Source: a virus
IMG/VR virus record: IMGVR_UViG_3300042868_008205
Span: 1-64,000 of that record
Direction: 5' to 3' (one strand)
DNA: 64,000 nt
Under the pieces are notes generated by a model. It did no database searches. It worked only from the letters and a program-made list of their open reading frames with translations, and was not told where the DNA came from. Made by a program: the position numbers and the translations under genes. Below, piece by piece: positions 1-64,000 of this stretch (position 1 is its first letter; every line of letters begins with the position of its first letter).

Positions 1-1209
1 TGAGCCTGAAGTTCCTGAGCTTCCGCTAGTTCCTGAAGAACCTGAACGTCCACTTGAACCTGAGCTACCTGAAGAACCGCTAGTACCACTCGAACCTGAA
101 CTACCACTTGTTCCTGAGCTACCTGAACTTCCATTGGCTCCGCTTGTTCCACTTGAGCCAGATGAACCTGAAGTTCCTGATGAACCTGAGCTACCATTGG
201 CTCCACTTGTTCCCGAAGAACCTGAAGTTCCACTTGAACCCGAACTACCATTAGCTCCGCTTGTTCCTGATGAACCACTTGACCCTGATGTTCCACTAGT
301 ACCTGATGAACCCGAACTTCCACTTGTTCCACTTGAGCCCGATGTCCCTGAACTTCCACTTGTTCCTGAAGAACCTGAACGTCCGCTTGAGCCTGAACTA
401 CCTGAAGAACCACTTGTTCCTGAACTACCTGAAGAACCATTGGCCCCGCTCGTTCCACTTGAGCCTGAACTTCCACTAGTTCCTGAACTACCCGAAGAAC
501 CACTTGACCCAGATGAACCTGAAGTTCCTGACGAACCTGAACTACCATTTACACCTGATGTTCCAGATGAACCACTTGAGCCCGAAGTTCCTGATGAGCC
601 TGAACTACCATTAGCACCACTTGTTCCGCTTGAACCAGATGAACCTGAAGTTCCTGAGCCACCCGAAGAACCACTTGTTCCTGAAGAACCTGAAGAACCA
701 TTGGCTCCTGAAGTCCCTGAACTACCTGAAGAACCAGATGTTCCACTTGAGCCTGAAGTTCCTGAGCTTCCGCTAGTACCTGATGAACCTGAACGTCCAC
801 TTGAACCTGATGAACCACTTGAACCAGATGTTCCTGATGAGCCAGAAGAACCACTTGTTCCGCTTGAACCTGAACTACCGTTAGCACCACTTGTTCCGCT
901 TGAACCTGAACTTCCACTAGTACCTGAAGAACCACTTGTTCCTGATGAACCAGAACTTCCACTTGAACCTGCAGTCCCACTTGAGCCCGAAGAACCACTT
1001 GTTCCGCTTGAACCCGATGTTCCTGAACTTCCACTAGTTCCAGAAGAACCTGAACGTCCACTCGAACCAGAACTACCTGAACTTCCACTTGAACCCGAAC
1101 TACCCGAACCTGATGTTCCTGAAGAACCACTTGAGCCAGATGTTCCTGAAGAACCACTTGAGCCTGAACTACCTGAACTTCCACTTGAACCGCTAGTTCC
1201 TGAAGAACC
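1..1209 (-). repeat. Collagen-like Gly-X-Y tract 4 (open at window edge)
   Basis: Nine-base periodic DNA encoding GSS, GTS, GRS and GAN-type triplets, at least 403 residues, continuing past the left edge. One G-X-G break in the triplet register lies near 1107 and a Gly-Gly near 658. Confidence 0.9.
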
Positions 1210-4200
1210 ATCTCCACCTGAAGCACCTTCTAAATTACTCTCCCAACTACAAAAAGTCCCTGTTCCACTTATTGATGTTACTTCTAATACTAATGCACCT
1301 GTTGAAGGATTATAACTAACAACTTTACCTGTAAAATAATTCGTTACGCTATTTGCAATTAAAACGTTTTGTCCAATAGTATATGACAGTCCTGCCCCTA
1401 CATTTAAACTAACATTAAGACCGATAGTTAAACCACTTAAAGTTATACAGTCCGTAGACAATCCAGAATAATCAGAAGATGTTCCGCTAGTTCCTGAAGA
1501 ACCACTTGAGCCAGATGTTCCTGAAGAACCAGATGTTCCTGACGAACCACTTGAACCTGAGCTACCATTTGTTCCGCTAGAACCTGAAGAACCGCTCGTA
1601 CCTGATGAACCTGAACTACCATTAATACCTGATGTTCCTGAGCTACCACTTGAACCTGATGAACCTGATGAACCTGAACTTCCACTTGTTCCTGAAGAAC
1701 CACTAGTTCCCGATGAACCACTTGAACCTGAAGTACCCGAGCTACCACTTGACCCTGATGTTCCAGAAGAACCTGAACTTCCACTTGTTCCTGAAGAACC
1801 ACTTGAACCTGATGTTCCTGAACTACCTGAAGAACCGCTGGTTCCACTTGAGCCAGATGTTCCACTTGTTCCAGAACTACCTGAACTACCATTGGTACCA
1901 CTTGAACCCGAACTTCCACTAGTTCCTGATGAACCCGAACTTCCACTAGTTCCTGATAAACCTGAACTACCTGAAGTTCCACTTGTTCCGCTTGAGCCTG
2001 AAGAACCAGATGTTCCTGAACTTCCGCTAGTACCTGATGAACCCGATGTTCCACTTGAGCCTGAACGTCCACTAGAACCTGAAGAGCCAGATGTTCCTGA
2101 AGAACCTGAGCTTCCACTTGCTCCTGATGAACCACTTGAACCAGATGTTCCTGATGAACCTGAACTTCCATTAGCACCACTTGTTCCAGAACTACCCGAA
2201 GAACCTGAAGTTCCACTTGAACCTGAAGAGCCAGAGGTTCCGCTTGAACCTGAACTACCATTGGCGCCGCTTGTTCCTGAAGAACCACTTGACCCAGATG
2301 TTCCTGAAGAGCCCGAACTACCACTTGTTCCAGAACTACCCGAACTACCATTAGCTCCTGATGTTCCTGACGAACCACTTGAACCTGAAGTTCCTGAACT
2401 TCCACTAGTACCTGAAGAACCTGAACGTCCGCTTGAACCAGATGAACCAGAACTACCTGAAGAACCGCTAGTTCCACTTGACCCTGAACTACCGCTAGTG
2501 CCTGATGACCCTGAACTACCGCTAGTTCCACTTGACCCTGAACTTCCACTTGTTCCTGATGAACCTGAACTTCCATTAACACCACTTGTTCCACTTGAAC
2601 CTGAACTTCCGCTAGTACCTGAAGAACCAGATGTTCCACTTGAGCCCGAACTACCATTAGCTCCTGATGTTCCCGAAGAACCACTTGACCCAGATGTTCC
2701 TGACGAACCACTTGTTCCGCTTGAACCAGATGTTCCTGACGAACCACTTGTTCCGCTTGAACCTGAACTACCATTCGCACCTGAGGTTCCACTAGTACCT
2801 GATGAACCTGAAGTTCCTGAACTACCACTAGTTCCAGAAGAACCTGAACGTCCACTTGAACCAGACGAACCACTTGAACCTGAACTACCACTCGAACCGC
2901 TTGTTCCTGATGAACCAGAAGTTCCTGAAGAACCCGATGTTCCACTTGTTCCAGAACTACCTGAACTACCATTCGCACCTGAGGTTCCACTTGAGCCAGA
3001 TGAACCTGAAGTTCCTGAGCTACCACTTGTACCTGAAGTTCCTGATGAACCTGAGCTACCATTGATTCCACTTGTTCCTGAACTACCCGAAGAACCGCTT
3101 GTTCCGTTTGTTCCGCTTGAACCAGATGTTCCTGAAGAACCTGAGGTTCCGCTAGTTCCTGAAGAACCTGAGGTTCCGCTAGTTCCTGATGAACCTGAAC
3201 GTCCACTTGAACCAGAACTACCTGAAGAGCCAGATGTTCCTGATGAGCCAGAACTTCCACTTGTTCCCGATGAACCTGAACTACCACTAGTTCCTGATGA
3301 ACCAGAACTTCCATTTGCTCCGCTTGAACCTGAAGTTCCTGAGCTACCACTCGTTCCTGAAGAACCGCTTGAACCAGATGTTCCGCTTGAACCCGAAGAA
3401 CCATTAGCACCTGATGTTCCCGAACTTCCACTTGAACCGCTAGTTCCTGAAGAACCCGAACTTCCATTAACACCACTTGTTCCACTTGAACCTGAACTAC
3501 CGCTCGTACCCGAAGAACCTGAGCTACCTGAACCTGATGTTCCCGATGAGCCCGAACTTCCATTTGTTCCTGAAGAACCTGATGAACCGCTAGTTCCAGA
3601 ACTACCTGAACTACCATTAACACCACTTGTCCCACTTGAACCAGAACTACCGCTTGTGCCAGAAGAACCATCTCCTCCTGACGCTCCTTCTAAATTAGTT
3701 TCCCAATTACAAAAAGTTCCCGTTCCTGATATTGCGGTTACTTGTAAAACTAAAACACCTGTTGAAGGATTATAACTAATAACTTTACCTGTAAAATAAT
3801 TACTTACACTATTTGCAACAAGTACACTTTGTCCTATTGTATAAGAAAGATTTGTACTTGCGGTTAAAGTAATATTTAACCCAACGGTTAATCCACTTAA
3901 AGTTATACAATCCGTAGATAATCCAGAATAATCAGAAGAGGTTCCGCTAGTTCCTGAAGAACCACTTGAACCTGAAGTTCCACTTGAGCCAGATGAACCT
4001 GAACTTCCATTAGTTCCGCTAGAGCCACTTGAACCAGAAGTTCCTGATGAACCACTTGAACCAGAGATTCCTGAAGAACCTGAGCTTCCGCTAGTTCCCG
4101 AAGAACCACTAGAACCCGATGTTCCTGAACTACCACTTGTTCCTGATGAACCACTTGAACCCGATGTTCCCGAACTTCCTGAACTACCATTAACACCACT

Positions 4201-6492
4201 TGTTCCCGAAGAACCGCTTGAGCCAGAAGTTCCTGATGAACCTGAACTTCCACTTGTACCTGAAGAGCCACTTGAGCCTGAAGTTCCACTTGAGCCTGAA
4301 GAACCGCTTGTTCCACTTGAACCTGAAGTTCCCGATGAACCTGAACTACCACTTATACCAGATGAACCTGAACTACCACTTATACCAGATGAACCTGAAC
4401 TACCATTAGTCCCTGAAGAACCACTTGAACCAGATGTTCCTGAAGAGCCACTTGTTCCTGAAGAGCCACTTGTTCCTGACGAGCCACTTGTTCCTGATGA
4501 ACCTGAAGAACCACTTGAGCCTGAACCTGATGTTCCAGATGAACCTGAACTTCCACTAGTTCCTGACGAACCACTTGAACCAGATGTCCCTGAACTACCA
4601 CTTGAACCTGAGCTTCCACTTAAACCTGAACTACCGCTTGTCCCTGAACTACCCGAACTTCCGCTAGTTCCTGAAGAACCCGAACTGCCAGAACCTGATG
4701 TTCCTGATGAACCCGAACTTCCGCTAGTTCCTGAAGAACCACTTGTCCCTGAACTACCCGAACTTCCACTATTACCTGAAGAACCACTTGAACCTGATGT
4801 TCCCGAAGAACCTGAACTTCCACTAGTACCCGAACTACCTGATGTTCCTGAACTTCCGCTAGTTCCTGATGAACCCGAACGACCGCTTGAGCCAGACGAA
4901 CCTGAACTTCCACTAGTACCTGAAGAACCTGAACTTCCGCTAGTTCCTGATGAACCCGAAGTTCCTGATGAACCTGAGCTACCACCACTACCTGAACTTC
5001 CGCTAGTACCTGAAGAACCAGAGGTTCCTGATGAACCTGAACTTCCGTTAGTACCCGAACTACCTGATGTTCCGCTTGAACCACTTGTCCCTGAACTACC
5101 ACTTGAACCTGATGTTCCAGATGAACCTGAACTTCCACCAGTCCCTGATGAACCACTTGAACCTGATGTTCCTGAACTTCCTGAACCAGATGTTCCCGAA
5201 GAACCTGAGCTACCTGAACCTGATGTTCCTGATGAACCCGAACTTCCACTTGTTCCTGAAGAACCACTTGAACCTGATGTTCCTGAAGAACCTGAACTAC
5301 CCGAAGAACCATCTCCTCCTGAAGCTCCCTCCAAATTAGTATCCCAAGTACAAAAAGTACCTGTTCCTGATATTGCAGTTACTTGTAATACTAAAACACC
5401 CGTTAAAGGATTATAACTAACAACTTGACCCGTGAAATAGTTAGTGACACTATTTGCAACAAGCACACTTTGTCCTATGGTATAAGAAAGTGAAAGTCCT
5501 ACATTTAAGGTAGTATTTAATCCAACTGTTAATCCGCTTAAAGTTATACAATCCGTAGATGAACCAGCATAATCGGGAGAAGTTCCACTTGTACCTGAAC
5601 TACCACTTGAACCACTTGAACCTGAAGAGCCACTTGAGCCCGAAGAGCCCGAGCTTCCACTTGAACCAGCATTTGTTGTAAATCCTGTTATTGTAACAAC
5701 ACCCCCATAGTTATTGACTAAGGTTAATGTTTCCGCAGAGCTACTAAACGTACCTCCTGTAATATATGTGTCGGTTAAACCTGTAATTGTTACGGTTCCA
5801 CCTGTGGCATTATAAAGTTCTAAATTACCCGCATCATAATCCAAAGTACCACCTGTAACACCCGCCCCTGAACCTGATGTGATACCTGTGACTTGAATTA
5901 CTGAACCTGTATTTGTAGTAAATAAAAGTGTATTACCCGAATAGGTTCCACCTGTAATAACAGGGTATGAACCATTAAAAATAATCCAATTTGAATCGTT
6001 TCTTGTTGCACCATTTTGACCTTCAATTGTTGAGCCAGTCCATGCGGTAATTAAATCAACACCTTGAGGTGTTGTTGACCTAACATTTGCACCATAATCA
6101 CTAAAGATTACTGTATTTGTTGCACCTGTCGCATTATCCCAAATGGTTTGATAATTGTCAATTTGAAATTGATAAAAAGTATTGCTCTCATACACATAAG
6201 CCAACATACCCAATCTTCTTCTACCTGTTGACCAATAGTCTGAGTTTAAAGTTAAGATATCAGGTGAATATCCAGCTCCCGTACCTTTAAAAAATTGAAT
6301 AGGTATCGTTGAACCTGTTATAAAACCTGTTTGTCCTGAAAAGTTCCATACCAAGTCAGATAGGTTGGCAACCTCCATATAACCACCTGTATTAGATACA
6401 GAATAGGTTATACCAAAATTAGAAGTTGGTTCTAATGATAGTTGGAAACTTTGTCTCGACGCCGAGAGTGGATTATTATATGGAAAACTCAT
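1..6492 (-). CDS. Giant collagen-like tail fibre/adhesin (C-terminus outside window)
   Basis: The minus-strand frame starting with ATG at 6492 (overlapping the upstream stop as TAATG) stays open to the window edge, at least 2164 codons. I read the linker regions codon by codon and found no stop. Order: a beta-rich head of about 275 residues with GG-T and TITG-type repeats; a short Gly-X-Y tract; then three long Gly-X-Y tracts separated by three 91-residue modules. X is mostly Ser or Thr with some Arg, Ala, Val, Ile; Y is Ser, or Asn after Ala, Val, Ile or Thr. I saw no proline in the tracts. Collagen-like repeats are well known in phage fibres, where they form trimeric rods. As the last gene of the baseplate/fibre operon it is most likely a long distal fibre or surface-binding decoration. 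The receptor is unknown, and so is the C-terminal tip. Confidence 0.85.
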   Translation of the reverse strand, partial: MSFPYNNPLSASRQSFQLSLEPTSNFGITYSVSNTGGYMEVANLSDLVWNFSGQTGFITGSTIPIQFFKGTGAGYSPDILTLNSDYWSTGRRRLGMLAYVYESNTFYQFQIDNYQTIWDNATGATNTVIFSDYGANVRSTTPQGVDLITAWTGSTIEGQNGATRNDSNWIIFNGSYPVITGGTYSGNTLLFTTNTGSVIQVTGITSGSGAGVTGGTLDYDAGNLELYNATGGTVTITGLTDTYITGGTFSSSAETLTLVNNYGGVVTITGFTTNAGSSGSSGSSGSSGSSGSSGSSGSSGTSGTSPDYAGSSTDCITLSGLTVGLNTTLNVGLSLSYTIGQSVLVANSVTNYFTGQVVSYNPLTGVLVLQVTAISGTGTFCTWDTNLEGASGGDGSSGSSGSSGTSGSSGSSGTSGSSGSSGTSGSGSSGSSGTSGSGSSGTSGSSGSSGTGGSSGSSGTSGSSGSSGTSGSSGTSGSSGTNGSSGSSGTSGSSGTSGSSGSGGSSGSSGTSGSSGTSGSSGSSGTSGSSGSSGSSGRSGSSGTSGSSGTSGSSGTSGSSGSSGTSGSSGSSGNSGSSGSSGTSGSSGTSGSSGSSGTSGSGSSGSSGTSGSSGSSGTSGSSGLSGSSGSSGSSGTSGSSGSSGTSGSSGSSGTSGSGSSGSSGSSGTSGSSGTSGSSGTSGSSGTSGSSGSSGTNGSSGSSGISGSSGSSGISGSSGSSGTSGSSGTSGSSGSSGTSGSSGSSGTSGSSGSSGTSGSSGSSGTSGVNGSSGSSGTSGSSGSSGTSGSSGTSGSSGSSGTSGSSGSSGISGSSGSSGTSGSSGSSGTNGSSGSSGSSGTSGSSGSSGTSGTSSDYSGLSTDCITLSGLTVGLNITLTASTNLSYTIGQSVLVANSVSNYFTGKVISYNPSTGVLVLQVTAISGTGTFCNWETNLEGASGGDGSSGTSGSSGSSGTSGVNGSSGSSGTSGSSGSSGTNGSSGSSGTSGSGSSGSSGTSGSSGSSGTSGVNGSSGSSGTSGSSGSSGTSGANGSSGSSGTSGSSGSSGTSGSSGTSGSSGANGSSGSSGTSGSSGSSGTSGSSGSSGTSGSSGSSGSSGRSGSSGTSGTSGSSGTSGTSGSSGTSGSSGTNGTSGSSGSSGTSGINGSSGSSGTSGTSGSSGTSGSSGSSGTSGANGSSGSSGTSGTSGSSGTSGSSGTSGSSGSSGSSGSSGSSGRSGSSGTSGSSGTSGSSGTSGTSGANGSSGSSGTSGSSGTSGSSGTSGSSGTSGSSGSSGTSGANGSSGSSGTSGSSGTSGSSGSSGTSGVNGSSGSSGTSGSSGSSGTSGSSGSSGTSGSSGSSGTSGSSGSSGSSGSSGRSGSSGTSGSSGTSGSSGSSGTSGANGSSGSSGTSGSSGSSGTSGSSGSSGTSGANGSSGSSGTSGSSGSSGTSGSSGSSGTSGANGSSGSSGTSGSSGSSGASGSSGSSGTSGSSGSSGRSGSSGTSGSSGTSGSSGTSGSSGSSGTSGTSGSSGLSGTSGSSGSSGTSGSSGSSGTNGSSGSSGTSGTSGSSGTSGSSGSSGTSGSSGSSGTSGSSGSSGTSGSSGSSGTSGSSGSSGTSGSSGTSGSSGSSGSSGSSGSSGTSGINGSSGSSGTSGSSGSSGTNGSSGSSGSSGTSGSSGTSGSSGSSGTSGTSSDYSGLSTDCITLSGLTIGLNVSLNVGAGLSYTIGQNVLIANSVTNYFTGKVVSYNPSTGALVLEVTSISGTGTFCSWESNLEGASGGDGSSGTSGSSGSSGSSGSSGSSGTSGSSGSSGTSGSGSSGSSGSSGSSGSSGRSGSSGTSGSSGTSGSSGTSGSSGSSGTAGSSGSSGSSGTSGSSGTSGSSGSSGTSGANGSSGSSGTSGSSGSSGTSGSSGSSGSSGRSGSSGTSGSSGTSGSSGTSGSSGSSGTSGANGSSGSSGTSGSSGGSGTSGSSGSSGTSGANGSSGSSGTSGSSGSSGTSGVNGSSGSSGTSGSSGSSGSSGSSGTSGSSGSSGTSGANGSSGSSGTSGSSGSSGSSGRSGSSGTSGSSGTSGSSGTSGSSGSSGTSGTSGSSGSSGTSGANGSSGSSGTSGSSGTSGANGSSGSSGTSGSSGSSGTSGANGSSGSSGTSGSSGSSGTSGSSGSSGSSGRSGSSGTSGSSGTSGS
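1210..1482 (-). repeat. 91-residue inter-collagen module, copy 3
   Basis: Non-collagen module of exactly 273 bases between two Gly-X-Y tracts. It begins with a TSSDYSGLSTDC-like segment, has IGQNVLIANSVTNYFTGKVV in the middle and ends in TGTFCSWESNLEGASGGDG. Two cysteines (TDC and TFC) are conserved in all three copies. Confidence 0.85.
1483..3669 (-). repeat. Collagen-like Gly-X-Y tract 3
   Basis: 2187 bases, about 729 residues, the longest complete tract. Composition is Ser/Thr-rich with GRS, GAN, GVN and GIN triplets. At least one G-X-G break occurs near 3530. Confidence 0.9.
3670..3942 (-). repeat. 91-residue inter-collagen module, copy 2
   Basis: Same 273-base length and same ends as the other two copies. 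Core reads IGQSVLVANSVSNYFTGKVI and TGTFCNWETNLEGASGGDG. Substitutions are scattered, so this is an old duplication rather than an assembly artefact. Confidence 0.85.
3943..5310 (-). repeat. Collagen-like Gly-X-Y tract 2
   Basis: 1368 bases, about 456 residues. Several one-residue register breaks (G-X-G, often as GTSGSG) are visible near 4528, 4690, 5183 and 5216, and a Gly-Gly near 4981-4990. In collagens such breaks act as local kinks. Confidence 0.9.
5311..5583 (-). repeat. 91-residue inter-collagen module, copy 1
   Basis: First copy, 273 bases, from GTSPDYAGSSTDC to TFCTWDTNLEGASGGDG. The two Cys and the YTIGQSVLVANSV and YNPLTGVLVLQVT strands suggest a small beta-domain that could register or cap the collagen rods. 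Confidence 0.85.
5584..5667 (-). repeat. Collagen-like Gly-X-Y tract 1 (short)
   Basis: About 28 residues, almost pure GSS triplets, linking the N-terminal head to the first 91-residue module. Confidence 0.85.
5671..5960 (-). repeat. Beta-rich repeats in the fibre head (GGTxx...VTITG units)
   Basis: Three imperfect units of roughly 30 to 40 residues share the pattern TGGTx(n)LxLxNxxGGxVxITGxT: VITGGTYSGNTLLF then VIQVTGI; VTGGTLDYDAGNLELYN then VTITGL; ITGGTFSSSAETLTLVN then VVTITGF. Such units are common in phage fibres and may form a stacked beta structure. Confidence 0.65.
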
Positions 6493-7520
6493 TATGCTAC
6501 TGTATTACCTTTAAAGTAAATATTATCGTTGTCTATTATATAGAACGCTACGTCCGCAAATGTTGTATAAACTTTATAAGTGTTTGGCGGTATTGTTGTT
6601 CCTGTATATGTGAACGAATTATTTCTTATTGTTGAATCTGTTATGACTGTACTCAACGTATTTGCAACTATACCAAAGTCAATCTGTGTTTGTTCTAATC
6701 CATTTGTGGCACTTACTGGAATAACCCAAGTATACCAAGCAGCAACTCCAATACTTCCAGCTGGTACTTGGTGTGTTATAAAGTTATAAGCGGTAATTGC
6801 GTTTCCATAAGCGTCAAGACCTCCCGAAGTTTGTGGTACCACCTCAAGTTGTACCGCAGGGAATGTTCCACCCGTCCAACCTGAGAATGATACGTATTGG
6901 TTCATATCAATATTAAATTGAGTTGGGTTTATCGTATTAGGTATTGAAGAATTTGTGAATCCAAAGAATGTTCTTGAACTATCCAAATCATACAAGTATT
7001 GTCCGATACTTGTTGAACCTGTTTGAGGTTCAATAAATAAGTAAGCGAAATCAACTGATGGAGTCGATGACGGTGTAGGAGTTGGAGTTGGACTAGTACC
7101 AGGACCTTGTGTTGGAGTCGGAGTAACCGTTGGAGTAACTGTCGGCGTACGTGTATTTGTTGGAGTTACTGTCGGTGTACGTGTATTTGTTGGAGTTACT
7201 GTTGGTGTTCGTGTATTTGTAGGTGTAATACTTGGAGTAACCGTATTAGTTGGAGTAATAGTTGGTGTTGGTGTTGGTGTTTTAGTTGGAGTTGGTGTAA
7301 CACAAGCCAAGTTTATCGTAACACCACTTAACATTTGTGTTTTTGTTTGAGCCGAATAATAGATTGTTTCATCCAAATAAACATTAAACGGACCAATGGC
7401 AGTTGAATTAGATGTTAACTTAACAAGATATGTAGAACACCCGCTTACGGTTACTTGCTGTTCTATCGCAGCATCACACCCCTCATAAATATTTGTAACG
7501 GTTATTACGTATGTTAACAT
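6492..7520 (-). CDS. Putative fibre protein with Thr-Pro-rich linker (342 aa)
   Basis: Three parts are visible. The N-terminal part (about 1-73) has VSGC and a beta-rich stretch. The linker (about 74-157) is TPT-, TNT- and TVTP-type repeats. The C-terminal part (about 158-342) is Gly/Thr/Asn-rich and beta-like with no recognised motif. Low-complexity Thr-Pro linkers usually separate globular domains in secreted or surface proteins. The neighbouring 780-residue protein ends in the same kind of repeat, so the two may have exchanged modules. It sits between the SprB-repeat protein and the collagen-like gene, so a distal tail or fibre role is likely. No family was recognised. The start is the first ATG, about 16 bases after a TATTTATT motif; the stop overlaps the start of the next gene. 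Confidence 0.7.
7056..7302 (-). repeat. Thr-Pro linker repeats in the 342-aa protein
   Basis: Imperfect tandem DNA repeats (GTTGGAGT/GTATTTGT units on the plus strand) encode [12 protein letters not shown]-type repeats on the minus strand. They closely resemble those at 7871-8072 in the adjacent gene. Confidence 0.85.
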
Positions 7521-7535
7521 CTAAAGTATTTTTCT

Positions 7536-7543
7536 AATAAATA
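7536..7543 (-). promoter_or_regulatory. Late-promoter-like motif TATTTATT
   Basis: Coding-strand near match (7 of 8) to the recurrent TATTTATA motif, 15 bases upstream of the ATG at 7520, in a 64-base gap between genes. Confidence 0.35.
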
Positions 7544-7584
7544 CCTTAACACATTGATTTTACCATAAAAATGGGGTTATTTAA

Positions 7585-7857
7585 TTAAACCTCCTCAACT
7601 ATGATTTGAAATGCACAACCATAGGTACATTCTAATATTTTAGTTGTTTCACAACCCTCAGAAGATACGACCTTTATCATTATTTCAGGTGCGGTGTCAA
7701 ATATCTCAGGAATTGTTGAATTAAATGATTGTGAGGGGGGCACGGGACCAGGATTTATCGTACCAACTAATGTTTCATAATTACCAAAAATATTTGACAC
7801 ATAAACACTCATTGGATAGGTACATCCCGATATTGCTTCTATTCTTACTTGTATCAT
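7585..7857 (-). CDS. Small Cys-containing protein, probably tail-associated (90 aa)
   Basis: A 90-residue protein with five cysteines (in SGCTYP, SEGCE, LECTYGC), predicted beta-rich, with no signal peptide or membrane segment. It starts 10 bases after the stop of the SprB-repeat gene and lies in the same fibre operon. Its SGCTY opening and alternating hydrophobic pattern loosely resemble the N-terminal segment of the next gene ([13 protein letters not shown]), so it may be a stand-alone version of that module. That relation is only a visual impression. No function is assigned. Confidence 0.65.
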   Translation of the reverse strand: MIQVRIEAISGCTYPMSVYVSNIFGNYETLVGTINPGPVPPSQSFNSTIPEIFDTAPEIMIKVVSSEGCETTKILECTYGCAFQIIVEEV

Positions 7858-7867
7858 TATAAAAATA

Positions 7868-10210
7868 TTATGAAGGAGTCATAGTTGGAGTTGGAGTTTT
7901 AGTTGGAGTTACGGTAGGAGTTGCAGTTTTGGTTGGTGTAATGCTTGGTGTCACGGTATTTGTAGGTGTAATACTTGGAGTAACTGTATTAGTAGGAGTA
8001 ACAGTTGGAGTAACTGTATTAGTAGGAGTTGTGGTTGGCGTAGGAGTTGTGGTTGGGGTAGGTGTTGGTAATTCACAAGATAAACACATTATATCATAAA
8101 CAATCGTTAATTCAACAACAATTTCTTGCCCATTTAATGTTGTGTCTCCAGCTCTAGTACTAACTTTTATTTGATTACTTACTGAATCGAAGGACACTCC
8201 CCCAACACCAGGAACTGTTAACAATAAATCTTTAACCGTATCATAATATAAGTTATCGCTTGGTGCCGATACTAATGATGTGGATGTAAAGAAATTTTGA
8301 CTTGTAGTTAAATTCAACGGGTTAACCGAAACCTTAACGCCAAATACCGCAGAAAGTAAATCACAATTTACTTTATCAATTGTTAAATCATTAAACCCTT
8401 CATTTAACATTTGAAGTAATCCATATTTTGTTTGTGATTGAATTGTAAATTGTTCACCACCCATCACATAGGTTTGATATGACACATTAAGAGCACTACA
8501 ATCTATAATTGTACTTCTTGTTAAAATACAACCATCGTCAGCAACAACAGTTAAACTGTATGTCCCTGCGGTCAATCCTGTAACTTGAATTTGTTGTGGA
8601 TTATTAGGAACATTGTCTGACCAATAAAATTCAAATGGTGGTGTTCCTGTTGAAATTAATGCGGTTAACAACCCATCGGAACCTTCTCCACAAGAAGTAT
8701 TATATAATGAAAAATCTAATGGTTCACTTGTGTCAACATAAACTTGTGTCGTTTGAGTACATCCTGTGGCATCGGTAACTGTTATAGTGTGTTGTCCCCA
8801 AGATACATTTGTAAATGTAACTGCAGATAATGAAGTGTCAAAAATATCTTGAGTGGCATCTAATGAATAATAGTAAGGAGGTTGTCCACCATCACTTTTT
8901 GTAACTATAATTGTACCATTAGCTTGATTACAAGTTGTTCCTGTAACCTCAGTTGAAATTGTGTATGTATCTGTCGCAAATAAACTGATTTCTTCTATAA
9001 ACGAACATCCTGAGGCATCTTGAATCGCAACGCTATAAGTTCCTGTTGATAAATTATTAAATAATTGAGACGATTGTGAAGTTGCTATGTTAGAAGTATT
9101 TCCATTAGGATATATTAAGGTGTATAAATATGGTGAAGTTCCTCCCGCTAAAGACACTAAAATAGAACCGTCGCTACTTGAGCATGTTGAACCCTGACTT
9201 GAGATTACTACTGACGCAACACCTAACGGAGTTAATAAAGTTACACTAGCATTTAAAGTACAAAAAGCACAATCCGTAACTAAAAAGTTATAATTACCTG
9301 AAGATAATCCACTAATTGTCCAAGATGTCGATTCTTGTATCGTAAAATTTCCTGTAGAGGCAGAATAATAATAAGGTGCCGTTCCACCTGTAATTTGTAT
9401 TGTTATTGAACCGTCCGCGGCAAAACAAGATGGTTGAACCACAGTAAAGACTCCAAGTCCAATTGGGGAAACATCTGTTACTGTCGCACCTTGACTAGCA
9501 ACACAACCAAAATTATCAGTAACTTGAACTGAATAATTTCCAGCGGTTAACCCTGTAATAAGTGGAGTTGTTTGTCCATTACTCCATAAATAAGTAAATG
9601 GCTGTGTTCCTGTAACACCTGTTATTCCAATTCTTCCCACAGGTGTACCACCACAACTTGAATTTGGTACCACTTGAATACCAAAACTAAGTGGTGTTGA
9701 ATCCTCGATTATAAAATTTTGACTTTCTCCTGAACATCCTCCCAAATCTTCAGCAGTCATATAATATGTTCCCGCAGTTAAACTACCAAAAATAACATTT
9801 GATGTGTTTGTAACTGCTGATGTGATATAACTTCCATTACCCGAATATAAATAAAAGTTTGTTGAGGAATAATCTGAAGTAGATGTTCCTGTCACTATAC
9901 CGTTATCTAAACCGCAAGTGGTACTTTGAACATTTAAAATACTAACACAAATACCTGAAGATATTGGTATGTTAACATAGAATTGTTGGTTTGTTGGTAA
10001 GGTACTATCATTAACTAAAACACCATACGTCCCCGCACTTAAAGATGTTCTAACAGATGGTAATATTGTTACAACATCTGAACCTAAATTTGGTACTTGC
10101 CAATCAATAGTATATGGTGGAGTTCCTCCATACGCTAATATGGATGCACTCCCCGCCGATAGTGATAAACAATCACCTGTTATTGATATGGTATAATTAA
10201 ATGCTGACAT
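7868..10210 (-). CDS. SprB-repeat adhesin-like tail fibre protein (780 aa)
   Basis: At least six, probably seven, tandem modules of roughly 75 residues fill residues 1 to about 580. Each has the SprB-repeat pattern: DGS(I)xVxxxGGTxPYxYxW, then a turn, then GLxAGxYSVxVTDxxGC. Good examples are GTQPFTYLWSNGQ with GLTAGNYSVQVTDNFGC, and GTPPFEFYWSDN with GLTAGTYSLTVVADDGC. SprB is the gliding adhesin of Flavobacterium, and this repeat family is typical of Bacteroidota surface proteins. A different domain (about 580-700) follows, then a Thr-Pro repeat tail to the C-terminus. Likely an elongated fibre that contacts the host surface. It begins as TAATG with the upstream baseplate gene. Presence in a virion operon is seen; receptor binding is inferred. 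Confidence 0.8.
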   Translation of the reverse strand: MSAFNYTISITGDCLSLSAGSASILAYGGTPPYTIDWQVPNLGSDVVTILPSVRTSLSAGTYGVLVNDSTLPTNQQFYVNIPISSGICVSILNVQSTTCGLDNGIVTGTSTSDYSSTNFYLYSGNGSYITSAVTNTSNVIFGSLTAGTYYMTAEDLGGCSGESQNFIIEDSTPLSFGIQVVPNSSCGGTPVGRIGITGVTGTQPFTYLWSNGQTTPLITGLTAGNYSVQVTDNFGCVASQGATVTDVSPIGLGVFTVVQPSCFAADGSITIQITGGTAPYYYSASTGNFTIQESTSWTISGLSSGNYNFLVTDCAFCTLNASVTLLTPLGVASVVISSQGSTCSSSDGSILVSLAGGTSPYLYTLIYPNGNTSNIATSQSSQLFNNLSTGTYSVAIQDASGCSFIEEISLFATDTYTISTEVTGTTCNQANGTIIVTKSDGGQPPYYYSLDATQDIFDTSLSAVTFTNVSWGQHTITVTDATGCTQTTQVYVDTSEPLDFSLYNTSCGEGSDGLLTALISTGTPPFEFYWSDNVPNNPQQIQVTGLTAGTYSLTVVADDGCILTRSTIIDCSALNVSYQTYVMGGEQFTIQSQTKYGLLQMLNEGFNDLTIDKVNCDLLSAVFGVKVSVNPLNLTTSQNFFTSTSLVSAPSDNLYYDTVKDLLLTVPGVGGVSFDSVSNQIKVSTRAGDTTLNGQEIVVELTIVYDIMCLSCELPTPTPTTTPTPTTTPTNTVTPTVTPTNTVTPSITPTNTVTPSITPTKTATPTVTPTKTPTPTMTPS
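7871..8072 (-). repeat. Thr-Pro repeat tail of the SprB-repeat protein
   Basis: Encodes about 65 residues of [12 protein letters not shown]-type repeats and ends directly at the stop codon with TPTMTPS. The DNA repeats match those in the next gene. Confidence 0.85.
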
Positions 10211-13194
10211 TATTCGGTACAGTTGATACTAATATTTATTCCTACGTTTAACAAAACAGTATCCGCAACATTTTGAGTTAAACAAGCCAAGTTAGATATA
10301 GTTAATGTATTACCATTTTGGAAATATGTATACCCATAATTATATAATTGTGGTAAATAATTTTCTAAAGCATCATTCCATTGATTACTAGTTGGAACAT
10401 CACTCATACCATAACCAGTATAAAATAACTGATTAATAATTTCTTCACCACCAATAGTCAAATTTACATACCAATCAGTTCCTACTGAATTTTGACTACA
10501 TTGACTTAGAGTTAAACCACTTTGAGCTAACATATTGTTAATTCTATTAACAAGAATACTACTAAAATTTGATACGGTTATATCACCATTAAACCAAGGA
10601 TATATGTTAAAAACTGCGGACTCACTGTTACAGGTATAATCAAATATATTTGATATAATATAACACGATTCAACGGGAACAGGTACAAATTGACATCCTC
10701 TTTGTCTTCTATAAACAAATTTTTGTTTGTGGAAGATTGAGTTTTCTAATCTGACACCACCATTCCAAATTGTCGTTGCAGGAATCATTTGTTCCACCAA
10801 CTTGGTCCAATATGGTCCAATACCATTAACATAATCTATTAATTTTTGATAGGTGTATTTGTTGTTCGGTAATCCTACAGTTTGTTCTGATTCGATATAC
10901 TTCCAAAAGATTGATTGTAATGTTGGATATCCTCCAGTTTTACCATCACTAATGTATTGTCTATTTCTTGTATTAATCATGTTTTCCCAAAACGTTTGAG
11001 AAAATTCAAAGAAAGTTTTTTTCTTTGGTTCAGGATTAATGTATGTCCAATCAACTCCACCAGGAACAGGATAACCGACAGTTAAACCTGATTCAGGAAT
11101 TGGGTAATCGTATTGTCTTGATTGTTCCCAAACGTCATAAACAAGTCCTTGGGCGGGATTTAAAAATAAATCAATATTCTTAACGTTTAAAACTAGTTTT
11201 TCATTATCAACAAAATAATAAGCATTGTAATCTCCTTGAGTTGAAACTCTAAGTTTGTCATCAGTTGATAACCAAGATTTATTATTATCAACTACTTTTT
11301 GTAGTTTAAATCCTTCATTCATATACGGAAAATCTCTATATCTGTTAAGATAAGTTTGACCATATGTAAAAGGAGTTAATTGAGTTTGGATATCATAATT
11401 TTGTCCTGTATAAACATTACCTGTTAATTGTACCTCATCAGGACTTCTATGTTGTGGTGTTGTTTCATACCAACCCGCACCTATTTGGAAGAAGTATGTT
11501 TCAGTATTTACAGGTGCCTTAGGGTAACCTTCAGCGTCCATCGGATAATCTTCTAATCTAATACTAACATCTTGATAAGTCGCGGTTGATGTAAACGCGC
11601 TATATATTCGTCCCTTAATTTTATATGTATCACCAGGTAAATAACTTGGAACTCTATCCTCATAAGTACCTCCTGATATTTGAGCCCATTGGGTATAGAA
11701 TTGGTCAAGGTTAATTTTTTGGTCTGCCAAGTAAATGTGTTCATTATATTCAATTAATGAATCAGGTGCCCCGATTAATCTTAATAAGAACTCAATGGAC
11801 CTTCTTGTTCCTTTTGATTTAAAAAGATAAGAAGCATTAAGAATTAAGTTTCTATAGTAAGCATAATTTAATTCTGTTGGTGTAAGAGCCCTTGCATATC
11901 CAGGATATGTAGGAGTTGATGTATTACCAAAAACAGAACTTAAGAAATCTTCATTGGTTATTGGTGAAAAGTTTGACGACCATCCTAAAGTCCTTGCCAA
12001 GTTAACCAACAATTCAGATGGTATATCATTTGAAGGGTTATAGTTAACCGAATTCATATACGCCAATCCATCAATAAATTGTTTTATTTGGTCAAAACTT
12101 CTACCATAGATTTGGAATATTTTTTCAACTTTTTGACCCAAAGTATCAAACTCTTTCAACGAATCTGTTACTAAAAATCTTGAAATTAAATTTGTTTTAA
12201 ACGAATCTAAATTAACTGAAATTTCTTGAATTTGTTCCAAATAAGCATCAAACAAAAATGAACTAATATCTAAATTCCAAGGACCTTGTTTTGGCCAAGT
12301 AACTCGTTTATATTCGGTATATGTTTGACCATATTCATTTTGTTGTGGAACTTGAAATATTGCAGTATATTCGGGTCTAACTAATCTATTAAGTAAAAAT
12401 TGCTCAATTTCGTCAAACGATTCTTGGAATATCTTATCAACAATAAAGTCATTTGGTCTGATTTGATAATCGTCATTAATTGTTGTTGCAGTTGTACCAA
12501 ATGGTGCTCCTGAAACATAAAATTGAACATAACCTGAAGATAAAGTATTTGAAGGTGAAAAAGAAACTACCTTAAAAATATCATCATTAATACTAACACA
12601 ATAATCTAAGTATGTGTTGTATAAATTTCTATATGGTGATACGGTGATTTCTCTAATTGACAAGTTAGTTGCCGCACTAATTGAATAATCAATATCAAAC
12701 GGATTATTTATCCTATCAACATTTACTTTAAAGTAAGTTTCGTCATTTTGAGCGTCGTATACTATGTCGTATGCGGTATTACCTGTTACATAATCATCAT
12801 TATTAAACACAACATCTAAGGATGCTGGAAAATAATTAACAATTTTAGTGATGGACACGCTAAATCTTTTAGAAAGAGAGCCATACATTGAAAAGTTAAG
12901 GACCTGAGAAATATCATAGTTAGGGTAAACCCTAAATTGGGTGGCAAGAATTCTTCTACTCTCAATCAAATCATCAATACCCATCATTTCTAATGACATT
13001 GGTTCAGAGAACGCACCAACATTAAAAGTTCTGTTTACCTTTTCTGTTACACCAGTTGTAAATTCAAAATTACCTTGCGTAAGTCCTCCACCCTCAACAG
13101 TTTGTAATCCTACAATATTGTCAGAGAAGGTACCCGCACCATTACCTGGTCTTGGAGGGTAAAAGTATTTAGTATTTTTGGTTTCTACCGCCAT
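10210..13194 (-). CDS. Baseplate/tail protein with tail protein I-like segment (994 aa)
   Basis: A large virion protein with no membrane segment. Around residues 455-480 it carries KSKGTRRSIEFLLRLIGAP, which resembles the KGTxxxIExLLRLxG signature of phage tail protein I (P2 gpI-like) baseplate proteins. The preceding region (about 280-440) is helical and resembles the segment before that signature in the family. The C-terminal third is rich in aromatic residues and beta-like. It lies in the gp25-gp6 operon between smaller tail proteins and the fibre genes, so a role at the baseplate-fibre junction is likely. Starts and stops overlap neighbours by TAATG at both ends, suggesting translational coupling. 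The family link rests on one motif and should be checked by profile search. Confidence 0.65.
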   Translation of the reverse strand: MAVETKNTKYFYPPRPGNGAGTFSDNIVGLQTVEGGGLTQGNFEFTTGVTEKVNRTFNVGAFSEPMSLEMMGIDDLIESRRILATQFRVYPNYDISQVLNFSMYGSLSKRFSVSITKIVNYFPASLDVVFNNDDYVTGNTAYDIVYDAQNDETYFKVNVDRINNPFDIDYSISAATNLSIREITVSPYRNLYNTYLDYCVSINDDIFKVVSFSPSNTLSSGYVQFYVSGAPFGTTATTINDDYQIRPNDFIVDKIFQESFDEIEQFLLNRLVRPEYTAIFQVPQQNEYGQTYTEYKRVTWPKQGPWNLDISSFLFDAYLEQIQEISVNLDSFKTNLISRFLVTDSLKEFDTLGQKVEKIFQIYGRSFDQIKQFIDGLAYMNSVNYNPSNDIPSELLVNLARTLGWSSNFSPITNEDFLSSVFGNTSTPTYPGYARALTPTELNYAYYRNLILNASYLFKSKGTRRSIEFLLRLIGAPDSLIEYNEHIYLADQKINLDQFYTQWAQISGGTYEDRVPSYLPGDTYKIKGRIYSAFTSTATYQDVSIRLEDYPMDAEGYPKAPVNTETYFFQIGAGWYETTPQHRSPDEVQLTGNVYTGQNYDIQTQLTPFTYGQTYLNRYRDFPYMNEGFKLQKVVDNNKSWLSTDDKLRVSTQGDYNAYYFVDNEKLVLNVKNIDLFLNPAQGLVYDVWEQSRQYDYPIPESGLTVGYPVPGGVDWTYINPEPKKKTFFEFSQTFWENMINTRNRQYISDGKTGGYPTLQSIFWKYIESEQTVGLPNNKYTYQKLIDYVNGIGPYWTKLVEQMIPATTIWNGGVRLENSIFHKQKFVYRRQRGCQFVPVPVESCYIISNIFDYTCNSESAVFNIYPWFNGDITVSNFSSILVNRINNMLAQSGLTLSQCSQNSVGTDWYVNLTIGGEEIINQLFYTGYGMSDVPTSNQWNDALENYLPQLYNYGYTYFQNGNTLTISNLACLTQNVADTVLLNVGINISINCTE

Positions 13195-14102
13195 TAGGTT
13201 GTTATTGTTGTAAAGTTTTTACTAAAATCAATGTTATTTCCTCTACTTTGTCTAACCTCATATAATAGAGCATTAAATTGGTCTCTGATTTCATATAGGT
13301 TGTATTGTCTATAGATGTTATTTTGAGTATCGTAAATTGTATAGATACCGTCATCAATAGATTTTGTTTGATTACCATAAAGAGCAATTGCAAGAGATGA
13401 TACATCATATTCAACCATTTCTATTTCTAAAGTAACAGGATTAAAAAACGTATTACTGATTATAATATTTTGATTTGGTTGACCAATAAATGGAGTCGCA
13501 TTTGGCTTATTTGTTGGTGAAGACGAAGGTGATAAAGTTAAGAATATTAAATTTGAATTACCGTCAACATATCTATATCTTATTGATTTTTGAGTTGTGT
13601 TTACTTCATTACTTACAACAGGTTCACAAAAGAAAGACGATGTAACTACCCTAAAAAAGTTAGGTATTTTTGACCCATCAGGATTTAAATACTCAATTCT
13701 AAAACCAACTAATCCTTGAGGGACAAATTTATTTTGAAATTGTACTGGTACATTAGTTATATCAATTATAATACCTTTAACATTTGGTAATGCACTTAAC
13801 ACACCGCAATCAGTAATTTTGGTTCTGATTTGAGCGGGTCTCAAATATAAAGTATAGATACCAAGAGCGTTGAACTGTTGTGCAGGTAGTGTTAAATTAT
13901 ATAATCCACCAATAATCTCAACGTTCGCATTTCCACCTGTCTCAGTGTTATTGAAATAAGGTTTTAATATTGTTTGTGCGTCAAGTTCTGTTAGAATAAA
14001 GTTATCCGTAACATCTCTTGATGCTGTGTAGTTCATTATTATCTGAACATCTTCAGGACTAACGTCCGAAGGTCTTATTGTTCCATATGAGCCGATTGCC
14101 AT
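13194..14102 (-). CDS. Uncharacterised tail/baseplate protein (302 aa)
   Basis: Not recognised. The N-terminus (MAIGSYGTIRPSDVSPEDV) looks like a short structured virion start, followed by a beta-rich middle and a polar C-terminus. The gene lies between the PKD-domain protein and the 994-residue baseplate protein and ends in a TAATG overlap with the latter. A TATTTATA motif ends 12 bases before its ATG, in a 22-base gap. A structural role in the baseplate or fibre attachment is inferred from position only. Confidence 0.65.
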   Translation of the reverse strand: MAIGSYGTIRPSDVSPEDVQIIMNYTASRDVTDNFILTELDAQTILKPYFNNTETGGNANVEIIGGLYNLTLPAQQFNALGIYTLYLRPAQIRTKITDCGVLSALPNVKGIIIDITNVPVQFQNKFVPQGLVGFRIEYLNPDGSKIPNFFRVVTSSFFCEPVVSNEVNTTQKSIRYRYVDGNSNLIFLTLSPSSSPTNKPNATPFIGQPNQNIIISNTFFNPVTLEIEMVEYDVSSLAIALYGNQTKSIDDGIYTIYDTQNNIYRQYNLYEIRDQFNALLYEVRQSRGNNIDFSKNFTTITT

Positions 14103-14114
14103 TTGTTTTTATTT

Positions 14115-14122
14115 TATAAATA
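14115..14122 (-). promoter_or_regulatory. Late-promoter-like motif TATTTATA
   Basis: Exact coding-strand TATTTATA in the 22-base gap between two tail genes, 12 bases before the ATG at 14102. Confidence 0.45.
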
Positions 14123-14124
14123 GT

Positions 14125-15234
14125 TTAGTTCTTTTTTTCAACGTTAAAAAATCCATATCCGTAATTAATCATATCACCAAGATTATCAACTTCACCCAAT
14201 CTTTGTATTCTTTCGTAGGCTGAGTTTTTACCTCTCTCAACATAAATGTTCGTTTGTACTTGTGCCTGGTCAATAACTTTAAGTAATGCTTCATCTTTTG
14301 TGATTGGCGTTTGAGTTAAATTATTTTGAGTAAATCCTGAAGATTGTTCAAAAAATAAAGTTATTCCTGTTATATAATCATAATAATTTACGTCATTAAT
14401 TGTATATGCCGTGAAAATTGGATTCATGTCAGTAATCGCTCCCCATATTCTTCCGTTTTTAATTACAGGTACTCCTACCACATATTTTACAGAACCATAC
14501 AACGCCAAATCAGTGACACTTGATTTTGTTATTCCTGATATAGTATAAGGTACCGTAACATAATTAAAAGATGTTTGAGCGGAAACTTCATTAACCGCAT
14601 CACCTGAGAATATATAGTCGTAACTTACGGGTGTTTTAACCCAATTACCTCCCGAAGGAATAAAAAATGCTTCGCCATTAGGGTTGTTTATAACAACATT
14701 CGAATAAGGTGTTGTAATCGTCTTTGTAACTCTTGTAACACCCCAAGGATTTGTTTGCTCTAACGAAATATTATAAGTTCTGTTTGCAACAGGATATGTA
14801 TGACTTAATGAATTTGGTACGTAAGTAGTAATTGTTTGTTTTGGAGAACCATCACCCCAATCCACTTTATATGCTGACAAATCAAGGAATTTTTGAAATT
14901 CACTCGATGTGTTATAAATGTTATAAGTATATGGGTTTGATGTGGTCGATGAAAATATGAAATTAGCAACAACATCCTTCTGTAATACTGCACCATCAAA
15001 TGGACTATAGTATCCAACATCAATTGCGGTTTGTCTGATTAATATTGGAATGGTTAAACCTGTTAACAATGAGGTTCCGTTAGGACCTGATGTCACTACC
15101 TCAGTCATCGCAGAGTAAACCCCTACCGTTTGTCCTGAATAAGTCGAACTAACATCTTGTCCTTGTAAATTAACCGTAAAGATATCCCCTTTAATTGTTT
15201 GGGGTGATATTATAATATTATAAAAATCTTCCAT
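14125..15234 (-). CDS. Tail protein with PKD-like domain (369 aa)
   Basis: Residues about 88-175 form a PKD-like beta-sandwich: VDWGDGS at 124-130, then LSHTYPVANRTYNISLEQ at about 143-160, matching the WGDGxxxxxxHxYxxxGxYxVxL pattern. The remainder is beta-rich and unrecognised. The C-terminus (ERGKNSAYERIQRLGEVDNLGDMINYGYGFF) looks like a conserved interface. PKD-type domains are common in extracellular and phage fibre proteins as spacer or carbohydrate-binding modules. Position in the baseplate operon suggests a virion component. Its start overlaps the stop of the next upstream gene as TAATG. Confidence 0.7.
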   Translation of the reverse strand: MEDFYNIIISPQTIKGDIFTVNLQGQDVSSTYSGQTVGVYSAMTEVVTSGPNGTSLLTGLTIPILIRQTAIDVGYYSPFDGAVLQKDVVANFIFSSTTSNPYTYNIYNTSSEFQKFLDLSAYKVDWGDGSPKQTITTYVPNSLSHTYPVANRTYNISLEQTNPWGVTRVTKTITTPYSNVVINNPNGEAFFIPSGGNWVKTPVSYDYIFSGDAVNEVSAQTSFNYVTVPYTISGITKSSVTDLALYGSVKYVVGVPVIKNGRIWGAITDMNPIFTAYTINDVNYYDYITGITLFFEQSSGFTQNNLTQTPITKDEALLKVIDQAQVQTNIYVERGKNSAYERIQRLGEVDNLGDMINYGYGFFNVEKKN

Positions 15235-16082
15235 TATTTTGGATTAACGTATTCATACCATTTTATGGGTACCGTTACCCCAGCCCTTTGATTAAGACCA
15301 TTTTGACTATAAGCATTCTGATACGGGTTCATATTAAACACTTGGTAGTTGTGTTTCTCGTAATCCAACTTAACTCTATAATAGAAACATTTTGTATTAT
15401 CAAAAGTGTATTTATCTCCTATTAATGACGATTGTGGTATATTCATCATTTTAACAAAATAACCTTTTTTAGCATCATAGAATTTAGCCGCCATAAAGAA
15501 TGTGTCAATGTCCAAGAAATTTCTTTTCTTTAACCAATAAACAAAGAATCCTTCTTTATCCCCAACATAATCCAATACAAAATAAGGTTTTTTAATCTTA
15601 ACAGGTGTTCGTTGCATTAACGCGTCCATTGTTAAACCCTGTTGTGTCGGGATTATAATTGTTATGTAGTTTTTTTGTCTTTTTTCGTCCACATTGTCGT
15701 AGAAATCCAATTTGAAAAATGAATTAGAAAAGTTGTTTGTGTAATAATAAATCTCATCAGTTGTGAAACCTTCCATTTGATAGTTACACCCCCAACTTGT
15801 TGATGCACTTAAAGAACCTCCCGAATAAAAATTAAATTCATATTGGATGTCTGTAATTTCATCATATTGATGTGTTGCAGTATTAAAGAATGTATATGGA
15901 GCATTTGGAAATCTATCAACTTCAAAATCTCCACCAATTCCAACAACTTGTTCTATGATGTTTGCCTCATATTCTTCAATACTTTGGTCCAATCCCAAGT
16001 AATCCCAAGTTAATTGTACGGGTATTGTTATTTCTCTGTCAACAAACCCTTCTTGTCTTATTTGTATCTTATTCACATCCAT
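15234..16082 (-). CDS. Uncharacterised baseplate-region protein (282 aa)
   Basis: Not recognised. It is rich in aromatic residues (many Tyr/Phe), with no membrane segment, Cys cluster or enzyme motif. It overlaps the upstream 561-residue gene by 14 bases and the downstream gene by one base, so it is part of a tightly coupled baseplate operon. A structural role is inferred from position only. Confidence 0.65.
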   Translation of the reverse strand: MDVNKIQIRQEGFVDREITIPVQLTWDYLGLDQSIEEYEANIIEQVVGIGGDFEVDRFPNAPYTFFNTATHQYDEITDIQYEFNFYSGGSLSASTSWGCNYQMEGFTTDEIYYYTNNFSNSFFKLDFYDNVDEKRQKNYITIIIPTQQGLTMDALMQRTPVKIKKPYFVLDYVGDKEGFFVYWLKKRNFLDIDTFFMAAKFYDAKKGYFVKMMNIPQSSLIGDKYTFDNTKCFYYRVKLDYEKHNYQVFNMNPYQNAYSQNGLNQRAGVTVPIKWYEYVNPK

Positions 16083-17754
16083 CTATTAAAGGTTTTACAG
16101 GGTAACTAACTCCAAGTAATGCAGAGTTATAGTTTATTCCTTCAGGGATTAATCTAAATTGAACTTCCTTAAATGGGTATTGAGCCCTATTAAGAAATGG
16201 ATAATCTACACCCCTGTCCAAATTATCAATAAACCCATAACTGTATATATCTCTCCATCTGAATTGTTGGTCAGAATTTGAGAAATAAGAGTAAGCAGGT
16301 ACATTATCCACAAATTGAATATCTCCTGTCTCAATGTAGTCAGAGAATACTCTAACTGTCATTGATGTGTGGGGCTCATAATAAAAACCAGGTGCGTTCG
16401 TATCTGAAGTTGAAGTTGTTTGGAAAATATCTTGATTATATTTTATCTTTTGATAATAAGGTGCCACAACTCTTTCTGTTTGGTCGTAGTCATTCCACTC
16501 ACAAAAATCACCGTCAATAGTATCACCCGACATTAGATTTTGGTTATAATAAAATGTTTTGGAAGACAATGTATATGCCGATGTTTTGATATTTGTATTT
16601 GATTTTAAATTAGTACCATCCCACCAATAATTTGCAGTACTAGTTAAATTAAACTCCCAACCTTGTTTTAACCCAATACCATTGTTTGGTTTGTTGAAGT
16701 ATCCTGTATAACCCTTATTGATTATGGTTAAAAACAATTCGCTAACAGGTCTTTTTTGGTTATCAATTACATCATTAAGATTTAAATCATAATTCACCGT
16801 AATGTTATAAGAATTACTACTTGTTTTTTGAGAAACTCTTGAAACTCTGTTGGGTGTAATTGAACTAAATTCAAATTGTCTTTCTTCAGGAAATACATTT
16901 TTTTCAAACGCATTTTTTGTCATAATACAATCTTCAAGATTTGTTATAATCTTATGTTCTCTGACGTAGTATTTTGACGTAGTTTCTAAAATATTATCAG
17001 GATTGGTAACTCTTTTGAAAGTACCTGTCACATTATTTGCAAAAGTTGCCCCAGAATAACCAACATTAAAAAGGTTAAAAATATAGACATCACTACCAAA
17101 ATTATCATTACCTAATGAATAAACTTGGAATAACTTAATATTGTTATAATTAATCGACAATTCGACATATTCTCCCACAGATAAACCGTGTGGTGATATA
17201 CATTGGAAACTTATAACATTGTTTCCGTTTTGAACATTATTTTTAATGTAAAATGGAATTCCTTGATTTGCATACCAAGTTAAACTTGTACCATTTAATG
17301 TATATGATAATTGTTTATCGTAATTGTTTTTATGAGGATAACTAACGTAATAAGTCCAATTGTATGTGTAAGCGCTTTTGGCTCGATAAGTAATGTGTTG
17401 GTCACTTACATCGGGTCTATAAAAATCAAATTCATAGTATTGTGGAAACCCTTTCCATATCTTATTATCCATTGACGCTATTTGGTCTGCATAATATAAC
17501 GTGTTTACAAATGGAGTATAATTAGTAGTTCCAGTATAGGTATTGGCATAAAAATAATTAACCTTAAATGTTGGTCTAAAAATGTTGTTTAACTGTCTTT
17601 CATCATCGTAGATTTGAGCTAAACTAATACTTTGACTTCTATCATATTCGGTAATTTGTTGACTTTGTTGTTCTAAAGACAATGAAATTTCTTGGTCAAC
17701 CGCTGGTGCTGACTTATACTCTAAACCACTTGGTATAATTGTATATTTATTCAC
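16069..17754 (-). CDS. Uncharacterised baseplate-region protein (561 aa)
   Basis: Not recognised. A Tyr/Asn-rich, beta-like protein without membrane segments. It begins MNKYTIIPSGLEYKS, overlaps the end of the 1709-residue gene by 8 bases, and overlaps the next gene by 14. The composition and packing match its neighbours, which are all likely baseplate or fibre-attachment components. No enzyme motif was seen. Confidence 0.65.
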   Translation of the reverse strand: MNKYTIIPSGLEYKSAPAVDQEISLSLEQQSQQITEYDRSQSISLAQIYDDERQLNNIFRPTFKVNYFYANTYTGTTNYTPFVNTLYYADQIASMDNKIWKGFPQYYEFDFYRPDVSDQHITYRAKSAYTYNWTYYVSYPHKNNYDKQLSYTLNGTSLTWYANQGIPFYIKNNVQNGNNVISFQCISPHGLSVGEYVELSINYNNIKLFQVYSLGNDNFGSDVYIFNLFNVGYSGATFANNVTGTFKRVTNPDNILETTSKYYVREHKIITNLEDCIMTKNAFEKNVFPEERQFEFSSITPNRVSRVSQKTSSNSYNITVNYDLNLNDVIDNQKRPVSELFLTIINKGYTGYFNKPNNGIGLKQGWEFNLTSTANYWWDGTNLKSNTNIKTSAYTLSSKTFYYNQNLMSGDTIDGDFCEWNDYDQTERVVAPYYQKIKYNQDIFQTTSTSDTNAPGFYYEPHTSMTVRVFSDYIETGDIQFVDNVPAYSYFSNSDQQFRWRDIYSYGFIDNLDRGVDYPFLNRAQYPFKEVQFRLIPEGINYNSALLGVSYPVKPLIDGCE

Positions 17755-20700
17755 TTATTGAGTATTTTGTTTTGAATTTATCTAACGCACTTTCACCTTT
17801 CATAATACCAAAATAAAATTGGAATGGAGCTCCAACAATAAATTTAGCAGATTTTGTACCTGTTGCACTATACTTACCTGTTACAGGGTCAACACTAAAG
17901 ATATACCCTCTTTTATTTAAATCATCTTTATCGGGACTTGTACTTAAGTTTTCACTTATAAAATAACTTGGTGTTGCTCCAGGTATTTCAGTTCTATCCA
18001 ATGACTGGTATTTTTTACCCTGAACAATATCCGCTTCCTCTGTTGCCCAACTATTATATTGACTACCAAATATTGTATTATTAGTAACACCAGTATTTAA
18101 CCCCCATTGATAGAACGGCACAACTTGTGATTTAATACCATATGGATACGGGTAGTATCCAACATCATTATTACCTCTAAAATTAATTCTTCCTGGTGTT
18201 AAAAAATCTTTAGTTTGTAAATTTTGTGTTGTTGATGAGAACCACACAGCCATAACAGGGTTATCTGCGGTACCTAAAATACTTGTTGGGGGTGATGAGT
18301 CATAATATTCGGGTGAGAAATTAATATTCCCAATTTCACTATTAATTGACAATAACTGAGCAAAATCACCATCGACTCTTCTAAGAGCAAAATCACTTTT
18401 ACGTCCAGGTCTTGAGAATAATTGGTTAACTGAGTTATCACCTACCGATAAAATCTGTGCAAGAAAACTTTCATCCGTTATTCTTGATATTACAAATAGG
18501 TTTACAAGGTCTGAAGTATCTCCATAACTTGTAGAATCAATGTCAGGGATAATATATGCTCTTGTTGAGGGGTCAAATGAAAGTTCCGAATAAAAACTAT
18601 CTTTATATCCTAAATTTGCAATTGTGGTGGGGAACATTAAATTAACCTTGTTAACTGATGTTGGTTCATTTGTTCTTCTACCAACAAATTTACTATCAGA
18701 CATACGATATGGACTACTTCTGTAATAAAAATTAGTTGTCTTATCATCAAAATAGGATAAGTGATTGCAGAATATTGGTGTTTTTGGTTTGTTTTGTTTA
18801 TCATAAAAAGTGTCAACCTGTAATGGAAACATATATAGGGAACCATTAACCCAATTATTTGTAAATGTTTGAGATAATACTCCTCTACATAAAGCATAAA
18901 AGAATCTAAATCTATAACTCCATTCTAAAAAGTTTTTTAAGTCCTTACCTAAATCTAATAGTGGTTTGTTCACAAACACATAACAACCTAATTCAATGTT
19001 ATCGGAATCCGAACATCCAGGTTTAATCCCAAAATCTTTTCCAAACCCAGTGTAACATTTTAATCCAACCATTTTTTCACAACTAAAACTTTCTAACACA
19101 GTTTCTGCGTTTGGTAAACCCTCAAGTTCTGCGGTAACAATAGAAGCCCCTGTACTGGCACCGTTAACCGATACATTAGTACCATCCTCACTTAATAGAT
19201 AAGTTTGAAATCCAAGATTTTGTTGTAGTAACGGTTGAGAAGCGGAACCGTCTTGGAAATAATCTGATGATGGTAATCTATCAGTCCTCATAACATTAAG
19301 AGTTTTAGTACTAATAGTCATACCCGTTTTAGTTGGTAATGAGGGCGTGTAAGAATAATCAGTTGGGAAAATATCAGAATAGTAGCTTGAACTTCCGTCC
19401 CTATTTTTTGGTGCAAGGTCAAAATTAATATAAACACCGTTCCCTGATAAATCTTCAGATGAGTCATAGTAAGCATTTCCCGTTCCTTGAGCCGCTTGGT
19501 TAGCTCCTTGTGATACTAAACATTTAACCCCGCCAAGAGTAGTTGTAGTAAAATATGTTGAGCTAGGAAGATTACCATCCAAAACACCATAATACCTAAC
19601 AGCGTTGGTTGAAAATGCGGAAAATTGTAATCCAGGAATTTGAGAATTATTAATACCCGCCTCAAAAAAGTGAGATGGTGTGAATATAGCACTTTGACCT
19701 GATTGGAAGTTTTGTACAGATATACCACCAGATGGTACAATTTGAATTGGTGTATTAATCCTTGTTGATGCCGTAAAAGTAACATCACTATTAGTTGTAA
19801 ATCCAAATAACGCTCCAACGCCGTATTCATTATTATATAATGGTGAATATGGGTCTACACCTCTTTGTAATATTGTTACATATTGATTGTCAAAATTTTC
19901 AAAACAATTTTTATAAGGCACTGAGTTTGATAACGTTTTGGTAACAGATAATAATGTTTCTTTATAATTTAAAGTAACCAAAATATTACCATCTAATATA
20001 CTTGGGAATGTCTCAGTGCCTGGACTTGGATTAGTAAGATTAAAATATTCTGTTATGGTAAGTGCCGTTAATACTTGGAAATACTCGATATCTAAAGGAT
20101 ATTTATACCTTTGGCATGTTGGGCCAAGATTGGTTACAGTATACACTGCGGTTCCTCCTGTGGTTGATATGTCAATACAATCATTATCAACTATTGTATG
20201 TGAACCTGTAGTAATATATGTTAATGTTTTTGTTTCACCAAAACAAGTATTGTAAGTTGTCGTACCAGTACTTATAATATTTATGGTTAAACTAGCAACA
20301 CATTGAGATTCTCCATCTCCAACTGAACCACCATTTAACCTATATGATTGTGTTAGTTGAGTATGTTGTCCATTAGATATTGATGTACTAGCGCCGCTCA
20401 CTGTAATTGTACCTCCTGTTGGTAACAGTGCTTTTCCTTGTATCCCCCTAACCACTCCTGCAAATTTAGTTTCACCTGTCCATAGATAATTAACATCCTG
20501 ACTAAGTGTAGGACTAACAAATGTTAATAATTGACCTGCCTCATATTTTTCACTATAAACAACTGTTAAGGTATTATCTGTATGTTTTTTACCAATATTA
20601 GAAGAGTAATCAAAAGTAACATCAATCTGATTAACCCCATCAAAATATTTTTTACGAGTGTTAAATACGTTAATTCTTTCACTTAAAGTTAACCCTGAAG

Positions 20701-22876
20701 TATAAGCCCATATGCGTCTAAAAGAACCATCTGCACTATATATCTTAGATTTTGTAGATTTAAAAGTACTCCTATTATTTATTGGATTATTTCTACTTCC
20801 TACCGCCTCACTAACTGCGGTTGTTGCAACAGTTTTACTATCTCTATTCTCTTCTTCTTTATCTGCACCTGTTTTATTAAAGTCACCACCAAAATTAAAA
20901 GTATCAAATAATTTTTGAGAATACTTACCACTATCACTAAATTGAGTTATTGTAGAACTTGCTGGTGATGAAATACCATCTTCAACCGTCTCTTCAGGTG
21001 TACATTCACAAGCTTGACAATCAGGATAAGTCATCATAGATAATTTAAATCTTCCAAATTTTTGTTTCACTATTTTCTTAAAATTAAGAATTAATAATGT
21101 TGCTCCAGTCCCGTATAATAAAGTTTGTGCAATAAAACCCGCAATCATACCTGCGGTCGCACCAAAAACTGCGGTACCTGCAATCGCACCTGCTGTTAAA
21201 TATCCATAATTAACTGCGTTATATGTAAAATTTAAAATTAAATATGCTAAAATTAATACCGCAAAATTATTCCATAAAAACACAAGAAAATGATATGCTA
21301 TTAACAATATTGGTCCAACTATTGACAGTATTTGAAATACAATTGAAAATAAAAAGAAGATAAAATCAAAATTTCTAAATCCTTCGTTTACAGGAAATTT
21401 ATTAATTGTTGAATCACAATCTTGACTGTCAATTTCTTTAATACCTACAAATCTACCTCTAGCACCTTTTTTATATTCATCAATTAATAATGATGGAGTA
21501 TATACTTTATTAAAATCAAACTGATAAAAAGTATCATCACAGTTAATTACTTCATTTAATCTATTATAATATTCATTTCCAGATGTTTTACTAAATCCGT
21601 CTGTATATCCACTCCAAGCCAATCCAAAATAATACGAACTTGATAATTGGTTCTTAGCGGTTGCATTCCCTTTCAATGGGTCATCTGAAGAATTTGCCCA
21701 ACCATATTCTTTAACATTTGGTAATAGATAATAAGGTCGTCTTGTTTGCTGAGTTAAGGTTGCAGGTTGTTGCCATTTAACCTTAAATCTATACTTGGAC
21801 TTAGTTGGGATACCAATAGTTGGGTCATAAGAAATTACTCTGTCACCAAATTCATTTGTTATATAATAATCCAAATTCATTGGTAGTTCGGTTAACCATG
21901 TACCTGAACCATCAATAATATTACCCGACTGTTCTAATTGATATTGTTCTAACACTGGATTACCTTCATCATCTTGGTAGATTGTTTGTCGTATTGCTAA
22001 TATTTGCCCAGGTCCTGTTGTTAATTGACATAGGTTACCCATATTATCACGAGGTTTACAACCCCTCCTTACTCTAAAGGAATCTTCAGTTGAATATATT
22101 GAACCCATGAAAGTTGCCGTAGGTTGTATATCAACATTTGCACTATCTCTTAAATCAAAATCAACACGATTGATGGCAATATCACATAATTCAGGGTCAC
22201 CCCAAAGCGGAGAAACTTCTAAATTCTTAACAACATTAATAATCTGTGGTAACGAATTCAAATCATTAGAACTTCTAAATCTATTTCCTGCAACTTGAGT
22301 TTCTGTTGCAAGTCCCATTCTAATTAAATCTTGTGGAGTTAATGAAAACTCACCAATATCTGATAAGTCAACATCCATAACTAAAGTGTGGTCACCTTGT
22401 GGTACCCCCATTATCATATAGTCACCACTATCGTTTGTCTTTACAGTAAACTTATAGTATTTGTCGTATATTTCTACTGCGGTCGCTCCTGTTAGATTGT
22501 CTAATCTTGTTGGTAATGTGCCTGTTGCCGCGTGAGCTGAATATGATTGTTCGTAAGGAAGTAAATTATATCTAAACCCATCTTCATTTTTATCATTTGG
22601 TGATTTGTATGGATAGATACTTGAAATTATTGGGTTTGATTCATCAATAGAACTTATTGGTATGAAGATTGAAACTCTTGCATTTGGTAATCCAAATCCG
22701 TTGTTTGCTGTAACTCTTCCTACAACCACACCATACTGTGCACAACTTTTAATATACACATCCTCTTGTTGAATCTTTAATGATAAAATCTCTAAAAATT
22801 CATACTCTTGGTCTAGTTGGATATTAATGGTTTTATTAATACCTAATTCTGTTCTTATTCTATACGATTGACCCAT
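17747..22876 (-). CDS. Giant baseplate-region protein with internal membrane-like segments (1709 aa)
   Basis: The N-terminus contains a carboxypeptidase-regulatory-like beta module (GRVTANNGFGLPNARVSIFIP, then YYKFTVKTNDSGDYMIMGVPQGDHTLVMD) at about residues 50-185. Residues about 500-600 are strongly hydrophobic, with several segments such as FIFFLFSIVFQILSIVGPIL and ending in a Gly/Ala-rich stretch, followed by a basic KKIVKQKFGRFK and a Cys cluster CQACEC near 618. The rest is a mosaic of beta-rich parts. By position after gp25 and gp6 it could occupy the place of T4 gp7 (1032 aa), but I see no sequence evidence for that. Start has a fair ribosome site (AAAGGAAA) and a TATTTATA motif 15 bases upstream. 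The membrane-like region is very unusual for a baseplate protein. Confidence 0.7.
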   Translation of the reverse strand: MGQSYRIRTELGINKTINIQLDQEYEFLEILSLKIQQEDVYIKSCAQYGVVVGRVTANNGFGLPNARVSIFIPISSIDESNPIISSIYPYKSPNDKNEDGFRYNLLPYEQSYSAHAATGTLPTRLDNLTGATAVEIYDKYYKFTVKTNDSGDYMIMGVPQGDHTLVMDVDLSDIGEFSLTPQDLIRMGLATETQVAGNRFRSSNDLNSLPQIINVVKNLEVSPLWGDPELCDIAINRVDFDLRDSANVDIQPTATFMGSIYSTEDSFRVRRGCKPRDNMGNLCQLTTGPGQILAIRQTIYQDDEGNPVLEQYQLEQSGNIIDGSGTWLTELPMNLDYYITNEFGDRVISYDPTIGIPTKSKYRFKVKWQQPATLTQQTRRPYYLLPNVKEYGWANSSDDPLKGNATAKNQLSSSYYFGLAWSGYTDGFSKTSGNEYYNRLNEVINCDDTFYQFDFNKVYTPSLLIDEYKKGARGRFVGIKEIDSQDCDSTINKFPVNEGFRNFDFIFFLFSIVFQILSIVGPILLIAYHFLVFLWNNFAVLILAYLILNFTYNAVNYGYLTAGAIAGTAVFGATAGMIAGFIAQTLLYGTGATLLILNFKKIVKQKFGRFKLSMMTYPDCQACECTPEETVEDGISSPASSTITQFSDSGKYSQKLFDTFNFGGDFNKTGADKEEENRDSKTVATTAVSEAVGSRNNPINNRSTFKSTKSKIYSADGSFRRIWAYTSGLTLSERINVFNTRKKYFDGVNQIDVTFDYSSNIGKKHTDNTLTVVYSEKYEAGQLLTFVSPTLSQDVNYLWTGETKFAGVVRGIQGKALLPTGGTITVSGASTSISNGQHTQLTQSYRLNGGSVGDGESQCVASLTINIISTGTTTYNTCFGETKTLTYITTGSHTIVDNDCIDISTTGGTAVYTVTNLGPTCQRYKYPLDIEYFQVLTALTITEYFNLTNPSPGTETFPSILDGNILVTLNYKETLLSVTKTLSNSVPYKNCFENFDNQYVTILQRGVDPYSPLYNNEYGVGALFGFTTNSDVTFTASTRINTPIQIVPSGGISVQNFQSGQSAIFTPSHFFEAGINNSQIPGLQFSAFSTNAVRYYGVLDGNLPSSTYFTTTTLGGVKCLVSQGANQAAQGTGNAYYDSSEDLSGNGVYINFDLAPKNRDGSSSYYSDIFPTDYSYTPSLPTKTGMTISTKTLNVMRTDRLPSSDYFQDGSASQPLLQQNLGFQTYLLSEDGTNVSVNGASTGASIVTAELEGLPNAETVLESFSCEKMVGLKCYTGFGKDFGIKPGCSDSDNIELGCYVFVNKPLLDLGKDLKNFLEWSYRFRFFYALCRGVLSQTFTNNWVNGSLYMFPLQVDTFYDKQNKPKTPIFCNHLSYFDDKTTNFYYRSSPYRMSDSKFVGRRTNEPTSVNKVNLMFPTTIANLGYKDSFYSELSFDPSTRAYIIPDIDSTSYGDTSDLVNLFVISRITDESFLAQILSVGDNSVNQLFSRPGRKSDFALRRVDGDFAQLLSINSEIGNINFSPEYYDSSPPTSILGTADNPVMAVWFSSTTQNLQTKDFLTPGRINFRGNNDVGYYPYPYGIKSQVVPFYQWGLNTGVTNNTIFGSQYNSWATEEADIVQGKKYQSLDRTEIPGATPSYFISENLSTSPDKDDLNKRGYIFSVDPVTGKYSATGTKSAKFIVGAPFQFYFGIMKGESALDKFKTKYSISE

Positions 22877-22891
22877 CAGTTTCCTTTAGTT

Positions 22892-22899
22892 TATAAATA
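22892..22899 (-). promoter_or_regulatory. Late-promoter-like motif TATTTATA
   Basis: Exact coding-strand copy (CTATTTATAAAC) 15 bases upstream of the ATG at 22876. A weak 6-bp hairpin (TGTGGA/TCCACA, 22905-22928) lies directly upstream. Confidence 0.5.
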
Positions 22900-22967
22900 G
22901 TTTATGTGGAATTTTTAAAGTATCCACACCATTAAATAATAACCTAAAGAAAAATAAAATAAACTTG

Positions 22968-24806
22968 TTATGAAAAAGTAATAGATTGGAAATTCTTAAC
23001 CGAAACTCTGATATCCTTATTTGGGTATCTAATCTGATAAACTTGCGATGGTTGAGCAAAGATGGTATCATCAACAGGTCCAATTAATTTTGTTTCAGGG
23101 TTTGAATATGTCATCGATGTTTCTGCAGACGAATATTGTCCACCAACTTCATTAAACGTATCAATATTAGACACCGTTAACACACCATTTGTATTTTGTA
23201 TTAAACTTCTAATTTCAGATAGATAAACATTTTGTCCTAATTGTCTTGTTTGAGGATTCAAGTATGCAGATACTTTATCAACAACACTTGAGATTACTTG
23301 TCCTGAATTCTGAGCAGAATCTAATACAATTGAAATGTCCATACTTAAGTCAATAACTTCAGCACTGAAGATTGAAATATAATCATTCATCATTCTATAG
23401 TTAGACAAATAATTTGCAATGTTCTGTTTTAACGTGTTTGAAACTATGTTAGTTAATTTACCTGAAGTATCATAAGATAATATTTGAATTAGAATTTTGT
23501 TGTCATTTTCAGTGATTGAAACTTTAGCAGGTGCTCCAAACTGAGCTGGCATGTTTCTAATTAATGATTCATAATCCTGAACAGTAACCGCTCTTTTTTG
23601 TGCTGCAAAGTTGAATGAAACATAGTTTCTAATTTCTTCTAAGGAAGGAATACCCGCACCACCAACCGCAGCGGTTACGTTAACACATCTTAATGAATTA
23701 ACAACCGCAGAGTTTGTTGTCTCTGATGGTCCATTAACAAAGAATGAAACAGTACCAAGGGAATTAATTACATTTGTTCCTAAGTTTGTTGCCAAACCAC
23801 CACCAACTCTATATTGGATAAAGAGTGTTGAGTTTGGAGTTAATGTTGAACCTAATGAAAGGTTATTTGAATATTTTTGTAAATCTAATGTAGTACCTAA
23901 AGTTGTGAATTGATTTAATTGGTCTTGAGCGGTATTTGTACCTCCACCGAATGTCATCTTCTTAAATCCTTCAGGTGTATATTCAGTTATAAATCTAGTT
24001 TGTGTTTGAATGTATTTACCAACTTTAATACCAGGTTGGTCCGAAACTTTAGTTGGGTCTTCAATAAAAACTCTGTCCTCTGCCAATGCATCAACCTCAT
24101 ACCATTTATTGTCTAACCCTAAAAATTCAGAAACTGATGGAGTGTTTGTATAATTCGTACCATTCTTTAATAAGACACTTGTAATACCTAAAACATTTTT
24201 TTCAGGTAAAAATAACTCAAAGAAAGGTTTAACATCGTTAGCATTAATTACTTTTTTGAAAACTTTGGTAATACCATTAACAACAAGTTCTCGTTTTGTA
24301 ATAGTATAATTAATTAATATGTTATTCGCATTAAAATTTGGAATCTTTAGTCTATTTGGGAATCCTTGAGAATTGTATGGTGAGGCAAAATCAATGTCAT
24401 ATACATTCTCAAATACGATACCAGCTCCGACAACTTGTGAACCTCTCGATAAGGTACCAAGATATCTTTCATCTTCTTTATCACCAAACGCAGGAACTGT
24501 AATTGAAAAATCAACTAAAGATACTGATGGTCTTTGACCTGGTAACTTTAATCCATAAGTTCTGGCTATATTATATATTGATGACCTTTGTTGTGCATAT
24601 TGTAATACAGTTTCCTGAATACTTCTATCAATATTGTAGTGTAGATTATCCGCAACCGCAGCATTTAAATCAAGGAATACCGAGAATACTGAAGCATCAT
24701 TAAAATCTTGAATTAACTCAGGATAATAAGTTTTGGCGTAGTTTAAGAGTTCAGTTCTTATTGACTGATAATCTCTGGTTGTATATGATATTCTATTATT
24801 TGCCAT
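22968..24806 (-). CDS. Baseplate wedge protein, gp6/baseplate J-like (612 aa)
   Basis: Matches the T4 gp6 / baseplate J pattern. The N-terminus has YTTRDYQSIRTELLNYAK and ELIQDFNDASVFSVFLDLNAAVADNLHYNIDRSIQET, where gp6-like proteins interact with gp25 and gp53. The middle is beta-rich. The C-terminal half has AQKRAVTVQDYESLIRNMP and the VSITENDNKILIQIL region seen in baseplate J proteins. T4 gp6 is 660 residues, so the length is normal. gp6 forms the ring of the baseplate wedges that switches on contraction. It lies 5 bases after gp25, as in many contractile tails. The following 90-base gap carries a late-promoter-like motif. Confidence 0.88.
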   Translation of the reverse strand: MANNRISYTTRDYQSIRTELLNYAKTYYPELIQDFNDASVFSVFLDLNAAVADNLHYNIDRSIQETVLQYAQQRSSIYNIARTYGLKLPGQRPSVSLVDFSITVPAFGDKEDERYLGTLSRGSQVVGAGIVFENVYDIDFASPYNSQGFPNRLKIPNFNANNILINYTITKRELVVNGITKVFKKVINANDVKPFFELFLPEKNVLGITSVLLKNGTNYTNTPSVSEFLGLDNKWYEVDALAEDRVFIEDPTKVSDQPGIKVGKYIQTQTRFITEYTPEGFKKMTFGGGTNTAQDQLNQFTTLGTTLDLQKYSNNLSLGSTLTPNSTLFIQYRVGGGLATNLGTNVINSLGTVSFFVNGPSETTNSAVVNSLRCVNVTAAVGGAGIPSLEEIRNYVSFNFAAQKRAVTVQDYESLIRNMPAQFGAPAKVSITENDNKILIQILSYDTSGKLTNIVSNTLKQNIANYLSNYRMMNDYISIFSAEVIDLSMDISIVLDSAQNSGQVISSVVDKVSAYLNPQTRQLGQNVYLSEIRSLIQNTNGVLTVSNIDTFNEVGGQYSSAETSMTYSNPETKLIGPVDDTIFAQPSQVYQIRYPNKDIRVSVKNFQSITFS

Positions 24807-24811
24807 TTATA

Positions 24812-25282
24812 TTAAATATTAATAATTATAAAATCACTTTGACCAAAGGTTGAACCATTGGTTGAGTAATCTAATCTTATTTTTGCTGTGTATTCGGAGG
24901 TTCCTTTACCAGGAAATCTATAAATTGAAGATTGGTTTGTTCCCGCAGTATTTTGTCCTGTTGCTATATCCGCCTCTTCTTGTGGGTCTGCAGGAGTTAT
25001 ACTCAAACTATTAACTAACAAGTTTGGCATAAAGTTCTCAATAGCATCTCTAATGTCAGATTCAATTGCATTAAAAGTTAATCCGTCAAAAGGTTCAAAA
25101 AGGAATTCGTATAATCTTGTACCAAATTGTGGTAAAAAATATCTCGAACCTTTTCTTGTTAATAACAAATGAATTAAATCCGCTTTAATTTCTTGAGCTT
25201 GAAATTCTGTTAATTCTAAGTAATCCCCTCTTCTTGAATCTCTGAAGGGAAAATTAATACCGTATGTAGTTCCATTAGCCAT
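24812..25282 (-). CDS. Baseplate wedge protein, gp25/GPW-like (156 aa)
   Basis: A gp25-like wedge protein. Conserved features are the N-terminal GINFPFRDSRRGDYLELTE, the helix with IKADLIHLLLTRKGSRYFLPQFG, then LYEFLFEPFDG and DIRDAIENFMPNLLVNSLSI. T4 gp25 is 132 residues. It sits in the wedge core with gp6 and gp53. I chose the ATG at 25282 (MANGTTYG) rather than a TTG two codons upstream, because ATG is standard in this genome and the overlap with the upstream gene is then only 8 bases. It is followed closely by gp6. Confidence 0.88.
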   Translation of the reverse strand: MANGTTYGINFPFRDSRRGDYLELTEFQAQEIKADLIHLLLTRKGSRYFLPQFGTRLYEFLFEPFDGLTFNAIESDIRDAIENFMPNLLVNSLSITPADPQEEADIATGQNTAGTNQSSIYRFPGKGTSEYTAKIRLDYSTNGSTFGQSDFIIINI

Positions 25283-25496
25283 TACCAATAAATATAGTAG
25301 TATTTCCTTTTATGTGAACTGGAGTATATGGACAATTTTTACATCCATTCCCGCAACAACTACCTCTCTTAATATGGTATGACTCAGTCATAACTACTTT
25401 ACCATCTTCAAAATAAAAATCAGTTGGTTCATGATTACTTGCCATAATTTTTTTAACACGTTCTTGGTTAATCCAATCTTCAGTATTTTTTATCAT
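25275..25496 (-). CDS. DUF5522-type small Cys-rich protein (73 aa)
   Basis: The core reads DFYFEDGKVVMTESYHIKRG then SCCGNGCKNCPY, matching the small DUF5522 family of bacteria and eukaryotic organelles (YHxxRGxCCGxGCxHCPY). The four cysteines look like a metal or redox site, but the family's function is not established. It opens the baseplate operon: a TATTTATA motif lies 7 bases before the ATG and the nrdJ terminator lies just upstream. The gene overlaps gp25 by 8 bases. Probably acquired from a Bacteroidota host. A shorter start at 25445 (MASNHEPTD) is possible. Confidence 0.75.
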   Translation of the reverse strand: MIKNTEDWINQERVKKIMASNHEPTDFYFEDGKVVMTESYHIKRGSCCGNGCKNCPYTPVHIKGNTTIFIGNG

Positions 25497-25503
25497 AGTA
25501 TTA

Positions 25504-25511
25504 TATAAATA
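25504..25511 (-). promoter_or_regulatory. Late-promoter-like motif TATTTATA
   Basis: Exact coding-strand copy, 7 bases before the ATG at 25496, partly inside the T-rich run that follows the hairpin at 25517-25541. It marks the start of the late baseplate operon. Confidence 0.45.
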
Positions 25512-25541
25512 AAAAAGGAATATGTGTTTTTTACATATTCC
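25509..25541 (-). terminator. Intrinsic terminator-like hairpin upstream of the baseplate operon
   Basis: Perfect 9-bp stem GGAATATGT/ACATATTCC (25517-25525 with 25533-25541), 7-base loop, then TTTTTTATTT on the minus strand. Note the order: it lies between nrdJ (ends 25567) and the DUF5522 gene (starts 25496), so it closes the nrdJ transcript. Confidence 0.85.
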
Positions 25542-25566
25542 CTTAATTATTAAGATTTATTTTTAA

Positions 25567-27426
25567 TTATTTGATTTCGCACGCTCCACCTGAACAAGCC
25601 AACTCACCACTTAAATCAGTTTCGTCAGTTAGTTCAACAACTTTTGACAAATCAATTGAGTGAAGTTTTGAGAATAATCTTTCAAATTCTTCTTTAGTAC
25701 AATCGGTAAAAGGTGCTTGAACGTAACTTCCGTTATCATATGGAAGTACAGATAGTCCATTATAAAAATCTCTGTTATCCCAAAACCACTCGCCAGCTAA
25801 ATCCCAATCTTCAGGTTTTAAACTAATTGTTGCAGATACGTTATGACTATTTGAACCACTTCTGTGTCCAGGTTTAACCCATTCTTGTGTAATTTTTTTA
25901 ACACGCTCTAATAATTGGAATGGACTTTCAGTTCTTAAAATTGCCCCCTCAGGTGCTTTTTGTGGTACCGAAATAACCGCTGTATCGTGTGGACGGAAAA
26001 ATTCATCCTCAACTAATTCAGGGTGATTGTTTAATAAATAACTGTAAATTGATTCGTTTTTACCTACACGGATTCTACGGATGTAATAATCGTTGTGCCA
26101 AGCGTGAATACCTGATGAAGTTCCTAAAGTTAATGAGGTTGTTCCTGCAGGTTTTACAGTTGTTGTACGAGCCGATTTATTAATACCAATTATCTCAGCA
26201 ACTCTTGAATTTTCTTCTTTAACAACTTTCGCAGCTTCTTTCATATCATAACCCAAGACAACACCTGAACCAATACCTGTCATAGATACACCGATTAAAG
26301 CGTCTTTCTCAGTTGTTCTTTTCCAAATATCACGAAGGTAATGGAAGTTAGTATAACCCGCCTGTAATGTTCCGATGAACGCTGCCGCTTTAACACGAGC
26401 GTTTAAATCTTCTTGTGAATCAATGTCAGAAACATTTACCTCACATAAGTTACAGAATTGATTTGGTCTTAATGCGATTTCACAACAAGGGTTTGTTCCC
26501 CAATCTTTATCGTTAGTGAAATAGATACCAGGTTCACCTGCTCCTGAAGCCTCAACACGTTTCCATAAATCCATAAAGAAATCTTTAGTGATTTTATGTC
26601 TAACCAATGCCGCTGAGTTGTTTGCTCTACCTCTTTGTGGATTTTGTTCCCACCATGCTCCTGACTTACAAGAAATCATCTCTTGGTCATCTGCACTGAA
26701 TAATGAAATAAGTGCCGCTCTACGAATACCACCTGCTAACACCGCATCTGCAATATGACAAACCATATCGTGAACTTCAATCGGGGTTAATTTATCATCA
26801 TCCTCTTTTGAATCCAACATAGTGGTTAACTTATAGATACAATCTTTCAATGGTTGAGGACCTGGTGCTTTACCACCTGAAGTTACAAGTTGAGCTCCTT
26901 TTGGTCTAATGTCTGAATAATCAAACACAATTGTTGATGACGCTTTACCGAAGTAAGATTTCATTAATACTTTAATTGCGTCTGCCCATCCTTCAATAGA
27001 GTCACCGATTAAAAATCTTGTGGTATATTTTGGATTTGGTTTTCTAATTTCAGGTAATTTTTCTACGTGATGTTTTTGAACTGAATAACCAACACCTGTT
27101 CCTCCTAATAGTAAGAACATTGACTCAGAGAATGCATCCAAGTGGTCGATAGGTAGATAAGCACAATTGTAGATTCTGTTTGGAGAAATTTCAATTGGTT
27201 TACCACCAAATTGCATTGACCTCATTGAGGGTAATACTTTTTTATCATATACCATTTTGTATACTTCTGTAATCTCATCTTTCAATGATGGGTATTTTTT
27301 AATATGCATGTTCATATTACGGGTTACCAATTCTTCCCACGTTTCGCGTCTGTTTAATTCTGGTACGAACTTAGCGTACTTCATATAAACTGTTAAATCT
27401 GACAATATCTGTTGTGATGCGTCCAT
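25567..27426 (-). CDS. nrdJ: Adenosylcobalamin-dependent (class II) ribonucleotide reductase
   Basis: Reduces ribonucleotides to deoxyribonucleotides for phage DNA synthesis. Visible features: first redox Cys in RIYNCAYLP (C88) followed by LLLGGTGVGYSVQ; active-site NPCCE at 312-316 (Asn, thiyl-forming Cys314 and Glu316 by analogy with N-x-C-x-E in the family); GGIRRAALIS; PAGTTSLTLGTSSGIH; and a C-terminal CSGGAC dithiol. The 619 residues fit the compact monomeric class II type (the Lactobacillus enzyme is 739). No small subunit (nrdB) or activase (nrdG) is in the window, consistent with B12 dependence. It follows the helicase in the replication operon and is closed by a hairpin terminator. 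Whether di- or triphosphates are used cannot be seen. Confidence 0.92.
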   Translation of the reverse strand: MDASQQILSDLTVYMKYAKFVPELNRRETWEELVTRNMNMHIKKYPSLKDEITEVYKMVYDKKVLPSMRSMQFGGKPIEISPNRIYNCAYLPIDHLDAFSESMFLLLGGTGVGYSVQKHHVEKLPEIRKPNPKYTTRFLIGDSIEGWADAIKVLMKSYFGKASSTIVFDYSDIRPKGAQLVTSGGKAPGPQPLKDCIYKLTTMLDSKEDDDKLTPIEVHDMVCHIADAVLAGGIRRAALISLFSADDQEMISCKSGAWWEQNPQRGRANNSAALVRHKITKDFFMDLWKRVEASGAGEPGIYFTNDKDWGTNPCCEIALRPNQFCNLCEVNVSDIDSQEDLNARVKAAAFIGTLQAGYTNFHYLRDIWKRTTEKDALIGVSMTGIGSGVVLGYDMKEAAKVVKEENSRVAEIIGINKSARTTTVKPAGTTSLTLGTSSGIHAWHNDYYIRRIRVGKNESIYSYLLNNHPELVEDEFFRPHDTAVISVPQKAPEGAILRTESPFQLLERVKKITQEWVKPGHRSGSNSHNVSATISLKPEDWDLAGEWFWDNRDFYNGLSVLPYDNGSYVQAPFTDCTKEEFERLFSKLHSIDLSKVVELTDETDLSGELACSGGACEIK

Positions 27427-27453
27427 AATTTTTTCTTCTTTGTTTATTTAATT

Positions 27454-28836
27454 TTATATTGTTGTTTTATTATCTTCTCTTTGTTTTCTCTTCTCTAATA
27501 GTTCTTTAACCCTATCTCTTTTTCTCTCTTCTTGTTGTTCTTCAAATCCTAAGAATGTTACAGATGACTCTGTGTCTATCTCAAGTAATTCGTTGTTAAA
27601 CTTACAATTTTCAAATACCACACCATCTTTACCGATACGTGATTTTGTGATTGCTATTGTTGCCAAGTTCATTTCTTTCTGTTGTAATGTCTTAGCCACT
27701 GTAATGATAACGTGTCCTACTTGTGCCTTTTTAATTGAACCTCCCATTTGGTCTGTGGTTACAACCTCAGAAGAGATTGATGACCTGTTACCTTGTGTTG
27801 CTGTCCAACCAACTAATGATAGTTCGTGACACATCGCCTCAAAACCTCTCATCACCGAACCCTCAGCCTTCCACTCATCCTTACTTGAACTTTCAGGAAC
27901 CACACAATCTATGTAATCCAAAAGAACCAAGTCAATTTTAGTACCATCAGCAATCATTTTTCTAATTTGATTTTTGATTTGACTCATAGTTACAGTATCT
28001 GATGGAAGTTTCTTAAGAATTAATTCATTCTTCATTGTTTCCTTAATCTCAGTAATTTTGCCCATCACCGCTTCTTTGTTTTGAACCAAGTTATCTGGTT
28101 CAATACCAGTCCAAAGTGTGAAGTGTTTACGTTGTATAATCTTTGGATTGTCCTCAAAAAAGATTTGAAGAACATTGTATCCAAGATTAAATGCCGTGTT
28201 TGCTATCTTAGTTAAGATTGTTGTTTTACCAACTCCAGTGGGTGCTAAGATAACACCAATTTCTCCCTTTGCCAAACCACCTTTTAATAATCTGTCAATT
28301 CCTGCGATTCCAATTGGAATTGGGTGTCTAAAGTCCTCATCAAGAACTGTATCTAAGTTGGAGAATATGTCTGTTGTTCCTGTATCTCTCTCCCCAACTT
28401 GTAATGCTTCTCGAACAAGTCCTTCAACCTTATCGTAAGATTCGAAATCCCCTTCAGTTATAATCTTTTGTGCTTTATCCATAGCCTTTTGAAGTTCTTG
28501 TTGTTTACAGAACTTCAAAGCCTTTTCCTGAACGAACTGAGTTCCTTCAAATGGTGCGTCTTTAATTTGTTTAATGGTGTCAAGAACGATTTTAGCAACC
28601 AATTCTTGTGAGATTTCAGACTTTACAATCTGTTCAAGGGTGTCAAAGTTAGGTGTAGATTGATACTTCGAGTGATACTCCTTTGTCATCTGTAAGATGA
28701 TTTTAAAATACTTATTGTCAAAATAAACACTCTCAATAACATCCATAATTGATGTTGAAAATTCTTTGTCGACAATAAGTTGGTTTAAAAGTTGTATCTG
28801 AAATGTGTTCCCTAAGTAATCAAAATTTTTATTCAT
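27454..28836 (-). CDS. Replicative DNA helicase, DnaB/gp41-type
   Basis: RecA-fold helicase that unwinds DNA ahead of the phage polymerase. The N-terminal half (about 1-170) is helical, as in DnaB-type proteins. The ATPase core has Walker A APTGVGKTT at 198-206, Walker B-like IDLVLLDYIDCV around residue 300, then GWTATQGNRSS and MGGSIKKAQVGHVIITV. The C-terminus is a charged helix (EEQQEERKRDRVKELLEKRKQR). Length 460 is close to T4 gp41 (475). Neighbours are nrdJ downstream and the 5' nuclease and recombinase upstream, an ordinary replication set. Confidence 0.9.
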   Translation of the reverse strand: MNKNFDYLGNTFQIQLLNQLIVDKEFSTSIMDVIESVYFDNKYFKIILQMTKEYHSKYQSTPNFDTLEQIVKSEISQELVAKIVLDTIKQIKDAPFEGTQFVQEKALKFCKQQELQKAMDKAQKIITEGDFESYDKVEGLVREALQVGERDTGTTDIFSNLDTVLDEDFRHPIPIGIAGIDRLLKGGLAKGEIGVILAPTGVGKTTILTKIANTAFNLGYNVLQIFFEDNPKIIQRKHFTLWTGIEPDNLVQNKEAVMGKITEIKETMKNELILKKLPSDTVTMSQIKNQIRKMIADGTKIDLVLLDYIDCVVPESSSKDEWKAEGSVMRGFEAMCHELSLVGWTATQGNRSSISSEVVTTDQMGGSIKKAQVGHVIITVAKTLQQKEMNLATIAITKSRIGKDGVVFENCKFNNELLEIDTESSVTFLGFEEQQEERKRDRVKELLEKRKQREDNKTTI

Positions 28837-28874
28837 AAATCGTTTTTGTAGTCCCTTGTTTTATTAAATATAAC

Positions 28875-29324
28875 TTAGTTCAACTCAAATCCCAAATATT
28901 CAAAACTTAATTCTTCCTCGGAAAAAATGTCAGTTAAATCTCTCAAAACATCTTTCAAAAATGGTCGTACATCAACGGTATAACGAACTTTGGGTGGATA
29001 TAATTTTCCATCAAAATATCTATGACAAATTGTCTGCTCTCCAATTCTGATGTGAATATTGAAGTGTTCGCTACCTTCAGTGAATGATGTCTCCATTAGG
29101 GTTGGGTCGTTCATAATCGCGTCTTGGTTATCTGACATATAGATAACGGTTTTCATCTTAAGATGATGTTGGAGTTGCTCCTTTAGTTGTTTAATGTAGT
29201 AGTACAACTCTAACGAGTTTTTTGCGTTTGGGTTGAATCCTCTAACATTAAAAAACCTTTGAACTACGATGTTGTCATTCAACGTAAGTAAGAATTCCAT
29301 TTTGGTACTGTCTTGCTCTCTCAT
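28875..29324 (-). CDS. Uncharacterised protein in replication operon (149 aa)
   Basis: Not recognised. Visible: MEFLLTLNDNIVVQRFFNVRGFNPNAK, a helical YYYIKQLKEQLQHHLK, then DVRPFLKDVLRDLTDIFSEEEL at the acidic C-terminus. I chose the ATG at 29324 (MREQDSTK), which lies 2 bases after the stop of the 5' nuclease. The longer reading from 29396 would add a lysine-rich stretch read from the end of that gene. Conserved position between 5' nuclease and helicase suggests a replication accessory, but this is inference. Confidence 0.7.
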   Translation of the reverse strand: MREQDSTKMEFLLTLNDNIVVQRFFNVRGFNPNAKNSLELYYYIKQLKEQLQHHLKMKTVIYMSDNQDAIMNDPTLMETSFTEGSEHFNIHIRIGEQTICHRYFDGKLYPPKVRYTVDVRPFLKDVLRDLTDIFSEEELSFEYLGFELN

Positions 29325-29326
29325 AT

Positions 29327-30325
29327 TTATTTTTTGTTTGTATTTCTTTTTTCTTTTCTTGTTAATTTTAGGAATGGTGTTAGGAAACTTACCCAAGCAT
29401 CATCGTTCTTGGGTAGATACTTAAAGAGACCATCCTCCATCATCATTCTCATTAAGTTTTTGTAACCCCTATCGGTGGGGTCTATTGTATCGTTTAATAT
29501 CTGTGTTACTAACTCTTTTCCTTCTTCGGTTATTAACGGATTAGATAGGTCAACAATCTTCTTATTTGTACTATAGAACTCTTCACCAAGTATAGACAAT
29601 TTCGTCTTACCTGTCAAAATATTATTTAAAACTTTAATAGGTTTTTTTTGTGGAATTTTTCCTGCGATATCCAATAATTCTTCGATAGTGCAAGGTTTCT
29701 CCTGAACTTGGGGGAAATATTTAACCAATGTTTTTTCACCAAGTCCCTCAATACCAATAATATTATCTCCTTTATCACCTGTGAATACCTTTGTTAATAA
29801 CACATTGTAATGTGGAATTTTAACTTTGTTAATAACGATGTTATCTCCGTTTTTAAAGTATTCTTTTGTGTTTGGTGCATAGATGGTTACATTATCCGAG
29901 ATAAGCTGTGTAAGGTCCTTATCTGCGGAAAATATGATGATTTTTTCATCGACCGCAATCTTGCAATAATGCGCAATCAAATCATCCGCCTCATTATTCG
30001 CCATTTCAACTTGACGAACAAATATTTCTTCCAAATATTGTTTAACTCTTGATTGTTGATACAAATATGATTCATACTTGTATTCGTTCATATCCAATGT
30101 TCGGTTTGCCTTATACTGTGGATATAAACTTTTTCTAACGGATGAATTAGAATCACCGTCCCAAAATACCACTACCTTATCGTGGTTGTGTTCTTCAAGG
30201 AATTTGCGGAGTATATTCACAAAGTGAAATACTCCACCCACATGAGCTCCGTCGTTATACACGTCTTTGGCTCCGTGGAATCCTATCTTGAATAAGTTGT
30301 TTCCGTCAACTAATAATGTTTTAAT
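29327..30325 (-). CDS. 5'-3' exonuclease / RNase H-like FEN nuclease with ATT start
   Basis: A flap-endonuclease family enzyme (T4 RNase H role: removal of RNA primers). Metal-binding motifs are visible: LLVDGNNLF (D7), VFWDGD (D56, D58), NNEADDL, FSADKDLTQLI and the H3TH-like GDKGDNIIGIEGLGEKT. The first ATG/GTG reading would start at GTG 30262 and lose the first catalytic Asp. Extending the frame upstream gives IKTLLVDGNNLFKIGFHG, bounded by an in-frame TAA seven codons further on. No ATG, GTG or TTG lies between, so ATT at 30323-30325 is the only plausible start (as in infC), giving 332 residues, close to T4 Rnh (305). The gene starts 30 bases after the recombinase gene. Confidence 0.85.
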   Translation of the reverse strand: MKTLLVDGNNLFKIGFHGAKDVYNDGAHVGGVFHFVNILRKFLEEHNHDKVVVFWDGDSNSSVRKSLYPQYKANRTLDMNEYKYESYLYQQSRVKQYLEEIFVRQVEMANNEADDLIAHYCKIAVDEKIIIFSADKDLTQLISDNVTIYAPNTKEYFKNGDNIVINKVKIPHYNVLLTKVFTGDKGDNIIGIEGLGEKTLVKYFPQVQEKPCTIEELLDIAGKIPQKKPIKVLNNILTGKTKLSILGEEFYSTNKKIVDLSNPLITEEGKELVTQILNDTIDPTDRGYKNLMRMMMEDGLFKYLPKNDDAWVSFLTPFLKLTRKEKRNTNKK

Positions 30326-30355
30326 GTCTCTTGTGTTTTATAGTGTGAATACTTC

Positions 30356-31360
30356 TCAATCCTCTTTCTCTTCTTTCAATTCAAAATCTAAAGATGCAAT
30401 ACCAAGAATATCTTTCCAATAGTCAGCATGTTCTTTTTTATAAGCCTCAATAGATATCTTTTCTTCTGCAGCTTCTTTACCCGCCAAGAACCCGTGTGGT
30501 GTTACAATTATCTTACCATCTTCATAACCCAATCCATTAATGTGATTCTTCATCACAGAAATTTTAGTTCTAATTGCAAATTTAACACTTCTTTTGTCTT
30601 TTGTTGCAGTAATTTTGTTAGTTCCTGCACCTTTTTGGTTACCGAATAAGAATACCAAAGATGAGTTTAACCAAATTGCCTCACCACCTTTAGCTTTAAT
30701 CTTAGGTTGTCCAAATGGATTATCAGGTAATTCAACCCAAGGTTGGTTGACAATAACCAAAGTGTTTTCGTATTTTGAATCTGATTTACGAGAACCTGAA
30801 ATACGTTGGTTGATACCCATACCAATTTTGTCTGCCAATACAGATGCGTTGTGTTGCTTTCCACCTTTACCATCAAATGTCATCTTACAAGGAACTGAAC
30901 CAACAGAATCCCATAAGAACAATAAACTATAATCCAACTCACCTTTTTCTTGCGCATCTAACAAACTATTAATATAGTCGGTGATTTGCTCAATATAATT
31001 GAAGTTGTTATTAAAGATGTAGAATCCGTCCCAATCAACTTCTCCTGTTGCTTCATCAACAACTTCTTCACAGTCAAAACCCATAAGTTTTGCGTGTTCA
31101 AAAGACCATTTTTGTTCAGTAATAATGAACACAGGTAGAATACCTTTCTTTTGAGCATCAACCGCAGATTTAACCAATGCGGTAGTTTTTCCTGTATCTG
31201 AGTGACCCAAGAACATATTTAAATGTCCAATCGCAGGACCAGGTACTCCAACCGCATCTAAGAAATCAGGACCTAAGTCAAAAAATCTTTGGGGTTTGTA
31301 TTTTGCTGAGGTAGAGAATTTTTTCTTTACCAAGCTGAAATCATTTTTTTTAATTGCCAT
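30356..31360 (-). CDS. uvsX: UvsX/RecA-like recombinase
   Basis: Strand-exchange ATPase for recombination-dependent replication and repair. Walker A GHSDTGKTT at 52-60; Walker B-type LLFLWDSVG near 145-153; NTLVIVNQPWVELP and KAKGGEAIWLNSSLVFLFG match the C-terminal half of the RecA core in T4-like UvsX proteins. The C-terminus is acidic (DFELKEEKED). Length 334 versus 391 for T4 UvsX. It lies between ssb and the 5' nuclease. The ssb terminator lies just upstream, so expression probably depends on read-through or a promoter I cannot pinpoint. Confidence 0.88.
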   Translation of the reverse strand: MAIKKNDFSLVKKKFSTSAKYKPQRFFDLGPDFLDAVGVPGPAIGHLNMFLGHSDTGKTTALVKSAVDAQKKGILPVFIITEQKWSFEHAKLMGFDCEEVVDEATGEVDWDGFYIFNNNFNYIEQITDYINSLLDAQEKGELDYSLLFLWDSVGSVPCKMTFDGKGGKQHNASVLADKIGMGINQRISGSRKSDSKYENTLVIVNQPWVELPDNPFGQPKIKAKGGEAIWLNSSLVFLFGNQKGAGTNKITATKDKRSVKFAIRTKISVMKNHINGLGYEDGKIIVTPHGFLAGKEAAEEKISIEAYKKEHADYWKDILGIASLDFELKEEKED

Positions 31361-31378
31361 ATTTTTTTTTAGTTAAAA

Positions 31379-31418
31379 AGAAAAAGCTTGGACACTTTAC
31401 CTAAGTGAATGTCCAAGC
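31379..31418 (-). terminator. Intrinsic terminator after ssb
   Basis: Perfect 9-bp stem GCTTGGACA/TGTCCAAGC (31386-31394 with 31410-31418) followed on the minus strand by TTTTTCTTTTT. It begins 12 bases after the ssb stop, upstream of uvsX. Confidence 0.88.
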
Positions 31419-31429
31419 TCATTATATAA

Positions 31430-32290
31430 TTAGAACGGTAAGTCAGAGTCAACTTCATCATTTGCCTGAGAGTCAACAATATCTATTTTAGTTTCAGATT
31501 TTTTAGACCCACCCATTGAAGTTGTTGATTCAGTGTCATTACCATATACATAACCACCCTTATCATTATCCCATTTTGGAGTTTCTCCACGAGCGATAGC
31601 CTCAAGATAATCAACAGGTTTTTTAGAATAAACATCTAACCAAGTTAATTCATCTTCAACCCAAGCTTTAGACTGAGCAGCTTCTGCGTGTACAGGACCT
31701 TGGTCTTCATACATAATTGTAGACACACTTGTGTAATCTTTACCTGCGTTTGTTTTAGATTTTGTTAACTCAATGATTAAGTCACGTCCTTTTTCAGGGT
31801 CGGTAACATCACCTTTGTTTCTCCAAATTGGAATGATTTTATCTAAGATACCATCATTCTTATAATTGTGTTTGAATCTCCAAAACTTCGGACCATCTTC
31901 TTCGTGGTCTCTGTCAATAACCTTAACAATATAAAACTTACGAGATTTATATTGTTTAGCCAATTCTTTGTCTGACTCTTTGCCAGTTGACATCAATTCT
32001 TCATAAACCTCATTTAATGGAGAACGCTCGTTGTCATTCTTTGCTGGGTCATAGAATTTTTGCCATTGTCCACCTACTTGAATTTCGTGGTACCATGCTT
32101 CTTTAAATGGTGAAGAACCATCTTGTGTTGGTAGGATACGTATTTTACGTTGTCCTGATTTCTCTTTGTCTCCAAGGATACAAGCGAAATACTTTTTCAT
32201 TCTTTCGTCTTGCGACATTTTGCTTTGGGCCCCGCCCCCTTGTTGTGCTTTTTCGTACTGTGCCAATACGGCGTCTAATGAACTCATCAT
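31430..32290 (-). CDS. Single-stranded DNA-binding protein, gp32-like
   Basis: Binds and protects single-stranded DNA at the phage replication fork. The core has KIRILPTQDGSSPFKEAWYHEIQ and KFYIVKVIDRDHEEDGPKFWRF, an OB-fold arrangement seen in gp32-like proteins of T4 relatives. The acidic tail ends in DSDLPF, the classic SSB C-terminal partner-binding motif. Length 286 versus 301 for T4 gp32. It has its own sigma70-like promoter (32328-32356) and its own terminator, as expected for a highly expressed protein. ATG 32290 or the next ATG (32287) could be used. Confidence 0.88.
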   Translation of the reverse strand: MMSSLDAVLAQYEKAQQGGGAQSKMSQDERMKKYFACILGDKEKSGQRKIRILPTQDGSSPFKEAWYHEIQVGGQWQKFYDPAKNDNERSPLNEVYEELMSTGKESDKELAKQYKSRKFYIVKVIDRDHEEDGPKFWRFKHNYKNDGILDKIIPIWRNKGDVTDPEKGRDLIIELTKSKTNAGKDYTSVSTIMYEDQGPVHAEAAQSKAWVEDELTWLDVYSKKPVDYLEAIARGETPKWDNDKGGYVYGNDTESTTSMGGSKKSETKIDIVDSQANDEVDSDLPF

Positions 32291-32327
32291 ATTTTATTTA
32301 AATTTTAATTTGTTGGTTTGTTGTATA

Positions 32328-32356
32328 ATTATAATCTAGTTTTGGGTGTTTGTCAA
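32328..32356 (-). promoter_or_regulatory. Perfect sigma70-like promoter for ssb
   Basis: Minus strand: TTGACA (32351-32356), 17-base spacer, TATAAT (32328-32333). Expected start about 30 bases before the ssb ATG. A perfect consensus is unusual for a Bacteroidota phage. It lies directly after the preceding terminator. Confidence 0.75.
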
Positions 32357-32384
32357 ATAAAAAAACCACCTTTTTAGGGTGGTT
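32357..32384 (-). terminator. Intrinsic terminator after gene 32407-33069
   Basis: Stem AACCACC/GGTGGTT (32364-32370 with 32378-32384), loop CTAAAAA, followed on the minus strand by TTTTTATT. It separates the 33.3 kb gene pair from the ssb promoter. Confidence 0.88.
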
Positions 32385-32406
32385 CTTATTAATATGTTAA
32401 ATAATA

Positions 32407-33069
32407 TTATTTATATCTTAACTCATCTTTTTGTCCACTTCCTTGGAAGGAGCCCTTGATATCGTTAACATTTATGTCAGTCACATCCTGTGGAGTTAAA
32501 ACATAATCATTTTTTCCCGTCTTTTCCATCTCATCTTTTTTATCATCAAAAAATTGTGATAATTTTTGATTAAATGGATATGAATCATAGCTTCTTAACT
32601 CTAATTTTTCTTGAGGTGTTTTCTCTCTATACTTTTCAATCTTGTTTTCAAGAGCGTTAAGTTTGTTCATAATAGCATCCATCTCACCTAATCTTGATTC
32701 CAATTTAGTCAATTGTCCAAATAAGTTATCAAAATAATCATCTTGTTTTTTCTCAATATTTTTTTGAGAATCTACCAATTCAGTAATGTCTAATTCTTCA
32801 GAACCACTTTCAGTACCACCTTCTTCAGATTTTCCGTCATCATCAATCTTTTCAACATCAGGGTCATTATCAACATCTATTGGTGTTGGTGCTCCGCCTG
32901 GTGCTGGAGGTGGTGGTGGGGTTGCTAATGCATCTGCAGGGGGTGGCGGGGGTGCTGCTCCTTCTTCAGGGGCCAACGCAGCCAAGTCATCACCAGCCTG
33001 TTCTCTGATATAATTATTGATACTTTTGTATCTTTGAATTTCACTTAATATTTTTTTATCTAAACTCAT
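32407..33069 (-). CDS. Acidic coiled-coil protein with proline-rich linker (220 aa)
   Basis: Not recognised as a family. Residues 1-25 are helical (SLDKKILSEIQRYKSINNYI). Residues about 30-70 are a Pro/Ala-rich linker with runs of five prolines. About 75-95 are acidic, and about 100-150 form a probable coiled coil (KKQDDYFDNLFGQLTKLESRLGEMDAIMNKLNALENKI). The C-terminus contains DVTDINVNDIKGSFQGSG. No enzyme motif. It is followed by a terminator and preceded by a 74-residue gene. It could be a virion assembly or scaffold-type protein, but that is a guess. Clearly a real gene by its composition and clean boundaries. Confidence 0.7.
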   Translation of the reverse strand: MSLDKKILSEIQRYKSINNYIREQAGDDLAALAPEEGAAPPPPPADALATPPPPPAPGGAPTPIDVDNDPDVEKIDDDGKSEEGGTESGSEELDITELVDSQKNIEKKQDDYFDNLFGQLTKLESRLGEMDAIMNKLNALENKIEKYREKTPQEKLELRSYDSYPFNQKLSQFFDDKKDEMEKTGKNDYVLTPQDVTDINVNDIKGSFQGSGQKDELRYK

Positions 33070-33073
33070 TGTA

Positions 33074-33298
33074 TTATCCGTTTAATAATTGTTTAATTCC
33101 TCTAGATGTTTCTACTCTAACTTTTCTATTGGCAGTTGTTTGTTGACCAGCTCTTTCGATAAGACCGTCTCTTTCTCTTACAGTATAACAATCTCCAGTA
33201 TCTAAATCACAAACTTGTTTAGTTCCGTCTCCGTTGTCTTCTTCTGAAAATCTAACTGATTTTCCAAGATAGTTATCTAATGTTGTTTTTAAGCTCAT
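33074..33298 (-). CDS. Small uncharacterised protein (74 aa)
   Basis: Not recognised. A charged protein with VCDLDTGDCYTVRERDG, suggesting a small beta-fold, and a basic C-terminus (VRVETSRGIKQLLNG). It starts 13 bases after a TATTTATA motif and ends 4 bases before the 220-residue gene, so both probably share one late transcript. Confidence 0.65.
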   Translation of the reverse strand: MSLKTTLDNYLGKSVRFSEEDNGDGTKQVCDLDTGDCYTVRERDGLIERAGQQTTANRKVRVETSRGIKQLLNG

Positions 33299-33311
33299 AA
33301 AAATCTTTTTA

Positions 33312-33319
33312 TATAAATA
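33312..33319 (-). promoter_or_regulatory. Late-promoter-like motif TATTTATA
   Basis: Exact coding-strand copy 13 bases before the ATG at 33298, in a 56-base gap. Confidence 0.45.
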
Positions 33320-33354
33320 TACGATTTAAGTGAATGTTATTCCTAATTACTAAA

Positions 33355-36300
33355 TTATATAAATTTAAAATTAAAAGTTTGTGGTACGTTTTGCGGGTTT
33401 AAAGTTTTATTTGTAGGAACTGCGGTAACTATAAATTGAATATCGACCGTTTGACCATCTTTAAGAAAATTGGTTTTAAATTCAGGAACTGGATTATTAA
33501 TTAATATATCGGCAACATCGTTACGGGTTATTGTGAATACGTTACCAGAAACATAATTTGAGATTACTAACGGTACACTTCTATTTATTGTTTCTCTTCT
33601 AACATTATTTACAATAGAAGTATCAAAAACCGCAACAATCATATCAACATTTTGTTCTAATGTCCAAGTATTAAGTGCAGCCGCTTGAGGATTCACACTA
33701 ACAGTTAATTTACCAGTTAAATCTCTTATTAATATTTCTGTTTCTCCTATTAACGTAACAGGTCCTGTTTGTTGTGGTTGAGTATTTGTGTTTTTTGAGT
33801 TTTTTGGTACAGGTGTTACTTGTGCTGGGTCATAGGTGAAAAGGGTCACACTTCTTCCAATTCCATTTACTCCACTAACAATTATAAGATTTTTTTGAGC
33901 ATTAGTTAATCCATTATTAGTATATGGAACAACGACATTTAAGTTAGTTGAACTATTAACAGTTATGCCAGTAGTTGTCAATACGTTATTAATTGTAATT
34001 CCTGTGATATTTTCAAAATCCACACCCGTTATTGTTAATATTGTACCACTCACACCTGTTAATGGTGATATGGTTAATATCCTTGGAGGTAAACAATTTG
34101 ATGATTGATTAACCGTATTTAATTGTTGTTGAATTGTTTGACTATTTCTCGTAGTTTGAGTTTTTAATTGCCCTGCAGAATCTACGTTTAACCCCGCATC
34201 TCCCGCAGACTTAAATCCTTTATCAAACGTTGATTGTAATTTAGTATATTCACTAATGTGTGAGTCAAAATAATCTTCACTAACATTAGAAACAGGCCAA
34301 TAACACACATAATATTTAGTAAGGCCTAATCCTGTTGTCGTATTATATACTCTATCAACATTTGAAGATAATTTTGAAATCATAAAATCAAAGAATTTTC
34401 CTATGTTATCAAAATTGGCAACAGGTTGTGATGTAGGTTTATCAGTTGAATTTGATATATTTACACAAGAGTATTTTTTATTACTAAAATAATTACTATT
34501 TGTCCCATAATCTGTGGTTAGTGTTATATTCGCGTAGTTATTGTTATAACCATAGAATTTACCAGTATTAAATGTCTTAGCGTAACATATTAAATAAATA
34601 AGAACTTGTAATTGTGGATTAAGTGTTTTCTTTTGAAGTTCAGTAACAAATTCAGTTTGATTTATACTTGTCGTTACCGATGATTGAGCATCTCCCCAAG
34701 TTTCATAAGCAACCGCTAAATTACTACTACAAGAATTTTGTGCGGCTGCGGTACTATCACCAACCTGACTAACGTATTTAGATTTATTAACATTAGTAAT
34801 TGCCTTGGCAGTTACAGAATCTTTTCTATTTTTAATAATTGCCTCTACTTTAGTTAATAAATTTTGATTTATACTTTGTAAAAAACTATCAATTGATGGT
34901 AAGTTATAAATACCTTGTCTAACACCACCAAATGTTGTTTGGAATGAACCAGGAGTAATGACATGACTAACATCAGTAATAAAATAAGGCCCATTAAACA
35001 TCGGAACGTGTCTAAGATTAAAATACATTGTTGGCTGTAATAAAGCATTACCCAAACAACTAACTTGACAAGTATAACTTCTTTGTTTGTATAAATTATA
35101 TAAACTTACGTTTTGAGTTGCAACATTTCTACCGTTAGCTTGGTCAACCATATTTAATTGTGTCTGAATTGTCTCTGAAGTAGCCTTACCACTTTCCATT
35201 CCAACTTGGAATGAATAGAACACTCCTTGGTTTCTATTTCCAATATCAACATTAAAACCAACACATTTATTTGAAACCGCCCAATCTTTTTTAGTCGTTT
35301 GGTCTTCAATTAATGGGTTATCAGACGCTCTTCTTAATTCAAATGCATCATCTCTAAATCTTGAATTTCCTTTTGGTAAATCTAAATGTGTGGATGGTTG
35401 TCCCACATAAAAACAAATCATCTTAGGGCTTGAATTTCTATAATCAACATTTAAAAATGTCCCCCACATATTGTCGGCAAACTCTAATTGACCATTAGCT
35501 TGTGGTATGGTAGTACCATCAACATCTTGTATATTATAAAAATTAACATATGCAGGTAATGGCATCACATTAAATTTATTTTTAATCAAAAACCCACTCA
35601 TAAATGTGAATACACTCATTTCCATATTAAGTGAATTTTCATTTAATATGTTTTTAAAATCAAAAATATCAACAATAATTGTATCCCCAATATTTCTTGA
35701 CGCTCTGTCTAAGAACATAATATCTTCAAATAGTGTTTTGGTTGTATAGTCAGAACCCGCAACCCATTTGTCATTTAACGCTTTAAATACCTCATAATTT
35801 TCAACCTTACTTTGTTGTCCATCAATAACTGTTTGAATAGTTCTTTCAGGTAATTGTTGTTGGTCGGGTAAATCACGTCTAATATTAGTTAATAATCCAT
35901 TTAAAATAATATTTTGAAAATCAGTAGTTAACCCCAAATAAGTTTGGAGATTAGTTCCAAATTCCACACTTGTTAAGGTTGGCGAATATAACTTTTGTGT
36001 TGCAAACATTTTAATTAATGGTGCACATAACACAACGTTAGCCTCAGTAAACTCAATATTACTGTCAATGAAGAAATCTGTTATATATGAACCTGAATCT
36101 GTATATTGTAAATTTGTGATGGTTGAGAACCCTACTTCAGTTTCCAAAGCTCTCCACGCAACAGTATTATTTGATTTAGAAGTTGCAACACTTGTTGTGT
36201 TTAATATTGACGGTAAACTATTTTTAATATAAGGGTTAAAAAATATTGGACTGTCAATCGCATTATTTCCACCAACATGAACTATATATGATGCCATAAC

Positions 36301-39300
36301 CCTTCTATTATAATCCGCTGGGTTACCATATTTCAAAATAACATCATACTCCATAAAAGATTTTACGGTATTTGAAAATGTTATTAATTGTGTTTGACCA
36401 ACACTATTGAAATATTGTTCATTTGTTAATGAACCATCATTACTATTAATCTCCATTAAATTTCGAAACAAATATTGGAAGTTTTTAAAAAACACATTTG
36501 GGTCTGCTGGCGATACACCAACAGGAACTATAATTTGCGGTCCTAAATCAATATTAGAAATTGGTTTACAGAAATTTAAAAATTCTTGTTCAAGTTTATC
36601 TAAAATACTTTTATCAAAAACCGAAAAGATTTCTTCAATATTAGAATAATCATTATCTATCTTTAATTTAAACGCCGATTGTTGTGTTGTTCCAGTTGTA
36701 ATTTTATTTACATAGGAGTCTGGTTGTGGTTTTGATATTTGAGTATTATTAAAGTATCCATAATTCGATGCTGCCCATAATAATCTAACAGAACCGTTAT
36801 AAATTGAGGGGTTATCCATAAATGGACATACCGATGTTCCATTATTTAAACATTCACTTATCACTTGGTTAATTTGAGTTCCAAATGAAGGAACAACATA
36901 ATATGTTAGACTTGTTGTATTGTTACTTGGAGTACAAGCGGCAGAATTAGTTGTTAAATCAGCAACACCGTTAGGTAAAACAACAGACCATGTTTGAATA
37001 TTTAAATCTTCAGTTGTTGTCGTGGTACCAACCGTGGTACTTGAAACTGCACTCACGTTTGAGGTAGGGAAGTTAAATACTTTTACGCCGCCATCAACAC
37101 TCGCCTGTATTTCAGAATCGGTATACCCACTATACAAATCATAACCATTATAAAATACGTTAAAATCATTAATTACTTTAGGGTAAAAACCTGTTTGTAT
37201 TTTTGTAATATCATTTGATTTGTTTTGTAATGTTATTTCGTTAGGTAATACTCCATCAAATTTAAAAGTATATGTTTTTGTATCTGAACTTAGAATTGGG
37301 TCAAAGTTTGTTTTATAATCAAAATCTTTCCAAACAGAATCTAAAATATCTACATTGGTATTTTTATAAGTTTTATATCTATGCCAAATAGAACCCATCT
37401 TTAAAACCCAAGCAAATGGCATCTTATGAATAGCACCAAACTTCTTAAAACAAGACGCAATATAATCCAAATCACTTGAAGCTGCGTTGGTTTTATATTT
37501 TTCCCTTAATGTTGCTAACGGTAATGAATTAATAAAAAGGTACGCTGCTTGTGTATAGGGGTAAGGGTCGTTTTTTCTCCAATTATAAACCCCATTTTGT
37601 ATTGCATTAACAAAATAAGGTGTATTCAACATTGAGGTTGTTGTTTCAGTTTCAATTATTTTATTTGGTGATAGATAATTTACATATCCTTCGGTTGGTA
37701 CAAAAGATGTTGGGTCTTTTCTTGTATTATAAAAAGCATCTAATTCAAAAGAGTTGGTTATTTCGTTACTTGGATTAGAAACTTTTAAATAAGAAAAATT
37801 AGTAACTGGTCTATTTTTAGTATAATCGTAAATGCTGTTAAAGTTGGCAATAACATTCCTATCCTCAAAAACTGTTAATACATTAGTTGTATTGTACACT
37901 GAGTTGTTAGTACTACTATTACTATCACTCATATTATTTGAAACCCAAGTTGGATTAGTAAACGGATATGTATCTATAATAATTGGGTCGTTTGGTGCGT
38001 TTTTGACTAATTGTAATAATCCGTCTGACTTTGCACTTGTCTGAGGTTCTTTACCTAAATCACTTAAACTTAAAATATTAAAAGAATTTTCTGTTAAATT
38101 TTTAATATATGGTGTAACATAAAAATCTTTAATATAATCTTGATAAGCCCTACCCGTTCCTTGATTAGATATGTTCTCTAAAAAAACTGAATAGTTTTGG
38201 GCGGTAATATTATAATTCTTAAGTTTTAATGTTAAAAATGGTGAACTAACACCTAAGCTAGTAATAATATTATTTGTTTCTGCACTAATAATTAAATTAG
38301 ATAGTTGGTCCAACTGATTTGCATTACCCCTAATAAATCCAGAATAGTTTGAACTTAAGAATTGTCTTTCCCATATCTCATAGAAAAATTTAATCTCTTC
38401 TTTATTAGCATACGCAATTCCTTCTGAAGGATATTCAATTGCATTAAAATTAATAATGTTGGTAGTATTTTGACTATCAATTGGCGATTGAGCTAAAGGT
38501 GGATTAAACTTTTGAGTTAGACCTCTCATATATTCCTCAACAAATTCAACTTCAGGCCACTTATCATAAAGATAACCTTTTGTGACATCAACATTACGAG
38601 GGTCGGCAATATATCTTAATTGAAATCTACCCTTTTTATCTTCAGGGGTTTCAACAAAAAATTGAGGCCAAGGATAAACAGGTATCTTACTATTAACTAA
38701 ACCTTGATTTTCATTTTCCGATTTCTCAGAAATATTAACTTTATCTAAAGAATCCGTACCTTGTGCTGATGAGACGTTATCTAAGATTGCCAGTTGTCTT
38801 ATAGGGTCATATCTTACATTCCAAGCCTTTGTGTGAACTTCATCTAATAAACGAATAAATCCTTCAGCTGAAGCCATAATTACCGCACACATATTTCTTA
38901 CAGTTGGTATAAATCCAAGACCAGATGCCGAATCTTCAAGTTTTCTCGCCAAATCTGCAGATAATGTAGTTTCATATTCTGATAATTTTCTATTTGCCTC
39001 TGTTTCCATATTGGAAATTAAAGTTTTAAAAGTTTCAAAAATATATGCGGACGGCATAATAACATTTATCTTAGTATTTTCAGTACTACTATCGGATACT
39101 TCCTTTACAAGACTAGGTCTAAAAATCTGTTTAAAATATTTGTCAATAGACTGTATGTCCGCGGTTGTTGGCAACAATATACCTGTTTGAGACGTTGTTG
39201 TTTTTTCTACATCAATCTCTGTAAACGATACATCTTTAATCATAGTATTATATGTTATACTATTTTTGATTGGTGTTTGACCTAAATTACCTAAGGTTGG

Positions 39301-40614
39301 GTTTGAAGCCAATAGACTATTAAATTCTGTAACATAAGCATTTAAAAAACTAACCCCTTCTTCTCTTTTTGTCGGATTATCAATAAACTCTTGTTTAAAC
39401 ATATAAACCTCTTGACCACCACCTTTAAGTATTATTGGTTTTGGATTCATATAAATGTTAAACCAAGACTTGGGATTACCATATACTTCGTTAAAGTAAT
39501 TTTTTAGTGTTTCTTTATAAACCCTAATATTTGTCAATGGTTCAACATTAGCTTTGGGATATGTTTCGGCAATTGACTGCTCAAAAGTTTGAAGTTTACT
39601 CATCAATTGAGCTAATGTTAATTCTGGAAAATTAGGACTAATTAATCCTTTAGCCTTATATTCACTATAAACTTCGGCAATTTTTTGATATCCTCTTTCA
39701 GTTACTAACTCCGATGAAACATTATCGTTTGATATAGTAGACTGATTTCCTGATGCTTGGTCTATCAAATTCAATTGGGTTTGTATGGTTGGGCTTCCAC
39801 CGCCTTCAGGTGATGTTGGAGATTTGGAAATATTAAATGTGGTACTATACATGTGAGGAGCAGCAAGTAAATTACCCATTGAAATCTCATTTAAAATATT
39901 AAATTTATATCCAACAAACTCTAATTCAATTTGGTAATTACCACTAAATGTATTAAATCTTGCATTAAATTTTGTAAGATTTAATTGATATCTAATTGCT
40001 TGACCATAATAACCTTTTAACGTTAAATAAAAAGGACAATAAGGTAAGTTAAAAAATGCAGAATATGGTGAGTTATCTCCAAGTTGAAATAATGCTCTAC
40101 CTTGTACGTCTTCTAACGATATTGACACACTTGGAATAAATGAAGTATTTGTTTTTACATTAATACTTGTAATACCTAATAAACCATTGTCCGTCGCTTT
40201 TTCACCAGGGTCAGTAAGACTCATTTTTGAGTACGGACTAGTATTATCATTAGTGTTGATAATTTCTTCTTGCATTTGGTTTACCCCCAAACCATTCTTT
40301 GCTCCCTTACCTGTTAACTCATCATAATACCCTGTTGTTAAATGCGTTTCTTCTGTAGGTCTTAAAAAATTCATTTTAGCAACCGATATAGTTCTAATTC
40401 TATCTTGAGTGGTACCACCAACAGATAACTTAGTTCTTGGTATAACTTCCGCTTCTAAATTGGCAAACATAACCAATTTTTCATGGTCAACTAATCTTTC
40501 CCTAATATTTCCAAAGGCATCAATAGTTTTGTTGGGGTCAACTACAATAATGTTATTATAATCAAATTCCACTAATATGTTACCACTGTTGTCTCCTTGT
40601 ACGTTACCTGCCAT
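33355..40614 (-). CDS. Giant baseplate hub-like protein with IPT/TIG domain (2419 aa)
   Basis: One of the largest virion proteins here. Residues about 160-260 resemble tail hub proteins (GYYGQAIRYQLNLTKFN, then SGNYQIELEFVGYKF). Near 1830-1900, TCQVSCLGNALLQPTMYFNL, then FNGPYFITDVSHVITPGSF and TTFGGVRQ, recall the second hub domain of gp27/gpD-type proteins. Near 2165-2260 is an IPT/TIG Ig-like domain (ILTISPLTGVSGTILTITGV with TNLNVVVPYTN). A short motif TIQTQLNxxDQA recurs near residues 275, 1815 and 2160, marking module borders. It follows the gp53-like gene, where hub components are expected. The hub call is inference from short motifs; the middle is unrecognised. Confidence 0.65.
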   Translation of the reverse strand: MAGNVQGDNSGNILVEFDYNNIIVVDPNKTIDAFGNIRERLVDHEKLVMFANLEAEVIPRTKLSVGGTTQDRIRTISVAKMNFLRPTEETHLTTGYYDELTGKGAKNGLGVNQMQEEIINTNDNTSPYSKMSLTDPGEKATDNGLLGITSINVKTNTSFIPSVSISLEDVQGRALFQLGDNSPYSAFFNLPYCPFYLTLKGYYGQAIRYQLNLTKFNARFNTFSGNYQIELEFVGYKFNILNEISMGNLLAAPHMYSTTFNISKSPTSPEGGGSPTIQTQLNLIDQASGNQSTISNDNVSSELVTERGYQKIAEVYSEYKAKGLISPNFPELTLAQLMSKLQTFEQSIAETYPKANVEPLTNIRVYKETLKNYFNEVYGNPKSWFNIYMNPKPIILKGGGQEVYMFKQEFIDNPTKREEGVSFLNAYVTEFNSLLASNPTLGNLGQTPIKNSITYNTMIKDVSFTEIDVEKTTTSQTGILLPTTADIQSIDKYFKQIFRPSLVKEVSDSSTENTKINVIMPSAYIFETFKTLISNMETEANRKLSEYETTLSADLARKLEDSASGLGFIPTVRNMCAVIMASAEGFIRLLDEVHTKAWNVRYDPIRQLAILDNVSSAQGTDSLDKVNISEKSENENQGLVNSKIPVYPWPQFFVETPEDKKGRFQLRYIADPRNVDVTKGYLYDKWPEVEFVEEYMRGLTQKFNPPLAQSPIDSQNTTNIINFNAIEYPSEGIAYANKEEIKFFYEIWERQFLSSNYSGFIRGNANQLDQLSNLIISAETNNIITSLGVSSPFLTLKLKNYNITAQNYSVFLENISNQGTGRAYQDYIKDFYVTPYIKNLTENSFNILSLSDLGKEPQTSAKSDGLLQLVKNAPNDPIIIDTYPFTNPTWVSNNMSDSNSSTNNSVYNTTNVLTVFEDRNVIANFNSIYDYTKNRPVTNFSYLKVSNPSNEITNSFELDAFYNTRKDPTSFVPTEGYVNYLSPNKIIETETTTSMLNTPYFVNAIQNGVYNWRKNDPYPYTQAAYLFINSLPLATLREKYKTNAASSDLDYIASCFKKFGAIHKMPFAWVLKMGSIWHRYKTYKNTNVDILDSVWKDFDYKTNFDPILSSDTKTYTFKFDGVLPNEITLQNKSNDITKIQTGFYPKVINDFNVFYNGYDLYSGYTDSEIQASVDGGVKVFNFPTSNVSAVSSTTVGTTTTTEDLNIQTWSVVLPNGVADLTTNSAACTPSNNTTSLTYYVVPSFGTQINQVISECLNNGTSVCPFMDNPSIYNGSVRLLWAASNYGYFNNTQISKPQPDSYVNKITTGTTQQSAFKLKIDNDYSNIEEIFSVFDKSILDKLEQEFLNFCKPISNIDLGPQIIVPVGVSPADPNVFFKNFQYLFRNLMEINSNDGSLTNEQYFNSVGQTQLITFSNTVKSFMEYDVILKYGNPADYNRRVMASYIVHVGGNNAIDSPIFFNPYIKNSLPSILNTTSVATSKSNNTVAWRALETEVGFSTITNLQYTDSGSYITDFFIDSNIEFTEANVVLCAPLIKMFATQKLYSPTLTSVEFGTNLQTYLGLTTDFQNIILNGLLTNIRRDLPDQQQLPERTIQTVIDGQQSKVENYEVFKALNDKWVAGSDYTTKTLFEDIMFLDRASRNIGDTIIVDIFDFKNILNENSLNMEMSVFTFMSGFLIKNKFNVMPLPAYVNFYNIQDVDGTTIPQANGQLEFADNMWGTFLNVDYRNSSPKMICFYVGQPSTHLDLPKGNSRFRDDAFELRRASDNPLIEDQTTKKDWAVSNKCVGFNVDIGNRNQGVFYSFQVGMESGKATSETIQTQLNMVDQANGRNVATQNVSLYNLYKQRSYTCQVSCLGNALLQPTMYFNLRHVPMFNGPYFITDVSHVITPGSFQTTFGGVRQGIYNLPSIDSFLQSINQNLLTKVEAIIKNRKDSVTAKAITNVNKSKYVSQVGDSTAAAQNSCSSNLAVAYETWGDAQSSVTTSINQTEFVTELQKKTLNPQLQVLIYLICYAKTFNTGKFYGYNNNYANITLTTDYGTNSNYFSNKKYSCVNISNSTDKPTSQPVANFDNIGKFFDFMISKLSSNVDRVYNTTTGLGLTKYYVCYWPVSNVSEDYFDSHISEYTKLQSTFDKGFKSAGDAGLNVDSAGQLKTQTTRNSQTIQQQLNTVNQSSNCLPPRILTISPLTGVSGTILTITGVDFENITGITINNVLTTTGITVNSSTNLNVVVPYTNNGLTNAQKNLIIVSGVNGIGRSVTLFTYDPAQVTPVPKNSKNTNTQPQQTGPVTLIGETEILIRDLTGKLTVSVNPQAAALNTWTLEQNVDMIVAVFDTSIVNNVRRETINRSVPLVISNYVSGNVFTITRNDVADILINNPVPEFKTNFLKDGQTVDIQFIVTAVPTNKTLNPQNVPQTFNFKFI

Positions 40615-40927
40615 AATAATAGAAATAGTTTGTTAAAGATGTTTTATAATCTTGTAATGAAGGTAGTAGAGGATAAGGAATAATCAATACCGCACCATCA
40701 TATATGTTATTCTCTAAACCTCCAAATTCGGGGTTTGCTTGTAATATTAACCATCCAAAATAAGGTGAGTTGTAGAACTCTTGAGAAACAACATCTAATC
40801 TACTTCTAGCAACTTTATAGATATAAGTTTTGTCAGTTGTTTTTTGTGGTAATTGTACAAAAGGTACTACAGTTTGTTCACCGTTAATTAAGAAGTCACT
40901 ATATCTATTCCAATATTGATATGCCAT
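40604..40927 (-). CDS. Baseplate wedge protein, gp53/LysM-like (107 aa)
   Basis: A small protein with a LysM-like half: SRLDVVSQEFYNSPYFGWLI, then LQANPEFG and IYDGAVLIIPYPL, the pattern of T4 gp53 and tail protein X-type LysM baseplate proteins. T4 gp53 is 196 residues, so this is a short form that keeps mainly the LysM-like core. gp53 clamps the gp6-gp25 wedge core. It overlaps the 2419-residue gene by 11 bases and begins in TAATG with the end of the 1680-residue gene, so all three are translationally coupled. Confidence 0.75.
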   Translation of the reverse strand: MAYQYWNRYSDFLINGEQTVVPFVQLPQKTTDKTYIYKVARSRLDVVSQEFYNSPYFGWLILQANPEFGGLENNIYDGAVLIIPYPLLPSLQDYKTSLTNYFYYYGR

Positions 40928-43900
40928 TAGTTAAGTTTTGCTTTAGATATGAATACGTCTGTAGAATTTTCATCGTTCCACGTTTTATTGTTTGTATTTT
41001 GGTTTGCCGTGGCACCTAAACCTTTTATTAATTTTTGTTGTGAGTCGGTATTTGCACCTACAGTAGTATAAGTAAAGGTTCTTTTCTTTTTAAGAGTAAA
41101 TGGAGTGTATTTTAAGAAAGTTTTTAATCTATCTTTTTCCATAACATTCTCAATGAAATCTTTAGTAATCGCATTCTCTTCATCGAATACGGGTTTAACC
41201 GCTACCCTATCTTTATTACCGTCTTTCCAATATTCATCAAACTTTTTACTAATATATTTATTGTCAGCTTTATTAAATAAATCTGAATTGTCAATAACAT
41301 TTTTAATTAATGCATCTTTAAATGTCGCATATTTTGTGGCGTCAGTAATATTGTCTGAAATAATCATGTAAACTCTTCTAAAAATACGACCTTTATTAGT
41401 ATCACCAAATAATGAGTTTTTACTAAACGGTATAAAAACATCTTTAGTTTTAACGGTATTTGGTTCTTTAAAAACTAAGGTTCCTGTAAATCCAGTTCCT
41501 TTGTAAACAAAACTAGTTGCACTCCAAATAATTGTATTAAAATCGGTTATACCACTACTAATTACGCCAACATCATTCTTAAGTTCATCAAAAGTATTTG
41601 TTACTCCTTCAGAACTTGGGTTAACTTCTGTAGTTCCTGATATAAGATAAGAAACCACTTTACCATCTTTTATTTGATATCCATCGGTTCCTGTACCAGG
41701 ATATGCTGGTACCGTATATGTTATAGTATTTACCCTTCCAATATATCCTATATAACTTTGTTGAACGGCAACCATACCATTTGCAATGTTAGTTACCGCA
41801 TTTTGAAATACACTTTTTTTATTTTTAACAAAATTTAAATAATTATCTTTAACTTGGTTAATCAGACGATTTGTAAAATCATTTTTATTTTCTTTTAGAA
41901 ACTCAATAAACCCTTCATTTTCATTTTCAATATCCTCAATTAATTGAGTGAATATTTCATCAGTTCTTTTTTCTAAATTATATGGTTTACCAAATAAAAC
42001 TGTATCGGTTGCTTTAGTTTGTAAAAACTCACCATCTTGATACGTTCTTTCCATCATCCATTGTTGACGAACCGCATTATTATATTGACTTAAAGCTTCT
42101 TTGTTTTTATTAACAACATTGGTAAAATATGTTTGAGTCTCTTCAACAACTTTATCCATGAATATATTATAGTTAATCGTACCTGTTTGACTAGTACCAC
42201 TTGCAATATTGCTTGTAACGGCACCAATTGTCGAATTATTATTTTGACCATTTTGAACCGCCGCCTGATTTAAAGTTGGAGGTTGAACACCATTTTCAAT
42301 TGCATATTTTAAGAAATCTTTGTCAATTACTTTATAACTTAAATCTGTTGCATCAGCCCTATCATCATACATTTCAGTGTTTGCATAATAATTAAACGTT
42401 AACGCATTTTGTAATCTGTCCACAGATTCTTTTAATCCACTACCTCCAACAAAATCAAAAGATAAAGTTACGTTAGCAATCATTGGTTGTACACCAATAC
42501 CTTCAGGGTTAAGGTCTAAATCCTCGTATGCTAAAGTTAATCCTTTTGGGATAATTTTTGTATTATAAAAATCTCCAACCCTTAGAACTAATACGGGTGG
42601 TGCCCCAAATGATGTGTTTGTTGCGTTTTCATAATCATTAGTTATTTTACCATTAACCGTTTTAACCGTAGGTATTGTATCACCAGGTCTCATACATTGT
42701 TGTAAGAAAGTTAATCTTGAATTAAGACCTTCAGGTGTGATTGAATGGAATGCTGGTTGAAAGAATTTTAACTTATCTCTAAGGTTATCATAAACCATAG
42801 GAGTGTCTTGTTTAATTGTTTCAAAATAATCACATTCTGATAATAATGACCTTAAAACTCGTTTACTAATATTATCTCTACTAACAACTTGAGTTTCAAG
42901 GGTGTTTTGCGTTTCTGTGGTTGTAACAACTGTACCAACTAACTTAGGTGGTATTATTGGGGCAGGAGGACTATAAAAATCAATCGTATCAATAAAGGCT
43001 CTTCTACATGCCATTGCATTTGTTGTATATATCTCTTTACTCTTTTTTTGACTATCACTATCAGTACAAGTTACAACTTTTTTTGGAAAGAATTCCGTTG
43101 TTTTAGTATCATATGATAATGGTTGAGCACTTTCACCTAAAGCACCACCAACTTTAACTATTAATCTTTGTGGTGTACCTGTAACATATTTAGTTAATTT
43201 TGTATTACCTGTTATAAATGTAATTGCAGAATCAATTCTTCTTCCAGATAACGCTATATTATATTCGTTTGTCGCAGCAGCAGATGCATTAGCATTAATT
43301 ACAATTGTAATTATTCCTGTAAGGTTATTAGTAAGTTGTTTATCTATTTCATCTATTAATTCCCCAAACTTTTTTTTGTTTGGAATTATAACACTATCAA
43401 AAAATGATGTTGTCTGTTCTGCAGTATTAGGAGATTGGTCTTTATAATATGTTTTTGTTTGTTCGCTAACATATATGTCATAAAGACTGTCATAATCCAC
43501 GCTAGTTTTTGCTGGAATATCGTTGTCAAAATAAAGTCCCATTTGTTCATAACCATTAAAGATTGTATTAATAGACTCACCATCACTTGATACTTGGGCG
43601 GAATTATCTAACCCTTTAAGACTATATTCTATTTGTTCTTTAGTTAGTTCTTTTGAAGTTATTGCTTGTTGTAGTTGAAATAAATCATTTGGACTAATTG
43701 TGTAATATTTTTTAGCAAGTTCATATAAATCGTATTTTCTACATCCTGCAAAGAATGATTCTAAAATACTATCAATTCTAACTTTATTTGTTTCATTACC
43801 CAATACTTTATTAACAATTACATTCAAGACAGATGGATGGTCAACCACTATTTTCCAAGTTAAACTACCTGACCTACTTGTATTTTTATAAGTATAAATT

Positions 43901-45969
43901 GGCTCTGGCCTTCCAATAAAATCACTTTGATTCCAATTGGGGGTTACAGTTTCGCTAAAAACTAATCCGTATGGTGGGAACCACATAACTCTACCGCCAT
44001 TAGGTCCTCTTTCACAAACAGGTAAATCAGATACCGCAAAACCAGGCGTGTTTGAGGTTACCCAAGCTAAATTCTCAATTGAGAACATATATTTTTTAGC
44101 GTAAGCGGTATCATAACTTCCAATTAAATTGGTTGAATCTTGTCCTCCTTCTTGTTTGTTTGGTGCAATATTAAGGTTATATGTTTTATCTAATACTGAA
44201 TATGAGAATCTTCTACCTTCTGTAACAACTCCATCTTGTTTTTGTAAGTCATTATATTGTAAATAAGGAGTATCTTTAGCAAATACTCTACAATATTCAG
44301 TTCCAACTTCTTGTCCAATAGAACCAACATAACTTAATACTCTTGAACCTTTGGTTATTTCTTTATAACCATCGTGGAATACTTTACTAACTTGGTCAAT
44401 TGCATTACCAACGTGTTGTAATCTTTTACCTCCTTCAGGTTGACTATTAATAATTCTTTGAGTATCATCTAAGATTGAACCTTCTTTAAAAGTTCTTTCA
44501 GTTGACTCTGTTGTATTGTATGATGATGGTTTAAAATCAGAATCTTCTCCAGTAATTTCTCCACCAACACCTACCTTCTTTCCTGCATTACCTTTGTATT
44601 TTGGTGAAACCCATGTGAAACCACCTTCAATACCACCACCATTACTATAGGTAGGACCATTAGCACCTAAACGAATATCCTTACTTGGACCTTCATATAA
44701 TTGAGCTAATTCGTGTGGACCATAAACAGGTGATTGTTGTTCATTACCAAACGCATCAACAGGTAATGCTCTACTTGGAGAGAATACTCTTGACGGGTCA
44801 GATGATATTGAACCAACATAAAAATTAGAATTATTTGTACTTGTACCAACAATTGCTCCACCTAATCTATCAAGTAATGTTCTATCATAATCAGGTTTGT
44901 ATTTGTTGTAATTTATGTTTTTCCATAAAATAGATTTTTGACCTTGACCTGTATTATTATAAAATATTTGAGAACCTGTCTTACCCGCACCTAATAATTT
45001 ATTTACGAAATTACCTACAGCTGAAAGCGGATTAGCCAACAAAGATTGTTGTATTGTCGTTGGTGAAGGAGGATTAATATTAGGGTCAAAATATGAACCA
45101 GGTATTAATGAAAACGGAATAACACTACCACCTAATCTAAGTAAGAAGTCGGCGGATGCGGTTATTGGATTTGAAGGTACTGTAATCTGATAGTTAGGTT
45201 CGATTAACGGAACCCTACCTGTTAAAATGTTAGTAACATTAGTACTACTATTAACATTTAATATATTTGCTCGTCCAAGTGTTCGTCTTAATGTTTCTCT
45301 ACCAATTCTATCTTCAAATTCTTTTTTAAGTGTCTTTGCACCTAATCTTGCTATAAAGGAATCACTACTTAATAATCCATTACTACCCGTTGGGTCTGGA
45401 TTTAATAAAATTGATAATGGAGTATATGATGAAGAATTAAATGTTGTTGGGTAAGGTTGGGAAGTATATAAATTTCTTGTACCTCCAGGAATTGAATTTG
45501 AAACTACGTCTAATTGGTCAAAAAATATACCAGCATCTAAATCTATTAAATTAGCATTTGAACCTTGACTACCAATTGGACCATAAACATTAAGACCTAA
45601 ATATGGACGAACGTTATTACCCCATCCAACAAATGCTGACCTGTTAGCTTGGTTTATAATATAGGCATCTTGTTGACCTGGTCCATATTCACCTTGATTT
45701 GAAAATGCGTTAGTTAATCCATTTGGGTCTGGAACTTGTTTAAATCCCCCATCCGAACCCCATCTATTTAATGGATATAAACCATTTGCAAATGTTGGGT
45801 TATCTATTAATCCATCAGGACTATCAATAACCGCTAAGTCGGATTGAATTACCTCATATGTGATTGGGGGCGTAGCTTTATATGGAGATTTAGCATATGG
45901 TACCAAATTTCTTGTTATAAGTTTTTTTCTAAAAACTTCGCTGCTAATATAATCTAACGGACTTGCCAT
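40927..45969 (-). CDS. Giant tail/baseplate protein with degenerate OmpA-like domain (1680 aa)
   Basis: Lies directly after the tape measure gene, the place of T4 gp48/gp54 tail-tube initiation proteins, but is far larger. Residues about 620-720 contain SETVTPNWNQSDFIGRPEPI with YTYKNTSRSGSLTWKIVVDHP, a pattern of large phage tail proteins. Residues about 863-1000 resemble an OmpA-type peptidoglycan-binding domain: ITIVINANASAAATNEYNIA with LSGRRIDSAITFI, then VKVGGALGESAQPLS and ACRRAFIDTI. The Asp of the usual GHTD motif is absent. C-terminal parts are helical, then beta-rich. A TATTTATA motif lies 12 bases before the ATG. The exact role is unknown; a baseplate structural role is likely. 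Confidence 0.68.
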   Translation of the reverse strand: MASPLDYISSEVFRKKLITRNLVPYAKSPYKATPPITYEVIQSDLAVIDSPDGLIDNPTFANGLYPLNRWGSDGGFKQVPDPNGLTNAFSNQGEYGPGQQDAYIINQANRSAFVGWGNNVRPYLGLNVYGPIGSQGSNANLIDLDAGIFFDQLDVVSNSIPGGTRNLYTSQPYPTTFNSSSYTPLSILLNPDPTGSNGLLSSDSFIARLGAKTLKKEFEDRIGRETLRRTLGRANILNVNSSTNVTNILTGRVPLIEPNYQITVPSNPITASADFLLRLGGSVIPFSLIPGSYFDPNINPPSPTTIQQSLLANPLSAVGNFVNKLLGAGKTGSQIFYNNTGQGQKSILWKNINYNKYKPDYDRTLLDRLGGAIVGTSTNNSNFYVGSISSDPSRVFSPSRALPVDAFGNEQQSPVYGPHELAQLYEGPSKDIRLGANGPTYSNGGGIEGGFTWVSPKYKGNAGKKVGVGGEITGEDSDFKPSSYNTTESTERTFKEGSILDDTQRIINSQPEGGKRLQHVGNAIDQVSKVFHDGYKEITKGSRVLSYVGSIGQEVGTEYCRVFAKDTPYLQYNDLQKQDGVVTEGRRFSYSVLDKTYNLNIAPNKQEGGQDSTNLIGSYDTAYAKKYMFSIENLAWVTSNTPGFAVSDLPVCERGPNGGRVMWFPPYGLVFSETVTPNWNQSDFIGRPEPIYTYKNTSRSGSLTWKIVVDHPSVLNVIVNKVLGNETNKVRIDSILESFFAGCRKYDLYELAKKYYTISPNDLFQLQQAITSKELTKEQIEYSLKGLDNSAQVSSDGESINTIFNGYEQMGLYFDNDIPAKTSVDYDSLYDIYVSEQTKTYYKDQSPNTAEQTTSFFDSVIIPNKKKFGELIDEIDKQLTNNLTGIITIVINANASAAATNEYNIALSGRRIDSAITFITGNTKLTKYVTGTPQRLIVKVGGALGESAQPLSYDTKTTEFFPKKVVTCTDSDSQKKSKEIYTTNAMACRRAFIDTIDFYSPPAPIIPPKLVGTVVTTTETQNTLETQVVSRDNISKRVLRSLLSECDYFETIKQDTPMVYDNLRDKLKFFQPAFHSITPEGLNSRLTFLQQCMRPGDTIPTVKTVNGKITNDYENATNTSFGAPPVLVLRVGDFYNTKIIPKGLTLAYEDLDLNPEGIGVQPMIANVTLSFDFVGGSGLKESVDRLQNALTFNYYANTEMYDDRADATDLSYKVIDKDFLKYAIENGVQPPTLNQAAVQNGQNNNSTIGAVTSNIASGTSQTGTINYNIFMDKVVEETQTYFTNVVNKNKEALSQYNNAVRQQWMMERTYQDGEFLQTKATDTVLFGKPYNLEKRTDEIFTQLIEDIENENEGFIEFLKENKNDFTNRLINQVKDNYLNFVKNKKSVFQNAVTNIANGMVAVQQSYIGYIGRVNTITYTVPAYPGTGTDGYQIKDGKVVSYLISGTTEVNPSSEGVTNTFDELKNDVGVISSGITDFNTIIWSATSFVYKGTGFTGTLVFKEPNTVKTKDVFIPFSKNSLFGDTNKGRIFRRVYMIISDNITDATKYATFKDALIKNVIDNSDLFNKADNKYISKKFDEYWKDGNKDRVAVKPVFDEENAITKDFIENVMEKDRLKTFLKYTPFTLKKKRTFTYTTVGANTDSQQKLIKGLGATANQNTNNKTWNDENSTDVFISKAKLN

Positions 45970-45981
45970 TTATGTTTTATC

Positions 45982-45989
45982 TATAAATA
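45982..45989 (-). promoter_or_regulatory. Late-promoter-like motif TATTTATA
   Basis: Exact coding-strand copy within the palindrome ATCTATTTATAGAT, 12 bases before the ATG at 45969. Confidence 0.5.
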
Positions 45990-46016
45990 GATTGATGACT
46001 TTTTTTTATGAATTAT

Positions 46017-47846
46017 TTATTTTTGTTCTAAGGCCTTTGCAGTATCTTCGTAATATTTGTAAATCATTTTTTTAAAAGCAGGAGTTTCAAAATATTCAGT
46101 AAATTGTTGTTGACTAACTCCAGCAGGTGCTTCAACCTTAATAGTAATAGTTCCACCAAAATCAATTTGAGAATTAACACTTTTTGAATTACTTGTTGTT
46201 GGTTCAGAACTATTAGGTTTATTTGACTTAAATACACTTTCATAAGATATTGGTTCAATTTTTCCTGTATTAGATTTGGTTGTTTCAACCTTTGAATTTA
46301 CACTATCTATTGAATCCACAATCTCTTTAGCCATTTCTCTATATTCTTTTTCGATACCACTTGTTCCTGTAACTTTTTTTGCACTTTTTTCAATCATATC
46401 TTTAAGAGTTTCTAAACCTTTTGAACCTAATCCAGTTGCTTTATCTTTAATATCCTTTTCAATTGATTCTAATTTCTTAGTAAAAGTCGCATTATCAATT
46501 TTACCACTATCTTTTGATATGTATAAATCACGTATTTTATCAATACCTGCAGTTAATGTTTCTGCAATTTTTTTACTTTCAGGTACTTTACTATTAATTG
46601 CACCTGAAATTGATGTTGCGATTCTTCCTGCTCCTCTAACATTACCTTCAATATATTTTGAAGACGCAACACCGAAGGTTCCTTTAGCTGCAATTGATTT
46701 TACATCCGCAACAAGTATATCTAAATCCGCCAATTGACTTCTTTGAATATCTTCAACTGTTTTTGGAGCATCTCTTTGTTGTTTAATTAATTCATCAAAT
46801 TCTTCTTGATTAAGGTTTTGTAGTTCTTTTGTAACACCATCTTTCAATTCCACTTCATATTTACCACCTTTACCCATTTTGGCAATATTTGCTAAATATT
46901 GTTTATCTTCCTCATTTTCAAACTTTAATCCCGCCATACTAACATCAGATAATCTTTTATCTAATTCTGCAGCTGCTAATCCCATTTTACTCATTTCCTT
47001 AGCACTAACACCTGTTTGGTCTTCCATCGCTTTTAAGGTTAAAACGCCTTGTGGATTTATTTTAAATGAATTTGTTTCCTCGTCAAAATATGTAAATTGT
47101 TTTGCAACTTCAGATAAACTTGTTTGTAATCCAGATGGGTCATTAATTGAGGCATTCATTAAAGCAAATGGGTCAGTTAAATTACCAACTGAAACACCTA
47201 ATCTTTGAAATGCCGCTGCCGTCTCAATTGCCCCTTCAGGGTCTAAAACTTTATCTGCTAAAGTAAAAGTTTGTTGCATATCAAACCTTAACATAGATGC
47301 TTGAGCCGCCATCTTAGTTAAACCAGCGACACCTCCTTCAAATTGAAAACGATTCATTTGACCCATATTATAGGTAACATCTTTCATTACCGTATTAGCA
47401 TTCATTCCAACACTTCTAATATAGTCAATTGAAGTTTCTATATTTGGTCCAATTTGAGATGTTTCATACCCTACGTCAGCAAAGTTACTAACTAAATCTC
47501 TTGCACTTGTACCCAATATTTTGGAAGATGCGTATAGTTTACTAACTTGTTCTTCAGTTGCAATAACATTTCTTCTTGAACCTTCAGCAATACCCGCAAT
47601 TGTTTCAGAAACGTTACCAATTTCCCCTCCTAATCTAAGAACACCAGCTGCTGCGTTTGCCACAGCTCTGTCCATTTCTTGTAGTCTTGTCTTCCCATCA
47701 ACAAATGCCCGATTAAGTGAATCGGCCTGTGTAATCATATCATCCAATGATTTTATTATCTTCTCAATTGGGCTAGTCCAACTGTCTAATTCACTTTTGA
47801 GTTTATTAGCAGAATCGGCTGAGTCGTCTAAACTTAATTGCTCCAT
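46017..47846 (-). CDS. Tail tape measure protein (probable)
   Basis: 609 residues, close to T4 gp29 (590). Largely helical and Ala/Ser/Lys-rich: long helices at about 1-110 and 360-540, with a central region full of Gly/Ala/Met (GGVAGLTKMAAQASMLRFDM). This composition, with its place directly after the tail tube and tail assembly chaperone genes, fits a tape measure, which sets tail length and is ejected at infection. The C-terminus (TITIKVEAPAGVSQQQFTEYF with KKMIYKYYED) looks globular. No peptidase motif was seen. A TATTTATA motif lies 17 bases before the ATG. Confidence 0.75.
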   Translation of the reverse strand: MEQLSLDDSADSANKLKSELDSWTSPIEKIIKSLDDMITQADSLNRAFVDGKTRLQEMDRAVANAAAGVLRLGGEIGNVSETIAGIAEGSRRNVIATEEQVSKLYASSKILGTSARDLVSNFADVGYETSQIGPNIETSIDYIRSVGMNANTVMKDVTYNMGQMNRFQFEGGVAGLTKMAAQASMLRFDMQQTFTLADKVLDPEGAIETAAAFQRLGVSVGNLTDPFALMNASINDPSGLQTSLSEVAKQFTYFDEETNSFKINPQGVLTLKAMEDQTGVSAKEMSKMGLAAAELDKRLSDVSMAGLKFENEEDKQYLANIAKMGKGGKYEVELKDGVTKELQNLNQEEFDELIKQQRDAPKTVEDIQRSQLADLDILVADVKSIAAKGTFGVASSKYIEGNVRGAGRIATSISGAINSKVPESKKIAETLTAGIDKIRDLYISKDSGKIDNATFTKKLESIEKDIKDKATGLGSKGLETLKDMIEKSAKKVTGTSGIEKEYREMAKEIVDSIDSVNSKVETTKSNTGKIEPISYESVFKSNKPNSSEPTTSNSKSVNSQIDFGGTITIKVEAPAGVSQQQFTEYFETPAFKKMIYKYYEDTAKALEQK

Positions 47847-47863
47847 ATTATTTTAGGTTTCTA

Positions 47864-47871
47864 TATAAATA
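47864..47871 (-). promoter_or_regulatory. Late-promoter-like motif TATTTATA
   Basis: Exact coding-strand copy, 17 bases before the tape measure ATG, directly after the inverted repeat at 47873-47900. Confidence 0.45.
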
Positions 47872-47872
47872 G

Positions 47873-47900
47873 AAGAAGGACTATTTTTTTAGTCCTTCTT
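47873..47900 (-). repeat. Perfect 11-bp inverted repeat at the end of the chaperone extension
   Basis: AAGAAGGACTA/TAGTCCTTCTT (47873-47883 with 47890-47900) with a 6-base A loop on the minus strand. It contains the stop codon of the +1-frame extension. There is no long T run after it (CTATTTATAT), so it may be a weak terminator or an mRNA processing/stability element. Confidence 0.6.
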
Positions 47901-48048
47901 ATTGTCTTCAATCCATTTATCAAGTAAATATTTTCTAATAAAAATAGGCATTCTTTCAAAATCTTGATATGTTATTTTCATTAATGTGTTCAGGTAGTAA
48001 AATTCATCTACCTGTCCCTTTCTATAATCAGAAGAAAGGGCGAAAAAA
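47889..48048 (-). CDS. Frameshifted C-terminal extension of the tail assembly chaperone (T-domain-like)
   Basis: About 51 codons in the +1 (equivalently -2) frame relative to the chaperone, from the T6 run to TAA at 47889. The product reads FALSSDYRKGQVDEFYYLN, then ITYQDFERMP and FIRKYLLDKWIEDNKKD. It is protein-like, with the 'y-ItyqdferMPifiR' pattern reminiscent of the second part of tail assembly chaperones, and has no good start of its own (the only ATG lies mid-domain). It sits between the chaperone and tape measure genes exactly where the GT product of lambda-like and Mu-like phages is made. Read as an extension by ribosomal frameshifting, not as a separate gene. The frameshift is inferred from the sequence. 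Confidence 0.7.
48016..48048 (-). promoter_or_regulatory. Candidate programmed frameshift signal
   Basis: On the minus strand: zero-frame GAC TTT TTT CGC with a T6 run (48043-48048), then, two bases later, a perfect 8-bp hairpin CCCTTTCT/AGAAAGGG (48040-48033 with 48023-48016). The zero-frame stop TGA (48028-48030) lies in the hairpin loop. A +1 or -2 slip on the T run joins the chaperone to the downstream frame. Confidence 0.65.
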
Positions 48049-48771
48049 GTCCACCCCGAATCCAACATTTACTGTTAGACGTTCTCCTGACGGGGCTTGT
48101 AAAGTTTTAGTCATATCTAATCTTGGTTCATTTTCATTCATAAAATTTCTAATAAATTTTGAATCTGAAATTGGCATTGATTCAACAAATTTTGCAATCT
48201 TTGCCTTATCAGTTGACCCATCAACCTCAACAATCTCTCTTTCCATTCTCCAAGTAATTTTTGGAACAACTCTACCTGCAGGGTATGAATCGGCTAATTT
48301 ACTAATTGATAAAATTTCGCCATAATTTAAAGGTTTTATTTTAATAGTCGATTGTGATTTTGGTAAAATAACCGTAAAAGTTCCATCTTCATTTGGTTGT
48401 TGACCATTAACAATACTTAATTGGTCTAACATTACTGAAGTTTTAAATGGTTTTTTAGTTCCAGGGTCAGTCAAATTTAAGGACATTTCAGGTCCAAACG
48501 CTGTATTTCTTAAAAAAATTAAGATTGCTTCAACATCACCTTCAATAAGTTCTTCAACTTTAATATCAGGTTCATAAATTTTTGCACGTAATAAATTAAG
48601 TGTTAAATCACTACCACCGCCCATTAGAATGTTTTCATCTGAAGCAGTTAAATATCCTACTTTAATTGATTTTTTTTTGTTTTTGTAGAAAATACCTTGA
48701 GATGGTAAAGGTACCACATCATGTGGTAATGTAAAATTTTGTTGACCGTAGTCTATTGATTGTGTTTCCAT
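48028..48771 (-). CDS. Tail assembly chaperone / gp26-like protein (247 aa)
   Basis: Contains VVPLPSQGIFYKNKKKSIKVG, then LTASDENILMGGGSDLTLNLLR and ELIEGDVEAILIFLRNTAFGPE. This is the pattern of T4 gp26-like baseplate-hub/tail assembly chaperones in T4 relatives (LPSxGxFY, then a helical RxxxFG segment). It lies between the tail tube and tape measure genes, the fixed location of tail assembly chaperones that coat the tape measure before tube polymerisation. Its 3' end holds the candidate frameshift signal producing a longer form of about 290 residues. The gene starts directly after the tail tube terminator. Confidence 0.72.
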   Translation of the reverse strand: METQSIDYGQQNFTLPHDVVPLPSQGIFYKNKKKSIKVGYLTASDENILMGGGSDLTLNLLRAKIYEPDIKVEELIEGDVEAILIFLRNTAFGPEMSLNLTDPGTKKPFKTSVMLDQLSIVNGQQPNEDGTFTVILPKSQSTIKIKPLNYGEILSISKLADSYPAGRVVPKITWRMEREIVEVDGSTDKAKIAKFVESMPISDSKFIRNFMNENEPRLDMTKTLQAPSGERLTVNVGFGVDFFRPFF

Positions 48772-48775
48772 ATAT

Positions 48776-48813
48776 AAAAAAATTAACCGTAAAGTTTATT
48801 GCTCTACGGTTAA
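48776..48813 (-). terminator. Intrinsic terminator after the tail tube gene
   Basis: Perfect 9-bp stem TTAACCGTA/TACGGTTAA (48783-48791 with 48805-48813), then TTTTTTT on the minus strand. It ends a few bases before the chaperone ATG, so it probably makes the tube transcript more abundant than the chaperone transcript. Confidence 0.85.
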
Positions 48814-48845
48814 ATATAATTGTATGTGAAAATTCGTAAATAGTA

Positions 48846-49334
48846 TTAGTAAACCAATACACATCTGTCCATACGAAGTGAACAAGTAATTTCCGCTAAA
48901 GCATCATCACTATATCCTAAAGAACCAAAGTTAACGTCAGTTAAGAATGTTCCATAAAGAATCCATTTCTCAACAACAACACCAGTTGGGTCTAACATTT
49001 CAAGGTCAATATCTTTCTTATAACCAGCAGCATAACCCATACGACCTGTAACTGATTCAGCGTGTAAACGAACCCATTCCATAAGAGCTTGAGCGGCAGA
49101 TGGTCCAATAGGGTCTCTAAATTTGACACTAATTGGGTCCCAATTAAATCTACCTGCAACGAATGTAGACGTGTTTAAAAATTGTATTTCAGTTGAACCA
49201 ATTTTAATTGCTGGTCTTGAAGCTGTCTCCACAAACCATTCGTTAATTCCTAAACTTGATGGAAACCTTAATATAAACCTATTTTTTCTTTTTGGTTCGT
49301 AAGGTATCGGCATTTTCATTAATAAATCAGCCAT
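48846..49334 (-). CDS. Tail tube protein, gp19-like
   Basis: 162 residues, virtually the size of T4 gp19 (163). The pattern is typical: N-terminal MPIPYEPKRKNRFILRFP, then WFVETASRPAIKIGSTEIQFLNT, WDPISVKFRDPIGPSAAQALMEW, and a C-terminal FGSLGYSDDALAEITCSLRMDRCVL. Polymerises into the inner tube inside the contractile sheath. A late-promoter-like motif lies 42 bases upstream and a terminator follows, giving an independent, presumably abundant transcript. Confidence 0.92.
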   Translation of the reverse strand: MADLLMKMPIPYEPKRKNRFILRFPSSLGINEWFVETASRPAIKIGSTEIQFLNTSTFVAGRFNWDPISVKFRDPIGPSAAQALMEWVRLHAESVTGRMGYAAGYKKDIDLEMLDPTGVVVEKWILYGTFLTDVNFGSLGYSDDALAEITCSLRMDRCVLVY

Positions 49335-49376
49335 GTTATTTTAATTTTTTTTTGTATTTTTTAATTGTTTATATTC

Positions 49377-49384
49377 TATAAATA
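49377..49384 (-). promoter_or_regulatory. Late-promoter-like motif TATTTATA
   Basis: Exact coding-strand copy in the 102-base gap upstream of the tail tube gene, 42 bases before its ATG. Confidence 0.5.
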
Positions 49385-49436
49385 TATCCTTGTTAAAAAG
49401 TTTTTCTATTTACTTTTTTTTTAACTGGATTATTCT

Positions 49437-50300
49437 TTACTTATATTCTTTTTTTATTCCAGATGCAGTAGAATAAGTCTTAACTAGATTATCTGGTTTA
49501 TCTTTAAAATGTTTACTCATTACTTCTACATTTCTAATATCATCATCTGAAAATCCAATACTAGGTTGCTCTGGTATAAAATTATTTGAAATTTCATTTT
49601 TAATAAATGCTCTCTTATTAATAATTCCTGACATAGCCTTAATATAAGAAACAAATTCTTCCATTGCTTTAACTTTTAATTCTTCAGGATTCGCAGCACT
49701 TCCTTGTCCAAAAATAACTGGATGATACTTATTAAGTTCTAAGTATGATTTAATTAGTTCGTCATCACTCATATCTTCCTCACCGACAAACGACCTATAC
49801 TTTTTAAGATTTTTAATTAGTTCGTCTTTATCTATCCCATTATATCCACTAATAATGTAATTGTAAACGGCTTGTTTTAAAGTTTCGGGATTATGACCTC
49901 TTGCAGTTATAATTGAAAAGATTGAACCATTATTAATTGCTTCTCTGAAATCTGCAAATGCAGGACCTTCTTTTGCTCTCATAGCATCAATTAAAAAATC
50001 TTTATCTCCACCTGTTCTAAAGTTTCTAAACGGGTCTTCAGCATAACCTACAATTGTTTCTCCTTGATATTTAAAAGGTTGTTTACCTAAATCGTGTCTG
50101 TATTTTGAAAAATCATCGGTACTCATACCCATTTCTTCTCCATCTTCAGTTTTAATCATAATCTTGGTTGGCATGTGAACAATGTTATCATCCCAATCAA
50201 ATGCATAGTATTTCATATCTGGAGTTCCGTCTCCTTTAAATCCTTCGTTAAGTTGTCTTTTCATACTTTGGCTATTAGGGGGTACTTTATGTACCCCCAT
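49437..50300 (-). CDS. HAD-superfamily phosphatase-like protein between sheath and tube genes
   Basis: All four HAD motifs can be placed: motif I YYAFDWDDNI (nucleophile D35, acid/base D37), motif II FSIITARGHN (T132), a lysine in NPEELKVKAMEEF for motif III, and motif IV GFSDDDIRNVE near 250. HAD enzymes hydrolyse phosphate esters. The substrate is unknown; a nucleic acid end or nucleotide phosphate is possible. It sits between tail sheath and tail tube, separated from the sheath by only 9 bases, so it is expressed with structural genes. 287 residues. The enzymatic core appears intact. The role in tail assembly or infection is unknown. Confidence 0.8.
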   Translation of the reverse strand: MGVHKVPPNSQSMKRQLNEGFKGDGTPDMKYYAFDWDDNIVHMPTKIMIKTEDGEEMGMSTDDFSKYRHDLGKQPFKYQGETIVGYAEDPFRNFRTGGDKDFLIDAMRAKEGPAFADFREAINNGSIFSIITARGHNPETLKQAVYNYIISGYNGIDKDELIKNLKKYRSFVGEEDMSDDELIKSYLELNKYHPVIFGQGSAANPEELKVKAMEEFVSYIKAMSGIINKRAFIKNEISNNFIPEQPSIGFSDDDIRNVEVMSKHFKDKPDNLVKTYSTASGIKKEYK

Positions 50301-50309
50301 AATTTATTA

Positions 50310-53300
50310 TTAGATATTTTCAAACGAAGCACCTGTTGGTGTAATGAAGAACTCAATATCAATGAATTCTAACGCCTTCGTTGGTTTTAAGTAGATTTTA
50401 CCCACTAATCTGTTTGCATCTAAATCTTCAGGTGTTGAAGATACGGTTACACGGAAATCGTATAAACCTCTATCTCTTCTAATTGAATCTAAGATTGGGT
50501 TAACACTATCTAAGAATTGTTGTCTAACGACTTGGTCGTTTTGTTCAAACAATAATCTAATTGCTACCGCTGAAATTAACTTACGAGCTTGAAGTAATAA
50601 TCTTCTTACGTTCAATCTGTTAAGTGCTGTGTCAGCGACTTGTAATGTTTTATTACCCCAAATTACTGTTCCAACATCAGAGAAAGTTGCGATAGGGTTA
50701 AGTCTACCTTGATACAATGTATCTCTATCAGTTTGAGTTAGTTTTTGTCTAGCTTTGATTGAATTTACAAGACCTCTTGTGTAACCCGCAGATGCGAACC
50801 AAGGGAATGCAATGTTATCAGTCAATGCTAAGTTTCTACAAACCTCACCTGTTGGTGGTAAATAGATTTGAGTATTGTTAACGGTATCTCTTGTTAAAAT
50901 CCAAGGATAGTAAGTAGCTGTATAGTTAGAGTCAATTCCTGTATTATCCAAATTATCAACCGCTTCTTGTGAGTAGATGATATCTAAAGGATTAGTTGAA
51001 TCAGGAGTAAACATGTTATAGTCAGGAGTTGTTGCAATGTAAACTGAGTCAGCTCTTGAGTATTGTACCATGTCTATCGCTTCTTCTACTAAGTTTGAGT
51101 TATTAACATAATCAATCGCACTTGTAGCAAACACGTTAATGTTTGTTGCTTCAGGGTTTGCGAATGTTAATATACCAAGTAAGTAAGCATAGTAATCGGT
51201 GTTTGCAAAATCTTGTGTGTTGTTTTGAACCACAATTCTTTTGAATAAACCGTCACCTGTTGCGGTTGGGTATCTTGATGATGGTGCCGCCCCCGCTAAG
51301 TAACCTGATGAACCCAATTGGAATCTGTCTTCGTTAGTTCTCCATTCTCTGTAGATGTCCCATCCGTCAAATCCACCAGCAAAACATACTGTATATTTTC
51401 TTGAGTAGATGAAATAATAAGGGTTTTCTTGAGTTGATGGGTCTTCTCTGAATTCAGCAACACCACATTCGAACGCTGTTTCACCACTTGACATAGAAGT
51501 ATTTGCAATTGTTACAACAGTTGCTCCTGAGTCCATGTGGAAACCTTTACTTAATACATTCCAAGGTTGACCTTCAGCCAAAGGATTTGAAATCCATCCT
51601 GCTGGTGTTTGTTTACCTTTATAAGTTAAGAATGATTCATCAATACCATATTGACTTGAAAAACCTAAATAACTTCTTCTAACAATATCTCCTGCCGATT
51701 CAACTGTTCCTCCACCTGCGTTTGAACCGAATGGTGGGTTACTAATAACTTCACCAGGGTAGAAGTATTTTGTTTTAAATTTAGGATATGGTGATGGATA
51801 CACGTTATAATCTTGATATTCTCTTTGAGTGTAACCATAGAATCCACAAGGTAGTGCATCTACAGGATAGTTGTCAGACAATTGAATCATTACATATTTC
51901 GATATCAACGCAAATTCACCATCCGCAGAACCGATTTTTTTAGCCACAAAATTGTTAGAAGCTGGGTCCATGTTACAATTTGTGAATTTTTCAATAACCA
52001 CTGGATTAGTATCTGTATCAAAGAAATTTCTTACAAACACATCAAATGACATACTATTATATGATAAATTAGCAATTGAAACTTTAACTTCAGTATTTGC
52101 CGCATCACCATCAGAAATTGAAATGAATTTGAATAAGTTATAAACTTTATTACCTCTTAATTCTGAAACTAAATAAGGTGTTTCAGGTGATTGATATTTT
52201 TCTAAATTGTATGCAATTGATGAAGTGTTTTCACTTCTAGCACTTGGTAATGCAATTAAAGTAGAATTTAATCCACGAATATAACCTTGATTATATGCGT
52301 AATTTAAAGAACTTTGATACGTTTCTTCAACATAAATAGGAACTTCAAATCTTGATTTACCAAAATTATCAACACCCAAAACTTTAGTAATGTACTTAGC
52401 ACTTGATGCTAATAACGAAGTTTCAAGTTGGAATGTATCTCCGTCTTTTGTAATACCTGATAATGCAAATTGTTCATATGGTGATTGAGTAATACCTGAA
52501 TATTGACCTGTCGAAAGTAAAGTTAAATCAGTTAAACCACTTACTTGATAAATTTGTCCGTGATTCTCACTTGATGAACTGTTAGTGTAAAGTGAAATAC
52601 CTCTTGAACGAACAGTTGCAACAACCATATTATTAAAATCTGTATATGCAGTACCTGTAAACGTATATGAATTACCAATTACACTACCTGAAAAATTACC
52701 AACAGTATCACCTGTTAATGTGTTTATAGTATAGTAGAACGAATATCCAGTATATGCATTACCTGATGAAATATCAAAATTAGCGTAATACCAAGAGTCG
52801 TTCGATGCCGCACTCAAATCATTTGCTTCATAATTATTTTCACATCCGTATGGACTGTTATCAACAGGATACGACGCAACAACACTATTATAAGTGCTTT
52901 GAGGTATTGAACCATAAATAACTGCAGTAGTTGCAGATGTGGTTGTGGTGTTAAAAATTGCACTTAAATAAGTGTTAAAATCATTTTGTAATGTAGATGT
53001 TGAACCATCTTGTAATCTATACAACACATTTAAATTTGCAGTTACATTAGCAGGTAAATTATTTGTATTTGTAAATGTTACTGTTCCTCCTGTTGTTCCT
53101 GTAAATGTTGCGGTAAACGAAGTACCTGAAGATGGGTCACCAATTGTTGTTGGGTCTACGTTAGCTATTAATGACAAACTCCAAGATGGACCCGCATCAT
53201 ATCCTGATAATCCCAATACTCTTGTAACAAACAATTGATTTGATTGTTGTAAATATGATTTAGCAATGTATGCCGCTTCATATTTAGGGATTTGAGTATT

Positions 53301-53513
53301 ATAAAACTTAACGGGTTCTGTTCCCCCGAAATAAGCTTGAAATTCATCATAGTTTGTTATGAATACTGGTTCAAACGCTGGTCCTTTTAGTGTCTCACCA
53401 ACAAGACCTAATGTCGTTACACCCACGCTTTGGGCTACGAAAGATAAGTCGGTTTCTGATGTGTATACGCCTGGTGATACGAATACTTTTTGATTTGCTT
53501 GTGCTGTTGCCAT
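50310..53513 (-). CDS. Tail sheath protein, gp18-like (1067 aa)
   Basis: N-terminus FVSPGVYTSETDLSFVAQSV with GVTTLGLVGETLKGPAFEP, then YEAAYIAKSYLQQSNQLFVTRVLG; C-terminus LNVRRLLLQARKLISAVAIR, LFEQNDQVVRQQFLDSV, RRDRGLYDFRV and ALEFIDIEFFITPTG. These are the sheath signatures, including the end strands that lock subunits together. The length exceeds T4 gp18 (659) by about 400 residues, mostly a Thr/Ser/Asn-rich beta insertion at about 120-420 that would face outward. Drives contraction. A TATTTATC motif lies upstream in the divergent gap. Confidence 0.93.
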   Translation of the reverse strand: MATAQANQKVFVSPGVYTSETDLSFVAQSVGVTTLGLVGETLKGPAFEPVFITNYDEFQAYFGGTEPVKFYNTQIPKYEAAYIAKSYLQQSNQLFVTRVLGLSGYDAGPSWSLSLIANVDPTTIGDPSSGTSFTATFTGTTGGTVTFTNTNNLPANVTANLNVLYRLQDGSTSTLQNDFNTYLSAIFNTTTTSATTAVIYGSIPQSTYNSVVASYPVDNSPYGCENNYEANDLSAASNDSWYYANFDISSGNAYTGYSFYYTINTLTGDTVGNFSGSVIGNSYTFTGTAYTDFNNMVVATVRSRGISLYTNSSSSENHGQIYQVSGLTDLTLLSTGQYSGITQSPYEQFALSGITKDGDTFQLETSLLASSAKYITKVLGVDNFGKSRFEVPIYVEETYQSSLNYAYNQGYIRGLNSTLIALPSARSENTSSIAYNLEKYQSPETPYLVSELRGNKVYNLFKFISISDGDAANTEVKVSIANLSYNSMSFDVFVRNFFDTDTNPVVIEKFTNCNMDPASNNFVAKKIGSADGEFALISKYVMIQLSDNYPVDALPCGFYGYTQREYQDYNVYPSPYPKFKTKYFYPGEVISNPPFGSNAGGGTVESAGDIVRRSYLGFSSQYGIDESFLTYKGKQTPAGWISNPLAEGQPWNVLSKGFHMDSGATVVTIANTSMSSGETAFECGVAEFREDPSTQENPYYFIYSRKYTVCFAGGFDGWDIYREWRTNEDRFQLGSSGYLAGAAPSSRYPTATGDGLFKRIVVQNNTQDFANTDYYAYLLGILTFANPEATNINVFATSAIDYVNNSNLVEEAIDMVQYSRADSVYIATTPDYNMFTPDSTNPLDIIYSQEAVDNLDNTGIDSNYTATYYPWILTRDTVNNTQIYLPPTGEVCRNLALTDNIAFPWFASAGYTRGLVNSIKARQKLTQTDRDTLYQGRLNPIATFSDVGTVIWGNKTLQVADTALNRLNVRRLLLQARKLISAVAIRLLFEQNDQVVRQQFLDSVNPILDSIRRDRGLYDFRVTVSSTPEDLDANRLVGKIYLKPTKALEFIDIEFFITPTGASFENI

Positions 53514-53545
53514 TATTAAATTATTCTGTTACAATTTATTTTATA

Positions 53546-53553
53546 GATAAATA
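53546..53553 (-). promoter_or_regulatory. Late-promoter-like motif TATTTATC for the sheath gene
   Basis: Coding-strand near match (7 of 8) 32 bases before the sheath ATG, in the gap shared with the divergent small gene. Confidence 0.35.
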
Positions 53554-53590
53554 TTCATTATTTTATGAAAAAACTTTACTTTTGGTGAAG

Positions 53591-53598
53591 TATTTATA
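53591..53598 (+). promoter_or_regulatory. Late-promoter-like motif TATTTATA (plus strand)
   Basis: Exact copy on the plus strand, 34 bases before the ATG at 53633. It shows that the motif follows coding orientation. Confidence 0.45.
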
Positions 53599-53601
53599 AA
53601 C

Positions 53602-53626
53602 GGTAGGAATTAATTCTACCTTTTTT
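53602..53626 (+). terminator. Hairpin plus T6 in the leader of the small plus-strand gene (possible attenuator)
   Basis: GGTAGGA/TTCTACC stem (7 pairs, one G-T) with a 5-base loop, then TTTTTT, between the promoter-like motif and the ATG at 53633. It has terminator form but lies in the 5' leader, so it could attenuate the small gene. Confidence 0.45.
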
Positions 53627-53632
53627 CATACT

Positions 53633-53794
53633 ATGAAAACAAAGAAAGAAATCAAGAACATTAAAATATCCCCTGAATCACACGATATACTGAAAAAGTA
53701 CTGTGAGAAGAGGGGAATCAAGATTTATAAGTTTTTGGAAAATTTAATTATAGAAAAGTGTAAAGAGAAGAAAGATATCTACGGGGAAGATTAA
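53633..53794 (+). CDS. Ribbon-helix-helix-like small protein (53 aa)
   Basis: A short plus-strand gene in the gap between the sheath gene and the neck-gene operon. The sequence has an N-terminal strand (KNIKIS), helix A (PESHDILKKYCEKRG) and helix B (KIYKFLENLIIEKCKEK). This strand-helix-helix layout and size fit Arc/MetJ-type ribbon-helix-helix DNA-binding repressors. Codon use looks real, with a proper stop, and it overlaps the end of the convergent 347-residue gene by 4 bases. It could regulate the flanking late genes. The family call is from pattern only. Confidence 0.65.
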   Translation: MKTKKEIKNIKISPESHDILKKYCEKRGIKIYKFLENLIIEKCKEKKDIYGED

Positions 53795-54834
53795 ACTAAT
53801 TGGTTTTCAAACAAAATGTTTGCTTGTTGAGTATTATCCGTTTTTGTAATTTCTATTCTTAAAACATCATTTGTTGTTATTTGAATTACTTGAATATCAC
53901 TACCATAGTAATCACCATTAATATACACATCAAAGGTGTTAACATTATCCAATGACACAACATTCATATTGGCGGTATAATCAATTACGTCTGTTAATAT
54001 TGTATTACCCGAAACAAATAGATAGTTATTCTCAAACTCGTTAGGATTTTCAGGATATTTTTTTCTTACTTGTTTTCTTGTTGTTGTATCTATCTCAATT
54101 AATTGAGTAATTCTTTGGATGGCGGGTTTAACCTCAAACTCATCTTCATCAATTAGATATCCTAACATTGTAAAATCATAATTCTGAACGTAATATTTTC
54201 TTGCCTCCATTGTCATTTGAGATTCATCGGAAACATTGTCCATTACAATTGGAACATATTGACCTTTAATAAAAGTATATGCTTGTCTTGATGAGAATTT
54301 TTGCATAACAATCTTATTTAATTGATTGAGCTCTCTCATTCTATTACAAATGATTTTCACACTATATTTTATATCAACAGGAACTGGTTGTGGAATTGTG
54401 TAGATGTCCATACCCTGTTCATTTCCGTTCCAAGTAGGAACCGATGCATAATAAAATTGTTTTCTATTTGGTATTGTATATTGAAGTGATGGGTTTGTAC
54501 CATATTTAACTTCAGGACTTCTAACAACTGTGATAAATGGCGGGGATGGATTATAATCCAAGTCCACAAATTTCCATGATTCTAAATATTGTGACCAGTT
54601 CTGAGTTGTAATAATAATATCCAACATTGGAACTATTTTTCCTGCGGTCACAACTTCTAATTCAGTTTTAACAAAATCTAGCATACCCCTATCCAAATCG
54701 GCATGTAATACTGACTTAGGTAGATATGTTCCATCTTCCCTAATATAGTCCAAAAGTTGTTCTCTACGAGCAGACAATTCTTTTCTTGGAACTAATGGTA
54801 ATGTTTTTTTAACTATTGTTTTTGGTAATGCCAT
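53791..54834 (-). CDS. Probable neck or tail-completion protein (347 aa)
   Basis: Not firmly recognised. Features: N-terminal KTLPLVPRKELSARREQLLD, a central VPVDIKYSVKIICNRMRELNQ, then QNYDFTMLGYLIDEDEFEVKPAIQR, and a beta-rich C-terminal domain (residues about 260-347). The IPVxxxYxVxIxxxxxxxxNxI pattern occurs in head-tail connector and tail-terminator proteins such as T4 gp3/gp15. It ends the operon of small neck-region genes and lies next to the tail sheath, which supports such a role. Alternatives are other virion proteins. Confidence 0.65.
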   Translation of the reverse strand: MALPKTIVKKTLPLVPRKELSARREQLLDYIREDGTYLPKSVLHADLDRGMLDFVKTELEVVTAGKIVPMLDIIITTQNWSQYLESWKFVDLDYNPSPPFITVVRSPEVKYGTNPSLQYTIPNRKQFYYASVPTWNGNEQGMDIYTIPQPVPVDIKYSVKIICNRMRELNQLNKIVMQKFSSRQAYTFIKGQYVPIVMDNVSDESQMTMEARKYYVQNYDFTMLGYLIDEDEFEVKPAIQRITQLIEIDTTTRKQVRKKYPENPNEFENNYLFVSGNTILTDVIDYTANMNVVSLDNVNTFDVYINGDYYGSDIQVIQITTNDVLRIEITKTDNTQQANILFENQLV

Positions 54835-54838
54835 TATC

Positions 54839-55201
54839 TTATTCTATTAGAAATACTTTATCTTTTAAGTTAATCATATCAATTTCTTTGGCATGAAAAA
54901 CAGGTTCTCCGTTATTTTTAAATACGAATGAATCGTATTTGTAAGGGTCGTAAGTTATAATTTCATTTGAAGATGGTGTTGGAATGTCTTTAGAATAACG
55001 TTCAGAGTATTCTATTAATTCTCCAATGACAAATGCGTGAACGTTTTTTCTCTTTTCACTTCTAACTTTTTCTTTTCCGCCTTGTCTAACTCTAAACTCA
55101 ACGTCTTTTAGTTTAACATAATCGGCATACATAATCACTTTACTGTTATGTGTAACAGAAAAGGTATGTTTGTTTAAATTATAATATACTTTTACTTTCA
55201 T
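54839..55201 (-). CDS. Uncharacterised small protein in neck operon (120 aa)
   Basis: Not recognised. A beta-strand start (MKVKVYYNLNKHTFSVTH with KVIMYADYVKLKDVEFRVRQGG), a basic patch (KEKVRSEKRKNVHAFVIGELI) and a C-terminal KDKVFLIE. Spaced 4 bases from the next gene and directly abutting the previous stop. Similar 100-130 residue proteins occur near neck genes of T4-like marine phages, to my recollection, but without an assigned role. Confidence 0.65.
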   Translation of the reverse strand: MKVKVYYNLNKHTFSVTHNSKVIMYADYVKLKDVEFRVRQGGKEKVRSEKRKNVHAFVIGELIEYSERYSKDIPTPSSNEIITYDPYKYDSFVFKNNGEPVFHAKEIDMINLKDKVFLIE

Positions 55202-55600
55202 TTATCTATCTACTTTTGTCCATGTTTTAACATAAACTGAAACATCTAATGGAACTCCGTATCTTGTTATATCAACATTAAATACGTCTCTTAAGTACAT
55301 TATAATATTACGTCTAATAATATTTTCATTATCTTTGGGTATTTGATTGAAATAAAATACCAATTCAATATTATCTATTGAAAAATTTTCCATACCATAA
55401 TGGACGGAACCATCTTTATTTACCTCAATCTTATGAAGGTCATTTTTATAAGTTGATTCAAAAAAATTAACTATTGATGGTAATAATTTTTCAATCTTTT
55501 TCTTATTAGATTTAATTTCTTCAATTATATCTTCTGTAGAATCTTCTTCTTTCCCTTTTTGTTTTTTTTCCTGTAAAACTTTACGAATTAAATCTCTCAT
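55202..55600 (-). CDS. Uncharacterised protein in neck operon (132 aa)
   Basis: Not recognised. It begins MRDLIRKVLQEKKQKGKEED with a charged helix, followed by a strand/helix domain containing VHYGMENFSIDNIELVFYFN and IIMYLRDVFNVDITRYG. I chose the ATG at 55600, one base after the stop of the upstream gene; a longer start at 55627 is read from inside that gene. The stop abuts the next gene. Probably a virion or assembly protein by position only. Confidence 0.65.
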   Translation of the reverse strand: MRDLIRKVLQEKKQKGKEEDSTEDIIEEIKSNKKKIEKLLPSIVNFFESTYKNDLHKIEVNKDGSVHYGMENFSIDNIELVFYFNQIPKDNENIIRRNIIMYLRDVFNVDITRYGVPLDVSVYVKTWTKVDR

Positions 55601-55601
55601 A

Positions 55602-56114
55602 TTATAATCCTCTAAATTCGTTTTCACTTACGTAAGTTGCAACAATTGTTCTATAGAATGGTTTGTAACCAGCATAGGTATGTTTGTTATCGGACCTCAC
55701 ATATCCGTCATCACTAACCGCATAATATCTAACTCTGTCCTCAGATTCATAATAACCAAGATAATCACCCATAAATATTTCAACACCCAATTCATCAAGT
55801 TGTTTTTGATAAAGTGAAAATCTCATATTACCTGGCTCTTGTTGTTCAACTTTAGAATTACCCAAAAATTTATTGGTTGGAGCCATAACTTGGACAAGTC
55901 CTTTTAATTCTACGGGTGCCAAGAATTGTATTCCGTCTTCTAAAACCTCACCATAAACTGCATCGGTTTTTGTTTTATATCTATCAATACGATATAATAT
56001 AACGGTGAAATTCATATCACCCTCTAACCATTCTTCACCCATTCCGATGTCTAAATTGTAATCTTCAGCTCCGAAGAACTTACCTAATCTTGTAATTGGA
56101 ACTAATTTTTGCAT
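55602..56114 (-). CDS. Probable neck/head-closure protein (170 aa)
   Basis: Pattern: MGEEWLEGDMNFTVILYRID, then DAVYGEVLEDGIQFLAPVEL with KGLVQVMAPTNKFL, and LGVEIFMGDYLGYY. The YGE...F.P arrangement, the small beta-rich fold and the position among neck genes resemble gp14-type neck or head-closure proteins of T4 relatives. This rests on short patterns and position, so it is tentative. It overlaps none of its neighbours and is packed within a few bases of each. Confidence 0.6.
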   Translation of the reverse strand: MQKLVPITRLGKFFGAEDYNLDIGMGEEWLEGDMNFTVILYRIDRYKTKTDAVYGEVLEDGIQFLAPVELKGLVQVMAPTNKFLGNSKVEQQEPGNMRFSLYQKQLDELGVEIFMGDYLGYYESEDRVRYYAVSDDGYVRSDNKHTYAGYKPFYRTIVATYVSENEFRGL

Positions 56115-56115
56115 A

Positions 56116-56424
56116 TTACTTTTCTTTTTGTTTATTATAGTATGATTCAGATGATATACCTGTCGAATTAATTATCACATCAGCATTAAAATAACTTTTA
56201 ATTGAGTATCTAATCTCATTATTCCATTTCAACCTATTATCTATAGTAGATGTATTTAGATAAATGCTATCATCAGGAACAATATATTTTATGTCCATAT
56301 AAAATTCATCTTCTCTAATTCCCAACGGGGTTAAACGAAACTTAATGTCTAAAACCCCCTTAGGTTTAATCACACTAGTAAATTTATTAATTGCGTTGGT
56401 TAATTCTTCTTCCGACATATTCAT
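56116..56424 (-). CDS. Uncharacterised small protein, first gene of neck operon (102 aa)
   Basis: Not recognised. Alternating strands (GVLDIKFRLTPLGIREDEFY, then MDIKYIVPD) and a charged end. First gene of the minus-strand operon 56424-53791. A TATTTATC motif lies 5 bases upstream, and the divergent SNF2 helicase gene begins 57 bases away. Two ATGs (56424 and 56418) could start it. Confidence 0.6.
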   Translation of the reverse strand: MNMSEEELTNAINKFTSVIKPKGVLDIKFRLTPLGIREDEFYMDIKYIVPDDSIYLNTSTIDNRLKWNNEIRYSIKSYFNADVIINSTGISSESYYNKQKEK

Positions 56425-56427
56425 ATA

Positions 56428-56456
56428 TTGATAAATACTTTATTTTTACTTATATT
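56428..56456 (+). promoter_or_regulatory. Sigma70-like promoter for the SNF2 helicase
   Basis: Plus strand: TTGATA (56428-56433), 17-base spacer, TATATT (56451-56456). Each box matches 5 of 6 consensus bases. Expected start about 18 bases before the ATG at 56481. Confidence 0.5.
56430..56437 (-). promoter_or_regulatory. Late-promoter-like motif TATTTATC
   Basis: Coding-strand near match (7 of 8) for the minus-strand neck operon, overlapping on the other strand the sigma70-like promoter at 56428-56456. Confidence 0.3.
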
Positions 56457-56480
56457 TAAAGCAAACTTTTATTAAAAAGA

Positions 56481-58232
56481 ATGGAGATAAGTTTAGAGTC
56501 AAGAGCAATGATAATTCTTGAAACTTACGAGGGTGGTAATAACCATATTTTGGAGTTAAAACGTAAATCACAGATTAACAAAAAATTCTACCCAACAAGA
56601 AGTCAATCAGAATATATTATATCGTTCCACGATAAGCAACCAAAGGTTGCAAGAAAGTGGGTAATCCTTGATGCCTACTTCGCTCAGAAATTAGCTGACG
56701 ATAAATTATACACCGAAATACCCGATAAGATTTGGGTTGAAAAACTTTTGGCGGATAAAGAAAAGGCTTACCATATTTGGGGTAAAGTTTTTGACACAGA
56801 AGAATTACACGATTTTTGGTTACCAAAAGCGGCAATCATTAAAGACAACTCAGTCAAAGATGTTGTAATTGATTATTCGAAATATTCTAATCGTCCCCCA
56901 CTTGAACATCAAAAAGAAGCAATCCAAAAATTAGTAGAAAACAAAAAGTTCATCTTGGCAGATGATATGGGATTGGGTAAAACCACATCTACGATTATTG
57001 CAGCATTAGAGACAGGAGCTAAAAAAGTTTTAATCATTTGTCCTGCAACTTTAAAGATTAATTGGAAACGTGAGATTGAAAACTATTCGGACAAACCAAT
57101 CTACATTGCTGAAGGTAAAAATTTTAACACCGATGCTGATTTTGTCATTACAAACTACGATATCATTAAAAACTTCCACGACCCTAAAAAGAAAGATGAT
57201 TCACAAATTCTTTTATCTAAATTTGATTTAGTTATTGTTGATGAAGCACACTATATTAAGAACGCTACAGCTCAAAGAACAAAACTAATCAACGACATTG
57301 TTAAGAATATTGATAGGATTTGGTTGTTAACTGGTACACCAATGACATCAAGACCAATAGATTATTTTAACTTGTTAAGTATTATTGATTCTCCCGTCGC
57401 CCGTAATTGGATGGCTTACGCAATTAGATATTGTCAAGGGTATCAATTTAATGTTGGTGGAAGAAAAATTTGGAATGTCACAGGAGCGTCAAACTTAGAA
57501 GAATTGAGAGACCGAACTTTAGGTTTAACATTAAGAAGATTAAAAGAAAATGTCCTTGATTTACCTGACAAGATAATCACACCCGTTTACTTAAGATTAA
57601 AGTCAAAAGAGTATGAAGAAGTTATGGGTGAGTACTACGATTGGTATGACAAAAACCCTGAAGAGTCAAAATCGTTAACAGTCCAATTTTCAAAATTAAC
57701 TAAAGTTAGACAAATAATTGCCGATGAAAAAATTACTCAAACAATTGAACTTGCCGAAAACATATTAGAACAAGATAAGAAAGTTATTATTTTTTGTAAT
57801 TTTACCGATTCATTAAATAAGATTGCCGAACATTTTGGAAAAGCGGCGGTTAAGCTAAATGGAGCGATGTCAAAACCTGAAAAACAATATTCTGTTGACC
57901 AATTCCAAGAGAACCCAAAGATTAAAGTTTTTGTTGGAAACATTAAAGCAGCTGGTGTCGGGATTACATTAACGGCAGCAGAAGCGGTTATTATGAACGA
58001 CTTATCATTTTTACCTTCGGACCATGCACAGTCAGAAGATAGGGCATATCGTTACGGTCAAAAAAATAATGTTTTGGTTTATTATCCAATATTTGAAAAC
58101 ACAATTGAAGGTATTATCTACGACATCCTAAACAACAAAAAACAAGTTATTGCAACAGTGATGGGAGACAACTTAAACCCCGCAGATGCCGCAGAAGAAA
58201 TTCTACAAAGAATTAATAAGTTGAGACATTAA
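56481..58232 (+). CDS. SNF2-family DNA helicase/translocase (583 aa)
   Basis: Superfamily 2 motifs in order: motif I DDMGLGKTT at about 161-169, Ia LIICPATLKINW, motif II DEAH at 254-257, motif III LLTGTP at about 282-287, motif V GVGITLTAAE, motif VI EDRAYRYGQ. The SNF2 type is clear from the GLTLRRLKENV linker. SMARCAL1-like annealing helicases have this compact form. In T4 the comparable role (fork remodelling, recombination) is UvsW, but this is a different branch. Residues 1-140 form an N-terminal domain that I do not recognise. First gene of the plus-strand block, with its own sigma70-like promoter. Confidence 0.9.
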   Translation: MEISLESRAMIILETYEGGNNHILELKRKSQINKKFYPTRSQSEYIISFHDKQPKVARKWVILDAYFAQKLADDKLYTEIPDKIWVEKLLADKEKAYHIWGKVFDTEELHDFWLPKAAIIKDNSVKDVVIDYSKYSNRPPLEHQKEAIQKLVENKKFILADDMGLGKTTSTIIAALETGAKKVLIICPATLKINWKREIENYSDKPIYIAEGKNFNTDADFVITNYDIIKNFHDPKKKDDSQILLSKFDLVIVDEAHYIKNATAQRTKLINDIVKNIDRIWLLTGTPMTSRPIDYFNLLSIIDSPVARNWMAYAIRYCQGYQFNVGGRKIWNVTGASNLEELRDRTLGLTLRRLKENVLDLPDKIITPVYLRLKSKEYEEVMGEYYDWYDKNPEESKSLTVQFSKLTKVRQIIADEKITQTIELAENILEQDKKVIIFCNFTDSLNKIAEHFGKAAVKLNGAMSKPEKQYSVDQFQENPKIKVFVGNIKAAGVGITLTAAEAVIMNDLSFLPSDHAQSEDRAYRYGQKNNVLVYYPIFENTIEGIIYDILNNKKQVIATVMGDNLNPADAAEEILQRINKLRH

Positions 58233-58244
58233 TCAACAACGGAT

Positions 58245-58252
58245 TATTTATA
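58245..58252 (+). promoter_or_regulatory. Late-promoter-like motif TATTTATA (plus strand)
   Basis: Exact coding-strand copy, 21 bases before the ATG at 58274 and 12 bases after the helicase stop. Confidence 0.5.
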
Positions 58253-58273
58253 TACAACTGATAATCCAGAATA

Positions 58274-59812
58274 ATGAAAAAAACACAAGAAAAAATTCAA
58301 CAACTTGAAAAACAAATTCTCACAGAACAAGCGAATCAAGAGAAAGAGTTGTTGATTACAGAAATGAAAAGAATTGGAATAGAGAAATTACCTTATTCCT
58401 ACGCAGCCCTCAAACAATTTATTAATGCAGAGACAATGGACATCCATTATAATATGCATTATAAAGGTTATGTTAAAAAACTAAATGACGCTTTAGCAAA
58501 GAAAAAATACGGGGATTTAGATTTAGAAAAAATAATTAAAACCATTGGTCGTTTTGATAAAACAATAAGAAACAACGCGGGTGGAGCGTTTAATCACGCA
58601 TTGTTTTGGAATATGTTAACACCAACACCAAAAAAATTGGAGGGTGACCTTTACAAGAAGATTACAAAACAATGGGGAACTTTCTCAGGGTTTAAAAAAG
58701 AATTTGAAAAGATTGCAAAAGACAGATTTGGTTCAGGTTGGGTATGGTTAGTTTTAACTGCAAAAAATACACTTAAAATTATGTCAACTCCAAACCAAGA
58801 TAATCCGTTGATGAATGTTATTCAAGGCGGTGGATTTCCGTTATTAGGTTTGGACTTATGGGAACATGCTTATTATTTGAAGTATCGAAATAAAAGAGAC
58901 GAATACATTAAAAACTTTTGGAAAGTTGTTAATTGGGATTTTGTTACTAAAATGTATGAAATGAAAACTGAAACAAAATTAAATGAATCGGTTAATCTAC
59001 AGAATATTATCACCGAATCCACACACGTTAGATTTTGTGATGCTCAAGAAGTGAAAGCATATAAGGACTTAATTAATGATTCAAAAACAAAAAAAATATA
59101 TCAAGAGGGTATTACCAAGGTCTTAAGAAAAGTTTTTAATCAATTTTGGGTTGAGGGTAATTCAAAAGAAATGTCAGGTTTCTATGGTGTGGAAACAAGA
59201 GAAGGTAGGTCTGTATTAAATAATCTTAATACAAACTTTAATACATTTTGTCTATTAGTTAGGGCGGTTAATAAAGAAATTATGAGAATTAATAGACCCG
59301 AAAAAATCTTTAAATTTTATGATAAAGAAAAAAGAACGGCTAAAGAAGTTAATAGATTTATAACTGCATTAGATTTTTTCAGTAAAGAAATTTTTACAAA
59401 AAGGAATGACGATTTTATTAACATCATTAAAGTACTTAAGAAATTATGGGATAGAGGTCAAAAATCTGAAGATGATGTTTATGTTAAAATTGAAGAATAC
59501 TTTAAAGGAAATGCCAAAGTAACTAAGATTGGTGGTCACGGACAAAAAGAAGACGCATTAAAGGGTATAGATTTGATTGTTAATTTGGGGGGTATTCTAC
59601 ATACATCTCAAGTTAAACCATTCTCAAGTTTTGTAAAAACAGAAGAAATTATTGAAATGTTGGATACAGGAAACGTTAAACACTATAGTGTTGATTGGTT
59701 AATATTCATCAACCCAAAGACAAATAATGTTATGATTTTTGAAAACAAACCTATTAGTGAAAAAAACCAATACGTTTTTAAACTTGAATCGTTATTATAC
59801 GAAATAAAATAA
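58274..59812 (+). CDS. Mn-type superoxide dismutase fused to a nuclease-like domain (512 aa)
   Basis: Residues about 38-230 are a complete Fe/Mn superoxide dismutase. Metal ligands are H58 (MDIHYNMHYKGYV), H108 (GAFNHALFW), D194 and H198 (GLDLWEHAYYLKYRN); the gateway Tyr66 is present. Gly at the site of the FeSOD Gln69 and a Gln in NQDNPLM mark the Mn-type active site. Residues 1-37 form a charged helix. Residues about 240-512 are a separate helical region ending in IGGHGQKEDALKGIDLIV then LGGILHTSQVKPF (about 417-450). The spaced ID...QVK, followed by VDWLIFINP, is compatible with a PD-(D/E)XK nuclease fold. The SOD call is firm, the nuclease call tentative. Preceded by a late-type motif and followed by a neck gene, so possibly a virion or late protein. 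Confidence 0.85.
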   Translation: MKKTQEKIQQLEKQILTEQANQEKELLITEMKRIGIEKLPYSYAALKQFINAETMDIHYNMHYKGYVKKLNDALAKKKYGDLDLEKIIKTIGRFDKTIRNNAGGAFNHALFWNMLTPTPKKLEGDLYKKITKQWGTFSGFKKEFEKIAKDRFGSGWVWLVLTAKNTLKIMSTPNQDNPLMNVIQGGGFPLLGLDLWEHAYYLKYRNKRDEYIKNFWKVVNWDFVTKMYEMKTETKLNESVNLQNIITESTHVRFCDAQEVKAYKDLINDSKTKKIYQEGITKVLRKVFNQFWVEGNSKEMSGFYGVETREGRSVLNNLNTNFNTFCLLVRAVNKEIMRINRPEKIFKFYDKEKRTAKEVNRFITALDFFSKEIFTKRNDDFINIIKVLKKLWDRGQKSEDDVYVKIEEYFKGNAKVTKIGGHGQKEDALKGIDLIVNLGGILHTSQVKPFSSFVKTEEIIEMLDTGNVKHYSVDWLIFINPKTNNVMIFENKPISEKNQYVFKLESLLYEIK

Positions 59813-59818
59813 TCAATA

Positions 59819-59826
59819 TATTTATT
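59819..59826 (+). promoter_or_regulatory. Late-promoter-like motif TATTTATT (plus strand)
   Basis: Near match (7 of 8) only 4 bases before the ATG at 59831. If functional, it would give a leaderless or nearly leaderless mRNA. Confidence 0.3.
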
Positions 59827-59830
59827 AGAT

Positions 59831-60955
59831 ATGCCAGTTATTCCAGAACCTGAAAGAAGTAAAATTTATACAAGGATTAAACACCTGTTAGGTGCTCCTT
59901 TAAGAAGTGTTGAAATTGAAGATGAAATGATGGATTCTTTGATGGAACTCTCTATTCAAGATTATGAACAATATGTTTTAAATTGGTTGATTGATAGTCA
60001 ATGGGTTAACTTAGTTAACTTAAATATGACTGAAAAATCTGTTGCCAATGCGTTAATTACAAGAACAATGGATTTTGAGCAACAATTTGCATACTCATAT
60101 TCTAAAATTGTTGGACTTCAAGCTCAAGGTCCTTGGGTGTTAAAAAAAGATTATATCATTCTTGAACAAAACAAACAAAACTATGAAATCCCTGCAGGGC
60201 GTGACATCAATGAGGTGTTATGGTTTAGTAATCAACCTTTTACCGCATTTGGTATAGGCGGATTCGGTGGTATGGGTGGTGGAGCAGGTTTAGGGGCAAG
60301 TGAAGCAGGTTTCGCCCAAATGGGTAATCAAGGTTCTTATTTTATGATGTCAGGTTTTGACTATCTAATAAGAATGCAAGAAGCAAACATTTTAAATAGA
60401 ATTCTTGGTGGTTCCTTAACTTATAGAATAACTGCATTACCTGATGGTAAAAAAGATTTACAACTTTATAACGCACCTGGTAGTCGTTTTAGTTGGAGTA
60501 ATTATAATTCATATGTTGGTAAAGCGGTTTGGTATTGGTATTACGAAACAACTCCTGATAGTAGGGCAGACTGTTTAAAAAATAATCCTGATGTTATTAA
60601 ATTACCATCGGATGTTCCGTTAGAAGAACTTACTTGGTCGGATTTAAATGTACCAGGACAACAATGGGTAAGAAGATGGTTCACAGCGTATGTAAAAGAA
60701 ACATTAGCAAGAGTAAGAGGTAAGTATAGTGGTAATTTAAAGACACCAGACTCTGAGCTTACAATGGACTATACAAGTTTATTAACTGAAGCTAAAGATG
60801 AAAAGACAAAATTAATGGAAGAACTTACAGGTGCTGAAGGTTGGTTAACAAGATTAAGACCTGAAAAAGTTATGGAAAGAGAAGCATTACTTGCAGAGAA
60901 TTTGAACAAACAAATGAAGTTCAGAGCAATGCCTCGTCAAATATACGTAATATAA
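59831..60955 (+). CDS. Neck protein, gp13-like (374 aa)
   Basis: Matches the head-completion/neck adaptor pattern of T4 relatives: helical N-terminus IEDEMMDSLMELSIQDYEQY with VLNWLIDSQWVNL, a central Gly-rich insert (GIGGFGGMGGGAGLGASEAG), and the C-terminal WVRRWFTAYVKETLARVRGK followed by YSGNL and LLTEAKDEKTKLMEEL. The ETLARVRGKYSG segment is the most telling. T4 gp13 is 309 residues; the Gly-rich insert and C-terminus account for much of the extra length. gp13 closes the filled head before tail joining. The gene belongs to the plus-strand block, separate from the other neck genes. Confidence 0.75.
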   Translation: MPVIPEPERSKIYTRIKHLLGAPLRSVEIEDEMMDSLMELSIQDYEQYVLNWLIDSQWVNLVNLNMTEKSVANALITRTMDFEQQFAYSYSKIVGLQAQGPWVLKKDYIILEQNKQNYEIPAGRDINEVLWFSNQPFTAFGIGGFGGMGGGAGLGASEAGFAQMGNQGSYFMMSGFDYLIRMQEANILNRILGGSLTYRITALPDGKKDLQLYNAPGSRFSWSNYNSYVGKAVWYWYYETTPDSRADCLKNNPDVIKLPSDVPLEELTWSDLNVPGQQWVRRWFTAYVKETLARVRGKYSGNLKTPDSELTMDYTSLLTEAKDEKTKLMEELTGAEGWLTRLRPEKVMEREALLAENLNKQMKFRAMPRQIYVI

Positions 60956-60958
60956 TAT

Positions 60959-61294
60959 ATGTCAATAATAAGAACAGTACCCTCAACAAGGTTAATTAAC
61001 GGACAAATATTGGAAACATCTGAAATGGCAATCATTTCAGAAACAGAATACAAAACAAATGGTGAAGATTGTATCATTGTAAGAAATGTATTAAAATCCA
61101 CCATTACTTTAAATTCACATACTACTGACCATATTGTAATAAAATCAATGACTAATGTCACAATAAAACCTGATATTGGTAAAATCGACGAAGACTATGA
61201 TGAAATCGTTGCGGATAGATACACTTGTATTGAATTTAGATTTTGTGCTGGTAATTGGTATGTAATATCATCAGACGGTCTCAAGAACGCCTAA
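60959..61294 (+). CDS. Uncharacterised small beta-rich protein (111 aa)
   Basis: Not recognised. Alternating hydrophobic strands (SMTNVTIKPDIGKI, ADRYTCIEFRFCAGNWYVIS) suggest a small beta domain like those on phage neck or decoration proteins. It starts 3 bases after the gp13-like gene and ends 24 bases inside the convergent DNA polymerase gene. No terminator was visible between the two. Confidence 0.6.
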   Translation: MSIIRTVPSTRLINGQILETSEMAIISETEYKTNGEDCIIVRNVLKSTITLNSHTTDHIVIKSMTNVTIKPDIGKIDEDYDEIVADRYTCIEFRFCAGNWYVISSDGLKNA

Positions 61295-64000
61295 TTTTTC
61301 TTCCCAACCCTCTTCAGCTAATTCATACATATAGTCAGGTTTTAAACCTCTCTTACCCCAATACGACATTTCAGCGTCAGTAATTGTTAATACATCCTCC
61401 AATTTATCTTGGTCTGAATCTTCAAATGGCATTCCATTTATTAACTCACATTGTGCCGTAGTAAATAAACCCCTATCTTCAGGAACATTAACGATTAACG
61501 CTTCCCTCACTTCACTCTTGAAACAAACCAATAATGGTTCAATTCTTTTATTGAATGTGGTAATTGCTCTTGGAACATTATAATCACCCGTTAAGTTGGG
61601 GTCATTATCCAAAATGTCTTTATCTAACATATAACAATTAATTTGAACTCCATCACCTTTCTTTTGAACATCTCCGTGAGATGCTCTAAGTCCATTGTTA
61701 ACATACATAATAACATCACCCAAACTCACATTTAGATTGTTTTGTAATGCAAGTTCCATGTGAGCCATTCTACTCATACTATTACCTGACTTAGTTTTCT
61801 CACTTAAACGTTTCTTATAATCTTCCATACTTAATTTAACTTTAGCTCTTTGAGCAATCTTACTTAACGGAATTTGTTTATCAAAAATTCTTTGTATGTA
61901 TTCATAATAATATTCCACAAATGATTTACCGTCACCTTCAAGTAACATCTTAATACCTTTATCCAAGAACTCCTCAATATACAATGGAAGTTTCTTTGAC
62001 TTGATACTATTACCTGTTAGTTTGATTTTACCTTTAGCATCCATAACCGCGTAGTTCTTACGAGCCAAGTTAATACAAGACGGCCAAACACCATCGGTAT
62101 CAAGTGCCATCTCACCTCTCATAAAGATATCGTTATACTCTGCAACATCGGCTTCAGGTCCGTAATATTCTTTACCTAACTTAACCTTCCAATTTAAACC
62201 ACGACCAACATATACCCTATCCTTTGCATCTGGCGGAGTTGAGAAGTTCACACCATCCGTATCCATAACCAATGGAACATATCCTTTGGTCATAAAGAAT
62301 TTAATCATTTGACGAAGATATTGTCTACCAGTACAAGTAATCTGTTCTCCCATATACATATCACCCCAAGCATATACCTGCGGGGCAGATAACGCACCGA
62401 ACATACTATTGATAAAGATTTTAATCGGTAATTGTTTATTACCATATGACTCAGATTTCTTTTTATCTATTTCGTAATATTCCTCGGCAAGTTGTTTGTA
62501 TTTGATACGGGTATCACGGAACCACTTTAACATTCCTTTCATTGCTCCTGTTACATCACAATCAGGAAATACATCGTGTACAAGCTGAATGGAGGGGTAT
62601 AGAGACGAAAAGTCCAACTTAAGAACGTCTTTAGAGTAACCAACCTTAAGTAGTCGTGAGAGACCTCCTACGAAGTCAGTCTTATCTTGTTTTGCAGGAA
62701 TAGCTAAACCATTTTTATATGACCAAGCTAGCATCAACATCTTCCATAATGTTGCGGTTCCCATTGTTGAAACCCTTTCGTATGTTGTTGGAATCATCGC
62801 GGCCAACAAAAACGAACCTTGATTGAACTCTTGGTCAACCTTTAGGGTTTCATCTAAGTCATCGTCAAGATACATCTCAACCAATTTATCACCACCAATC
62901 TTTGAATAAACATCCAATCGTTTACCACAAGCCTCATCAATAGTAACATCAGCGCCTACCTTCTTATAGTTACCATTTTTAGTATTTAACCAAAAATCTT
63001 CTTTCTTAGTGTAGAATGGTCCAATATCTAAGTGGTCAATGTAAACTCGGTCAGGTGCTTCAGCGTTAATATATTTGGTAATGTATTTCAAACCAGCACC
63101 TTTAATACTTGAATTGATTGCTTGTGCTCTACGAACCGCATGGATAATATCAATTACATTATAACCCCAAATTGAAGTCTGAGTAAATTTCTCAACCTCG
63201 TTTGCAAGTTTTAACATACTATCTTTTCGTGTGAATGAATGGTTGGGGTGCAATGACTTACAAATCTTCTTTGGGTCAATCTTTAGTATTCTACATCTTT
63301 CAAATATCCAATGCCAGTCAAAGTTCGCTGAATTGTATCCACCAATAATACTTGGTTTCAATTCGTCAATCACTCGGAAAAATTCAATAATCGCGTTCTT
63401 CTCTTCGGCTTCGTCCACACACTCAATAACTCTGTGATAACCTTTATTGGTTTTAATTCCAATCATAAAGATACGACCGTCTGCAGGTTCAAGAGCGGTC
63501 GTCTCTAAGTCATATACAAGTCTGGTTACCTCGTTATAGTTTTCAAATCCTTTAAATAATCTTTTTTCTTTTGAGATAAGGTATTGCTCAACAGGTGGAA
63601 GAATCATCACCAATCCTTTTGTTTTCTCACCCCAAGGGTCACAACCACCATCTCTAAAGAACTGAATGAGTTCTCTATAACCTTTTAAAGATTTAACCAT
63701 AAAGGTCATACCTTTTTCTAATCTTTCGTTTCCGTGTGTTTCTAATTTGTCAATTACAATTCCATGCTTTGTCATAGCCTCCTTTTGTGCTGACTTGGAA
63801 TTTTTATAAAAGTTGATTCCGTGTAAGTCACCTACCCAAGCGAATGGTGTAAACGTATCCTTACGGATTTCTTTTCCCTTACCAGGAATCTCTTTAATTT
63901 TGTAAATGGAGTTGGATGCGTAGTCAAATTCTATTGCTACGATAAATTCTTCGGGGTCATTCCCATGCAAGAACGATTCAATTTCTTCGTTAGATATCAT
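61271..64000 (-). CDS. Family B DNA polymerase, gp43-like
   Basis: Replicative polymerase with proofreading. Exonuclease motifs: VYDLETTALEP (D164, E166), GYNSANFDWHWIFERC (Exo II) and a third at YNVIDIIHAVRRAQ. Polymerase motifs: LKLDFSSLYPSIQ near 460 (motif A), IFINSMFGALSAPQVYAWGD (motif B) and VMDTDGVNFS near 583 (motif C, DTDG instead of the common DTDS). The 909 residues compare with 898 for T4 gp43. The ATG is the last codon of the window, so the true start could lie further upstream. Convergent with the plus-strand block, overlapping it by 24 bases. Confidence 0.93.
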   Translation of the reverse strand: MISNEEIESFLHGNDPEEFIVAIEFDYASNSIYKIKEIPGKGKEIRKDTFTPFAWVGDLHGINFYKNSKSAQKEAMTKHGIVIDKLETHGNERLEKGMTFMVKSLKGYRELIQFFRDGGCDPWGEKTKGLVMILPPVEQYLISKEKRLFKGFENYNEVTRLVYDLETTALEPADGRIFMIGIKTNKGYHRVIECVDEAEEKNAIIEFFRVIDELKPSIIGGYNSANFDWHWIFERCRILKIDPKKICKSLHPNHSFTRKDSMLKLANEVEKFTQTSIWGYNVIDIIHAVRRAQAINSSIKGAGLKYITKYINAEAPDRVYIDHLDIGPFYTKKEDFWLNTKNGNYKKVGADVTIDEACGKRLDVYSKIGGDKLVEMYLDDDLDETLKVDQEFNQGSFLLAAMIPTTYERVSTMGTATLWKMLMLAWSYKNGLAIPAKQDKTDFVGGLSRLLKVGYSKDVLKLDFSSLYPSIQLVHDVFPDCDVTGAMKGMLKWFRDTRIKYKQLAEEYYEIDKKKSESYGNKQLPIKIFINSMFGALSAPQVYAWGDMYMGEQITCTGRQYLRQMIKFFMTKGYVPLVMDTDGVNFSTPPDAKDRVYVGRGLNWKVKLGKEYYGPEADVAEYNDIFMRGEMALDTDGVWPSCINLARKNYAVMDAKGKIKLTGNSIKSKKLPLYIEEFLDKGIKMLLEGDGKSFVEYYYEYIQRIFDKQIPLSKIAQRAKVKLSMEDYKKRLSEKTKSGNSMSRMAHMELALQNNLNVSLGDVIMYVNNGLRASHGDVQKKGDGVQINCYMLDKDILDNDPNLTGDYNVPRAITTFNKRIEPLLVCFKSEVREALIVNVPEDRGLFTTAQCELINGMPFEDSDQDKLEDVLTITDAEMSYWGKRGLKPDYMYELAEEGWEEKLGVLETV

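Follow-up and report, generated by a model that had tools for sequence, protein, structure and literature searches.

Why a T4-related phage would encode a superoxide dismutase (SOD) and a nuclease-like domain in a single frame is the question raised by one gene in the window, the 64,000-nucleotide stretch analysed here (positions 1 to 64,000 of the IMG/VR record IMGVR_UViG_3300042868_008205). The ORF at 58274–59812 on the plus strand runs uninterrupted from ATG to stop and encodes 512 amino acids, and the opposite strand has stops throughout. A preliminary description of this DNA had placed an SOD and an unrelated C-terminus on the ORF, between a recombination helicase and a neck gene. The frame encodes both parts, and the neighbours are as described. 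The gene, its segments and its neighbours are listed below.

56481–58232 (+): UvsW/SNF2-type helicase (phrog_62, 4.6e-116), directly upstream in 75 of the 77 loci with enough flank
58274–59812 (+): SOD-nuclease fusion gene, 512 aa plus stop; frame intact on 106 of 108 other contigs
58274–58363 (+): N-terminal extension, residues 1–30, holding a pair of L/I-x-E motifs that end at 17/18 and at 30; a proposed propeptide for capsid targeting
58364–58987 (+): proposed mature SOD, residues 31–238 (Pfam core 37–226)
58988–59017 (+): linker, residues 239–248, between two L/I-x-E motifs (ends 238 and 248)
59018–59809 (+): C-terminal module, residues 249–512, a helical part followed by the nuclease-like domain; also occurs free-standing
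59459–59809 (+): PD-(D/E)XK-like domain, residues 396–512, with E399, D433, Q446 and K448
59831–60955 (+): neck (head-tail adaptor) protein (phrog_211, 1.4e-10), the next gene downstream at all 79 loci with sufficient flank

The phrog_211 match of the neck protein covers residues 8–334, with a long Gly/Met-rich stretch mid-way. Elsewhere in the window, the tail sheath protein (50310–53513, minus strand, 1067 aa) appears to carry a large insertion or extension because sheath families match only its residues 850–1065.

Distribution and conservation of the fusion

Of the 371 relatives that the first scan of IMG/VR gave, the best 80 were retained; each is full length and shares 68–100% identity with the window protein. 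Together with two further scans, 222 loci were examined, which correspond to 108 distinct contigs because many contigs are repeated. The fusion is present in one frame at 220 loci, on 106 of the 108 distinct contigs (the longest of 326 kb), in T4-related phages. In contig L269 the fusion is split over two frames, and contig L226 has only the C-terminal module. Identity to the window protein falls no lower than 64%. A chimeric assembly, which the preliminary description had allowed for, is ruled out by the occurrence of the same frame on so many contigs, and the fusion is a conserved gene in a group of giant water phages. The same phages contain no second SOD gene (one SOD per record in 13 of 13) and no paralogue of the C-terminal module (a single match in each of 9 records).

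A search of one literature collection for phage SODs and SOD-nuclease fusions found no paper on the fusion protein. The earlier remark that no characterised phage protein is known with this pairing holds in part: no characterisation was found, but the pairing itself was already present in sequence databases, in the 501-aa relative A0A6J5L953 (entitled 'superoxide dismutase [uncultured Caudovirales phage]'). This protein has the same two-domain layout by fold search, with 45% identity over 479 columns, and differs in being known as a database entry only.

Superoxide dismutase half

The Pfam domains Sod_Fe_N (residues 37–115, 1.5e-21, 77 bits against a cut-off of 27) and Sod_Fe_C (residues 124–226, 9.7e-40, 135 bits against a cut-off of 20.9) cover the N-terminal half. 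The four ligands His58, His108, Asp194 and His198 and the gateway Tyr66 do not vary among the 69 distinct family proteins, and neither do the C-terminal Gln (Gln175) and the Gly at X(D-2) (Gly192). A C-terminal Gln and a Gly at X(D-2) are reported in PMC10172142 as indicators of Mn preference. Judged by its domains, ligands and Gln/Gly residues, this half belongs to the Mn type of the Fe/Mn SOD family, in agreement with the complete Mn-type enzyme read from the DNA beforehand, and dismutation is predicted. It resembles the bacterial Mn-type SodFM enzymes in its full domain, all ligands, the Gln and the Gly, but differs from them in its N-terminal tag and fused nuclease-like domain.

The nearest solved chain is the Sphingobacterium MnSOD 6gsc (E 5.9e-56). 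The best 80 of 237 cellular matches show 44–56% identity to the SOD, and 68 of these 80 were assigned to Bacteroidota from their record titles, in a scan that was seeded with 8-residue stretches of the query and so does not rank all matches. From these matches, the host may plausibly be one of the Bacteroidota. The whole-protein model was poor over the SOD (mean pLDDT 62, from a shallow alignment) and was not used for this half.

Some large phages, namely the PA5oct group and Vibrio phage 2.275.O, also encode an Fe/Mn-type SOD, but their proteins are stand-alone, about 180–190 aa long and 27–31% identical. The 'ESI-MS/MS' note on the PA5oct SOD was considered as proof of an SOD in a virion and set aside as weak, because the ribonucleotide reductase (RNR) and thymidylate synthase there carry the same note.

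C-terminal module

For the C-terminal 278 residues, no meaningful sequence match was found in Pfam, PHROGs, NCBIfam, PADLOC or PDB, and membership in any named family by sequence was rejected. When bacterial and archaeal genomes were first searched with the C-terminal alignment, 74 pattern matches came up, none of them a relative. A predicted model of residues 235–512 (mean pLDDT 83.7) was then aligned to PDB chains. Of the 48 matches listed, the best 23 are PD-(D/E)XK enzymes with Z values from 7.8 to 4.8, which by the structure tool's own yardstick (Z < 8 on a predicted model) indicate the arrangement of the fold, not the function; the first unrelated structure follows at Z 3.6. Among the matches listed are Hjc, RecU, SPARDA, I-Ssp6803I and NhoI, and the best one, 2wj0, aligns over 102 residues with an rmsd of 3.7. 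The matching part of the model is residues 396–512, while the helical part (residues 249–395) has no solved match above Z 3.2.

In the model, Glu399 opens the helix that precedes the sheet, Asp433 is located just ahead of the second strand, and Gln446 and Lys448 are on the third strand. The latter three residues had previously been proposed to form a spaced motif of PD-(D/E)XK type, a reading with which the nuclease-like predicted fold agrees, and Glu399 joins them here as a fourth candidate for the active site. None of these four residues varies among the 69 distinct proteins. At the fold level, and by the order of these residues, the domain can be placed in the PD-(D/E)XK class, and nuclease activity is predicted. 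It is similar to Hjc, RecU, the SPARDA effector, I-Ssp6803I and NhoI in its predicted fold and E-D-(Q)-K set; in contrast, no sequence similarity to these enzymes was detected, the fusion adds the helical part, and a Gln (Gln446) takes the place of the second acid, the (D/E) position. Hjc and RecU are fold neighbours in the model comparison, and Pfam gave no sequence match to place the domain in their families.

The module also occurs on its own. A 290-aa protein of a 735-kb phage (LR756501) gave a tblastn match that is weak alone (E 2), but a profile comparison gave a probability of 96.9 over 229 columns. The free-standing protein of contig L226 is 66% identical to it, with an HMM match of E 1.6e-12. 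We accepted the kinship of the 735-kb phage protein because of the profile comparison and the HMM match to the L226 protein. Viral contigs scanned with just the protein of the 735-kb phage gave no relative. In BFVD, which also contains the 501-aa fusion A0A6J5L953, we found the same C-terminal module in a marine phage protein of 1113 aa (A0A8D9CCA0). The free-standing proteins start at the counterpart of about residue 250. Despite an identity of only 24%, the protein of the 735-kb phage keeps Glu399, Asp433, Gln446 and Lys448.

As a separate observation, D-P-Y-G-E-E-x-W occurs in seven copies in six frames of contig L226 and in three copies in the 735-kb phage (L082). The frames differ in length, and the motif, a short tag common to the two, was present in no other locus examined.

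The Gln at the (D/E) position, together with a nuclease activity that is predicted only, allows the view that the nuclease fold has no catalytic function and instead binds DNA or docks to the head as a carrier of the SOD. We consider this unlikely, since the four residues are invariant in the family and kept in the distant free-standing relative, and there are active PD-(D/E)XK enzymes with Q-x-K, for example those of Mrr type. The question of an active or a dead nuclease cuts across the other readings of the protein discussed below.

The closest folds, among other nucleases, are the Holliday-junction resolvases Hjc and RecU, and the fusion gene is adjacent to UvsW and a neck gene. A packaging-linked DNA-junction enzyme, similar to T4 gp49 (endonuclease VII), would accommodate both facts: the Hjc/RecU-like domain would trim branched DNA at the portal, and the SOD would be a protective or structural addition. 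The endonuclease VII model was unmatched in six of six records, and T4 gene 49 is named in PMC3014915 among the genes with an inhibitory leader hairpin, a feature relevant to the fusion gene (see below). However, the 321-kb relative has a RuvC-like resolvase, albeit by a weak partial match (phrog_159, 2.2e-5, 32 residues), and the structural match is at the fold level (Z < 8) and common to restriction enzymes and SPARDA. The junction enzyme also leaves the SOD and the L/I-x-E motifs unexplained, and we regard it as improbable.

Late-type motif and inverted repeat in the leader

The preliminary description had noted a late-type motif in front of the gene, and we located two overlapping elements there.

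58245–58251 (+): late-type promoter motif TATTTAT, kept in all 30 distinct stretches upstream of fusion genes
58241–58267 (+): inverted repeat GGATTAT (58241–58247) / ATAATCC (58261–58267), which overlaps the late motif and shows covariation

In the 321-kb relative, 97 of 335 mechanically called ORFs have TATTTAT within 60 bases upstream, about 18 times the expected density, and 45 ORFs have TATTTATA there vs 2.2. In the window, TATTTAT precedes the genes for sheath, tube and neck as well as two large ORFs without a name, of 1680 and 609 aa, and it precedes none of the six genes for RNR, DnaB-type helicase, exonuclease, UvsX, SSB and UvsW. The motif is likewise missing in front of gp6, gp25, the baseplate hub and ORFs of 2419, 994 and 347 aa; the start of the polymerase gene falls on the edge of the window in this survey. 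From its distribution, TATTTAT behaves like a late motif carried by some virion genes, not all.

Arms around the motif were detected in 24 of the 30 distinct stretches; of the other six, five have a different repeat and one has none. In an alignment of 23 distinct rows, 97.5% of the cells are paired, and 11 cells, at two pairs, have changed on both sides. None of 500 shuffles matched the paired fraction, the double changes or the covariation score, and slid versions of the repeat drop to 20–54% paired. On the other hand, two of five covariation measures do not surpass the shuffles. Among 104 other ORFs that bear the motif, 15 have some repeat of at least 6 bases at this place, several of them plain A/T. 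The leader is similar to that of T4 gene e in having a late motif inside an inverted repeat; according to PMC3014915, long early transcripts of gene e fold a hairpin that blocks translation, whereas late transcripts begin within it.

Position and conservation of L/I-x-E motifs

The reading that we favour, at about an even chance, is that the fusion is a late polyprotein packaged in the phage head and cut by a gp21-type prohead protease. The T4 gp21 protease cleaves after L/I-X-E (PMC9026906, section 2.5). In the 69 distinct family proteins, an L/I-x-E motif ends at residue 17 or 18 in all 69, at 30 in all 69, at 238 in all 69, and at 247 or 248 in 67, the other two having V-x-E (three cases are off position 248). 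The linker region 231–256 contains 2.0 motifs per sequence, compared with 0.72 in shuffles and a maximum of 1.0 among 300 of them (first set, 53 distinct proteins), although only 27% of the columns are invariant in 231–260 vs 66% in the SOD.

The sites also correspond to domain ends. Seven cellular homologues end 36–38 residues from the start of WEHAYY, which places their counterpart in the fusion at about residue 233, near the motif that ends at 238. Cuts after residues 30 and 238 would give an SOD that begins and ends as the cellular enzymes do. The Met at residue 31, which never varies, is perhaps a former start codon. The site at 248 falls just where the free-standing C-terminal proteins start.

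Several observations count against such a use of the motifs. L/I-x-E consists of three residues, two of them fixed. It also occurs inside the folded SOD (end 197, in 66 of 69), at 229 (39 of 69) and at 510 (62 of 69), and N-terminally in UvsW and RNR, neither of which would be expected in a head. Close internal pairs of the motif are present in 14 of 129 other ortholog groups, compared over three to four genomes, and the free-standing relatives of the C-terminal module lack an N-terminal L/I-x-E tag. The placement of the motifs may therefore be due to chance.

If so, the fusion could be an uncut, bifunctional late enzyme inside the cell, in which the SOD shields the infected cell or replicating DNA, the nuclease domain processes DNA, and L/I-x-E is an ordinary sequence of helices and linkers. 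The free SOD genes of other phages sit in metabolic gene clusters, none of 29 matching phage records extends beyond the SOD half, the motif is common, and a recombination helicase adjoins the fusion gene, all of which would suit such an enzyme. In contrast, it does not account for the retention of the first three motifs in 69 of 69 proteins within otherwise variable stretches, nor for the fit of the sites to the domain ends, and we consider it rather doubtful.

Head protease, capsid protein and tags in related phages

A packaged and cleaved polyprotein would depend on a T4-type head protease. In the relatives, gp21 is over the cut-off in four of six records and weaker in a fifth, and gp23 is over the cut-off in five of six. 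Neither was found in the window's own 76.9-kb record, itself a fragment, which counts against the proposal. Two capsid proteins of the relatives have LINE-A at residue 60, and the propeptide of T4 gp23 is given as 65 residues in PMC9026906 (section 2.5).

We defined a tag as L/I-x-E-[SAGTQ] within residues 2–16. Tags are in excess in the 321-kb relative (55 of 400 proteins vs 14.2 in shuffles) and in two other genomes (G004, 33 of 388 vs 12.2; G005, 14 of 165 vs 6.5). Against this, the window's own proteins show no excess (2 of 42 vs 1.5). Many tags resemble M-x-K-I-I-R-L-T-E-S-D-L-x-R-L-V-x-x-V-I-K-E. When 230,863 internal windows are scored with a tag profile built without the fusion, both linker sites of the fusion place high, at 314 and 315, with the two capsid sites at 184 and 1291; because the training windows were selected for the motif, these ranks measure likeness beyond that of a chance window and are not proof.

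Proposed processing and packaging

We favour the packaged polyprotein because the conserved L/I-x-E sites sit at the natural ends of both domains, because the relatives encode gp21 and gp23, a capsid LINE-A site and an excess of N-terminal tags, because the linker sites rank high in the tag profile, and because the late-type motif is embedded in a covarying repeat, as in T4 gene e. Its chance is put no higher because the motif is short and also found elsewhere.

In the proposed sequence of events, in which we infer the packaging, cleavage and ejection as well as both activities and their targets, the polyprotein would be expressed late and loaded into the phage head together with the scaffold. 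A gp21-type prohead protease would then cleave it after the L/I-x-E sites. Cuts after residues 30 and 238 would release an Mn-SOD of 208 residues, and a cut after 248 would release a PD-(D/E)XK nuclease-like protein of 264 residues. Both products would remain in the mature head and pass into the host along with the DNA, like the T4 internal proteins. The SOD could clear superoxide around the virion DNA or inside the newly infected cell, and the nuclease could have as its target the DNA of the host or of competitors, or junctions in phage DNA. Among the roles suggested in the preliminary description, namely protection from an oxidative burst, a virion enzyme or a toxin, the virion enzyme is thus the favoured one, in the form of a cut, head-packaged polyprotein, whereas no evidence for a redox-controlled nuclease toxin was found in this analysis.

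The closest parallels are the T4 internal head proteins (IPI–III and Alt), which carry targeting sequences cut by gp21. The fusion shares with them a short N-terminal propeptide-like stretch with L/I-x-E and a late-type motif, and relatives of the fusion phage encode gp21 and gp23. However, family scans found no sequence kinship to IPI–III or Alt, and the fusion has two enzyme-like domains on one chain with sites between them. The propeptides of the IP proteins are 10–19 residues long (PMC9026906), and that of the fusion would be longer if the second site, at residue 30, is used.

If the proposal is correct, it would be a natural example of two cargo enzymes made from one polyprotein by a head protease, and it would provide a testable link between oxidative stress and phage entry. 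The tag motif would, in that case, also allow the cargo of these uncultivated giant phages to be listed from sequence alone. To our knowledge, the head of these phages would be the first phage head known to carry an SOD. More tentatively, and with a probability that we put well below even, giant T4-related phages might inject both an SOD and a nuclease from one cut polyprotein, so that the oxidative response of the host is disarmed at the onset of infection and the DNA of host or rivals comes under attack by the nuclease. The dozens of proteins with similar tags in these genomes would then be a large injected arsenal.

Other proteins with L/I-x-E motifs

In one related record (G001, the record of L068), many small proteins encoded at about 148–223 kb, e.g. 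at L114 and L115, have near-identical tags of the form M-S-K-x-I-x-L-T-E-S-D-L-x-R-L-V-x-x-V-I-K-E. By these tags, they look like a set of head-packaged proteins.

A protein of 232 aa on contig L110 (8893–9591, minus strand) contains 10 conserved L/I-x-E motifs and is the densest in L/I-x-E among the groups of at least 80 aa. It is a likely scaffold, given this density and the location of its gene between gp21-type protease and portal-like genes.
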